Of a stretch of 41,352 nucleotides of DNA, positions 1 to 41,352 are shown in pieces. Within the stretch, counting starts at the first letter, position 1. Every line of letters starts with the position of its first letter. The DNA lies in the NCBI GenBank assembly GCA_027448765.1, contig DAIDMV010000005.1, forward strand, positions 9,530 through 50,881, given 5' to 3'. Under the pieces are notes generated by a model. It was not told where the DNA came from, did no database searches, and saw nothing but the letters and a program-made list of their open reading frames with translations. The stretch comes from a bacterium (GTDB taxonomy: Bacteria > Patescibacteriota > Saccharimonadia > Saccharimonadales > UBA4665). A program made the position numbers and the translations under genes.

Positions 1-1
1 C

Positions 2-2824
2 ATTAATCGTAATAATCGACTTAAAAAATTAATTGATTTAAATGCCCCAGAGGTTATTCGACGTAACGAGCAAAGAATGTTACAGGAAGCTGTCGATGCT
101 TTAATTGATAATAACAGTAATAGAAACGGTAAAGCCGTTGCCACTACTGGCCAAAGACGTAAATTAAAGAGTTTATCAGATTTATTGAAAGGTAAGCAGG
201 GCCGCTTTAGACAGAATTTGCTAGGTAAAAGAGTTGATTATTCTGGACGATCTGTAATAGTGTCTGGACCTAATCTTAATATTGATCAATGTGGTTTACC
301 AAAAATGATGGCTCTTGAATTATTTAAGCCTTTCGTCATTGGTGAATTAATTGCTAGAGATTTAGCTCATAATATTAGAAGTGCAACGCGTCTAATCGAA
401 AGTAGTGATAATGCTGTTTGGGATGCTTTAGATGAAGTGATTCAGGGTAAGTATGTTCTTTTGAATCGAGCACCAAGCTTACATCGTTTAAGCGTTCAAG
501 CCTTTCAACCGGTTTTAATTGAAGGTCGAGCCATACAGCTCCACCCATTAGTATGTAAGGGTTTTAACGCCGATTTTGACGGTGATCAAATGGCGGTACA
601 TTTACCCTTAAGTCAAGAAGCTCAAGATGAAGCTAAAGAAATCATGACTCCTAGACATAATTTGTTAAAACCAGCTGACGGAACTTCTATGCTTCACATT
701 GAACAAGATATTGTTTTGGGTTGTTATTATCTTACTTTTAATGATAAAAGAATTGATACTAAAACTGTCCATACTTTTATGTCTTTAGATGAAGCAATTT
801 TCGCTTACGATAAACGTTTAATTAAGTTACAGTCAACGATTAGAATACCTTTTAGAAATAAGATCCAACAATCAACACTTGGTCGTTTTATTTTTAATGA
901 AATTTTTCCAGATGATTTTTCTTTTCAAGATGCCGAAATGACTAAAAAACAATTGCAGTCAGTTGTTTTAAAGTTTTATCAGCAATATGGCCAAGAAAAA
1001 ACTGCTGAGATTGCCGATACTTTAAAAGAGTTAGGTTTTAGATATGCTACTGTTTCTGGTCTTTCGATCGGTACAAAAGATTTTATCGCTATGAATGGCT
1101 TGAACGATTTATTGGTCGAAGGTAATGAAAAAACCGCTGAGATTGCTGATCAGTACTTAAATGGTTTTATCGCTGAAGAAGAAAGACACCGATTAGTTAT
1201 TGAAGCTTGGAAGAGTGTTGATAATAAAGTTCAAGATTTAGTTGTTGACCAGGTGCAAAATATAAATTCAACTATGGCAATTGCTATTAATTCTGGAGCT
1301 CGAGGTGATGTTTCTCAAATGAAAAAGGCAGTTGGAATTCTAGGTATGTTTTCAGATGCTTCAGGTAACCCGATCGAGCTACCAGTAAAATCAAACTACA
1401 TGCAAGGCTTAGACCCGCTTGAATATTTTACGGGAACAAGAGGAAATCGTAAATCATTAATTGATATTGCATTAAAAACTGCTGATGCAGGTTATTTGAC
1501 TCGACGATTAGTTGATGTCAGTCAAGATGTCTTTACTGTTGACGATGATGAAGTGACTGATAATGGCTTTACTGTTTATCGAGAAGATGCAGAGTATATT
1601 AATGTTAGTTTCGCTTCTAAGCTTACTGGTAGATTTGCGGCTGAAAAAGTTAAGGATTATGTTAAAGCTGATCAGTTAATTAACGATGAAATTGCCGAAG
1701 CGATTGATTCTGACAGTCAAGTGGTTTCAGTCAAAATTAAGAGTGTTTTAAGTTGCACAAATGTAACAGGTGTTCCGGTTAAATCTTATGGAATTGATCC
1801 AGGAACTGGTAAATTAGTTGCAAATCATAATCCGATTGGAGTGATTGCGGCTCAAAGCATAGGTGAACCAGGTACTCAGCTAAGTCTAGACAGTAAACAC
1901 AGAGCGGGTTCTCTTTTACAGGATGACACGGCTCAAGGTCTATCTCGTATTGAAGAGTTATTTGAAGCTCGTAATCCAAAAGGTCAAGCTTTATTGTCCG
2001 AAATTGATGGTTCGGTCAGCATTAGAGAAGATAGCAATAATTATATTCTTCATATTACAGCTAAAGACATTAAACCATTAAAATATACACTAGGTGAACG
2101 TAAACCATTAATTGCCGATAATTCTGAAGTTGTTTCTGGAGATGTTTTAGCTTGTTTAGAGGATGGTTCAGATAAGGTTGTCGCACCATTAAATGGTCAA
2201 GTTGAAATTGATGGCAATAAAATTATTCTTAGACCTTTCCAACAAAGTGTTTTAAAGTATGAAATTCCAACTTTTCGAAAATTATTGGTTGAGGATGGTC
2301 AATCAGTTCAGGCTGGTCAAAAATTATCTGCTGGATCAGTTAATTTGCAAGATTTATTGCGATTACAGGGTGTCGAAGCGACTCAACGTTATATCATGAA
2401 TGAAGTTTTGTTAATTTTTGCAGGACAAGGTCAAAATATTGCACCAAAACACCTAGAGATTATTGTTAGACAAATGTTTTCGAGGGTTCAAATTGAGGAT
2501 CCAGGTGAATCTGAATTCGTAATTGGAGATGTTGTTTCTAAGTTAGCAGTTCATGAAGCTAACCTTGAATTAGTTAGAAACAATAAAAAACCAGCAGTTG
2601 TTAATCAGTTATTGTTAGGAATTACAAAAGCTAGTTTGAGTACGGATTCGTTTTTATCAGCTGCTTCATTTCAAGATACAACCAGAGTATTGATTACAGC
2701 CGCTACGAGTGGTAAGGTTGATAAATTATTTGGTCTGAAAGAAAATGTTATACTTGGTCGAAAAATCCCTGTCGGTACGGGTTATAAAGCCAGTGATAAA
2801 AATGAGGTTGAAAATATTGATTAA
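2..2824 (+). CDS. rpoC: DNA-directed RNA polymerase subunit beta' (partial, 5' end outside window)
   Basis: Catalytic beta' subunit of RNA polymerase. The reading frame is open from base 2 and the first residues ([19 protein letters not shown]) already match internal RpoC sequence, so the N-terminal part, including the zinc-binding region, lies upstream of the window. The Mg-chelating motif [12 protein letters not shown] is encoded at 566-601, preceded by [16 protein letters not shown]. The trigger-loop base, [17 protein letters not shown], is followed by LSLDSKH where most bacteria have LTMRTFH (about 1861-1899). This is an unusual set of substitutions at NTP-contacting positions, but the His is kept. 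The C-terminal clamp and jaw regions follow, and the gene stops with TAA at 2822. It is followed by rpsL after a 75-nt gap. Confidence 0.98.
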
Positions 2825-2839
2825 TTCTGTTAATCTAAA

Positions 2840-2869
2840 TTGAATATTTTAAACATTATCTAATAATAT
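2840..2869 (+). promoter_or_regulatory. Possible promoter of rpsL operon
   Basis: TTGAAT (2840-2845), an 18-nt spacer and TAATAT (2864-2869) lie in the only gap between rpoC and rpsL. Both boxes match the sigma-70 consensus at 4 of 6 positions. The region is AT-rich, so chance matches are likely; no terminator hairpin for rpoC is visible, so read-through is also possible. Confidence 0.35.
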
Positions 2870-2899
2870 TAAGAAATAAGTTTCATCAATAGGAGTTAC

Positions 2900-3313
2900 A
2901 TGCCAACCATTAATCAATTAGTTAGAAAACCCAGAGTTAAGATTAGTCAGAAAACTAAATCTCCGGCTCTTTTGAGGGTAACTAATAATTTAAAAACAGT
3001 TAATTATGATAAACATTCACCGTTTAAAAGAGGTGTTTGTGTTAGGGTTACAACTAAAACTCCTAAGAAGCCAAACTCAGCACTGCGTAAGGTGGCCAGA
3101 GTTAGATTAACTAATGGCTATGAAGTGTGGGCTTATATTGGTGGTGAAGGTCATAATTTACAAGAACATGCTGTTGTTCTAGTTAGAGGTGGTCGAGTTA
3201 AAGATTTACCAGGTGTTAGATATCATATAGTGAGAGGTTCATTGGATCTTCAAGGGGTTAATGACCGCAAGCAGGGTCGTTCTAAGTATGGTACTTCAAA
3301 GGAGAAAAAGTAG
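2900..3313 (+). CDS. rpsL: Ribosomal protein S12
   Basis: Component of the 30S decoding centre. The 137-residue product has the canonical [20 protein letters not shown] segment (about residues 54-73; the first conserved Lys is the classic streptomycin-resistance position) and [18 protein letters not shown]. Its length matches Firmicute-type S12 (about 137-138 residues) rather than the 124-residue E. coli type, owing to extra residues around 28-42. A Shine-Dalgarno-like AGGAG lies just upstream of the ATG. The stop abuts the rpsG start directly, so the two are co-translated. Confidence 0.98.
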
Positions 3314-3796
3314 ATGCCGCGTAAAAAAAACAAATCATTAATTCGACCAATTCCATCGGATCGTATTTATAATGATGTTAAGGTTCAACGCTTAATTAAT
3401 CGCGTGATGCTTGAGGGTAAAAAAAGTTTAGCCGAAAATTTAGTTTATAAGAGTCTTGAATTATCGGCTAAGAAGCTAAAGGTAGACAACCCATTTGATG
3501 TTTTTGCCCAAGCGATGAAAAATATTGAACCACACATTGAAACTCGTTCTCGAAGAATTGGTGGAGCTAATTATCAGATACCATTTGAAGTTAACCCTCA
3601 AAGAAAAACTCATCTAACTATTATGTGGTTTGTTGCAGCTTTTAGAGCTCGAAAAGGTACCAATAGTGTTGAGGCGATGTCTGCAGAATTTTGTGATGCT
3701 TACAATAACCAAGGAGCTGCAGTCAAAAAGAAAGAAGATACTCATAAAATGGCCGAAGCCAATCGGGCTTTTGCTCATTTTGCACGTATGTCTTAA
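3314..3796 (+). CDS. rpsG: Ribosomal protein S7
   Basis: Primary 16S 3'-domain assembly protein. The 160-residue product begins MPRKKNKSLIRPIPSDRIYND and contains the family core: VQRLINRVMLEGKKSLAENLVYKSL, the segment RSRRIGGANYQIPFEV, and a C-terminal helical part ending KMAEANRAFAHFARMS. The ATG immediately follows the rpsL stop codon (TAGATG), typical of tight co-translation. The order rpsL-rpsG-fusA-tuf is the conserved str operon. Confidence 0.98.
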   Translation: MPRKKNKSLIRPIPSDRIYNDVKVQRLINRVMLEGKKSLAENLVYKSLELSAKKLKVDNPFDVFAQAMKNIEPHIETRSRRIGGANYQIPFEVNPQRKTHLTIMWFVAAFRARKGTNSVEAMSAEFCDAYNNQGAAVKKKEDTHKMAEANRAFAHFARMS

Positions 3797-3826
3797 ACAA
3801 AAAATTAATAATTTAATAGGAAATTT

Positions 3827-5914
3827 ATGGCTGAAAAAAAATATCAAATTGATAAACTACGTAATATTGGTATTATTGCTCATATTGACGCCGGTAAAAC
3901 AACTACTACTGAAGGTATTTTGTATCGAACAGGTTTAAAGCATAAAATTGGTGCTGTTCATGAAGGTGAAACCACAACTGACTGGATGGCTCAAGAACGC
4001 GAGAGAGGCATTACTATTGTTTCGGCTGCTGTAACTTGTTATTGGAAAGATCATCAAATTAATATTATTGATACTCCTGGACATATTGATTTTACCGTTG
4101 AAGTTGAACGTTCTTTAAGAGTTCTAGACGGCGCCTGTGTGGTCTTTGACGGTAAAATGGGTGTTGAAAGTCAATCTGAAACTGTTTGGCGACAAGCCGA
4201 TAAATATTCAGTCCCAAGAATTTGTTTTATTAATAAGATCAATCAAACTGGTGGAGATTTTTATAAATCATTAGAATCAATTCATGCTCGTTTATCTAAA
4301 AGAGCTTTCCCGATCCATTTACCAATTGGTTTCGAGCAATCAATCAATGGTGTAGTTGATTTAATAACAATGAAAGCTTATACGTATGATAATTTTACCG
4401 ACCATGAGTTAAAGGTTAGTGAAATTCCTAATGATATGTTGGATGAAGCTAAAAAATATCGATCATTATTGATTGAAAACGCCGTCAGCGAAGACGAATC
4501 GATGCTAGAAAGATACTTTGAAGTCGGTGAGGATAGTTTAAGTGAGGAAGAAATTCGTCATGCGGTCCGCCAAGCCGTTCTAAATGGTAAATTTTATGTT
4601 GTAACCGGAGGTGATGGCCGAGGTGTAATCGTTGAAAAATTATTAGATAGCGTGGTTGACTTTTTGCCAAGTCCACTTGATAAACAATCAACGTGGGGTA
4701 TTAATCCTAAAGATTTATCAGAAATTGAACGAAAACCTGATATTAGCCAACCGTTTGCTGCTTTAGCTTTTAAAATTGCAACTGATCCTTTTGTCGGAAA
4801 ATTAGCTTATTTTAGAGTTTATTCTGGCAAAATATTAGCCGGTAGTTATATTCTTAATTCGTCAACAGGTGAAAAAGAACGAGTTGGACGTATCGTTAGA
4901 ATGCAGGCAGATAAACGTGAAGACGTCAATGAAGTTGTAGCCGGTGATATTGCTGCCATAGTTGGTTTGAAGGGCACTACGACTGGTAATACCCTCTGTG
5001 AACTAAATAATCCAATTTTATTAGAAAGTATAAATTTTCCTGAGCCGCCTGTTTCAATTGCTATCGAACCTAAAACTAAAGCCGACCAAGAAAAAATGAG
5101 TTTAGCTCTGCAACGTTTAGCCGAGGAAGACCCAACTTTTAAAATTAACGTTAATGAAGAAACCGGACAAACTATCTTAAATGGTATGGGTGAATTACAT
5201 TTAGAAATACTGGTTGATAGAATGAAACGAGAATTTTCAGTTGAAGCTAACATTGGTCAACCTCAAGTAGCTTATCGAGAGACAATTAAAAAATCTAATG
5301 TTGAGATTCAAGGTAAGTTTATTCGACAATCTGGTGGTCGTGGTCAATATGGTGACGTTTGGTTACGGTTATCGCCCAACGAACAAGGAGGCGGCTTTAA
5401 GTTTATTAACTCTATTAAGGGTGGTGTTGTACCATCTGAATATATTAAACCGGTTGAACAAGGCATCAAAGAAGCTTTGAATAATGGCGTATTAGCTGGT
5501 TATCCGGTTGTTGATGTTGTGGCTGAATTGTATGATGGATCTTATCATGATGTCGATTCATCTGAGCTAGCCTTTAAAATAGCTGGTTCAATGGCTTTGA
5601 CCAGTGGTGTTAAAAATGCTTCACCAATATTATTGGAACCAGTTATGAAAATTGTAGTTGTCACGCCAGAACAATTTATGGGTGATGTAATTGGCGATTT
5701 GAATAGTAAACGCGGTCGCGTCGAGTCCATGGAGGATTTAAATAGTGGTATTAAGGAAATTACTGCTTTTGTACCACTTGGTGAGATGTTTGGTTATACC
5801 ACTAGTTTAAGGTCAATGACTCAAGGTCGAGCTAGTTCTTCAATGGAATTAGATCACTACGCTGAAGTACCAAATAATGTTACGGAAGCAATTATTGCAA
5901 AAAATGCTAGATAG
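3827..5914 (+). CDS. fusA: Translation elongation factor G
   Basis: GTPase that drives translocation of tRNA and mRNA on the ribosome. The 695-residue product has the normal EF-G length. GTPase motifs are G1 AHIDAGKTTTTEG, G2 RGITI, G3 DTPGHIDF, and a G4 that reads NKIN (4232-4243) where nearly all EF-Gs have NKMD. The Asp that normally reads the guanine 2-amino group is Asn here, which is odd. Domain IV keeps a normal-looking GGRGQYGDVWLRL segment and domain V keeps VESMEDLNSGIKEITAFVPLGEMFGYTTSLRSMTQGRAS. The start follows an AGGAAA Shine-Dalgarno-like run, 30 nt after rpsG. Confidence 0.97.
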   Translation: MAEKKYQIDKLRNIGIIAHIDAGKTTTTEGILYRTGLKHKIGAVHEGETTTDWMAQERERGITIVSAAVTCYWKDHQINIIDTPGHIDFTVEVERSLRVLDGACVVFDGKMGVESQSETVWRQADKYSVPRICFINKINQTGGDFYKSLESIHARLSKRAFPIHLPIGFEQSINGVVDLITMKAYTYDNFTDHELKVSEIPNDMLDEAKKYRSLLIENAVSEDESMLERYFEVGEDSLSEEEIRHAVRQAVLNGKFYVVTGGDGRGVIVEKLLDSVVDFLPSPLDKQSTWGINPKDLSEIERKPDISQPFAALAFKIATDPFVGKLAYFRVYSGKILAGSYILNSSTGEKERVGRIVRMQADKREDVNEVVAGDIAAIVGLKGTTTGNTLCELNNPILLESINFPEPPVSIAIEPKTKADQEKMSLALQRLAEEDPTFKINVNEETGQTILNGMGELHLEILVDRMKREFSVEANIGQPQVAYRETIKKSNVEIQGKFIRQSGGRGQYGDVWLRLSPNEQGGGFKFINSIKGGVVPSEYIKPVEQGIKEALNNGVLAGYPVVDVVAELYDGSYHDVDSSELAFKIAGSMALTSGVKNASPILLEPVMKIVVVTPEQFMGDVIGDLNSKRGRVESMEDLNSGIKEITAFVPLGEMFGYTTSLRSMTQGRASSSMELDHYAEVPNNVTEAIIAKNAR

Positions 5915-5917
5915 ATC

Positions 5918-5947
5918 TTTACAAAAGTAATATTTTTATCTTATACT
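5918..5947 (+). promoter_or_regulatory. Promoter of tuf
   Basis: TTTACA (5918-5923), an 18-nt spacer and TATACT (5942-5947), each 5 of 6 to the sigma-70 consensus, sit immediately after the fusA stop. They predict a start near 5954 and a leader of about 70 nt before tuf, which has an AAGGAG Shine-Dalgarno. This would let the very abundant EF-Tu be made independently of fusA. Confidence 0.65.
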
Positions 5948-6025
5948 AAGATATCACTTTGCGTGAGATTGAGTGTCTGATGCAAAAGATTGGCTAATAA
6001 AATTTTTAATTAAGGAGAATAAACA

Positions 6026-7210
6026 ATGGCTGTACAATTCGATCGTACTAAACCTCACGTAAATGTTGGAACCATGGGTCATGTTGATCATGGTAAAACA
6101 AGTTTAACTGCGGCAATCACTAAAATTTTATCTGAGAGATTACCTAGTAGTATTAATAAGGCAGTTGCCTATGATGAAATAGATAAAGCTCCAGAAGAGC
6201 GACAAAGAGGTATTACTATCTCTACTTCTCATACTGAATATGAAAGTGCAAAAAGACATTATGCTCACGTTGATATGCCTGGACATGCTGATTATGTTAA
6301 GAATATGATTACAGGTGCTGCTCAGATCGATGGAGCTATATTAGTCGTTTCAGCTGCCGATGGTCCAATGCCTCAAACTCGAGAACATGTCTTGTTAGCT
6401 CGTCAGGTTGGTGTTCCTAAAATTTTAGTTTTCTTAAATAAAATGGACTTAGCTGATGCTGAATTAGTTGATTTAGTTGAAGAAGAAATTCGTGAATTAT
6501 TAGAAAAGAATGGTTTCGACAAAGACGCTCCAATTATACGTGGATCTGCTACTAAAGCTATGGAAGGCGATAAAGAAAACCAAGATGCTGTTATGGCCTT
6601 AGTTGAAGCTATGGATGACTATATTCCTGAACCTAAAAGAGAATTAGATAAACCATTCTTAATGCCAATAGAAGATGTTTTTTCAATTAAAGGTCGTGGT
6701 ACAGTTGCTACCGGAAGAATTGAGTCAGGTATTGTTAAAATTAACGAGGAAGTTGAAATCGTTGGTATCAAGCCTTCTCGGAAATCTGTTGTGACTGGTA
6801 TTGAAGCTTTTAAGAAAAGTCTTGATCAGGGTCAAGCTGGAGATAACGCCGGCGTCTTATTGCGAGGTATTGAACGAAATGATATTGAACGTGGTCAAGT
6901 TTTAGCTAAGCCTGGTTCAATTACACCTCATACTGAATTTGATTCTGAAGTTTATATTTTAACTAAAGAAGAAGGTGGTCGACACACTCCTTTCTTTAAA
7001 GGATACAAGCCACAGTTTTATTTCCGAACCACAGATGTAACTGGTGAAGTAGAGTTACCTGCTGACAAAGAAATGGTTATGCCTGGTGATACAATTACTT
7101 TCAAAGTTAAATTATTAGCTCCAATTGCAATGGATCAAGGATTAAGATTTGCTATTCGAGAAGGTGGTAAAACCGTTGGTGCTGGTGTTGTTACCAAAAT
7201 TATTAAATAA
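6026..7210 (+). CDS. tuf: Translation elongation factor Tu
   Basis: GTPase that delivers aminoacyl-tRNA to the ribosome. The 394-residue product has normal length and all GTPase motifs: GHVDHGKT (about residues 19-26), [13 protein letters not shown] (residues 83-90), NKMD, and [10 protein letters not shown]. The Met in DMPGHADY replaces the very common Cys of DCPGHADY. Domains 2 and 3 are intact, including [13 protein letters not shown] and [16 protein letters not shown]. An AAGGAG ribosome-binding site lies upstream, and a dedicated promoter is predicted in the gap after fusA. No second tuf copy is in the window. Confidence 0.98.
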
Positions 7211-7219
7211 ATTTAATAA

Positions 7220-7248
7220 TTGCCTAAATTAAGTAAATATTGTAAAAT
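7220..7248 (+). promoter_or_regulatory. Promoter of rpsJ / S10 operon
   Basis: TTGCCT (7220-7225), a 17-nt spacer and TAAAAT (7243-7248, 5 of 6 to consensus) lie in the 62-nt tuf-rpsJ gap. The predicted start is near 7255, giving a short leader containing the AAGGA Shine-Dalgarno of rpsJ. Confidence 0.5.
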
Positions 7249-7272
7249 CAAGTTATTAAATAAAGGAATCAA

Positions 7273-7602
7273 GTGGAAGATAGTAAAAAGCAAGTTCAAA
7301 AACAACGAATTAGAATTAGATTAAAAGCTTATGATCATAAAGTGATCGACCAAGCTTCTAAGCAAATTGTTGACACTGCTTTAAGGACTGGTGCTTCGTT
7401 GGCTGGTCCTATTCCACTTCCAACTAAAAAGAATGTTTTTACGGTTATTAAAAGTCCGTTTATTTACAAAAAAAGTCGTGAGCAATTCGAAATGAGAACT
7501 CATAAAAGACTAATTGACGTACTTGAACCAACCACAAAAACAGTAGACTCACTAATGAGCTTGTCTTTACCGGCCGGCTGTGACGTCGAAATCAAAATGT
7601 AG
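7273..7602 (+). CDS. rpsJ: Ribosomal protein S10
   Basis: 30S head protein. The 109-residue product carries the family core: [30 protein letters not shown], then [43 protein letters not shown]. Translation starts at GTG (7273); AAGGA at 7263-7267 supports this start, and no ATG lies in a better position. It is separated from rplC by a 158-nt leader-like region, unlike the tight spacing of the rest of the cluster. Confidence 0.97.
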
Positions 7603-7622
7603 CTTGTTGTTTACACAACAGT

Positions 7623-7652
7623 TTGACAGATGTATTAATTTTGTGATACTCT
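7623..7652 (+). promoter_or_regulatory. Internal S10-operon promoter upstream of rplC
   Basis: A perfect -35 TTGACA (7623-7628) is followed after 18 nt by TACTCT (7647-7652) with an extended -10 TG at 7644-7645. The predicted start is near 7659, about 100 nt before rplC, so most of the rpsJ-rplC gap would be a transcribed leader. Confidence 0.6.
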
Positions 7653-7670
7653 TGTATCAATCTGTTTGAT

Positions 7671-7760
7671 TAATACAAAAGGCTTTTTGTATTAGGTCAT
7701 GAAAATGATACCGATTAATTAGCCAGAGTATTATTAATTATTAAAATGAGACCATAAAAT
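7671..7760 (+). promoter_or_regulatory. Structured 5' leader of rplC (possible autoregulatory site)
   Basis: A perfect 10-bp stem forms between TAATACAAAA (7671-7680) and 7685-7694 with loop GGCT. It starts about a dozen nucleotides after the predicted transcription start. Further on, GGTC at 7695-7698 can pair with GACC just before rplC, and AATGATAC near 7705 can pair with GTATTATT near 7731 (one G-U). A seven-codon ORF, MKMIPIN, runs from 7699 to 7722. No U-tract follows the first stem, so it is not an obvious terminator. L4-mediated leader control is known for S10 operons; whether this leader binds L3, L4 or nothing is inference. Confidence 0.45.
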
Positions 7761-8375
7761 ATGTCACAATTAATCACTAGAAAATTAGGAATGACCAATA
7801 CCATTGCTGAAGATGGTAGTGTTGAGGTTATTACTCTATTATTTGTGCCAGATCAAAGAGTCAGTCAAATCAAAACCGTCGAAAACGATGGATACTCGGC
7901 CGTTCAAGTTGCTGCCGAAGAAACTAAAAAAATTACAAAACCCCAGGCTGGCCATTTAAAAAAGATAAATTTTAACGCTAAAACATTAAAAGAGTATCGA
8001 TTGAGTAAAGAGGAACAAATTGAACTTGGTACTGTTATTGACGTTAATGTTTTTAAAATGAATGATGTTGTTAATGTTCAGTCTGTTTCAAAAGGTAAAG
8101 GTTTTGCTGGAACAATTAAACGACATAATTTTCATCGAGGACGTAAAACTCATGGTGGTGGTAGTTATCGTCGTCCCGGATCGATTGGCTCAATGTTTCC
8201 TCAAAAAATTTTTAAAGGTAAGAAAATGGCAGGTCGTATGGGACATGATTTGGTAACAATTAAAAATTTGACCATCAAACTAATTGACCCTGAATTGAAA
8301 GTAATTGGTGTAACTGGCGCTGTACCAGGGCCTAAAAAAGGCTTAGTCTTAGTCAAAGGAATCCAAAATGACTAG
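7761..8375 (+). CDS. rplC: Ribosomal protein L3
   Basis: Early-binding 50S protein near the peptidyl-transferase centre. The 204-residue product starts MSQLITRKLGMTNTIAEDGS and has the conserved SVSKGKGFAGTIKRHNFHRG segment, then RRPGSIGSMFPQKIFKGKKMAGRMGH, the central extension reaching the catalytic centre. Its end overlaps the rplD start by 8 nt, so the two are translationally coupled. It is preceded by its own predicted promoter and a structured leader. Confidence 0.98.
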   Translation: MSQLITRKLGMTNTIAEDGSVEVITLLFVPDQRVSQIKTVENDGYSAVQVAAEETKKITKPQAGHLKKINFNAKTLKEYRLSKEEQIELGTVIDVNVFKMNDVVNVQSVSKGKGFAGTIKRHNFHRGRKTHGGGSYRRPGSIGSMFPQKIFKGKKMAGRMGHDLVTIKNLTIKLIDPELKVIGVTGAVPGPKKGLVLVKGIQND

Positions 8376-9021
8376 TGCAATTTATGACCAAAAAGGCAAG
8401 AAAACTACTGAAAAAGTTAAGATTTCAGATAATATTTTCGGTATTAAAGAGCTTAATCACACTGTTTTGAAAGAAGCCTATTTAGCCCATTTAGCTAATC
8501 GAAGAGATAATTATGCTCAAACTAAAACCCGTGGTTTAGTTTCTGGAGGCGGTCGTAAACCTTGGCGACAAAAAGGTTTAGGTAAAGCTAGGTTTGGATC
8601 AACTAGAAATCCTATCTGGCGTGGTGGTGGTATTGCTTTCGGGCCAACTGGTTATGAAAATTTTAGCCGAAAAATAAATATTAAAACCAAACGACTAGCT
8701 ATTAGATTGGCCTTATCAGATAAATATCAAAACAAGAATATAGTCATTGTTAATGATATAGATTTTAAGTCTATAAGTATAAAAAATGGTTTGAATTTAA
8801 TTAGTAACCTGGATCTTAAAGGTAATATTTTACTAGTCGTTCAAACCCATAGCCAAAACCTTGATCTAGCATTTCGTAATATTCCTAATGTCAAAATAGT
8901 TAGCGCTAGATATATTAATGCTTTTAATCTTTTAAACGCCGACAATATTGTTTTAGAAAAATCAGTTTTAGGTATTTTAAATCAATGGTTAGACTCTTCA
9001 AAGGAGCAAATCGATGAATAG
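8368..9021 (+). CDS. rplD: Ribosomal protein L4
   Basis: 50S protein lining the exit tunnel. The 217-residue product has the L4 tunnel-loop signature TKTRGLVSGGGRKPWRQKGLGKARFGSTRNPIWRGGG (about residues 51-87) followed by GPTGYENFSRKIN and a Rossmann-like C-terminal domain. In several bacteria L4 represses its own operon through the leader mRNA, which is relevant to the structured region upstream of rplC. It overlaps rplC and rplW by 8 nt each. Confidence 0.97.
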   Translation: MTSAIYDQKGKKTTEKVKISDNIFGIKELNHTVLKEAYLAHLANRRDNYAQTKTRGLVSGGGRKPWRQKGLGKARFGSTRNPIWRGGGIAFGPTGYENFSRKINIKTKRLAIRLALSDKYQNKNIVIVNDIDFKSISIKNGLNLISNLDLKGNILLVVQTHSQNLDLAFRNIPNVKIVSARYINAFNLLNADNIVLEKSVLGILNQWLDSSKEQIDE

Positions 9022-9445
9022 TTTATCTATTATTCCAGTTTTAAGTGAAAAGTCTTACCAGCTCTCCTTAAAAAGAAATTGTTATGTTTTCTCAGTTTCT
9101 AAAAATTATAATAAAATTGAGGTCACGAAGACAATTGAAAAAAACTATAACGTTAAAGTTAAAGATGTCAATATAACTAATTTAAAAGGTAAGAAAAAAA
9201 GAGTTATGTCGATTACAGGTAAGCGACAATCAAATCAATTCGGCTATCGTAATAATACTAAACGAGCCTTTGTTTATCTGAAAGATGGTTTTAAAATTCC
9301 AATTTTCGATGCTATTGAAGAAGAAACCAAGAAAGAAGAAAAAGCTCAGAAAAATTTTGATAAAATTGCCGAAAAAGAATTAAAGAAATCGGAAAAGAAA
9401 CCTAGAAAAATTTTAGGTAATCGTAAGTCCAAGGAAAAGGAATAA
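9014..9445 (+). CDS. rplW: Ribosomal protein L23 with charged C-terminal extension
   Basis: 50S protein at the tunnel exit, docking site for trigger factor and SRP. Residues 1-95 are the L23 fold (IIPVLSEKSYQLSLKRNCYVFSV, then NYNKIEVTKTIEKNYNVKVKDVNI, KGKKKR). At 143 residues it is about 45 longer than typical L23; the surplus is a Lys/Glu-rich tail from about residue 96 to the end, predicted to be helical or disordered on the ribosome surface. It overlaps rplD by 8 nt. Confidence 0.95.
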   Translation: MNSLSIIPVLSEKSYQLSLKRNCYVFSVSKNYNKIEVTKTIEKNYNVKVKDVNITNLKGKKKRVMSITGKRQSNQFGYRNNTKRAFVYLKDGFKIPIFDAIEEETKKEEKAQKNFDKIAEKELKKSEKKPRKILGNRKSKEKE

Positions 9446-9449
9446 TCAG

Positions 9450-10304
9450 ATGGCCCTTAAATATTATAATCCAACTAGTCCTGCTCTAAGAGGTAAAACG
9501 ACCCAAGATTTTTCAGATATTACAACTAAGAAACCAGTTAGAAGTTTATTGGTTATCAAGAAAAAACATTCAGGTCGCAATAACCAAGGTCGCATTACAA
9601 CCCGACATCAAGGAGGTGGTAATCGCGTTTATTATCGAAAAATTGATTTTAAGTTACCTAATGATTTTATTGGAACTATTGAGCATATTGAATACGATCC
9701 AAATCGTAGCGCTAGGATAGCTAGATTAAAAGATGAGGCAGGAAAGTATCATTATATTGTTGCTGCTGCTAATTTTAAAATCGGTCAAATTATCAGAACC
9801 GGTCAAGATGTACCCATTGAAAATGGTAATCGACTTTGCTTAAAAGATATTCCTGTCGGAAGTACAATTTATAATATTGAGTTAGTCAAGAATCATGGTG
9901 GTCAATTGGTGCGATCGGCTGGTACGAGTGCGCAGTTAATGGGATTAGATAATAATTATGCTCAAGTTAGATTACCAAGTGGTGAAATGAGATTAATCCA
10001 TCAAGATTGTCAGGCCTCAATCGGTGTTGTCGGTAACGAGCAGCATCAAAATGTTAAAATCGGAAAAGCTGGATCAAACCGTCATCGTGGTATTAGGCCA
10101 TCAGTTCGTGGTGTAGTCATGAATGCTGTTGATCACCCTCATGGAGGAGGTGATGGAGGCCGTCACGGTATTGGTGGTGGTAAAAATCATGGTTCAGCTC
10201 CAAAAACGCCTTGGGGACAGAAAACGCTTGGTTATAAAACAAGACACACTAGAAAGTCTAATAAATTTATTATAAGAAGTCGTCATTTGGCGAAAAGGAA
10301 ATAA
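9450..10304 (+). CDS. rplB: Ribosomal protein L2
   Basis: Essential 50S protein at the subunit interface, needed for peptidyl-transferase assembly. The 284-residue product has RNNQGRITTRHQGGGNRVYYRKIDF near the N-terminus and the conserved VVMNAVDHPHGGGDGG motif near the C-terminus. The latter is followed by a Gly/His-rich loop (RHGIGGGKNHGSAPKTPWGQ) in place of the usual shorter loop, then TLGYKTR. The start is 4 nt after rplW. Confidence 0.98.
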   Translation: MALKYYNPTSPALRGKTTQDFSDITTKKPVRSLLVIKKKHSGRNNQGRITTRHQGGGNRVYYRKIDFKLPNDFIGTIEHIEYDPNRSARIARLKDEAGKYHYIVAAANFKIGQIIRTGQDVPIENGNRLCLKDIPVGSTIYNIELVKNHGGQLVRSAGTSAQLMGLDNNYAQVRLPSGEMRLIHQDCQASIGVVGNEQHQNVKIGKAGSNRHRGIRPSVRGVVMNAVDHPHGGGDGGRHGIGGGKNHGSAPKTPWGQKTLGYKTRHTRKSNKFIIRSRHLAKRK

Positions 10305-10307
10305 GTT

Positions 10308-10583
10308 ATGTCAAGATCACTCAAAAAAGGACCATACGTAGATTTTAAACTAGCTAAAAAAGTTGAAGCATTGGCTAGCGATGATAGAACTATTATCAGA
10401 ACATGGGCTAGAGCTAGTACTATCTCACCTGAATTTGTAGGCCATACTTTTGCTATTCATAACGGAAAAGTTCATGTACCTGTATTTATAACTGAAAATA
10501 TGGTTGGACATAAATTAGGTGAATTTTCTCCAACTCGCAAATTTAGATCACATGGTGGTAAATTAGCCAAAGGAAAGAAATAA
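10308..10583 (+). CDS. rpsS: Ribosomal protein S19
   Basis: 30S head protein contacting the A-site finger. The 91-residue product opens [20 protein letters not shown] and includes [48 protein letters not shown], the full family core. Spacing to rplB is 3 nt. Confidence 0.98.
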
Positions 10584-10592
10584 GGAATTTAT

Positions 10593-11000
10593 ATGTCTGT
10601 TAAAGCAATAGCCAATGGAGTAAAAATTAGCCCTCGTAAAGTTTCAGTTGTGGCATCTTTAGTTCGTGGTCGAACTATTGAAGACGCTGTAGTGATTTTG
10701 AACAATACTCCACGACCAAAAAGTTCATTGGCTGTTAAGAAAGTTATTGAAAGCGCTAAAGCTAATGCAATTCATAATCATGGTTATCGATCAGAAGGTT
10801 TGTACATTCAGTCTATTTTAGTGAATCATGGACCAAGACTAAAAAGAATAAGACCAGTTGCTAAAGGTATTGCCCATGGTATTACAAGAAGAACTTCACA
10901 TATTACAGTTATTGTTGATGGCAGTTTAAGGGAGGTTAAAAAACCAACCAAAACTAGTACTACTAAATCTGTCAATAAACCAAAGAAGGAGTCAAAGTAA
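10593..11000 (+). CDS. rplV: Ribosomal protein L22
   Basis: 50S tunnel protein. The 135-residue product has ISPRKVSVVASLVRGRTIEDAVVIL at the N-terminus and the beta-hairpin region GPRLKRIRPVAKGIAHGITRRTSHITVIV, which reaches the tunnel constriction (site of macrolide-resistance changes in other bacteria). A Lys/Thr-rich tail of about 20 residues follows. The stop overlaps the rpsC start by one base (TAATG). Confidence 0.97.
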   Translation: MSVKAIANGVKISPRKVSVVASLVRGRTIEDAVVILNNTPRPKSSLAVKKVIESAKANAIHNHGYRSEGLYIQSILVNHGPRLKRIRPVAKGIAHGITRRTSHITVIVDGSLREVKKPTKTSTTKSVNKPKKESK

Positions 11001-11629
11001 TGGGTCAAAAAGTTAATCCAATATCAATGAGATTACAAATTAATCATGATTGGTCTTCTAAGTGGTTTGCTAATAAAAATGATTATGCTAAATTCTTATC
11101 TCAAGATTTAGCGGTCCGTAATATTATTGACAAAAAATTTGGTTCTCGTGCTGCCATTAATCGTGTTGACATTAACCGTACTCCAAACTTAGTAACAGTT
11201 ACTATATCTACTGCTAAAGCTGGTGTAGTAATTGGTAAAGGTGGAGTTGGCGCTAATGAACTAAAGAATGAAACCGAAAAGATCTATGCTACGTCGGTTA
11301 AAATTAATATTGAAGAGCTTAAAAAACCAGATTTATATGCTAAATTATTAGCTCAGAATATCGCTTATCAATTAGAAAAAAGAATTAATTTTAGACGAGC
11401 TATTAAATCAGCTTCTTCTAATGCTATGAAAGCTGGAGCTCAAGGTGTTAGGATTGAAGTATCTGGTCCTTTAAATGGTGCTGAAATGTCAAGACGAGAG
11501 AAGGAAGTAGCTGGTTCTGTACCACTTCACACACTTAGAGCTAATATTGATTTTGCAAAAGTTGATGCTCATACAATCGCTGGTTTAATTGGCATTAAAG
11601 TTTGGATTTACAAAGGGGAGGTAGCTTAA
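11000..11629 (+). CDS. rpsC: Ribosomal protein S3
   Basis: 30S protein at the mRNA entry. The 209-residue product starts [33 protein letters not shown] and carries a type-II KH domain with [17 protein letters not shown] (about residues 75-91), then the C-terminal domain with [38 protein letters not shown]. It ends [12 protein letters not shown] without the long basic tail of some homologues. Spacing to rplP is 1 nt. Confidence 0.98.
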
Positions 11630-11630
11630 A

Positions 11631-12044
11631 ATGTTGATGCCATCCAGAACTAAATTTCGAAAAGTCCGAAAGGGTAAAATTAGAGGTAATGCTTCATCTG
11701 GTAATTTTATTGCCTTTGGTGATTATGGTCTAATGTCTCTTGGACACGAAAGAATAACCTCTAGACAGATTGAAGCCTCTAGGCAAGCTATGACACGTCA
11801 TATAAAAAGAGGTGGCAAGATTTGGATTAGAATTTTCCCACACACACCTGTTACTAAAAAGCCTCTAGATGTTAAAATGGGCAGCGGTAAGGGGAATCCT
11901 GAATACTTTGCAGCTAAAGTTAAACCTGGTACTGTTTTGTTTGAAATGCAGGGTGTTGATGAAGCTGTTGCTCGTGAAGCAATGCGACTAGCCGCTAATA
12001 AATTACCAATTAAGACTAAATTTATTGTTCGTGAGGATTCATAA
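11631..12044 (+). CDS. rplP: Ribosomal protein L16
   Basis: 50S protein organising the A-site region. The 137-residue product starts [22 protein letters not shown] and includes [43 protein letters not shown] and [19 protein letters not shown]. The ATG at 11631 rather than the internal ATG at 11637 fits the family start MLMP. It overlaps rpmC by 1 nt. Confidence 0.98.
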
Positions 12045-12244
12045 TGAAAACAGTTGAAATTAGAAAATTATCAGTTGAAGAATTAACGAAAGAAAGCGTC
12101 AAATTACGAGAAGAAATTATGACATTAAAATCGCAGATTAAATTAGGTCAATTAACTAATGTACGACAGATTAAAATGAAACGTAAAGATTTAGCTCGTG
12201 TTTTAACTGTTTTAAGCGATGAGTTAGCAAAGGAGACAGAATAA
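12044..12244 (+). CDS. rpmC: Ribosomal protein L29
   Basis: Small helical 50S protein near the tunnel exit. The 66-residue product has [45 protein letters not shown], matching the two-helix L29 pattern. It overlaps rplP upstream and rpsQ downstream by one base each (TAATG type). Confidence 0.95.
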
Positions 12245-12540
12245 TGTCAAAAAATTTAATTGGTGTTGTCTCTTCCACTAAAAATGATAAAACCATTACG
12301 GTTAGTGTTGAATATAAAAAAACTCATCCTATATATAAAAAACAGTACACTGTAACTAAGAAATTTTTAGCTCATGATGCTAAAAATCAAGCTCAATTGG
12401 GTGATAAGGTCATGATTGTTGAAACCCGACCATTGAGTGCTCGTAAACGTCATATTCTAGCAAAAATTTTAAATCATTCGGAATTAAAAACTCAGGTTGA
12501 TAAAGTAAAAACAACCATTGAAGACGGAGATTTGACATGA
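12244..12540 (+). CDS. rpsQ: Ribosomal protein S17
   Basis: 30S OB-fold protein. The 98-residue product has [66 protein letters not shown], the complete S17 core, plus a short acidic and Lys tail. The stop TGA (12538-12540) overlaps the rplN ATG at 12537 (ATGA). Its use shows that UGA is a stop in this organism. Confidence 0.97.
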
Positions 12541-12905
12541 TTCAACAAGAAACAAGACTAAATGTATGTGATAATTCAGGTGCTAAAGAAATTCTCTGCA
12601 TTAGAGTTTTGGGCGGGACTAAAAGACGATACGCAAGAGTTGGTGATATGATTGTTGCTACCGTTAAAGAAGCAGCACCAAACGGTAACGTTAAGAAAAA
12701 ATCAGTCGTTAAAGCAGTTGTTGTTAGAACTAGAAATAAAATTCAACGTCCTGATGGCTCAACAATTGCCTTTGATGATAATGCTGCTGTAATTGTTGGT
12801 GATGATAAATTGCCAAAAGCAACTAGAATTTTCGGTCCAGTACCGCGTGAACTGAGAGACCTAGGTTATATTAAAATCATTAACTTAGCTCCGGAGGTTT
12901 TGTAA
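12537..12905 (+). CDS. rplN: Ribosomal protein L14
   Basis: 50S intersubunit-bridge protein. The 122-residue product starts [27 protein letters not shown] and has the family signature region with [27 protein letters not shown], then [12 protein letters not shown]. Length and sequence are typical. It overlaps rpsQ by 4 nt and rplX by 1 nt. Confidence 0.98.
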
Positions 12906-13231
12906 TGCAAAGTTTATATAAAATTAGACTTAAAAAAGGTGATCTTGTTATGGTTAGAGTTGGTAAATATAAAGGTAAAACTGGTAAAATTTTGAAAACT
13001 CACCCTAAAACAAATCAAGTAACGATTGAAAATATTAATGTCGTCAAAAAACACCTCAAACCAAATAACACATATCCTCAAGGAACAATTCTTGAAATCA
13101 CTAAACCAATTGATGTTTCTAAGGTTGGCATTTTTGACGCAGATACAAAAAAAGTTTCTAGAATTGGTTATCGATTAGAAGGTGACAAAAAAATTCGTTA
13201 TTATAAAACTTCTAATAAGGAAATTAAATAA
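12905..13231 (+). CDS. rplX: Ribosomal protein L24
   Basis: Assembly-initiating 50S protein with a KOW motif: RLKKGDLVMVRVGKYKGKTGKILKTHPKTNQVTIENINVVKKHLKPN (about residues 8-54). The 108-residue product is of normal length. The stop overlaps the rplE ATG by one base. Confidence 0.97.
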   Translation: MQSLYKIRLKKGDLVMVRVGKYKGKTGKILKTHPKTNQVTIENINVVKKHLKPNNTYPQGTILEITKPIDVSKVGIFDADTKKVSRIGYRLEGDKKIRYYKTSNKEIK

Positions 13232-13797
13232 TGGCTAAGCAGCAAATTTCTACTAGTTTAAAAGAAACTTACAATAACGAAATTTTAGTTAATTTAATGA
13301 AACAGTTTAATTTAACCAATAAAAACCAAGTCAGCAAACTAACTAAAATTGTGATTAACAGTGGTATTGGCTCAGCTAAAGATGATAAAAAGATCCTTGA
13401 AGTAGCTGAGAACACTTTCTTGAAGATTACTGGTCAAAAACCTGTCAAGCAATTAGCCAAAAAATCAATCGCTAGTTTTAAATTAAGAGAAGGCAATGTG
13501 GTTGGTTTAAAAGTTACTCTTCGTAATGACTATATGTATGATTTTCTATATCGATTAATTCACATAGTATTACCAAGATTAAGAGACTTTCATGGTATAA
13601 GCGATAAAGCATTCGATAAGCAGGGTAATTATTCGCTTGGTTTACATGACCAAACTATTTTTCCTGAATTATCATTTGAAGAAACATCAGTTTTACATGG
13701 TTTACAAATTAATTTTGTTTTTGATCGTCATAATATTGACATGAATAAAAGTTTAATGAGAGAATTCGGTATACCTTTCATAAAGGAGAATAAGTAA
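13231..13797 (+). CDS. rplE: Ribosomal protein L5
   Basis: 50S protein that binds 5S rRNA. The 188-residue product has LTKIVINSGIGSAKDDKKILEVAENTFLKITGQKPVKQLAKKSIASFKLREGNVVGLKVTLR, then RLRDFHGISDKAFDKQGNYSLGLHDQTIFPE. All are family hallmarks, and length is normal. The stop directly abuts rpsN. Confidence 0.98.
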   Translation: MAKQQISTSLKETYNNEILVNLMKQFNLTNKNQVSKLTKIVINSGIGSAKDDKKILEVAENTFLKITGQKPVKQLAKKSIASFKLREGNVVGLKVTLRNDYMYDFLYRLIHIVLPRLRDFHGISDKAFDKQGNYSLGLHDQTIFPELSFEETSVLHGLQINFVFDRHNIDMNKSLMREFGIPFIKENK

Positions 13798-14067
13798 ATG
13801 GCTAAAAAATCAATTGTCGCTCGAGATGAAAAACGAAAAAAGATGATTGCTCAATATGCAGAAAAAAGAATTGAGTTAAAAAAAATCGGAGATTATGAAT
13901 CTTTGGCAAAATTACCAAGAAATTCATCAAGAACAAGATTAACAAACCGTTGTATCGAGACTGGCAGATCAAGAGGTTATATGAGACGTTTTGGTTTATC
14001 GAGAATTTCATTTCGAGAACATGCATCAAAAGGTGAAATTCCTGGTATAACGAAATCTAGCTGGTAA
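13798..14067 (+). CDS. rpsN: Ribosomal protein S14 (zinc-free form)
   Basis: 30S head protein. The 89-residue product has [51 protein letters not shown]. The two CxxC pairs of the short zinc-binding S14 are absent (only one Cys remains), and its length is intermediate between the zinc form (61) and E. coli S14 (101). It is therefore a C-minus S14. The start abuts the rplE stop (TAAATG). Confidence 0.97.
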
Positions 14068-14084
14068 AAAAAGGAGAATAATAT

Positions 14085-14489
14085 ATGAGCTTAACCACTA
14101 CAGATCCAATTTCAGACATGTTAACTAGAATTCGTAATGTTATTTTAGTGCATAAATCAACAACTAATGTTCCTTATAGTAGAATAAAGGAAGATATTTT
14201 GAAGATTTTTAAAGATAATCGATTGATTGATAGCTATAAAGTTATCGATAATGGTGTGACCGATAAGAAGATTTTAATTGAAATTAATGCCGATAATCAG
14301 CCAACCAGGATTAATGAATTAAAAAGAGTCTCTAAGCCTGGTCGCCGAATTTATGTTAATTCTAAAGATATTCCAACTGTGAAACAGGGAAGAGGTTTCT
14401 TGATTATTTCTACTTCAAAAGGTATAATGACAAGTTTTGAGGCTAAGAAAAAAAATATCGGTGGTGAAATTTTGTGTCAAATTTATTAA
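14085..14489 (+). CDS. rpsH: Ribosomal protein S8
   Basis: 30S central-domain protein. The 134-residue product starts MSLTTTDPISDMLTRIRNVILVHKSTTNVPYSRIKEDILKIFKDNRLI. It ends with the S8 C-terminal RNA-binding segment KQGRGFLIISTSKGIMTSFEAKKKNIGGEILCQIY. Start chosen from a strong AAGGAG run about 8 nt upstream. Confidence 0.98.
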   Translation: MSLTTTDPISDMLTRIRNVILVHKSTTNVPYSRIKEDILKIFKDNRLIDSYKVIDNGVTDKKILIEINADNQPTRINELKRVSKPGRRIYVNSKDIPTVKQGRGFLIISTSKGIMTSFEAKKKNIGGEILCQIY

Positions 14490-14504
14490 TAAGGATAAAA
14501 TAAG

Positions 14505-15044
14505 ATGAGTCGAATAGGAAAACTACCAATTAAAGTACCAAATGGTGTGACAATCACTGTTGATTCAAATAAGGTTTTAGTTAAAGGCCCTAAAGGAGAA
14601 TTAGATCTTTTATTGCTTGACGGTATTCAATGTCAAGTTGATGATAACACTATGGTTGTCACAAGAGCTAACGATGAATTGAGCATAAAAGCTAAGCACG
14701 GATTGACAAGAGCTTTAATAAATAATATGGTTATAGGAGTAAGTGAAGGTTTTTCGAAGAAACTAGAAATAAATGGAGTAGGTTTTAAGGTGGCGTTAAA
14801 CGGTAATAGCTTAAATCTAAGTCTTGGTTTTTCTCACGATATAAAGTATCCGCTGCAAGATGGAATCGTCGCAACAGTTGAGCAGAATACGATTACTATT
14901 TCCGGAATTGATAAACAAAAAGTTGGTCAAGTTGCTGCCGAGATTCGAAAACTTAAAAAACCTGAACCTTACAAAGGTAAAGGCATTAAGTATAGTGATG
15001 AAGTTATCATACGTAAAAGCGGTAAGAGCGGTAAGGATAAATAA
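14505..15044 (+). CDS. rplF: Ribosomal protein L6
   Basis: 50S protein of the factor-binding region. The 179-residue product starts MSRIGKLPIKVPNGVTITVDSNKVLVKGPKGEL. Its C-terminal repeat ends with the L6 signature KKPEPYKGKGIKYSDEVIIRKSGKSGK. Length is typical; rplR follows after 2 nt. Confidence 0.98.
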   Translation: MSRIGKLPIKVPNGVTITVDSNKVLVKGPKGELDLLLLDGIQCQVDDNTMVVTRANDELSIKAKHGLTRALINNMVIGVSEGFSKKLEINGVGFKVALNGNSLNLSLGFSHDIKYPLQDGIVATVEQNTITISGIDKQKVGQVAAEIRKLKKPEPYKGKGIKYSDEVIIRKSGKSGKDK

Positions 15045-15046
15045 TT

Positions 15047-15403
15047 ATGAAAAATCTGCAGACAAAATTAGAACACCGTCATTTAAGACTAAAAAGAACT
15101 CGCTCTAAATTACATGGTACTGCTCAAGTTCCAAGATTGAGTATCCATATCTCTTTGAGACACGTTAGTGCCCAGTTAATTAATGATGATTTACATCACA
15201 CAATTGCTTATTCTACTAGCATTGGAAATAAAAAGCTTAGTGGTAATTTGACTAAAAAATCTCAACTGATTGGTCAAAATATTGCTGATAAAGCTTTAAA
15301 AAATAATATTAAACAAGTCGTTTTTGATCGAGGTTATAAAATTTATCACGGAAGAGTTAAAGAATTAGCTGAAGCTGCACGTGCGAAAGGACTGGAATTC
15401 TAA
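15047..15403 (+). CDS. rplR: Ribosomal protein L18
   Basis: 5S-rRNA-binding 50S protein. The 118-residue product has KLEHRHLRLKRTRSKLHGTAQVPRLSIHISLRHVSAQLINDDLHHTIAYST and the C-terminal FDRGYKIYHGRVKELAEAARAKGLEF, both characteristic. The stop overlaps the rpsE ATG by one base (TAATG). Confidence 0.98.
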   Translation: MKNLQTKLEHRHLRLKRTRSKLHGTAQVPRLSIHISLRHVSAQLINDDLHHTIAYSTSIGNKKLSGNLTKKSQLIGQNIADKALKNNIKQVVFDRGYKIYHGRVKELAEAARAKGLEF

Positions 15404-15942
15404 TGGTTAGTAGCAATCTAAAAGAAAATCAATCAGACATAACTGAAGAAATTGTCTGGCAAGAAAGAACTCTAGATATTGATCGAATCGCTAGAGTAGT
15501 CAAAGGTGGACGACGATTCCGTTTTCGAGCTTTAGTTGTGGTTGGCGACGGTCATGGTCAGGTCGGCATAGGTATCGCAAAGGGTGCTGATGTTACAGCC
15601 GCTATTACGAAAGCAAGTGCTACTGCAAAGAAAAATCTTATTAATGTTGCAATTCATAATGAAACGATTCCTCATGAAATTCAATCTAAAAAAGGTGGTG
15701 CAGTTATTTTGTTAAAACCAGCATCTAATGGTCGGGGTTTAATAGCCGGTGGAGTTGTTAGAAGTATTCTTGAGTTAGCCGGTATTAATAATATTGTATC
15801 TAAGTCTTTGGGCTCATCTAATAAAATTAATATGTCTTACGCAACCTTGAAAGCCTTAACTCAATTAGTTCCAAAAGATCAATGGTTGGTCAACGATCAA
15901 TTGCATATAAAGAAAAAAGCCAATATTGGAGCTAAGAAATGA
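15403..15942 (+). CDS. rpsE: Ribosomal protein S5
   Basis: 30S protein important for decoding fidelity and mRNA unwinding. The 179-residue product has WQERTLDIDRIARVVKGGRRFRFRALVVVGDGHGQVGIGIAKGADVTAAITKASATAKKNLI. It also has GGAVILLKPASNGRGLIAGGVVRSILELAGINNIVSKSLGSSNKINMSYATLKAL. Its stop overlaps rplO by 4 nt (ATGA). In most bacteria rpmD (L30) lies between rpsE and rplO; here there is no room for it. Confidence 0.98.
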   Translation: MVSSNLKENQSDITEEIVWQERTLDIDRIARVVKGGRRFRFRALVVVGDGHGQVGIGIAKGADVTAAITKASATAKKNLINVAIHNETIPHEIQSKKGGAVILLKPASNGRGLIAGGVVRSILELAGINNIVSKSLGSSNKINMSYATLKALTQLVPKDQWLVNDQLHIKKKANIGAKK

Positions 15943-16403
15943 AATATAATCAACTTAAATTAGATAAACAAAAAAAAATTAAACGAGTCGGCCGAGGTAT
16001 TTCCAGTGGTCAAGGTAAAACAGCTGGTCGTGGTACCAAAGGACAAAAATCTCGTACTGGAAAAAAGCTAAGGCCAGGTTTTAGTGGTGGCAGTAACCCT
16101 TTATTGCAACAATTACCTAAGTTGCCTGGTTTTCGTAGTCATTTAATTAAACCAGAAATTGTTAAAACAGGACAATTAAACAAGTTGACTAAAACTCAAA
16201 TTAATACATTGATTTTACATCAAGCTGGTTTGATTTCTAGTCCTTATATTAAGGTTAAATTAGTCATGTCTACTCCAATTGATAAAAAGATGACGATTAG
16301 CTTAAATGGCGCCAGTCAACAAGCTATTGAAAGTCTTGAATCGAAAGGTGGTCAGTTCATTAAAGTTGAAAGACTGGCTAGAGAAAAGAAGTCAAATCTA
16401 TAA
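15939..16403 (+). CDS. rplO: Ribosomal protein L15
   Basis: Late-assembly 50S protein. The 154-residue product has the Gly-rich N-terminal segment KRVGRGISSGQGKTAGRGTKGQKSRTGKKLRPGFSGGSNPLLQQLPKLPGF and a typical C-terminal domain with ASQQAIESLESKGGQFIKVE. Its start is embedded in the rpsE stop (ATGA), so it replaces the usual rpsE-rpmD-rplO order with a direct rpsE-rplO junction. Confidence 0.97.
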   Translation: MKYNQLKLDKQKKIKRVGRGISSGQGKTAGRGTKGQKSRTGKKLRPGFSGGSNPLLQQLPKLPGFRSHLIKPEIVKTGQLNKLTKTQINTLILHQAGLISSPYIKVKLVMSTPIDKKMTISLNGASQQAIESLESKGGQFIKVERLAREKKSNL

Positions 16404-16437
16404 AGTTTTGAATATAAGAGGGTAATATTTTTAAATT

Positions 16438-17925
16438 ATGAATTGGCGAGTTATCTGGAAATCTTTAAAAGAAAAAGATATGAGAAATCGTATCTTAGCT
16501 GTCATTGGTATTTTAATTGTTTTTAGAATTTTAGCCCAAGTGCCAGTACCTATTGCTAATGCTCAAACTACCCATCAAATTTTACAAAGTTTATTTAACT
16601 CTAAAAGCTCACCACAATTATTAAGTTTTATTAATGTTTTGTCTGGCGGAGCTTTAGCGAATTTTTCAATTATGATTGCAGGTGTAGGGCCATATATTAA
16701 TGCTTCGATTATTATGCAGCTACTAACTAGAGCTATTCCAAAATTAGAAGCTTTACATAAAGATGGTGAATCTGGTCAGAATAAAATTAATCAGTATACT
16801 AGAATTTTAACTTTCCCTTTGGCTATTATTCAGTCGATTGGTTCAATCTTTTTAATCAGAGAGGCTGCTTCATCGATTAGTGGTGCCAGCAGTATAACCG
16901 CTAATGCATCTTTAATGCAGTGGGTTTTAATGGTTAGTGCATTGACTGGTGGATCAATGTTATTGATGTGGTTGGGTGAATTAATTACTGAACAAAGTAT
17001 TGGTAACGGTATCTCTTTAATCATTACGGTCAGTATTGTTTCTCAGTTACCTTATAATATAGCCAGTATTGTTAATTCGGTTGGCAAAAAAGCTAATTGG
17101 GTTATTTTTGGTCATGACAAATTACCTTTTTCTAGGACCAGCTTTTATTACCTTGTCATAACAGTCGGATTAATTCTATTAGTGACTTATCTGGTTGTGA
17201 TGCTGAATGAGGCGTCTAGGAATTTAAAAGTCAGTTATGCTAAAAAGGTTCAAGGTAATCGCGCTTATGGTGGAGTAACTACGACGTTACCGGTTAAGCT
17301 AATTACGGCTGGAGTCATTCCAATTATTTTTGCGGTGGCTTTTTTAAGTGTGCCAAGTTTTATAGGCCAAGTTTTACAAGGACTACATAGTGTTAATCTG
17401 GCTAATCTAGGAGCGAAATTGACAACTTGGTTTTCAGCACCAACACCAACAAGCTTTAAGACTGAAGGATTAGATGCTTATATATATCCCGTAGTCTATT
17501 TTTTGCTAGTTTTTTTATTTACATTTTTTTATACTTCAATTTCTTTCAATGCACAGGAGATAGCGGAAAATCTTGATAAACAAGGTGGCTTTATTGAGGG
17601 TATTAGGTCTGGTAAACAAACTGAAAAATACTTATCTAGAGTCGTTAATCGTTTAACATTGTTTGGTGCTTTAAGTTTAGGTATTCTAGCTTTAATGCCT
17701 ATTATTGCTCAGATATTTATTCCTGTCAGTATCACGATTGGTGGAACAAGTATTTTGATCTTAGTGTCTGTAGCTTTACAAACCTTGAGAGCAATTGAGT
17801 CAAGAGCGATTATGGTTACTTACGACAACTATACTGATAGTGGTTTTTTCCACGATGATGAAGAAGAAAAGCCGAAAACTAAAAAAAAGCTATTTGGCAT
17901 ACTTGGCAAAAAAGTAAGTTCCTAA
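16438..17925 (+). CDS. secY: Preprotein translocase subunit SecY
   Basis: Pore subunit of the Sec translocon in the cytoplasmic membrane. The 495-residue product begins MNWRVIWKSLKEKDMRNRILAVIGILIVFRILAQVPVP and shows about ten hydrophobic helices. Landmarks are the plug/TM2 region LSGGALANFSIMIAGVGPYINASIIMQLL, GESGQNKINQYTRIL, GNGISLIITVSI, and the cytosolic loop NAQEIAENLDKQGGFIEGIRSGKQTEKYLSRVVNRLTLFGAL. It is about 50-60 residues longer than E. coli SecY, partly from longer external loops and a charged C-terminal tail (DDEEEKPKTKKK). The nearest purine run (AGAGGG) is rather far (about 14 nt) from the ATG. adk and map, which often follow secY, are absent. Confidence 0.97.
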   Translation: MNWRVIWKSLKEKDMRNRILAVIGILIVFRILAQVPVPIANAQTTHQILQSLFNSKSSPQLLSFINVLSGGALANFSIMIAGVGPYINASIIMQLLTRAIPKLEALHKDGESGQNKINQYTRILTFPLAIIQSIGSIFLIREAASSISGASSITANASLMQWVLMVSALTGGSMLLMWLGELITEQSIGNGISLIITVSIVSQLPYNIASIVNSVGKKANWVIFGHDKLPFSRTSFYYLVITVGLILLVTYLVVMLNEASRNLKVSYAKKVQGNRAYGGVTTTLPVKLITAGVIPIIFAVAFLSVPSFIGQVLQGLHSVNLANLGAKLTTWFSAPTPTSFKTEGLDAYIYPVVYFLLVFLFTFFYTSISFNAQEIAENLDKQGGFIEGIRSGKQTEKYLSRVVNRLTLFGALSLGILALMPIIAQIFIPVSITIGGTSILILVSVALQTLRAIESRAIMVTYDNYTDSGFFHDDEEEKPKTKKKLFGILGKKVSS

Positions 17926-18000
17926 TTATTGATTAATATTGAATTTTTTTAAAAAAAAGATTAATATATTGATAATAAATAGTTATTAAAAGATTTTTTC

Positions 18001-18028
18001 TTTACATTATATTTATTAATGCTATAAT
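18001..18028 (+). promoter_or_regulatory. Strong promoter of infA operon
   Basis: TTTACA (18001-18006), a 16-nt spacer and a perfect TATAAT (18023-18028) with an extended -10 TG at 18020-18021. The start should fall near 18035, only about 8 nt before the infA ATG at 18043, with no Shine-Dalgarno in between. The 117-nt secY-infA gap also contains an AT-only near-palindrome (T7A8 around 17945-17960) but no GC-stemmed terminator. Confidence 0.75.
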
Positions 18029-18042
18029 TAATTATTATATTT

Positions 18043-18264
18043 ATGGCAGTTAATAAGGAATTGATTGAATTATCTGGTACAGTTATTGAAACTTTACCTG
18101 GTACTCAATTTAAAGTAGAATTAGAAAACGGCCATATAATAATTGCTCACGTTGCTGGAAAAATGAGAAAGCATTTTATAAAAATAGTTCCAGGTGATAG
18201 CGTGACAGTCGAGTTAACTCCTTATGATTTATCTAAAGGACGTATAACATATCGTAAAACTTAA
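18043..18264 (+). CDS. infA: Translation initiation factor IF-1
   Basis: Small OB-fold factor that binds the 30S A site during initiation. The 73-residue product has [64 protein letters not shown], the full IF-1 fold at normal length. A strong promoter lies so close that the mRNA leader would be under 10 nt and lacks a Shine-Dalgarno, so this gene is nearly leaderless, in contrast to the upstream ribosomal genes. Confidence 0.97.
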
Positions 18265-18308
18265 ATAAGCAGTGTGTCATTATTGCTAAGAAAGGTATAG
18301 TGATCCGC

Positions 18309-18425
18309 ATGAAGGTGCGTGCAAGTGTTAAAAAAATCAGTCCTGATGATAAGATTGTTCGACGTAAAGGTCGTCTATATGTTATAAACAAGTTAAAACC
18401 TAAACATAAGCAGAGGCAAGGTTAA
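18309..18425 (+). CDS. rpmJ: Ribosomal protein L36 (zinc-free form)
   Basis: Smallest 50S protein, 38 residues: [19 protein letters not shown] followed by [19 protein letters not shown]. The start [10 protein letters not shown] and end PKHKQRQG are diagnostic. The zinc-binding Cys residues (normally in CxxC form near residues 11-14 and one near 27) are replaced, so this is a C-minus L36. An in-frame GTG at 18300, just after an AAAGG run, is an alternative start that would add MIR; the family start favours 18309. Confidence 0.95.
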
Positions 18426-18427
18426 TT

Positions 18428-18814
18428 ATGGCTAGAATATCTGGTGTTACTATACCAAATGAAAAGCAGATACAGATTTCTTTAACATATGTTTATGGAA
18501 TTGGGCTTAATATGTCTCAAAAAATTTTAGCTCAAGCTTCGATTGAACCTACTACTAGAACTAAAAATCTAACCGAAAATGAAATTACTAAAATACAAGA
18601 TATTATCAATAAAGATTATGTCGTAGAAGGTGAACTCCAGCGTATTATTAGTGGTAATATCAAACGATTAAAGGATATTAAAAGTTACCGAGGTTTAAGA
18701 CACTCAGCTAATTTACCGACTAGAGGACAAAGAACCAAAACTAATGCTCGAACCAGAAGAGGACGAAGAGTAACGGTTGGCGGTACAGCTAAAAAAGTTG
18801 CATCAAAAACTTAA
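18428..18814 (+). CDS. rpsM: Ribosomal protein S13
   Basis: 30S head protein bridging to the 50S. The 128-residue product has [34 protein letters not shown], a helix-turn-helix region, and the C-terminal [27 protein letters not shown] that contacts tRNA. It lies 2 nt after rpmJ. Confidence 0.98.
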
Positions 18815-18833
18815 TTTTTAAAGGATTATTTAT

Positions 18834-19220
18834 ATGGCTGATAATATTAAGAAGAAAAAAGTTAAAAAATCTGTACCGACCGGTGAAGTACATGTTATGG
18901 CGTCTTTTAATAATACAATCATAAGTATTTGCGATCAAAAAGGTAATGTTATTTCCTCTTGTAGCGCTGGTGCTTGTGGTTTTAGGGGTTCAAAAAAAGG
19001 CACAGCTTACGCTGCTCAAGTGGCAGCTGAAAAAGCAGCTACAACAGCTAAACAATCATTTGGATTATCTAAAGCCGTTGTTTTTATTAAAGGCATTGGT
19101 TTAGGCAGAGATTCAGCAGTTCGAGCTTTAGCTGGTTTAGATATATTTGTTGAATCAATTACTGATGTAACTGGCATACCACATGGTGGCGTACGACCTA
19201 AGAAAGCAAGGAGAGTCTAA
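18834..19220 (+). CDS. rpsK: Ribosomal protein S11
   Basis: 30S platform protein. The 128-residue product has [53 protein letters not shown] and ends with [19 protein letters not shown], all characteristic. A ribosome-binding run AAAGGA lies upstream. Confidence 0.98.
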
Positions 19221-19223
19221 AAG

Positions 19224-19844
19224 ATGGCAAGAAATCTTCAATCAGTTGTTAAAATGAGCCGTCGTGAGGGATATGCACTTCATCCTAAGGCTCATAAGGG
19301 TTTGGTCAAGCATAATGTTTTGCCTGGTTATAATTCCAACGGACGACTTCACACCGGTAAAGGCAGTCAATATTCTATTCAATTACGTGAAAAACAAAAA
19401 GTAAAAAGAATCTATGGATTATTAGAAAAACAGTTTTCTAATTTAATGAAAGAAGCTTCTAAAAGTAAGGCTAACTCTGGTGTTGCATTATTAGAATTAT
19501 TAGAACGACGATTAGATAATTCTGTTTATCGATCTGGTTTTGCCAGTAGTCGTAAGGCAGCTCGTCAATTAGTTAGTCATGGTCATTTTCTACTAAATGG
19601 CAGAAGAGTAGATATTCCATCAATTAGATTAAAAGTTGGTGATAAGTTAACTCTACGTGATAAATCTAAAAAATCTAGTTATTTTCTACACATTGATGAT
19701 TTGTCTCCAGTACCAAGTGAAATACCTGATTGGTTAAAAATTAACCGTAAGAAATTCGAAATTGAAGTTTCATCATTGCCGTTAAGAGACAATGCTGAAG
19801 TTGATATTAATGAACAATTAATAGTTGAATATTACTCAAGATAA
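19224..19844 (+). CDS. rpsD: Ribosomal protein S4 (zinc-free form)
   Basis: 16S-rRNA-binding assembly protein. The 206-residue product has an S4 domain at about residues 93-155 (LLERRLDNSVYRSGFASSRKAARQLVSHGHFLLNGRRVDIPS) and the canonical end VDINEQLIVEYYSR. The N-terminal region lacks the four-Cys zinc knuckle found in many S4 proteins. It starts 3 nt after rpsK. Confidence 0.97.
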   Translation: MARNLQSVVKMSRREGYALHPKAHKGLVKHNVLPGYNSNGRLHTGKGSQYSIQLREKQKVKRIYGLLEKQFSNLMKEASKSKANSGVALLELLERRLDNSVYRSGFASSRKAARQLVSHGHFLLNGRRVDIPSIRLKVGDKLTLRDKSKKSSYFLHIDDLSPVPSEIPDWLKINRKKFEIEVSSLPLRDNAEVDINEQLIVEYYSR

Positions 19845-19857
19845 TAGGAAGGAAAGT

Positions 19858-20814
19858 ATGTCAAATAATATTTATACCGCCAATATAGTAGATGTCAAAG
19901 AGCATAACGAAACTAGTGCTACTTTTATTGTGGAGCCCTTGCATAGTGGATATGGAAATACACTGGGTAATTCGTTAAGACGTGTTTTAATATCTAGTAT
20001 TTCTGGTGCAGCTGTTACTTCGTTTAAGATTCAAGGCGTTAGCCATGAGTTTACTGATATGCCTGGTGTGGTTGAAGACGCAATTGATATTATGCAGAAT
20101 ATTAAAGGTATTAAGTTAAAAGTATACGGTGAAGAAAAACAGACATTAAGATTAATAAAAAAAGGTAAGGGCGATGTAACATGTCGTCAGATTGAATCAA
20201 ATGCTGATGTTGAAGTTGTTAATCCAGATCATTTCATAGCTACTATTGACAATGATAATACTGAACTTGTGATTGATTTAAACGTTGAGATTGGTCGTGG
20301 TTACCGAACAATTGAAGAAAGTTCAGAAAAGAAACCAAGTGATACTGTTGCTTTAGATGCTATTTTTAGTCCTGTTTTAAGAGTTAGGTATAAAGTTGAA
20401 AATACTCGAGTTGGTGAAGCAACTGACCTTGATAAATTAATTATTACCATTGATACCGATGGAACTATTAGTCCTCGTGATGCCTTTGAAGAAGCAGCAG
20501 CTATTTTAATCAATCAATACACTGCTTTAGCCGGCAAAACAAGAGTTGAATCAAAACCAATTGAAATCAATCCATCAACTGAAAATTTAGACGACAACGA
20601 AAATATTCAAAATGACGAAGATGATGGTGTTTTAAATACTTCTATTGAAGATTTAAATTTATCAGCCAGAACCACTAATGCTTTAATTAATAATGAAATT
20701 CATACTATTAAAGATTTATTTAGTTTAAATGATGTCGAATTAAAAGATCTTAAGGGTTTCGGTAGTCGCGCTCTTGACGAAGTAAAAGATAAATTATCCG
20801 AATTGGAGTTATAA
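19858..20814 (+). CDS. rpoA: DNA-directed RNA polymerase subunit alpha
   Basis: Scaffold subunit of RNA polymerase. The start at 19858 (MSNNIYTANIVDVK) is chosen over an in-frame ATG at 19825 inside rpsD because AGGAAGG sits about 5 nt before it; this gives 318 residues. The N-terminal domain has FIVEPLHSGYGNTLGNSLRRVLISSISG and SPVLRVRYKVENTRVGEATDLDKLIITIDTDGTISPRDAFEEAAAIL. An acidic linker follows, then a C-terminal domain with LNLSARTTNALINNEIHTIKDLF and LKGFGSRALDEVKDKL, keeping the Arg equivalent to E. coli R265 used for UP-element binding. Confidence 0.97.
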   Translation: MSNNIYTANIVDVKEHNETSATFIVEPLHSGYGNTLGNSLRRVLISSISGAAVTSFKIQGVSHEFTDMPGVVEDAIDIMQNIKGIKLKVYGEEKQTLRLIKKGKGDVTCRQIESNADVEVVNPDHFIATIDNDNTELVIDLNVEIGRGYRTIEESSEKKPSDTVALDAIFSPVLRVRYKVENTRVGEATDLDKLIITIDTDGTISPRDAFEEAAAILINQYTALAGKTRVESKPIEINPSTENLDDNENIQNDEDDGVLNTSIEDLNLSARTTNALINNEIHTIKDLFSLNDVELKDLKGFGSRALDEVKDKLSELEL

Positions 20815-20815
20815 A

Positions 20816-21286
20816 ATGCATCGTCACGGTTATCAGGGAAGAAAATTTCACCGAAAAACAGATCAACGCCAAGCTTTAATTAAAGGTTTAGCGGATTCCT
20901 TAGTTAAGTATGGTTCAATAGAAACATCACTTTATAAGGCAAAAGAAATTAGACCTTATGTTGAAAAATTAATTACTAGAGCTAAAAAACAAGATTTACA
21001 GAGTCGAAGAATAGTGATTTCTCGATTGCAAACTTTGGAAAGTGCTCATAAATTAATGGATCAAATTGTACCTCAATTACAAAGTAGAACAAGCGGTTAT
21101 TTAAGAATAAAAAAAACCAAAAGTCGAATTGGTGACAATGCTCAAATGGCTAGAATTTCATTTGTTGATGACATTAATTTAATTGATGATAATGTTGAAC
21201 AAGTTTCAGTCGTGAAAGACGCTAAAACAGAAGCACCTGTTAAAAATACCTCCAAAGTAGTTAAAGCTCAAAAGGATAAAGCATAA
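20816..21286 (+). CDS. rplQ: Ribosomal protein L17
   Basis: 50S protein near the tunnel exit. Residues 1-116 are a standard L17 (MHRHGYQGRKFHRKTDQRQALIKGLADSLVKYGSIETSLYKAKEIRPYVEKLIT, then GYLRIKKTKSRIGDNAQMARISFVD). At 156 residues it carries about 40 extra C-terminal residues, rich in Lys, Val and Ala. It starts 1 nt after rpoA and overlaps rplM by 1 nt. Confidence 0.97.
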   Translation: MHRHGYQGRKFHRKTDQRQALIKGLADSLVKYGSIETSLYKAKEIRPYVEKLITRAKKQDLQSRRIVISRLQTLESAHKLMDQIVPQLQSRTSGYLRIKKTKSRIGDNAQMARISFVDDINLIDDNVEQVSVVKDAKTEAPVKNTSKVVKAQKDKA

Positions 21287-21732
21287 TGAACAAAACTTAT
21301 AGCGCTAAGCCACAAGACGTAACTCGAAAATGGTATCTAATTGATGCTTCCGAAATTAGTTTGGGTCGTTTATCAACTATCGCAGCTAATATATTAACCG
21401 GAAAAAATAAATCAATATTTACTAAACATATTGATTGTGGTGATTATTTAATTATTATTAACTCGGATCAATTAAAAGTAACTGGTAAGAAATTAACAGA
21501 TAAGAAATATTATCGACATAGTGGTTATCCGGGTAATCTAAAAGAACTTACTCTAGAACAGCAACTTGAAAAAGATTCAACTAAGATTATTATTCATTCA
21601 ATCAGAGGTATGATTCCAGTCAATAAATTAAGAGATGCTCGTTTGCTTAGATTGAAAGTTTATAAAGACTCTAGTCATGTTCATCAAGCGCAAAGTCCTG
21701 AAATTATTTCTTTGAAAGGAACTAATTTATGA
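21286..21732 (+). CDS. rplM: Ribosomal protein L13
   Basis: Early 50S assembly protein. The 148-residue product has TRKWYLIDASEISLGRLSTIAANILTGKNKSIFTKHIDCGDYLIIINSDQLKVTGKKLTDKKYYRHSGYPGNLKEL and the C-terminal IRGMIPVNKLRDARLLRLKVYKDSSHVHQAQSPE. It overlaps rplQ by 1 nt and rpsI by 4 nt (ATGA). Confidence 0.98.
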   Translation: MNKTYSAKPQDVTRKWYLIDASEISLGRLSTIAANILTGKNKSIFTKHIDCGDYLIIINSDQLKVTGKKLTDKKYYRHSGYPGNLKELTLEQQLEKDSTKIIIHSIRGMIPVNKLRDARLLRLKVYKDSSHVHQAQSPEIISLKGTNL

Positions 21733-22124
21733 AAGATCAATATTTTTATGCTTTAGGTAGAAGAAAGTCAGCTACTGCTCGAGCAAGACTGCACAAAGGT
21801 AGTGGTAAAATTATAATTAATGGTCAAGATTATAATGAATATGTTACTAGTTCTAAGCCTTTGATTAATAAAATCTTACAGCCGTTTATTGTCTTAGATA
21901 TTATGAGTAAGTACGATGTTTCAATTTTGGTAAAAGGTGGTGGTAAAAATGGTCAAATTGAGGCTAGTCAATTGGCTATCGCTAAATCATTAGTTAGTCT
22001 AAACGCTGATTTTAAAAACACATTAAAAAGAGCTGATTTATTGAGTAGAGATTCAAGAGACAAAGAAAGAAAGAAATTTGGTCTTAAGGGTGCCCGTAAA
22101 AAGCGACAATTCGCTAAAAGATAA
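21729..22124 (+). CDS. rpsI: Ribosomal protein S9
   Basis: 30S protein whose tail reaches the P-site tRNA. The 131-residue product has YFYALGRRKSATARARLHKGSGKIIINGQDYNEY near the N-terminus, LVKGGGKNGQIEASQLAIAKSL, and ends RKKFGLKGARKKRQFAKR with the typical Lys-Arg terminus. It is the last gene of the ribosomal cluster. Its 3' end overlaps the oppositely oriented next gene by 11 nt. Confidence 0.98.
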   Translation: MKDQYFYALGRRKSATARARLHKGSGKIIINGQDYNEYVTSSKPLINKILQPFIVLDIMSKYDVSILVKGGGKNGQIEASQLAIAKSLVSLNADFKNTLKRADLLSRDSRDKERKKFGLKGARKKRQFAKR

Positions 22125-22737
22125 ATGGTGCTTTTTGAATAAATTCTTTACTATCCAATAATTCAATAATTGCAATAGTTACATTAGTTCTTGAGACCCT
22201 ATGCCAAATTGGCGGTCGTTTTTTTATTGATAAGTAAAATACTTTCGTTGATGAACTATTTTTCATAGTTGGAGATCTTAGAACGGTCCAATTGATATTT
22301 GATTGATGTAAAATTTTTAAATGATTTTCACTGTCCTGCAAAACATCTTTAGCAATACGATTTAAAATTGGGTGAAAAAAGAAATTGATGATATTAAAAT
22401 TATCGTCAATATCTTTGGCGTCGGAGCCTGTAAGTGAAATTAATCTTTTGGAAGGGTTTTTACTTAGAATTGGTATCAAGAATTTCATGGTGTTACTTAA
22501 GCTATATCGATTATACTTTTTCCAACTAGACACGACTGAAATAATTGCATCTGATGATTTGATAAATTGTTTTAATGAGGATTGGTTACTAAGACTTACT
22601 ACAGTTATTAAGCTGTTTTTAGGAATAAAGTTACTGTGACTATTAACTACTGCTATGACTTGATATTTTTTTTGAACTAGCATGTTAACCACTAACCGAC
22701 CAACTTTTCCATTTGCACCAAAGACTGTAACTTGCAT
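22114..22737 (-). CDS. NAD(P)-binding Rossmann-fold protein (NmrA / atypical SDR-like)
   Basis: The 207-residue product starts MQVTVFGANGKVGRLVV, the GxxGxxG dinucleotide-binding motif of atypical short-chain dehydrogenases (NmrA/SDR-a5 type). Further family-like segments are SSDAIISVVSSW, RLISLTGSDA and INWTVLRSPTM. A clear catalytic YxxxK is not visible, so it may be a sensor or reductase of unknown substrate. The stop lies inside the end of rpsI. On the minus strand a TATAAT with extended TG is 7 nt before the ATG, predicting a leaderless mRNA divergent from trpS. Confidence 0.75.
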   Translation of the reverse strand: MQVTVFGANGKVGRLVVNMLVQKKYQVIAVVNSHSNFIPKNSLITVVSLSNQSSLKQFIKSSDAIISVVSSWKKYNRYSLSNTMKFLIPILSKNPSKRLISLTGSDAKDIDDNFNIINFFFHPILNRIAKDVLQDSENHLKILHQSNINWTVLRSPTMKNSSSTKVFYLSIKKRPPIWHRVSRTNVTIAIIELLDSKEFIQKAPFIF

Positions 22738-22744
22738 ATTTAAT

Positions 22745-22769
22745 ATTATAGCAACTATTTTGCTATAAT
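22745..22769. promoter_or_regulatory. Back-to-back divergent extended -10 promoters forming a perfect inverted repeat
   Basis: ATTATAGCA (22745-22753), a 7-nt spacer and TGCTATAAT (22761-22769) are exact inverted repeats. Each arm is an extended -10 (TGC plus TATAAT): the right arm serves trpS, with its ATG 6 nt later at 22776, and the left arm serves the minus-strand gene with its ATG 7 nt later. No good -35 is visible. Each -10 sits where the other promoter's spacer and upstream region would be, so RNA polymerase should occupy only one at a time. Confidence 0.7.
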
Positions 22770-22775
22770 ATTGTA

Positions 22776-23816
22776 ATGAGTCAAGAAATAATTTTAAATG
22801 GCATTAGATCTAACGATACACCAACCCTAGGTAATTATATTGGATCTATAGTTCCAGTTATTAAATTACAAAATAAATATGTTGATGAGTATCAATTTAA
22901 TTTGTTTATTCCAGATATTTTGAGTTTTACGACTCCAATTAATCACCAAGATTTATATCTTAATACTGTCCAGAATCTAAAATATTATGTAGCGGCAGGT
23001 ATAAACATTAATTATGATAATATCTTTATTTATCGCCAGAGCTACGTTCCAGCTTTGAGTGAATTAGCAGTGATCTTTTGTAATTTTAGTGGTTTTGGTG
23101 AAATGAGTCGAATGACTCAATTCAAAGATAAAAGTTTGGGTAAAGAAAAAGAATTAATTTCAGTAGGATTATTTACTTATCCAATTTTGATGGCGGCTGA
23201 TATTTTATTATATGGTGCTAGTTATATTCCAGTTGGCGAAGATCAAAAACAACATCTAGAATTTACGCGGGATATTGCTATGAGGATTAATAATCGTTTT
23301 AATACTGATTTATTTCAAGTACCTCACGAATGGCAGGATCAAGTCAAGTTTGCCGGCCATTCGTCTGGGTTAAGAATTAAAAGTCTAAAAAATCCTGATA
23401 AAAAAATGTCAAAATCTAATTTTAGAGATGATCCCAATGGTACTATCTTATTAACAGATAAGCCTGAGGATGCTTATAAAAAAGTTATGACGGCCACAAC
23501 TGATTCTGTTGGAGTTATTAACTATAATCCTGTTAATCAACCTGGTATTACTAATTTGATGAATATTTTAGCCAATTTAGTTGATGAGCCAATTGAAAAA
23601 GTTATTACTATTTGGCAAGGTCAAAAAAATTACAGTAAATTCAAAACAGCTGTAGCGGATGAAGTCCGGATATTTTTAGAAGGTTACCAGAAAACTTTAA
23701 ATAACATTGATGAATCTGATTTAATGAGAAAGATTGAATCAAGTGAGTACTTGTTAAGAGATGTTGCTACTCAAAAATTATATAAAATTCAACAAATAAT
23801 AGGTTTAAGACCTTGA
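22776..23816 (+). CDS. trpS: Tryptophanyl-tRNA synthetase
   Basis: Class Ic synthetase charging tRNA-Trp. The 346-residue product has the HIGH-equivalent PTLGNYIGSIVP (about residues 16-27), the family segments ILLYGASYIPVGEDQKQHLEFTRDIA and SLKNPDKKMSKSN, which contains the KMSKS signature. Length is normal. The predicted mRNA is leaderless (TATAAT 6 nt before ATG). The gene heads a unit with a pseudouridine synthase and a delta'-like gene, each overlapping the previous by 4 nt. The matching tRNA-Trp lies at 37001. Confidence 0.96.
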   Translation: MSQEIILNGIRSNDTPTLGNYIGSIVPVIKLQNKYVDEYQFNLFIPDILSFTTPINHQDLYLNTVQNLKYYVAAGININYDNIFIYRQSYVPALSELAVIFCNFSGFGEMSRMTQFKDKSLGKEKELISVGLFTYPILMAADILLYGASYIPVGEDQKQHLEFTRDIAMRINNRFNTDLFQVPHEWQDQVKFAGHSSGLRIKSLKNPDKKMSKSNFRDDPNGTILLTDKPEDAYKKVMTATTDSVGVINYNPVNQPGITNLMNILANLVDEPIEKVITIWQGQKNYSKFKTAVADEVRIFLEGYQKTLNNIDESDLMRKIESSEYLLRDVATQKLYKIQQIIGLRP

Positions 23817-24676
23817 AAACAGTCTCGTTTGATCAAGTCGAGTCGATTAGATTAGATGTATTTTTAGCTAAAAAGCTTGGTTATACTAGATCATTTACGG
23901 CTAAGCTGATTAAAAAAAAATATATTAAGATCAATCATCAAATTGTTGATAAGGCATCTTTAAAATTGCATTATAATGATTTAATCCAATTTCTAGAAAT
24001 AAATAATGATAAAAAAAATAATTTTATTATTAGAATTATTTATCAGGATGATAATATCTTGGTAATTGATAAACCCTATGGTTTATTGGTTCATGCTAAA
24101 GATAAATTTGATCAAGAGTTTACATTAGAAAATTGGTTAAATGACAAGTTTCCTAACTTAGACAATCAACGTGCCGGTATAGTACATCGACTTGATAGGT
24201 TAACATCGGGCGTAATGGTAGTTGGGCTTAATCAAGAGAGTATTGATTCTTTAAAAAGACAATTTTCGCAAAGACTAATTGAAAAAACGTATTATGCGGT
24301 AGTTGATGGTTTGTTTGATGATAATAAAATTTTGATTGATTTACAAATTAAACGAAGCATTAAATTCCCTAATAAATTTGTAGTTGATATCAATGGAAAA
24401 ACTAGTCAAACATTTTTGACTGTTAAAAAAATGGATACAGTGAATCGGATCAGTCTAGTTGAACTTAAACCTAAAACTGGACGGACTCATCAGTTAAGAG
24501 TTCATTTAAATTATATCAAGCATCCGATTGTTGGAGATCCATTATATAATAAAAAAATATCTCCTGCGAAAAGAATGATGTTGCATGCATATTCAATTCG
24601 GGTTAATTTGCTAGATGGTCAATTAAAGACCTTCAAATCGAAGCTACCAAATGAATTCAACGAGTATTTAAAATGA
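23813..24676 (+). CDS. RluA/RluD-family pseudouridine synthase
   Basis: Converts specific rRNA or tRNA uridines to pseudouridine. The 287-residue product has an N-terminal S4 RNA-binding domain (RLDVFLAKKLGYTRSFTAKLIKKKYIKIN, about residues 10-38). The catalytic domain has the motif GIVHRLDRLTSGVMVVG with the catalytic Asp (about residues 122-138), and KPKTGRTHQLRVHLNYIKHPIVGDPLY, typical of RluD. Translation appears to start at TTG (23813) overlapping the trpS stop (TTGA), so it depends on translational coupling. The exact target uridine cannot be read from the sequence. Confidence 0.9.
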   Translation: MKTVSFDQVESIRLDVFLAKKLGYTRSFTAKLIKKKYIKINHQIVDKASLKLHYNDLIQFLEINNDKKNNFIIRIIYQDDNILVIDKPYGLLVHAKDKFDQEFTLENWLNDKFPNLDNQRAGIVHRLDRLTSGVMVVGLNQESIDSLKRQFSQRLIEKTYYAVVDGLFDDNKILIDLQIKRSIKFPNKFVVDINGKTSQTFLTVKKMDTVNRISLVELKPKTGRTHQLRVHLNYIKHPIVGDPLYNKKISPAKRMMLHAYSIRVNLLDGQLKTFKSKLPNEFNEYLK

Positions 24677-25530
24677 ACTTTGAGCAATTATTATTAGAAG
24701 ATTCAACAAAAAATAGTTTAGTTAATTATTTAACCAGACCTAATCAAAATTTAATTCTATATGGACCAGCTGGTAGCGGTAAAAGAAGTTTAGCCTTAGC
24801 TGTAATTACTAGAATTCTAGATATAAGTATTGAAAAAATATTTAATGACCCAAGAATTTTAATTTTAGATAATATTGATTCTAGTGGTATTGAGAGTGTC
24901 TTAGAGATTAGTAAATTTTTGAAGTTGAAATCTAACTTTGATCAAGCCATATCTAGAATTGTTTTAATTGAAAACCTAGATAATTATTCTGTCGAAGCAA
25001 AAAATGCTTTACTTAAAACATTAGAAGAGAATATTGTTGATTCGTTGATTATTATGACAGTTAATAACTTAAATTTAATACCACAAACTATTCAATCTAG
25101 GACTATCAACATAGAAGTTAAAAAAAATGACTTAAGTAAAATTAAAAATTATTTTATTAATAATTTTGATGCTAGTGAAATTGAACGAATTTATCGTTTA
25201 TCTGATGGTTTGCTTGGATTAATGAACCGTTTGCTAAATGATTCAACTAATGGACTAGAATTAGAGGCTAGAGATTTGGCAGCGGCTTATTTAACTTCAG
25301 ATAATCGACATAAAGTTGTTTTGACTCAACAATTGATGAAGGATAAAGTTTTAAGTTTAATTTTTTTTAAAATATTACAGCAAATGTCAATTTTGAAGCT
25401 AAGTCAAAAAATAAATCCTAAAGATCAAAAACAGTGGATTAATATACTAAAAAAGTCTTCGACTGCCATTGAAAATATTAATCAAAACATACAATTAAGA
25501 TTAATTATATTGAAATTTAATTCGAACTAA
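24673..25530 (+). CDS. holB: DNA polymerase III subunit delta'-like AAA+ protein
   Basis: Clamp-loader component. The 285-residue product has Walker A YGPAGSGKRSLA (about residues 30-41), the delta'/gamma signature IVLIENLDNYSVEAKNALLKTLEENIVDSLIIMTVNNLNLIPQTIQSRTINI with the SRx arginine at the position of the SRC motif, and a helical C-terminus. The Cys-rich zinc module of gamma and delta' is absent, and the protein is shorter than E. coli delta' (334). The ATG overlaps the upstream stop (ATGA). It could also be a DnaX-like ATPase, but its small size favours delta'. Confidence 0.8.
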   Translation: MNFEQLLLEDSTKNSLVNYLTRPNQNLILYGPAGSGKRSLALAVITRILDISIEKIFNDPRILILDNIDSSGIESVLEISKFLKLKSNFDQAISRIVLIENLDNYSVEAKNALLKTLEENIVDSLIIMTVNNLNLIPQTIQSRTINIEVKKNDLSKIKNYFINNFDASEIERIYRLSDGLLGLMNRLLNDSTNGLELEARDLAAAYLTSDNRHKVVLTQQLMKDKVLSLIFFKILQQMSILKLSQKINPKDQKQWINILKKSSTAIENINQNIQLRLIILKFNSN

Positions 25531-25535
25531 AACAA

Positions 25536-25544
25536 TGTTATAAT
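25536..25544 (+). promoter_or_regulatory. Extended -10 promoter of TPR gene (leaderless)
   Basis: TGTTATAAT: extended TG plus a perfect TATAAT ending at 25544, exactly 6 nt before the ATG at 25551. No Shine-Dalgarno is present. The spacing matches that of trpS. Confidence 0.65.
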
Positions 25545-25550
25545 TAAGTA

Positions 25551-26198
25551 ATGCTAGATATACTTATTATAGCCTTAGTTGGTATTATAGTTATCTATTT
25601 TACTCGACAAAATAAGGATGATGAAATCCTAGATATAAATTCATCTAAAATTTCTAAATTGTGGGATATTGCTCATTTATCTATGAAACAAAATAGATTT
25701 TTGAGAGCTGAAAAGGCTCTTTTAACTATTTTAAAAATTGAAGAAAAAAATGCAGCGGCTTATAATCGTCTTGGAGTTTTATATGCTAAGCGAAAAGAAT
25801 ACAAGGATGCAATTGATTGTTTTGAAATTGCGTCGAGCATTGATTCTAGTCCTTCAAGTTTACATAATTTAGGATTAATCTATTTTGAAACTGAAAATTA
25901 TGAAAAAGCAGCTATTGCTTTTGAGCAAGCTATTAAACTAGAATCAAATTTAGCTGCTCGTCACGTTGCTTACGCTAAAGTTTTAGAAAAAATTGGTAAT
26001 GAGAAGCAAATGTTAAACGAATTAATTGAATCGGTTAGGTTAGAGCCAACAAAGCAAACATTAGGTTTACTCTATAAAGCCTATAAAGATCTTGGATATA
26101 CTAAAGAAGCAGACAGAACCGCTAATCGGATAAAAAAATTAACTCATTCTCCTATTAAAATTAAACAATTAAAACGAGCTAGAAAAGTTGTAGTTTAA
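25551..26198 (+). CDS. Membrane-anchored TPR-repeat protein
   Basis: The 215-residue product has one N-terminal membrane helix (MLDILIIALVGIIVIYFTR) followed by a soluble domain of tetratricopeptide repeats. Examples are AAYNRLGVLYAKRKEYKDAIDCFEIASSI, SSLHNLGLIYFETENYEKAAIAFEQAIKL and LAARHVAYAKVLEKIGNEKQMLNELIESVRL. The C-terminus is basic (KIKQLKRARKVVV). TPRs mediate protein-protein contacts; the partner is unknown. It lies just upstream of the tRNA cluster. Confidence 0.85.
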   Translation: MLDILIIALVGIIVIYFTRQNKDDEILDINSSKISKLWDIAHLSMKQNRFLRAEKALLTILKIEEKNAAAYNRLGVLYAKRKEYKDAIDCFEIASSIDSSPSSLHNLGLIYFETENYEKAAIAFEQAIKLESNLAARHVAYAKVLEKIGNEKQMLNELIESVRLEPTKQTLGLLYKAYKDLGYTKEADRTANRIKKLTHSPIKIKQLKRARKVVV

Positions 26199-26218
26199 AG
26201 TTATGTTTGATAAACTTC

Positions 26219-26224
26219 TATATA
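26219..26224 (+). promoter_or_regulatory. Possible -10 box of tRNA cluster
   Basis: TATATA lies 6 nt before the first base of tRNA-Thr, a spacing that would start the transcript at or next to tRNA position +1. No convincing -35 is visible, so support is weak. Confidence 0.3.
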
Positions 26225-26230
26225 TTAAAT

Positions 26231-26306
26231 GCCGACATAGCTCAGTGGCCAGAGCGGCTGTTTTGTAAACAGCGGGTCGTGGGTTCAAATCCCTCTGTCG
26301 GCTCCA
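26231..26306 (+). tRNA. tRNA-Thr (UGU)
   Basis: A 76-nt cloverleaf. The acceptor GCCGACA pairs with TGTCGGC; the anticodon stem GCTGT/ACAGC encloses loop TTTGTAA with anticodon TGT (reads ACA). The T-arm contains GTTCAAAT, the discriminator is T, and CCA is encoded. It is the first of three tandem tRNAs. Confidence 0.96.
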
Positions 26307-26309
26307 TCA

Positions 26310-26395
26310 GCAGGGATAGTGAAGCGGTCAAACACGGTAGACTGTAAATCTACTGGCATTCGCCTTCGGGGGTTCGAATCCCTCTCCCTGCACCA
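26310..26395 (+). tRNA. tRNA-Tyr (GUA)
   Basis: An 86-nt class II tRNA with a long variable arm. The acceptor GCAGGGA pairs with TCCCTGC; the anticodon stem GTAGA/TCTAC encloses CTGTAAA with anticodon GTA. The T-arm has GGTTCGAATCC, the discriminator is A, and CCA is encoded. The gap from the preceding tRNA is 3 nt. Confidence 0.97.
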
Positions 26396-26403
26396 GCTTA
26401 AAA

Positions 26404-26479
26404 GCCGTCTTAGCTCAGCTGGTAGAGCGCTTCCATGGTAAGGAAGAGGTCTCGGGTTCAATTCCCGAAGATGGCTCCA
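26404..26479 (+). tRNA. tRNA-Thr (GGU)
   Basis: A 76-nt cloverleaf. The acceptor GCCGTCT pairs with AGATGGC (one G-U); the anticodon stem CTTCC/GGAAG encloses ATGGTAA with anticodon GGT (reads ACC/ACU). The discriminator is T and CCA is encoded. The order Thr-Tyr-Thr in one short cluster supplies two Thr isoacceptors. Confidence 0.97.
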
Positions 26480-26502
26480 TTTGTGATAAAAATCATAGAT
26501 TT

Positions 26503-26511
26503 TGATATAGT
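26503..26511 (+). promoter_or_regulatory. Extended -10 promoter of candidate small RNA
   Basis: TGATATAGT: extended TG plus TATAGT (5 of 6 to consensus) lies 24 nt after tRNA-Thr(GGU). The predicted start is near 26518, upstream of three hairpins and a terminator but more than 130 nt before rpmG. Confidence 0.45.
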
Positions 26512-26517
26512 ATTGTA

Positions 26518-26610
26518 GTTAAATATTAATGTTAAGTATAAAAAAAATACTTAAAATAAAGTTCTTATAAGAACAAAAAAGCACTGGAATGATCAATCGG
26601 TGCTTTTTTT
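26518..26610 (+). ncRNA. Candidate small RNA or attenuated leader with three hairpins
   Basis: Between tRNA-Thr and rpmG lie three consecutive hairpins. The first is TTAAGTAT (26532-26539) with ATACTTAA (26547-26554); the second is the perfect 14-nt palindrome GTTCTTATAAGAAC (26561-26574); the third is a terminator stem (26575-26610). The predicted transcript is about 93 nt. It also contains a 13-codon ORF (ATG at 26530, MLSIKKILKIKFL, stop within the second hairpin). No known RNA family was recognised. It could be a trans-acting RNA, a peptide-controlled attenuator of rpmG, or just a processed tRNA-operon trailer. Confidence 0.35.
26575..26610 (+). terminator. Rho-independent terminator after tRNA cluster
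   Basis: AAAAAAGCAC (26575-26584) pairs with GTGCTTTTTT (26600-26609), with a 15-nt loop and a T7 tract continuing into an AT-rich run. The flanking A-tract would also make it work on the other strand. It is the clearest intrinsic terminator in the window. Confidence 0.8.
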
Positions 26611-26649
26611 ATTTATTTTTTTTATTTTTAATGATAGTATATAGTCTAT

Positions 26650-26856
26650 ATGGCAAAAAAAGGTGATAAAAGAAAATTAATCGGTTTGATTTCTGAAGAG
26701 AGTGGGGAAAGAATTTATTATACTCATAAAAACACTCAAAATACTCCAGAAAAATTATCTCTTAAAAAATATAGTCCTAAGTTAAGACGTCATGTTGTTT
26801 TTACTGAAACTAAGAAGTCGCTAGGTCGTAACGAAGTTAAACCTCGTAAAAAATAA
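26650..26856 (+). CDS. rpmG: Ribosomal protein L33 (zinc-free form)
   Basis: 50S protein near the E site. The 68-residue product has [49 protein letters not shown], matching L33 (KI.LVS..TGxxYxTxKNxxxxPEKLxLKKYxPxxRKHVxxxExK), plus a short basic tail. The CxxC pairs of zinc-binding L33 are missing. A possible -10 (TAGTAT with extended TG, ending at 26640) lies 9 nt before the ATG and there is no Shine-Dalgarno. Its stop codon directly touches the stop of the convergent GH15 gene. Confidence 0.9.
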
Positions 26857-28770
26857 TTATTTTAAGCTAAGAAAAATATCTACAAATGATGATTCACTCC
26901 AAACAAGTGGATTGACGCCAATTTCTTGTCTTGTGAGAGCATCAAATTGTTCACTAACAGCTCCGGTTGATCTCATTAAAGATTTCGACCAATCAATTAA
27001 TTGTTTGGCTTCGTTAATTTTATTAATTTCTAGATAATACTTAGCTAACCATAAAGTACAAACTATCCATGGATTACCCTTGAACTGGTTATTTTTTAAA
27101 AAATATTTATCGTTAACATATCTGATGACACCACCGGCTGGCGAAGTATTTTTTAAATTAACTTCTACCTGCTTTAGCGTCGAAAGCATCTCTTTTGAAT
27201 CAGACTTTAAGACATTAAAAATAAACGGTCCAATTAGACTCGAAATATCTAAGGTCGTATCGCGTTGAAGCTGATGATCCTGATCAATCAATATGCCTTT
27301 AATGAAATAGCCGTTTGATTCATCATATAATAAATCAAAATTTTTAATAATTTGATCAAGAGCATCTTGCCAATGGCTATAGTTCGTGTCACCTACCATC
27401 AAAGCTACTTCAACTGCTGATCGAAGACCTTCAATGACGCAAGATACGGTATAGGTTGAAGTTAGAAATTTTTCTTCCCATAGATCATAGCTAGGATGAG
27501 GTAAACCAGTTTCAGGATCAATAAATGAAGCCATAAAATTAGCTGCTGGTATGACTAGTTTTTTATAACATTCTTCAAGAAAATTCTTATCAGAATTCAT
27601 TTTGAAGTAATTTCTAACTAATATTAGTACGACTGCAGTCTCATCTTCTTGAATAGCTAAATTAGGTTGATTGTTATTAATTAGTGGATGCCAAGTACTT
27701 CCGACGGCTTTATCTGATAAGTATTTGTGTTGCATATAGCCATGAATAGTTATAGTGTCGATACAAAACTGTAAAAATTGTTTGGCTTCATCTATAAAGC
27801 CAAGTTTTAATAATGGGTTTAAAGCAAAAAATGCGTCACGTGGCCAGCAGTAAGCATAATAGTCTCTTCCATAGTTTAAAATACTGGAATCGCCGCTGGC
27901 AATTATTGAGCCATCTTGATCGCAATGGGCTTTAATAATTAGTAAGTTTTTGGTGATGTCAGATCTATATTTAAAATCACTTAAATTTGAATTTTCTAGC
28001 CATTTTTTCCAATAATGAATGGTGTAATCAAGCCGACTTTCCATAGAATTAAACAGATAATTATAGTGAATTTTTTCTGCACTTTCTTTTTTATGATTAG
28101 CAATTACCCAATAATCAAGTTGAATCTGATCGCTAGCTTCAACAGTTCTACTAAATCTAATCGTAGAATCAACTGACGCGTGTTCAATAGAATTGTTAGA
28201 TAATTCACCATCTTCAGCATCGACATAAGTGCCAGTCTTGCCTTCAATATGATAATTACCAACCGAATACTGGTCAAAACTTTTGCCATCTTCGAATTTG
28301 CCACTGATAATTAAAGATTTTTTATCTCGATAATTATAAATATAGTTACCGCTTGGAACATACATAGCTGTATCACCTCGTCCTTCGTTAGATAAAACGA
28401 AAACTTGGTGAAAAAAAATTTTAATTGCTTGAGCTTTATCTGATAAGTTGTCAATAACAACATGACGGATAAAGGAATTAAAGTCGGGATCAGTATAATC
28501 ATTAAAAGTTAATCTAATTTTTAAGGCTTCATTTTCCATTGTAATACGAGATACTAGACTGTCTTTAACATAATCTAAGTTAATTTGCCATTGACCATCG
28601 TTAACCCAACTAAATTGATCATTGACGAAAATACCAATTTTATGGTGGCAGTTTCTTTCCGTAATTAAATTATCTAGACCCACATAGGGGAAATAAAAAT
28701 CATTAACCAAGCCAAATTCATCTAAACCGACAAATATTTGGTTGTTACTTAAAACAATTGGTCTAGCCAT
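26857..28770 (-). CDS. Glycoside hydrolase family 15 (glucoamylase-like)
   Basis: Releases glucose from the non-reducing ends of alpha-glucans (or cleaves related alpha-glucosides). The 637-residue product has an N-terminal beta-sandwich region and a C-terminal (alpha/alpha)6 barrel. Motifs are YAYCWPRDAFFALNPLLKLGF, the general-acid region GLPHPSYDLWEE, and the catalytic-base region GVNPLVWSESSFVDIFL at the very C-terminus. There is no signal peptide, so it is probably cytosolic. It is the last gene of a three-gene operon; its start overlaps the GH57 gene by 8 nt. Glucodextranase or trehalase activity cannot be excluded. Confidence 0.88.
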   Translation of the reverse strand: MARPIVLSNNQIFVGLDEFGLVNDFYFPYVGLDNLITERNCHHKIGIFVNDQFSWVNDGQWQINLDYVKDSLVSRITMENEALKIRLTFNDYTDPDFNSFIRHVVIDNLSDKAQAIKIFFHQVFVLSNEGRGDTAMYVPSGNYIYNYRDKKSLIISGKFEDGKSFDQYSVGNYHIEGKTGTYVDAEDGELSNNSIEHASVDSTIRFSRTVEASDQIQLDYWVIANHKKESAEKIHYNYLFNSMESRLDYTIHYWKKWLENSNLSDFKYRSDITKNLLIIKAHCDQDGSIIASGDSSILNYGRDYYAYCWPRDAFFALNPLLKLGFIDEAKQFLQFCIDTITIHGYMQHKYLSDKAVGSTWHPLINNNQPNLAIQEDETAVVLILVRNYFKMNSDKNFLEECYKKLVIPAANFMASFIDPETGLPHPSYDLWEEKFLTSTYTVSCVIEGLRSAVEVALMVGDTNYSHWQDALDQIIKNFDLLYDESNGYFIKGILIDQDHQLQRDTTLDISSLIGPFIFNVLKSDSKEMLSTLKQVEVNLKNTSPAGGVIRYVNDKYFLKNNQFKGNPWIVCTLWLAKYYLEINKINEAKQLIDWSKSLMRSTGAVSEQFDALTRQEIGVNPLVWSESSFVDIFLSLK

Positions 28771-29983
28771 TAAAATCGACTCCTAAGTCGAATAATCTAG
28801 AACGAATATCATTTAAAGCATTCATGAAGTTCATGTAAGCGATGTAGGGAGTATCATAGGCGCTAAAATAGGCATGAATATCACCATCATTAAACCATTT
28901 AGTACACATGTAGTAAAAATGATCAGATGTTTGTAATTTACGCCAATCAGAGATTAAATTGATATTATTCGTTGAAAGAACTTGTTGTTCTAATTGATAT
29001 AACGCCGAAATAGAATTTTGTTGCATAGAATTACCGAGCCAAGCTGAAAGATCTCGTTCGGTATCTGCCCAGGTAACAGTATAGGGCATATCAATATAGT
29101 CAACTGGTTCAAAATTATCAATGGCTTCTGAAACTGTCATAAAGCGATGATTGTCGTTTTTTAACCATTCGACTGGTAGGTGTTCCATAAAATCAAAAAT
29201 TCCGGTATGTTCCCATTGATGCTCACCGAACGTTTCATAATCCATGAATAAATCAATATTAGTAGCGTTATGGTCTTCTGATACCCAGTGACAAAATTTA
29301 TTAGCTGTTAACGGCCATTCAGACCAATTTTTATCTCCAAACCGAAAGGCAATGTCGTCAGATAATTTGTAGTTTTTTAACAATAAGCTGATCTTGGAAG
29401 TGTTAACCGGACGATAAACAAAGTTGGGGCTTCGCCAATTTAAAATATTGTCCCAACCTTCTGCTAAAATTCCTTTAAAGCCAGCTTCTTCAGCCCAGCT
29501 AGCTAATTCATTGTTGTAAGCGAGCTCAGTATTTCTGAAAACATTAGGCTTTTGACCAAAAATTTCAAATATCTTTTTTTGATGCATATCGACTTGACGT
29601 TGAAATTCGTCTTTTGAATAAAAGAAGGCTAGAGAATGATAGTATGTTTCAGCTACAATTTCTACTCGACCACTAGAGACTAATTCCTTGAAAGAATTAA
29701 GAACATTAGGAGCGAAATTTTCCATTTGTTCTAGAACGGTTCCCGAGATTGATAAACTTAATTTGAATTCAGGGTGTTTATTTAATAATCTTAATAAAAG
29801 ATTATTAGTTGGTAAGTATGATTTTTCGGCGACTTTATTAATAATTTGAACGTTATTAGTTAAATTATCCTCGTAAGAGTTAAAGTAGTTATGGTCGACT
29901 CCAATATCAAAAACCGTATAGTGTTTAATTCTAAAGGGTTGATGTACATGTAGATAAAGTACAATTGCTTTTTGGTAGTTCAT
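28763..29983 (-). CDS. Glycoside hydrolase family 57 (alpha-amylase-like)
   Basis: Retaining alpha-glucan hydrolase. The 406-residue product has GH57 region 1 LYLHVHQPFR (residues 10-19), region 3 FRNTELAYN (nucleophile Glu) and region 4 FMDYETFGEHQWEH (acid/base Asp). It is shorter than GH57 branching enzymes (over 500) and fits the compact alpha-amylase group. There is no signal peptide. It overlaps the upstream glycosyltransferase by 4 nt and the GH15 gene by 8 nt, so the three proteins are made together, fitting a glycogen-turnover unit. Confidence 0.9.
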   Translation of the reverse strand: MNYQKAIVLYLHVHQPFRIKHYTVFDIGVDHNYFNSYEDNLTNNVQIINKVAEKSYLPTNNLLLRLLNKHPEFKLSLSISGTVLEQMENFAPNVLNSFKELVSSGRVEIVAETYYHSLAFFYSKDEFQRQVDMHQKKIFEIFGQKPNVFRNTELAYNNELASWAEEAGFKGILAEGWDNILNWRSPNFVYRPVNTSKISLLLKNYKLSDDIAFRFGDKNWSEWPLTANKFCHWVSEDHNATNIDLFMDYETFGEHQWEHTGIFDFMEHLPVEWLKNDNHRFMTVSEAIDNFEPVDYIDMPYTVTWADTERDLSAWLGNSMQQNSISALYQLEQQVLSTNNINLISDWRKLQTSDHFYYMCTKWFNDGDIHAYFSAYDTPYIAYMNFMNALNDIRSRLFDLGVDFNG

Positions 29984-31188
29984 ACGGCACCTGCTCTGGT
30001 GTGATAGTGATATAAATTATCTAATTTTTCAGCCGTATGATCCCATGATAAATTATTAAATTCACGGTAAGAATTATTGTAAAGTTCATTTTTTAAAGTG
30101 TCGTATCGAAGTGTTGATGAAATTTGATTGGTAATTTCTTTAATATCCCAAAAATCAACCTTTAAAAAATTATTAATAACTTCGGCTACACCAGATTGTT
30201 TAGAGATGAGAGCCGGTACACCATATCCGATTGACTCAAGAGCAGTTAAACCAAAAGGTTCAGATACTGATGGCATAACAAATAAATCGCCGATAGCAAA
30301 AGCATCTCTTAAATTTTTACCTCTTTGAAAATCGGTGAATAGAACTTTATCACCGATACCTAAATCAGCTGCCAAAGTAACTAACTCTAGGAACTGTTCT
30401 CCATTACCAACTAATAAAAAAAATGTTTTAGGATTATAGTAAATTACTTCCTTAGCCGCATAGAGTAAATTAGTTAAGCCTTTTTGGATGGTCATTCGAC
30501 CAATATTGGTAACAATTTTGTAACCTTGGCTTTTTAACTGTCTAAGATATGTGTAGGTGTTAGATTCGTTGATATCAATTGCAAAATCTTCTGGGTTAAT
30601 GCTGTTGTGAATGACAGAAATTTTATCGGCTGGTATATCGTAATCTTGAATGATTTTGTTTTTTGTATGGTTTGATACTGCAACAATACTATCAGCTAGT
30701 CGAAAAGCTAATGATTCTATTTCAAAATGAAGTGGATTCGGTTGATTGCCACCAGATCGATCAGATTCTACGGAATGAACATGCAAGACAACAGGAATAT
30801 TTTTTCTCTCTTTAACTCTCAGGGCAGTTCTAAATGTGATCCAGTCATGGGCATGAACAATATCATATTTTTTAGTCTCGATAATTTTTAAAACAGCTGT
30901 TTCATACAATTTTTCTTGATCTGAGAAGTCAACCCAAACCTCGTTATTGTTGGCATCTATATATTTAAAAGAATCGTATGATGAACCACTCATCATAAAT
31001 TCGATACCTGATTGAGGAATTGCCGGAATAACATTCATGAAATCAAAGTTATAAGTACTTGTATAAGGCAAAACAAACTCAATTTCAATATTCCGTTTTT
31101 TAAGTGAACGGCAAATATTGTATGAAGCGACACCTAATCCACCACTATTATGTGGAGGCAATTCCCACCCAAGCATCAAGACTTTCAT
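29980..31188 (-). CDS. Glycogen/starch-synthase-like glycosyltransferase (GT-B fold, GT4/GT5)
   Basis: Transfers glucose from a nucleotide sugar to an alpha-glucan. The 402-residue product starts MKVLMLGWELPPHNSGGLGVASYNICRSL, the GT5-like glycine-rich acceptor region. It contains YDIVHAHDWITF, and in the C-terminal domain VTNIGRMTIQKGLTNLL and the EX7E motif MPSVSEPFGLTALESIGYGVPA. It heads an operon with GH57 and GH15 hydrolases, which supports a glycogen role rather than cell-surface glycan synthesis. Whether it uses ADP- or UDP-glucose is not readable here. AAAGG precedes the ATG closely. Confidence 0.85.
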   Translation of the reverse strand: MKVLMLGWELPPHNSGGLGVASYNICRSLKKRNIEIEFVLPYTSTYNFDFMNVIPAIPQSGIEFMMSGSSYDSFKYIDANNNEVWVDFSDQEKLYETAVLKIIETKKYDIVHAHDWITFRTALRVKERKNIPVVLHVHSVESDRSGGNQPNPLHFEIESLAFRLADSIVAVSNHTKNKIIQDYDIPADKISVIHNSINPEDFAIDINESNTYTYLRQLKSQGYKIVTNIGRMTIQKGLTNLLYAAKEVIYYNPKTFFLLVGNGEQFLELVTLAADLGIGDKVLFTDFQRGKNLRDAFAIGDLFVMPSVSEPFGLTALESIGYGVPALISKQSGVAEVINNFLKVDFWDIKEITNQISSTLRYDTLKNELYNNSYREFNNLSWDHTAEKLDNLYHYHTRAGAV

Positions 31189-31226
31189 TACCTTTGTTTT
31201 TTATCCCTATTATTTTTATTAATTAC

Positions 31227-31255
31227 ATTGTACCCTCATTAAAATCTAAACACAA
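31227..31255 (-). promoter_or_regulatory. Possible promoter of alpha-glucan operon
   Basis: On the minus strand, TTGTGT (31255-31250), a 17-nt spacer and TACAAT (31232-31227). The predicted start is near 31220, giving a leader of about 30 nt with AAAGG before the ATG at 31188. The -35 is weak (3 of 6). Confidence 0.4.
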
Positions 31256-31267
31256 GCAGTTTTAATT

Positions 31268-31292
31268 TGCTATAATATTAATTATAATAGCA
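31268..31292. repeat. Imperfect palindrome upstream of small unknown gene
   Basis: TGCTAT (31268-31273) and ATAGCA (31287-31292) are inverted arms around an AT-rich centre; the left arm is part of TGCTATAAT, an extended -10. A second TATAAT is at 31283-31288, 11 nt before the ATG at 31300. It could be an operator over the promoter, but such repeats arise easily in AT-rich DNA. Confidence 0.35.
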
Positions 31293-31299
31293 TATAACA

Positions 31300-31668
31300 A
31301 TGGTAAAAAATTGCTGTCAGATTAGTCAAGAATTAATTCATAAGATTAGTTATGAAAACGATAGATTAAACGATCTAGCTCAAAAAAGATCTTATATCGC
31401 ACAAAAAAACGACATTCTGGAAAAACGACTTGAATCCATGAATTTTGAAAATAATCAGTATGGTGCTTTATTCGTGAGTCAATTCGTGGTTTATGCTCTT
31501 GGGAAGCATTTAAAATATGCTACTCAGGAAGCTATGACTGCAAAAAAAATCATACATCATCAAAAAATTAAAGATGATTGTATTCAAGAGCTTGATATTG
31601 TCATAGGTGCATTTTGCAATAGTACGTTTGGTTGTAAATTCTTGAACGAGCAATTAGAGAGCTTTTAA
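31300..31668 (+). CDS. Small protein of unknown function, helical, Cys-containing
   Basis: Not recognised. The 122-residue product is predicted to be mostly helical. Its first half looks coiled-coil-like (about residues 10-50, rich in Glu, Lys and Asn) and a hydrophobic patch follows (ALFVSQFVVYALGKHL, about residues 60-75). Five Cys residues (CC at 5-6, then three in the last 35 residues) stand out in a proteome with few Cys. There is no signal peptide. Its end overlaps the convergent DUF2779 gene by 15 nt. An upstream promoter-like region and its own codon pattern support a real gene. Confidence 0.6.
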   Translation: MVKNCCQISQELIHKISYENDRLNDLAQKRSYIAQKNDILEKRLESMNFENNQYGALFVSQFVVYALGKHLKYATQEAMTAKKIIHHQKIKDDCIQELDIVIGAFCNSTFGCKFLNEQLESF

Positions 31669-33138
31669 ATAATTATAGATCTCAACCATAGCTAAAGTGT
31701 CTAAACCACAATAGACCAACAAATCTTTAATGACTTTTTCTTTGCTAAATTGAGGATTATTGTCTAAAAAGGTTTGCATCCAAATTCTTTGAGCTGATTC
31801 ACCTTCTGAAATATTTAATGATTTATAAGACAATTTTTGGTTTAAAACGGGTAAAACCTTTTTAATTGAAGCTGAACCTTGAAAATCTTTATCGATGTAT
31901 AACCCATCACTAAATGGAACCATTAAATCAACTATCCGTGAATTGATTTTTTTTAATTGATCTTTTTTTTCAGGATATAATTTAGCCAATAAAACATTAC
32001 AGCTTGATTCGAAGGACATGTTCCAAACTACAATTGAACCAGTTTCACCTATATTATCAATTAGTTGATCTGTTAATGGTTTAACGGGGTTTGTTGAGTC
32101 TTGGTGAATATACTCGAAGTGTTTTAATTTTTTATCTGGAGCTTCAATCACATCTAAGGAATATTGAAATGGTAGTTGTTGGTAAGGTTTTAAGCCGTCA
32201 AATGGTGGAATAACGCTGGCTAAGGTTTCGTAATCAAGAAAATAGATTGGGAATTTTAATGTCTCTAAAAAGCTATGGATTTTTGTTTGATCGATAATAG
32301 GTTTTTTATCTTTAAAAGCTTGCACCTGGCGTTGTTGCTTGGTGGTTAAATAAAAATCATCTGGAATTTGACTTAAACTAGTGATATTCATTTCGTCAAA
32401 TTTGATTAATAATTGAGCGTTTAATAAGTATAAGTTTAAAATCGAATCAGCTGGAACCGTTTCGATTGACTTATAGATTTTGAGCCAATCTTGAAAAGAA
32501 TTGAGTCGGCAGTAAATTGGTGATAAGTCTGGTTTTTGGTAACTTGTTGCTGTTTTTAAAGCTTTTTGAATTTGATGAGAGGTTAATTTTCTTAGTTTTT
32601 TAACTTCTTCAGTTACTTCAGTCACTTTAGTGAGTTTTTCTGGATCGATCTCTCCTTGACGGACATAACTATTATTAACATGGGCAACGAAAATTTGATG
32701 AACCAAAAAACCTAATTTTTCAAGAATAAAAGCTTGAAAAGCTAGATCGTAATGATGGTCGGGCTTAACTCTGGTACTAGATTTAATCTCATAAAGATTA
32801 ATCTCTTTTTGAGAGATAAATTCAATTACATCACAAATGCAAGTTAGTTCTTCGTATTTAAAACGAGCTTGTAACAAAAATTGAGGTGGGTTTTGCAGGG
32901 CTTGATTGGTTTTTTGAAGTAGGTTATCGTAATCGTTTGGAATACTCATATCAAAGCCAAGTTTCTCGACTTCGCCTTTAAAAATTTTCTCTGCGTATGA
33001 CTCAAACAGGTGACCAGCATCAAATAAAGCTTGAGTATTTTCATCAATCGGAGGTAAGAGATTTTTTTGGTGTTTTTTAAGCCACAGCCAAGCTGGATGT
33101 TTTAAAAATAAAATATAATCAGATTTCGATAGTTCCAT
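31654..33138 (-). CDS. DUF2779-type nuclease (possible Cas4-like part plus DEDD exonuclease)
   Basis: The 494-residue product resembles DUF2779 proteins. The N-terminal half has features of a PD-(D/E)xK nuclease of the Cas4/RecB type (FDAGHLFESYAEKIF, INLYEIKSSTRVKPDHHYDLAFQAFIL, with ExK in YEIKSS). The C-terminal half has a DEDD exonuclease pattern: FLDYET, SIVVWNMSFESSC, a middle RIVDLMVPF, and YCGLDTLAMVEIY. Four Cys that would mark an iron-sulfur cluster are not evident. No CRISPR is in the window. A TATAAT lies 6 nt before the ATG, so its mRNA would be leaderless and made from within the gap to the ATPase gene. Confidence 0.75.
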   Translation of the reverse strand: MELSKSDYILFLKHPAWLWLKKHQKNLLPPIDENTQALFDAGHLFESYAEKIFKGEVEKLGFDMSIPNDYDNLLQKTNQALQNPPQFLLQARFKYEELTCICDVIEFISQKEINLYEIKSSTRVKPDHHYDLAFQAFILEKLGFLVHQIFVAHVNNSYVRQGEIDPEKLTKVTEVTEEVKKLRKLTSHQIQKALKTATSYQKPDLSPIYCRLNSFQDWLKIYKSIETVPADSILNLYLLNAQLLIKFDEMNITSLSQIPDDFYLTTKQQRQVQAFKDKKPIIDQTKIHSFLETLKFPIYFLDYETLASVIPPFDGLKPYQQLPFQYSLDVIEAPDKKLKHFEYIHQDSTNPVKPLTDQLIDNIGETGSIVVWNMSFESSCNVLLAKLYPEKKDQLKKINSRIVDLMVPFSDGLYIDKDFQGSASIKKVLPVLNQKLSYKSLNISEGESAQRIWMQTFLDNNPQFSKEKVIKDLLVYCGLDTLAMVEIYNYLKAL

Positions 33139-33144
33139 TAGTTT

Positions 33145-33150
33145 ATTATA
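33145..33150 (-). promoter_or_regulatory. -10 box of DUF2779 nuclease gene (leaderless)
   Basis: A perfect TATAAT on the minus strand with 6 nt to the ATG at 33138. It lies in the 16-nt gap after the P-type ATPase gene, so any upstream element must lie inside that gene. Confidence 0.55.
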
Positions 33151-33154
33151 GTCT

Positions 33155-35482
33155 TTATTTAAAAATAGGTAAGATTTTTTTCACTTTATCGGCCACAATT
33201 AAACTAATTAAGGCGGTTATAATAATAACGATTAAACCACTTATACTAATTGAATGAATGATAACACCGAAAATAGCCATGAGTAATAAAATAATACCAA
33301 CAGCTACAGTTGAAGTTAAGAGAATATTGCTTGGTTTTAAACTCCAAAAATGGCTTCTTGCTCTTAATGCATATAAGCTAGCTTGACCTTGGAAAACTAA
33401 AACGAGTAGGGTGAAAGATCTTAATTCGTTTAAACCATAATTAAGATAATATTTTGCTATTAAGACTGAAATTAGTAAGAAACTAAACAGAAAAATATTA
33501 AAAATTAAACCAGACTCTATCATTTTTTTAATCTTCCATTTACTGGGGCTAGGTGAGCCATTTAAATTATCAGTCGATATGGCGATGGTTACAAAATCAT
33601 TAGCGAAAAAGATTAAGATAACAAATAAAGGTGTTAAGATCAGCGATTTAAAAATTAATAAATAGACTACTATTAGTAAAGACATTTCTAAAACTTTTGT
33701 AATTTTATTAATAGCCCAAATTTTAATTCTAGCATCGACTTGACGAGAAATTTCAACAACGGAATATATATCGTTTAAAGCGTTATTAGATAAAACAATG
33801 CTTGCTGAATTTTTAGCTACATCAGTCGCATTAGAAACCGCAATACCAACTTCAGCTTGACTTAAAGCGGGTGCATCATTGACTCCATCACCAGTCATAC
33901 CAACAATATGACCGGCCTTTTGAAGCGCCTCAATAATAATTAATTTATCTTCTGGAAATGCTTCAGCGAAAACATCATTTTTAAAAACTAAGCTATTATC
34001 GTTTTTTAAATCATTAATTGAAACACATTTATCTTGAAAGCCTAATTGTTCAGCAATAGTTTTGGCGGTTTTAAGATTATCGCCTGAAATAATTTTAGGT
34101 TGAACACCATATTCTCTTAAATTATCTAGTAACTGCTTAGAATCATGTCGAATCGGATCGGCCATCGATATTAAACCAATTAATAATAATTGATGATTTT
34201 TTTCTTGAGCAATACCAACAACTCGATAACCTTTCTCGGTTAAAAAATCAATATCTGTCTGATAATTATGATCAGTTTGAAAATTATTTTTAATTAATGA
34301 TGACGGCAAACCTTTAGTGATGTTAATTGATTGATCATCGATCTTAATGGTGGCATTAGTTGATTTGGTTTTAATATCAAATGGTGAAAAATCAGTTTGT
34401 TTATAAAGGGTAAGGTTTGACTTTGTAGCATAATCGATAAAAGCTAAATCAATTGGATCATTATCTGATTGACTACTAGCCGAGGCAGCAATTTTAGCTA
34501 CTTCATCGGTTGAATATCCATAGTAAGCTTTAATATCAACAACCTCAGGTTTATTCATAGTTAAAGTACCGGTTTTGTCTAAACAAATAACTGACATTGA
34601 AGCCGCATCTTGGACGGCAGTTAGTCGTCTGACTAAGACACCTTTTTTGTTTTTAGTAATTCCGGACATTTCAAAAGCACCGTAAGTTTGAGCTACAATA
34701 AACATGGTCGGAAAAGCCGCTGGAACAGCAGCCAGTAGTAAAACAATAGCAACTAAAATAAAATCCATTAAGCTTAACTGAATATAAAAATTTAAGATAC
34801 CGATGATTGCAACTAAAATAATATTAATGATGAATTGGTATTTAATAATAGCAAAAACAATCTTTTCTAAATTAGTCGGAGGGTGAGCTTTGTTAATTAG
34901 ATTAGTTAGCTGACCATATTTAGTATTCGAACCGGTGTTTTTGACTGTTGCCGTAGCTTCACCTCGAACAATTAAGCTACCAGAAAAGACATCATCATTT
35001 TTATTTTTGGCAATTGACATTGATTCACCAGTTAAACTGGATTGATCAGCTTCAATTTGCCCGTCAATGACGGTTAAATCAGCCGTTATAATGTCGCCAG
35101 TTCTAATCCTGATTAAATCACCTGGTAATAATTCTCTCGATGGGATATTAACCCAGTTGTTATCACGACAAACGCGGACGAAAATTTGTAATTTTTCTTG
35201 TAATTTTTCTAGTGCTTTATTAGTTCTAAGTTGTTGAGAGTAGGATATAAAGCTATTAATAAATAATAAAAAAAGAATTAAAATAACTTCTAAGTCATTA
35301 TGAATTAAAAATAATAAAATAGCCGAAATTTCTAGCATGAAAGGCAATGGACCCCAGAAATTTTTTAGCCAAATTAAAATTTTATTCGGTTTTTTTGTTT
35401 TTATCTCGTTAAATCCAAATTGCTGTCTTAGTTTATCAATATTGTGATTAGATAATTGTGGGTAGTTTTTGTCTTTCAACAT
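33155..35482 (-). CDS. P3A-type proton-efflux ATPase (plasma-membrane H+-ATPase-like)
   Basis: Ion pump of the cytoplasmic membrane. The 775-residue product starts with a cation-ATPase N-domain (NIDKLRQQFGFNEI). It has the actuator motif SSLTGESM, TM4 AAVPAAFPTMFIVAQTYGA, phosphorylation site LDKTGTLTMNKPEV, nucleotide-binding KGLPSS, GDGVNDAPALSQAEVGIAVSNATDVAKNSASIVL, and several C-terminal membrane helices. It has no N-terminal metal-binding CxxC domains, which argues against a heavy-metal pump; the overall order fits P3A H+-ATPases. An extended -10 (TGTTACAAT) ends 7 nt before the ATG. Ion specificity is inferred. Confidence 0.88.
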   Translation of the reverse strand: MLKDKNYPQLSNHNIDKLRQQFGFNEIKTKKPNKILIWLKNFWGPLPFMLEISAILLFLIHNDLEVILILFLLFINSFISYSQQLRTNKALEKLQEKLQIFVRVCRDNNWVNIPSRELLPGDLIRIRTGDIITADLTVIDGQIEADQSSLTGESMSIAKNKNDDVFSGSLIVRGEATATVKNTGSNTKYGQLTNLINKAHPPTNLEKIVFAIIKYQFIINIILVAIIGILNFYIQLSLMDFILVAIVLLLAAVPAAFPTMFIVAQTYGAFEMSGITKNKKGVLVRRLTAVQDAASMSVICLDKTGTLTMNKPEVVDIKAYYGYSTDEVAKIAASASSQSDNDPIDLAFIDYATKSNLTLYKQTDFSPFDIKTKSTNATIKIDDQSINITKGLPSSLIKNNFQTDHNYQTDIDFLTEKGYRVVGIAQEKNHQLLLIGLISMADPIRHDSKQLLDNLREYGVQPKIISGDNLKTAKTIAEQLGFQDKCVSINDLKNDNSLVFKNDVFAEAFPEDKLIIIEALQKAGHIVGMTGDGVNDAPALSQAEVGIAVSNATDVAKNSASIVLSNNALNDIYSVVEISRQVDARIKIWAINKITKVLEMSLLIVVYLLIFKSLILTPLFVILIFFANDFVTIAISTDNLNGSPSPSKWKIKKMIESGLIFNIFLFSFLLISVLIAKYYLNYGLNELRSFTLLVLVFQGQASLYALRARSHFWSLKPSNILLTSTVAVGIILLLMAIFGVIIHSISISGLIVIIITALISLIVADKVKKILPIFK

Positions 35483-35489
35483 AAGCTTT

Positions 35490-35498
35490 ATTGTAACA
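35490..35498 (-). promoter_or_regulatory. Extended -10 promoter of P-type ATPase gene (leaderless)
   Basis: TGTTACAAT on the minus strand (35498-35490), followed by 7 nt and the ATG at 35482. No Shine-Dalgarno is present. Confidence 0.55.
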
Positions 35499-35527
35499 AA
35501 AAAAAGTTATAACTAACAAACACAGAT

Positions 35528-35555
35528 TGGTAAGGGAGATATAACTCGAACTTAT
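35528..35555 (-). other. Remnant of a tRNA 3' end (T-arm plus acceptor plus CCA), possible attachment site
   Basis: Read on the minus strand, these 28 nt have the exact spacing of a tRNA 3' part: a T-stem ATAAG, a T-loop TTCGAGT, a partly pairing TATAT, the acceptor strand CTCCCTT, a discriminator and CCA. The acceptor differs from tRNA-Trp (37001-37076) by one transition (CTCCCCT), and the TTCGA core is identical. No 5' half of a tRNA follows; instead the vapC 3' end occupies that side and its stop codon lies in the remnant. Geometry and strand fit an att-like duplication left by insertion into tRNA-Trp. Confidence 0.55.
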
Positions 35556-35950
35556 GCTAAATGTAATCCGTGAATCTTATATTCTGACATCTGTTTATCG
35601 CTTGAGATTAGAATTAAGCCACTTTCTATAGAATGCCAGATAATCATCCTGTCAAAAGGGTCTTTGTGTTTATTAATCGTAGGTAACAAATAAAAAGACG
35701 AGTATTGTTCAGTTGAGGGTGCTATAACTTTAATTCCTAGTTTGTTAATTCCAGCAATAAATTCATCTGGAGTAAGGCCACCTAACTCAAGCTTACCAAT
35801 GGAATATTTTAAACTTATTTCCCAAACACTAATTGCGCTTATAAATTTTTTATCAGTAACTGATTCAAGTATTATTTTATGTGCCTTAGTTAGTTTCTTT
35901 TGATCAAGTCGAGCCCATATTAAAATATGAGTATCGAGTAAATAATTCAT
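35552..35950 (-). CDS. vapC: VapC-family PIN-domain ribonuclease toxin
   Basis: Type II toxin that would cleave RNA when free of antitoxin. The 132-residue product has the PIN acidic set D6 (LLDTHILIW), E44 (SVWEISLK), D97/D100 (HKDPFDRMII) and D118 (ISSDKQM). The HKDPFDRMI form belongs to VapCs usually paired with Phd/YefM antitoxins, as here. The start overlaps the antitoxin stop by 4 nt. Its stop codon falls in the tRNA-like remnant at 35528-35555. Confidence 0.92.
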   Translation of the reverse strand: MNYLLDTHILIWARLDQKKLTKAHKIILESVTDKKFISAISVWEISLKYSIGKLELGGLTPDEFIAGINKLGIKVIAPSTEQYSSFYLLPTINKHKDPFDRMIIWHSIESGLILISSDKQMSEYKIHGLHLA

Positions 35951-36189
35951 GACTTTAACAGATCTTCATCTGTCATTTCAAAATCTACTAGTTTATAGGT
36001 ATATCCAGCGTCCTCAAGATCTCCAAGCTTAATTGAATAGTCTGGCTTTATTAGCTTACTTTGAGGAATTATAGTAGCTAAAGGTTGCTTATTCCGACCA
36101 TAAGTTATAGCCACCTCATTGCCTTTTTTTAGCTCATCAACGACAGATGAAAAGTTTGCTTTAAAATCAGCCGTAGTCATGGTTTTCAT
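35947..36189 (-). CDS. Phd/YefM-family antitoxin
   Basis: DNA-binding antitoxin that neutralises the adjacent PIN toxin. The 80-residue product has the N-terminal Phd fold MTTADFKANFSSVVDELKKGNEVAITYGRNKQPLATIIP and a C-terminal tail (DLEDAGYTYKLVDFEMTDEDLL) for toxin binding. The start at 36189 (MKTMTTADF) rather than the ATG at 36180 is supported by the promoter: TAATAT ends 6 nt before 36189, so translation would start at the mRNA 5' end. Confidence 0.9.
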   Translation of the reverse strand: MKTMTTADFKANFSSVVDELKKGNEVAITYGRNKQPLATIIPQSKLIKPDYSIKLGDLEDAGYTYKLVDFEMTDEDLLKS

Positions 36190-36195
36190 AACTAA

Positions 36196-36224
36196 ATATT
36201 ATCGAATAGTGTGAATGTTGTCAA
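36196..36224 (-). promoter_or_regulatory. Consensus promoter of toxin-antitoxin operon
   Basis: On the minus strand, a perfect TTGACA (36224-36219), a 17-nt spacer and TAATAT (36201-36196), then 6 nt to the antitoxin ATG. It is among the best -35/-10 pairs in the window. Confidence 0.8.
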
Positions 36225-36242
36225 GTTGTCACTTTCGTGACA
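36217..36242. promoter_or_regulatory. Putative antitoxin operator (direct and inverted repeats over the -35)
   Basis: GTTGTCA occurs twice with an 8-bp period (36217-36223 and 36225-36231), and TGTCAC (36227-36232) with GTGACA (36237-36242) forms a perfect inverted repeat spaced by TTTC. These overlap the -35 box. Phd-type antitoxins repress their own operons by binding such palindromes; binding here is inferred. Confidence 0.5.
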
Positions 36243-36316
36243 GGGGAGGCGGTCGGTAGCCAAAAATTTTAACGACATTCAGTCTAGTGTTAAAAAGTTT
36301 GAGTAGTTGGTGTTTT

Positions 36317-36325
36317 TGATATGAT
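36317..36325 (+). promoter_or_regulatory. Extended -10 promoter of decayed 2H gene (leaderless)
   Basis: TGATATGAT: extended TG plus TATGAT (5 of 6), ending exactly 6 nt before the ATG at 36332. It has the same architecture as other single-gene promoters in this window, so transcription may persist even though the gene is broken. Confidence 0.5.
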
Positions 36326-36331
36326 AGTTAG

Positions 36332-36725
36332 ATGGGACCAGCTTTTATAACAGATAATAATTTACTGCAATCACTAGAAGGCCAACAATATATCGTCTTT
36401 CGCCCAAGTAATGATATAACCGACTATTACAAATCAGTACAAAGTGAATTAAAGAAAATGCTGCCCTCAAGTACTAAATATCCAAATACTGGACATATTA
36501 CGATGGGTGATTTTAGCGACTCTAACTAAACTTGATAAGTCATTTAGGTTTTGTACTACGAGTATTAAATCTCTCGTTGTTTTAGTTGAAAATATCGATT
36601 TTTTTCCTTCACCTTTCAAGATCATAATTCTTAATAAAATCCTCCAATTTTTAATAAATGAGGCAGAGCTAACAGAATATCGTGCTGGTGGGTATTCCAA
36701 ATCATTGAAATTGAGCGATAAATAG
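36332..36725 (+). pseudogene. Frameshifted 2'-5' RNA ligase / 2H-phosphoesterase-like gene remnant
   Basis: Two ORFs in adjacent frames overlap at about 36500-36529. The first (65 residues) has QQYIVFRPSNDITDYYKSVQSELKKML and YPNTGHITMGDF, resembling the first HxT motif of 2H phosphoesterases. The second frame continues LATLTKLDKSFRF and ENIDFFPSPFKIIIL, like the IDxFPxPFxIxI segment after that motif. A +1 shift near 36503 restores one reading frame. The expected second HxT motif is not found, so the 3' part is also missing. A sequencing indel could explain the frameshift but not the truncation. Confidence 0.5.
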
Positions 36726-37000
36726 CCCAGAACTCCCTTGTATTTTTGTCGCAGTAAAGTCTACAATGGTCCTCCAATTATTCTCAGTTAACTTCAACGG
36801 TAACAATTTAATTTATATTTATAAGTCGTATTCAACCAATAAGGACTGTTAAATATATTATAGTATGCCTCTCAAAGGGGCTTTATTAACAGTATTTAAA
36901 AAGTAGACCGAGCCACATCATGACATTCTGATTTGGTGGACTCTAAATCTGATAAAACCTCATTACTTGTGTTCATTTTAGTATTATATAATATCAATCC
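36726..37000. other. Non-coding stretch between gene remnant and tRNA-Trp
   Basis: No convincing ORF or repeat family is seen. A weak hairpin, GCCTC (36867-36871) with GGGGC (36877-36881) followed by TTTATT, could be a minor terminator. Its position downstream of both the 2H remnant and the minus-strand tRNA-Trp suggests relic sequence. Confidence 0.5.
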
Positions 37001-37076
37001 TGGCAGGGGAGACAGGGATCGAACCTGCGACAACCGGTTTTGGAGACCGGTGCTCTACCAGCTGAGCTACTCCCCT
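37001..37076 (-). tRNA. tRNA-Trp (CCA)
   Basis: A 76-nt cloverleaf on the minus strand. The acceptor AGGGGAG pairs with CTCCCCT; the anticodon stem CCGGT/ACCGG encloses CTCCAAA with anticodon CCA. The T-arm is GCAGG TTCGATC CCTGT, the discriminator is G as expected for Trp, and CCA is encoded. A partial copy of its 3' end lies 1.5 kb downstream at 35528-35555, and a shorter match (TGACAGGGGAG) is at 36238-36248. Confidence 0.97.
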
Positions 37077-37165
37077 ATAAGAATGATTTTACTATTTAAT
37101 TAATTGAACAACAAACATAAATAAAGTTTTTTAATAAAAAAATATGTTATATAATAAACTTTAAT

Positions 37166-37828
37166 ATGAACAAAATCAGACCACAGAAGCCTTTTTTAAT
37201 GTATATGTATGGATTTCCAGGCGCCGGTAAAACTTATTTAGCTCGACAATTATCAGAAGATATTCAAGTAGCACATATTCAAGCCGATCGAATTCGTAAT
37301 GAATTATTCACTGGACCAAAGTATGATCAATCTGAGAACGATATCATCAACCAGTTAATGAACTATATGACTGAAGAATTTCTTAAAGCTGGCGTCTCAG
37401 TTGTTTATGATTTTAATGCAATACGCAATTCACAAAGACGATTTTTAAGAGAATTGGCTCGCAACAGTAAGGCTGAAAGTTTACTAGTCTGGTTACAACT
37501 AGATATGGAGACAGCTTATCTGAGAAATTATAAAAGAGATAAAAGAAAAAATGATGACAAATATTCTCATTCCTTAAATCAAACTGAATTTAAAGATTTT
37601 ATTTCTAAAATGCAAAACCCTTCTACTTTAGATAATTACATGGTAGTTAGTGGTAAACATTCTTATCAAACTCAAAAAAACTCGATTATTAACAAACTAA
37701 AAAGTTTTGGAATAATTTCCAGCGAAGACATCAATAACCACGTTACTATGCCGGGAATGGTTAATTTAGTTCCAAATAGTTATTCTAATCATAATGATTT
37801 ATCAAAAAGGAATATTGTTATTAGATAA
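37166..37828 (+). CDS. P-loop kinase-like AAA protein (zeta-toxin / polynucleotide-kinase-like)
   Basis: ATP-binding protein with probable phosphotransfer function. The 220-residue product has Walker A YGFPGAGKTYLARQLS (about residues 15-30), then VAHIQADRIRNELF as in zeta-toxin and small kinases, GVSVVYDFNAIRNSQRRFLRELA, and LLVWLQLDMETAYLRNYKRDKRKNDD with a lid-like basic segment. No antitoxin-like gene is adjacent, so a housekeeping kinase is as likely as a toxin. TATAAT at 37150-37155 gives a leader of only a few nt. A metallopeptidase follows after 5 nt, suggesting an operon. Confidence 0.75.
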   Translation: MNKIRPQKPFLMYMYGFPGAGKTYLARQLSEDIQVAHIQADRIRNELFTGPKYDQSENDIINQLMNYMTEEFLKAGVSVVYDFNAIRNSQRRFLRELARNSKAESLLVWLQLDMETAYLRNYKRDKRKNDDKYSHSLNQTEFKDFISKMQNPSTLDNYMVVSGKHSYQTQKNSIINKLKSFGIISSEDINNHVTMPGMVNLVPNSYSNHNDLSKRNIVIR

Positions 37829-37833
37829 TTCTA

Positions 37834-38535
37834 ATGTCACAAACCTCAAAAACTGTTTTATTAAATAAAAAATTTTTAATTAAAATTTTTAAGAAAAAAG
37901 GTGTCAAATCAATTCGATTAACTCTATCACAAAATGGGGATATTAGACTAACAACCCCAAAATGGGTCAGTAATCGTTTAGCCTTAGAATTTTTAGAAAA
38001 CCAGCTTGATTTTATTAAAGATAATTATCATGAAAAATTACCTTTTCAAAATAATCAGTTAATTGGTCGCTATCATCGCATATTAGTTGAACCAATAGAT
38101 AGTTCTAGTCCTTTAAAACTAAAAATAACTTCTAATAATTTAATCGTTAGCTTGCCACCAAATTATCAAATTGAAGATCCAGAAGTTCAAAGCAAAATTA
38201 ATTTAAAAGCTTTAAAAATATTAAAAACTGAAGCTGAAGATTATTTACCTCAAAGATTAAGCCAATTAGCCGATATAATTGATTATGATTATCAATCTGT
38301 TAAAATTAAACAGTTGAAAAGACGTTGGGGTAGTTGTGATAATAAAAAAAATATTACCTTCAATTTCTTTTTAATGAACCTACCAAACGAATTAGTCGAC
38401 TATGTTATTTATCACGAATTATGCCATACCAAAGTCTTAAATCATTCAGTAAATTTTTGGCAATTATTAGAATCAATTTACCCTGGTAGTCTAAAATATC
38501 GAAAAATGATTAAAAAATTCCAACCGCAAATTTAA
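37834..38535 (+). CDS. YgjP/DUF45-family zinc metallopeptidase-like protein
   Basis: The 233-residue product has the DUF45 arrangement: an N-terminal beta-rich domain (KSIRLTLSQNGDIRLTTPKWVS), the middle motif VKIKQLKRRWGSCDNKKNITFNFFLMNLP, and the zinc-binding HELCHTKVLNHSVNFWQLLESIYP (HExxH plus third His). It has no signal peptide and is cytosolic. The family is related to SprT/wss-type proteases; the substrate is unknown. It lies 5 nt after the P-loop gene. Confidence 0.88.
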   Translation: MSQTSKTVLLNKKFLIKIFKKKGVKSIRLTLSQNGDIRLTTPKWVSNRLALEFLENQLDFIKDNYHEKLPFQNNQLIGRYHRILVEPIDSSSPLKLKITSNNLIVSLPPNYQIEDPEVQSKINLKALKILKTEAEDYLPQRLSQLADIIDYDYQSVKIKQLKRRWGSCDNKKNITFNFFLMNLPNELVDYVIYHELCHTKVLNHSVNFWQLLESIYPGSLKYRKMIKKFQPQI

Positions 38536-38554
38536 TAAATCAAGCAAAGTTTAA

Positions 38555-38560
38555 TATAAT
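38555..38560 (+). promoter_or_regulatory. -10 box of histidine kinase gene (leaderless)
   Basis: A perfect TATAAT followed by 6 nt and the ATG at 38567. No Shine-Dalgarno is present and no clear -35 is seen. Confidence 0.5.
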
Positions 38561-38566
38561 CTAAAT

Positions 38567-39655
38567 ATGATAAAGTCGACTGATGAAATTTTAACCAAGG
38601 ACGGCGTACGTAATTTAATTAATAGTCTTGATGATGCTATTATTTTGATTAACAATGACTTTAAGATTGAGTTATATAACTCTTCAGCGCTCAATATTCT
38701 AGATCTTAACATTATTCAGCTTGAAGACAATCTATTAAATATTTTTAAACCAATTAATCCCGAAGGACAACCTGTTGATTTGAGTCAATTTATTTTATCT
38801 GCCCAGCATCAGATAACTACTAAAGATTTTATTCTAAAATACGATGACGATAGTCAAATAAATCTCTATCTATCGATTTCACCCATTGAACATACTTATT
38901 TGTCTTCAGATCCATTGAGCGGTTATGTGATTATAATTCGTGACATTACCAGGGAAAAAACTATTGAAGAAGAAAAAGACGAGTTTATTTCAGTCGTCTC
39001 GCATGAATTAAGAACACCAATTGCCATCAGTGAAGGTAATTTGTCCAATGCTTTATTATTGGTCGATAAATCTGACGATAAAACTGTTATCAAAGAAACA
39101 ATTGATCAAGCTCATCAGCAAATTCTTTTTCTAGCCGATTTAGTCAATGATTTATCAATTTTATCTCGATCAGAACGAAATGTTTTAGAAATCAGTAAAG
39201 ACCAAATAGATATTGATAATTTATTACACGATATGATTGTTAATTATGAACCAGAAGCCAGACAAAAAGCCTTAAGAATTGTAGTCGATGACAAATCCGA
39301 ACCAAAACTTAGTTTAATCTCAACTGATCTATACGTTCGAGAAATATTACAGAATTTCATTACTAATGCTATTAAGTATAGTGAAAAAGGGACTATTACG
39401 ATATCAGCCGAAAAAAGTTTAACAGGTGTGATTCTATCAGTTAAAGATCAAGGTATTGGTATTTCTAAAGCTGACCAAGAACGGGTTTTCGAAAAGTTCT
39501 TTCGTTCAGAAGATTATAAAACTAGACAAGCTAGCGGAACTGGATTAGGTCTTTATGTCACGCTTAAGCTCGCTAAATTATTGCAAGCTAAAATTAAACT
39601 AAAAAGTCAGCTCAATAAAGGTAGTACTTTTTTAATCGATTTTCCAAATCTATAA
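38567..39655 (+). CDS. Cytosolic PAS-domain sensor histidine kinase
   Basis: The 362-residue product has a PAS domain (about residues 13-128: LDDAIILINNDFKIELYNSSALNIL to YVIIIRDITREK). The HisKA dimerisation helix carries FISVVSHELRTPIA (phospho-acceptor H146). The HATPase domain has the N box NFITNAIKYSEKG, G1 VKDQGIGISKADQERVFEKFFRS and G2 GTGLGLYVTLKLAKLL. No membrane segment or signal peptide is found, so it senses a cytosolic signal. No response regulator is next to it. It converges with the GT2 gene, overlapping it by 6 nt. Confidence 0.92.
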   Translation: MIKSTDEILTKDGVRNLINSLDDAIILINNDFKIELYNSSALNILDLNIIQLEDNLLNIFKPINPEGQPVDLSQFILSAQHQITTKDFILKYDDDSQINLYLSISPIEHTYLSSDPLSGYVIIIRDITREKTIEEEKDEFISVVSHELRTPIAISEGNLSNALLLVDKSDDKTVIKETIDQAHQQILFLADLVNDLSILSRSERNVLEISKDQIDIDNLLHDMIVNYEPEARQKALRIVVDDKSEPKLSLISTDLYVREILQNFITNAIKYSEKGTITISAEKSLTGVILSVKDQGIGISKADQERVFEKFFRSEDYKTRQASGTGLGLYVTLKLAKLLQAKIKLKSQLNKGSTFLIDFPNL

Positions 39656-41176
39656 TTCTAAGTAAGACGTTTGATTGTTTTCACTATAAGGTAAACAAAT
39701 ATTACGTTCTTTCCAAGAAACATTGGAAGTTAAGTAACTAATCATTGATTTGTGGTTGATGTAGATATCATAATAAATATAAATAAAATAAAATATGCCT
39801 AAAAATCTAAATAAATGATGATAAGTAATTTTCATTAAGTTATCAAAATAAAAAATTGAAATCATGAACGATAAAATTGAAACAATACTTAAGAAGTAGT
39901 TGTGACTTAATAAGCCAACAAAAATTAAGATAAAGGGCAAAACAAATAAAACTAAATCAAAGAGACTGACTAAGGCCAAATTACCAATTTGTTGATTTAA
40001 CTTCGGAAAACTTAATCTTATAGCTGTATCTTTTTGATCGCTTAAGGCTTTATTAGATGTCAAATCAATATATTTACCCGATTCATAGAATCGATATTTT
40101 AATTGATTGTCGACCATAGCTTTAGCTAAACTTTTTTCAGGTAATAAATTTCTTTTTAATCGATTAAATCCATCAAGTTTATGAAGAGTTTTAGTATCGA
40201 TCATCCAACAAGAAGTCAATGAACCTGGTTTTTTATTAATTAGACCGGATAGCATAGCTTCAAAATTATACCTAATTACCTGATAATTAAAGTTAGATAA
40301 AATTTTAGTTTTATTAAAGTAATTTCTCGGTAAAAAACTAATTAAATTATCTTTTTGACTTAACATTAATTCGACCATTGATCTGATAGAATGTTGATTG
40401 AAAATCATATCAACACCACAAAAAAGTAGAATGTCTCCATTGGATTGTTCAAATAGTTGTTGATAGGCATAATTTTTAGCCAACCAATTATCTGGTGGAA
40501 GTTGGCCTTCAATAAACACAACTCCTTGATGAGCAAAGCTTTTAATAATTTCAGCCGTATGTTTATTTTGCGAGCAATCATCTAGAACTAAAATTTCCAA
40601 CTTAGGATAATCAGAAGCCACCAAACTCTCTAAGCATCGGAATAAATTCTCTGATTCATTTCGAGCCGGAATTAAAACACTAATAGTTGGTAAATCTTTA
40701 TCGTAATAATGAACAGAAACTCGTGGTGGTTTTAACTTACGACTGGTTTTAATCAGTTTGAGACTTAAACCAATTAATATAATTAAAATTATGACGGATA
40801 TAACATTAATCAAAGACAAGTTAGTAATTAAATTATAACTAATCATTAATTGAACTAGAATTAAAGCCAACTGAATGAGACTTAAATTTAAACTAGTCTT
40901 AAGTGATCCTTTTAGTTTTAAACTATGGCTTGATTGATGGTTGAAATGAAAATAAAGATTAATGATTCGATAAGCCGTTATAATCCCAATGACGATAGTT
41001 AAATCATAGTAATAAAAGAGTAGCACTAAACTAGAAAAAATTAATAATATTATTTGTAGATAAACTAACAGATTAATTAACTTAAAATGAGGATTTAGCT
41101 TTAAAAGAAAATATTCTGTGGCAATCAATAAACAAAATAAATAAATCGGGTAATTAACAATCATAACCATTATCAT
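39650..41176 (-). CDS. Membrane GT2-family glycosyltransferase
   Basis: The 508-residue product has about four N-terminal membrane helices, a GT2 catalytic domain and about three C-terminal helices. The catalytic domain shows LPTISVLIPARNESENLFRCLESLVASDYPKLEILVLDDCSQN, then QLPPDNWLAKNYAYQQLFEQSNGDILLFCGVDMIF with a DxD-like segment. It resembles membrane GT2 enzymes acting on lipid acceptors such as CruC-type carotenoid glucosyltransferases; the substrate is unknown. Two later in-frame ATGs (41170, 41164) exist. TATGAT on the minus strand ends 7 nt before 41164, so the true start may be there (MIVNYPIYLF). Confidence 0.85.
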   Translation of the reverse strand: MIMVMIVNYPIYLFCLLIATEYFLLKLNPHFKLINLLVYLQIILLIFSSLVLLFYYYDLTIVIGIITAYRIINLYFHFNHQSSHSLKLKGSLKTSLNLSLIQLALILVQLMISYNLITNLSLINVISVIILIILIGLSLKLIKTSRKLKPPRVSVHYYDKDLPTISVLIPARNESENLFRCLESLVASDYPKLEILVLDDCSQNKHTAEIIKSFAHQGVVFIEGQLPPDNWLAKNYAYQQLFEQSNGDILLFCGVDMIFNQHSIRSMVELMLSQKDNLISFLPRNYFNKTKILSNFNYQVIRYNFEAMLSGLINKKPGSLTSCWMIDTKTLHKLDGFNRLKRNLLPEKSLAKAMVDNQLKYRFYESGKYIDLTSNKALSDQKDTAIRLSFPKLNQQIGNLALVSLFDLVLFVLPFILIFVGLLSHNYFLSIVSILSFMISIFYFDNLMKITYHHLFRFLGIFYFIYIYYDIYINHKSMISYLTSNVSWKERNICLPYSENNQTSYLEL

Positions 41177-41225
41177 AATAAATAATTTTTGAAAATAATA
41201 CTAATCAAGATGAGATTAACAGTTT

Positions 41226-41249
41226 AATAGATCGATCGATTTATCTATT
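41226..41249. repeat. Inverted repeat in divergent intergenic region
   Basis: AATAGAT (41226-41232) and ATCTATT (41243-41249) are exact inverted arms with a centre containing CGATCGAT. It lies between the minus-strand GT2 gene and the gene starting at 41313, so it may be a regulator site; there is no T-tract to make it a terminator. Confidence 0.35.
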
Positions 41250-41312
41250 TAGACTTAAATTCTTATCTGTTGTTTTATTTTTTTTGTCTACCATTCTATT
41301 ATATATATACAT

Positions 41313-41352
41313 ATGAACCCTATAACTATTAAATCTTATAAAAAACTAAATG
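41313..41352 (+). CDS. Start of an unidentified gene (partial, runs off window)
   Basis: ATG at 41313 opens a frame MNPITIKSYKKLN that continues to the window end. Promoter-like AT-rich sequence (TATTATATATATA) lies just upstream and no Shine-Dalgarno is seen, similar to leaderless genes in this window. Too short to assign. Confidence 0.35.
   Translation, partial: MNPITIKSYKKLN

Follow-up and report, generated by a model that had tools for sequence, protein, structure and literature searches.

How a toxin-antitoxin pair came to lie behind a tRNA-Trp gene, and whether it was inserted there, is the question raised by a small islet in the window (the whole stretch of 41,352 nucleotides analysed here, which comes from contig C5 in a draft genome of 745 kb). 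The sequence-only reading had proposed a single insertion into the 3' end of tRNA-Trp, with the intact tRNA at one boundary and a displaced copy of its 3' end at the other. The islet (35528-37000) is probably an old, decayed cargo region anchored at tRNA-Trp, consisting of two units and belonging to a recurring class of tRNA-anchored units. Taken by itself the islet is a modest and decayed example, and more interest attaches to the class behind it.

Layout of the islet and its tRNA-like copies

The tRNA-Trp gene was confirmed as one boundary (Table 1). The encoded CCA at its 3' end points toward the islet, and from this end the order is a degenerate stretch, the antitoxin and the PIN toxin, both with open frames, a P-type ATPase and a gene called nuclease-like, a label that we take from its look. 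The genes of the islet and its flank are all on the minus strand, with the 65-aa ORF as the sole exception. A kinase-like gene on the plus strand adjoins the tRNA-Trp of the window; a kinase-like match was obtained in 58 of 60 relatives, and in many the tRNA-Trp lies beside the kinase-like gene.

Table 1. Positions of the islet features and flanking genes in the window, followed by loci of relatives (with locus handles) that carry tandem units
Feature	Position	Strand	Basis
tRNA-Trp, CCA anticodon, anchor	37001..37076	-	ARAGORN; Rfam tRNA 69 bits
Degenerate putative unit, tRNA-Trp to vapBC unit	36250..37000		no Pfam match; no homologue in congeners
65-aa ORF inside the degenerate unit, no known family	36332-36529	+	ORF list
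Acceptor/CCA-like stretch CCTCCCCTGTCA, second copy, on the near side of vapBC	36238..36249	-	alignment to G031; 12-mer search
vapB-type antitoxin, Phd/YefM-like, 80 aa	35947..36189	-	PF02604 E 6e-6, below Pfam's own cut-off
vapC-type toxin, PIN domain, 132 aa, open frame	35552..35950	-	PF01850 E 2.9e-13; homologue alignment
Decayed T-arm/acceptor/CCA copy, far side of vapBC	35528..35555	-	18/28 to tRNA-Trp; acceptor part in 12-mer search
P-type ATPase, outer flank	33155..35482	-	ORF and family search; also adjoins the locus in G005, G006
Nuclease-like gene	31654..33138	-	tRNA-Trp neighbour in G002; kept in G001, G005, G006
Tandem toxin-antitoxin units behind tRNA-Arg, closed by ~123-bp sites	L297 14341-18944; L299 10040-12213; L300 10422-16404		
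Further loci with tandem toxin-antitoxin units and ~123-bp sites	L305, L306, L308-L311, L313, L315-L317		

The vapC-antitoxin cargo named in the sequence-only reading was borne out by matches to PF01850 and PF02604. The antitoxin lies directly upstream of the toxin and overlaps it by 4 nt, and the acidic residues D6, E44, D100 and D118 of VapC, which we take to be catalytic as in such proteins, are invariant in an alignment of three homologues. Judged by its PIN toxin and overlapping upstream antitoxin, the pair fits a predicted VapBC type II toxin-antitoxin system. The defence-library scan gave no match for vapBC itself. As had been stated, no integrase remains among the ORFs of the islet; the sole PF00589 match of this genome is on another contig than tRNA-Trp. 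The 65-aa ORF had been taken for a broken 2H gene, and this label was dropped, since a Pfam search that admitted E values up to 10 gave no match for the ORF and six congeners had no homologue.

The remnant postulated at the far boundary comprises 28 nt and overlaps the vapC stop codon. It shows the spacing of T-loop, acceptor and CCA and lies on the strand of the tRNA. As had been claimed, it shares 6 of 7 acceptor bases with tRNA-Trp (read from the sequence), and its 10 differences are mostly transitions (8, with 2 transversions). On its own, this 28-mer is not significant. It is unconvincing alone because position 6561 of the window reaches the same 18/28 identity to the tRNA-Trp 3' end, its score of 7.5 bits in the tRNA-3'-end profile is weak (shuffled windows give 0.3 such matches each), and by our own count its local score of 10 is also attained in 12 of the 54 controls on the opposite strand. 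One non-tRNA site of the window (520-547) scores higher in the profile, and Rfam gave no meaningful score for this tRNA-like stretch.

The second copy, at 36238, was absent from the sequence-only reading and emerged from aligning vapBC with its homologues. It aligns with the real tRNA-Trp end, CCCCTGCCA, of G031, a genome of another genus of the same family, in which the homologous vapBC begins straight after the tRNA-Trp 3' end; in this alignment the tRNA end and the copy stand two to three bases before the leader common to both. A 12-mer search with TCTCCCCTGCCA, allowing at most two mismatches on both strands of the 41 kb, found three places, namely the tRNA, 36238 and 35528, with 0.76 expected per shuffled window; this test was framed after the second copy was already known. 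The only two non-tRNA matches both flank vapBC on the tRNA strand, and vapBC is therefore bounded on both sides by acceptor-like copies in tRNA orientation. By our own arithmetic, about 0.014 (window shuffles) or about 0.05 (background of 54 tRNA-Trp loci) such matches are expected in 1.47 kb, and two were seen. Over the 54 loci, 12-mers with exactly two mismatches numbered eight on the opposite strand and eight on the same strand, two of the latter being those of the window. The single insertion proposed earlier gives way to a better reading of the islet as two units divided at 36238-36249.

The place behind tRNA-Trp in relatives

Among six congeners, G001, G002, G005 and G006 are readable at this place, and the assemblies of G003 and G004 break in the region. 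In G002 a gap of about 48 bp, too short for any ATPase gene, separates the nuclease-like gene from tRNA-Trp; a DUF218 gene stands between the nuclease-like gene and tRNA-Trp in G001; the ATPase is present in G005 and G006 together with an intact gene of about 715 aa, which we take to be MMPL-type by reading of its sequence. The four congeners present three arrangements, all unlike that of the window, and the place behind tRNA-Trp is therefore variable. The sequence-only reading had expected the ATPase to be joined directly to tRNA-Trp in relatives lacking vapBC. This expectation was not borne out in the readable congeners, where no such empty site was found and the MMPL-type, DUF218 or nuclease-like gene is the neighbour; nor did an allele turn up that lacks just the vapBC unit in a clean way. 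A remnant kept without the toxin-antitoxin pair had been named as evidence against insertion, and no same-strand acceptor copy was found within the 5 kb examined in any of the four, none of which has the pair.

Assembly breaks occur at or near the locus in several relatives, at the region corresponding to 31900-37270 of the window in G003 and G004, and with tRNA-Trp at contig ends in G001, G030 and G044. A variable or repeated place would be expected to give such breaks.

Displaced tRNA ends were sought at 54 tRNA-Trp loci. This set leaves out the second copy in each of three genomes, any locus where no tRNA-Trp was called and any with less than 300 bp downstream. The query for each locus was the last 28 nt of its own tRNA-Trp, and the opposite strand and shuffled queries served as controls. 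At a best local score of at least 12, displaced ends were found on the same strand in 9 of 54 loci and on the opposite strand in 1 of 54 (shuffled queries, 0.67); at a score of at least 14, the numbers were 6, 0 and 0. A smaller control with 22 other tRNAs gave 1 and 0 at score 12. The last 12 nt of tRNA-Trp, with at most one mismatch, recurred on the same strand in 5 of 54 loci and on the opposite strand in none.

Several of these copies bound cargo. In G018, TAAAGTTCGAATCCCTCATCCCCTGCCA lies 1.9 kb downstream of tRNA-Trp and starts where the Doc toxin gene of an AbrB-like/Doc unit has its stop codon, so that the toxin stands between this copy and tRNA-Trp. The same unit is present in G029 (Doc 80% identical), with TCTCCCCAGCCA on the near side and a decayed copy after Doc. 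Two T-arm copies in G008, at +79 and +4017, surround an 819-aa gene and a TIR gene. The proposal of toxin-antitoxin cargo at the tRNA-Trp 3' end with a displaced far end was thus upheld in part: G031, G018 and the tRNA-Arg units described below speak for it, and the empty site was not seen. In the defence-library scan, the TIR, Fic and nuclease-like genes among the relatives' cargo had matches of weak to moderate strength. A PF00589 match was obtained in 18 of 20 genomes searched; in none of the 16 with both a match and a located tRNA-Trp was it on the tRNA-Trp contig.

Toxin-antitoxin arrays behind tRNA-Arg

Three VapC queries gave matches at 27 places in 24 of 392 genomes of the order. A tRNA gene lies within the 1.5-kb flank at four of the nine closest places (tRNA-Trp in the window and G031, tRNA-Arg in G087 and G085) vs one of the 18 more distant places. 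A tRNA-Arg is found 1.5 to 2 kb upstream of vapBC in G073 and G079 and about 3 kb upstream, on the same strand, in G010; the stretches fetched for G023 and G006 have none on the proper side of vapBC. The vapBC homologue of G006 (L271 / L106, G006:C1:102343-103028) is away from any tRNA gene, and some 15 bp behind its stop codon stands TTAAGTTCGA, which resembles the start of the window's copy.

In three further genera, vapBC units homologous to that of the window sit in tandem toxin-antitoxin arrays, mostly just downstream of tRNA-Arg, and the sequences of the units, their order and their recurrence are read directly from these genomes. Over about 1 kb, the vapBC units of G073, G023, G079, G085 and G087 share 87-97% identity. 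In these five genomes the unit starts right after a CCA, which belongs to tRNA-Arg (G087, G085), to the preceding site (G073, G023) or to an uncalled ACCA (G079), and it ends in a conserved site of about 123 bp closing in ACCA. The leader of the tRNA-Arg units is about 230 bp longer than that of the window and has no tRNA-like end where copy 36238 aligns. In G073, five successive pairs follow tRNA-Arg (RHH/MazF-like, Phd/PIN, vapBC, RHH/PIN and AbrB-like/PIN), where a short T-arm copy separates pairs one and two and sites stand between the last four. Compared by eye among the matches listed, other genomes have similar pairs in a different order and next to different tRNA-Arg genes. No recombinase or integron integrase was noticed by eye among the ORFs listed for the array-bearing loci.

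The ~123-bp site starts with a T-arm-like GGTTCTAATCC, which reads TGTGCTAATCC in two copies of the site. Its profile gave 29 matches, two of them short and partial, in 24 sources and none in the window; repeated copies were found by this search in relatives such as G073, G023 and G079. Ten contigs from the genus of G085 have site-region matches beyond the vapBC unit. Of these ten, all of which were fetched, nine have a site downstream of a tRNA-Arg, at a distance of up to about 2.7 kb on the same strand; one of the nine tRNA-Arg genes is partial, at the contig start. Two patterns of the site had no exact match in viral contigs, and Rfam gave no meaningful score for the sites of G073.

The site was also considered as a folded hairpin of the attC type. 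Folding was not significant in six sites (z-scores from -1.5 to 0.65) and there was almost no covariation (covariation term 0.06), which gave this candidate no support; by that test the site is therefore no integron attC. Compared by eye, it is also unlike the attC consensus.

Origin of the islet and comparison with known systems

In the two-unit reading, unit one would be vapBC, at about 35540-36237, with decayed acceptor/CCA copies at both ends, and unit two the degenerate stretch between vapBC and tRNA-Trp, probably inserted later. The class to which both would belong recurs in this small-genome lineage and comprises single-gene or toxin-antitoxin units of about 0.5 to 3 kb with no integrase seen inside. 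They follow one another downstream of tRNA-Trp or tRNA-Arg, and at the end of each stands a copy of the tRNA 3' end or a sequence related to it. As to mechanism, we infer recombination, a circular form and a recombinase: a site-specific enzyme acting in trans would join the site of a circular unit to the CCA end of the tRNA. Every insertion would restore the tRNA end and push the old end outward, so that the units would stack with the newest beside the tRNA. In the window, the vapBC unit would on this account be the older of the two and the degenerate one the younger. Trp-type copies and ~123-bp sites of the Arg type may be one system, because they have in common a homologous vapBC, the T-arm/CCA make-up and the same strand rule. 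A wider proposal, which we put forward tentatively and with some doubt, is that the lineage has a cassette system in which recombination is anchored at tRNA genes (Arg, Trp) and toxin-antitoxin units that bear tRNA-3'-end-like sites are taken up, stacked and reordered with no integrase in the array, the islet being a decayed tRNA-Trp example.

The tRNA-like stretches could also be coincidental, the vapBC having been gained or retained in the ordinary way in a variable spacer behind tRNA-Trp. The 18/28 identity reached elsewhere in the window, the background of two-mismatch 12-mers in relatives, the variability of the place in any case and the G006 homologue remote from any tRNA all speak for this. 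It nevertheless appears rather unlikely, as two copies flank vapBC on the right strand where only a small fraction of one is expected in 1.47 kb, the real tRNA end of G031 is aligned with copy 36238, and displaced tRNA-Trp ends recur in relatives.

Tandem duplication of tRNA-Trp followed by decay might have left 3' fragments between which vapBC slipped later. Partial tRNA-Trp copies (nt 1-54) do stand just upstream of the full one in G035 and G070, and G051 has several 3' fragments within 400 bp; most downstream copies in relatives are, however, 3' ends only, and homologous toxin-antitoxin units begin and end at copies in different genera, which makes such an origin very improbable. Least probable of all appears an origin from an ordinary integrative element, either an island or a satellite, that has lost its integrase and has no link to the cassette arrays of relatives. 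An intact tRNA with a displaced 3' end is the classic geometry of such elements, and toxin-antitoxin genes are their common cargo, but in relatives the units are just as small, likewise lack an integrase and carry homologous vapBC.

Tycheposons and other tRNA-associated carriers have cargo at tRNA genes and tRNA remnants, as here, and are larger and hold their own recombinase genes, unlike the units of the relatives. The tRNA-targeted genomic islands, such as those mapped by Islander (PMC4383910), have the tRNA restored at one end and a displaced 3' fragment at the other in the same orientation; the present units differ in being about 0.7 kb long, free of integrase, stacked in several and bounded by strongly decayed copies. 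As to the island criterion of a displaced 3' fragment in tRNA orientation, the match is weak in the window and clear in relatives.

Toxin-antitoxin cassettes are common in integron gene-cassette arrays (PMC9668308). The relatives resemble such arrays in their tandem small units, a conserved site after each, the prominence of toxin-antitoxin genes and an order that varies between genomes; they differ in that the anchor is a tRNA gene, no integron integrase was seen and the site is not significantly folded. Integron-type tandem units with a conserved site are present in G073, G023 and G079 and absent from the window (0 sites). In the available portions of the open-licence literature searched, including PMC10462680, PMC9668308 and PMC12455944, no description of such tRNA-anchored cassettes was found. 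Capture of toxin-antitoxin genes behind tRNA genes looks like a little-known way for tiny-genome bacteria to collect such genes. If this is true, very small genomes would have, behind tRNA genes, a docking place at which single units are exchanged that carry toxin-antitoxin and perhaps defence genes. It would be a second solution to the problem that integrons solve, integron-like in its working, with an unrelated site and anchor. The CCA-ended sites behind tRNA-Arg and tRNA-Trp would then offer a sequence handle for finding such genes across the lineage and would help in asking which recombinase moves the units.

Some features of the tRNA-Trp loci of relatives stand apart from these questions. 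The 819-aa gene between the T-arm copies of G008 (L133 8197-12131) is without a Pfam match and has the TIR-domain gene as its neighbour. A pPIWI-associating-nuclease-like gene (PF18165) lies in G038 (L141 951-2338) behind tRNA-Trp and an exact 16-nt copy of the tRNA-Trp 3' end. A conserved non-coding element of about 100 bp forms an insertion in the T-loop of a tRNA-Trp copy at L178 1196-1292, L170 968-1065 and L138 1267-1364, and it is 86-90% identical across three genera.
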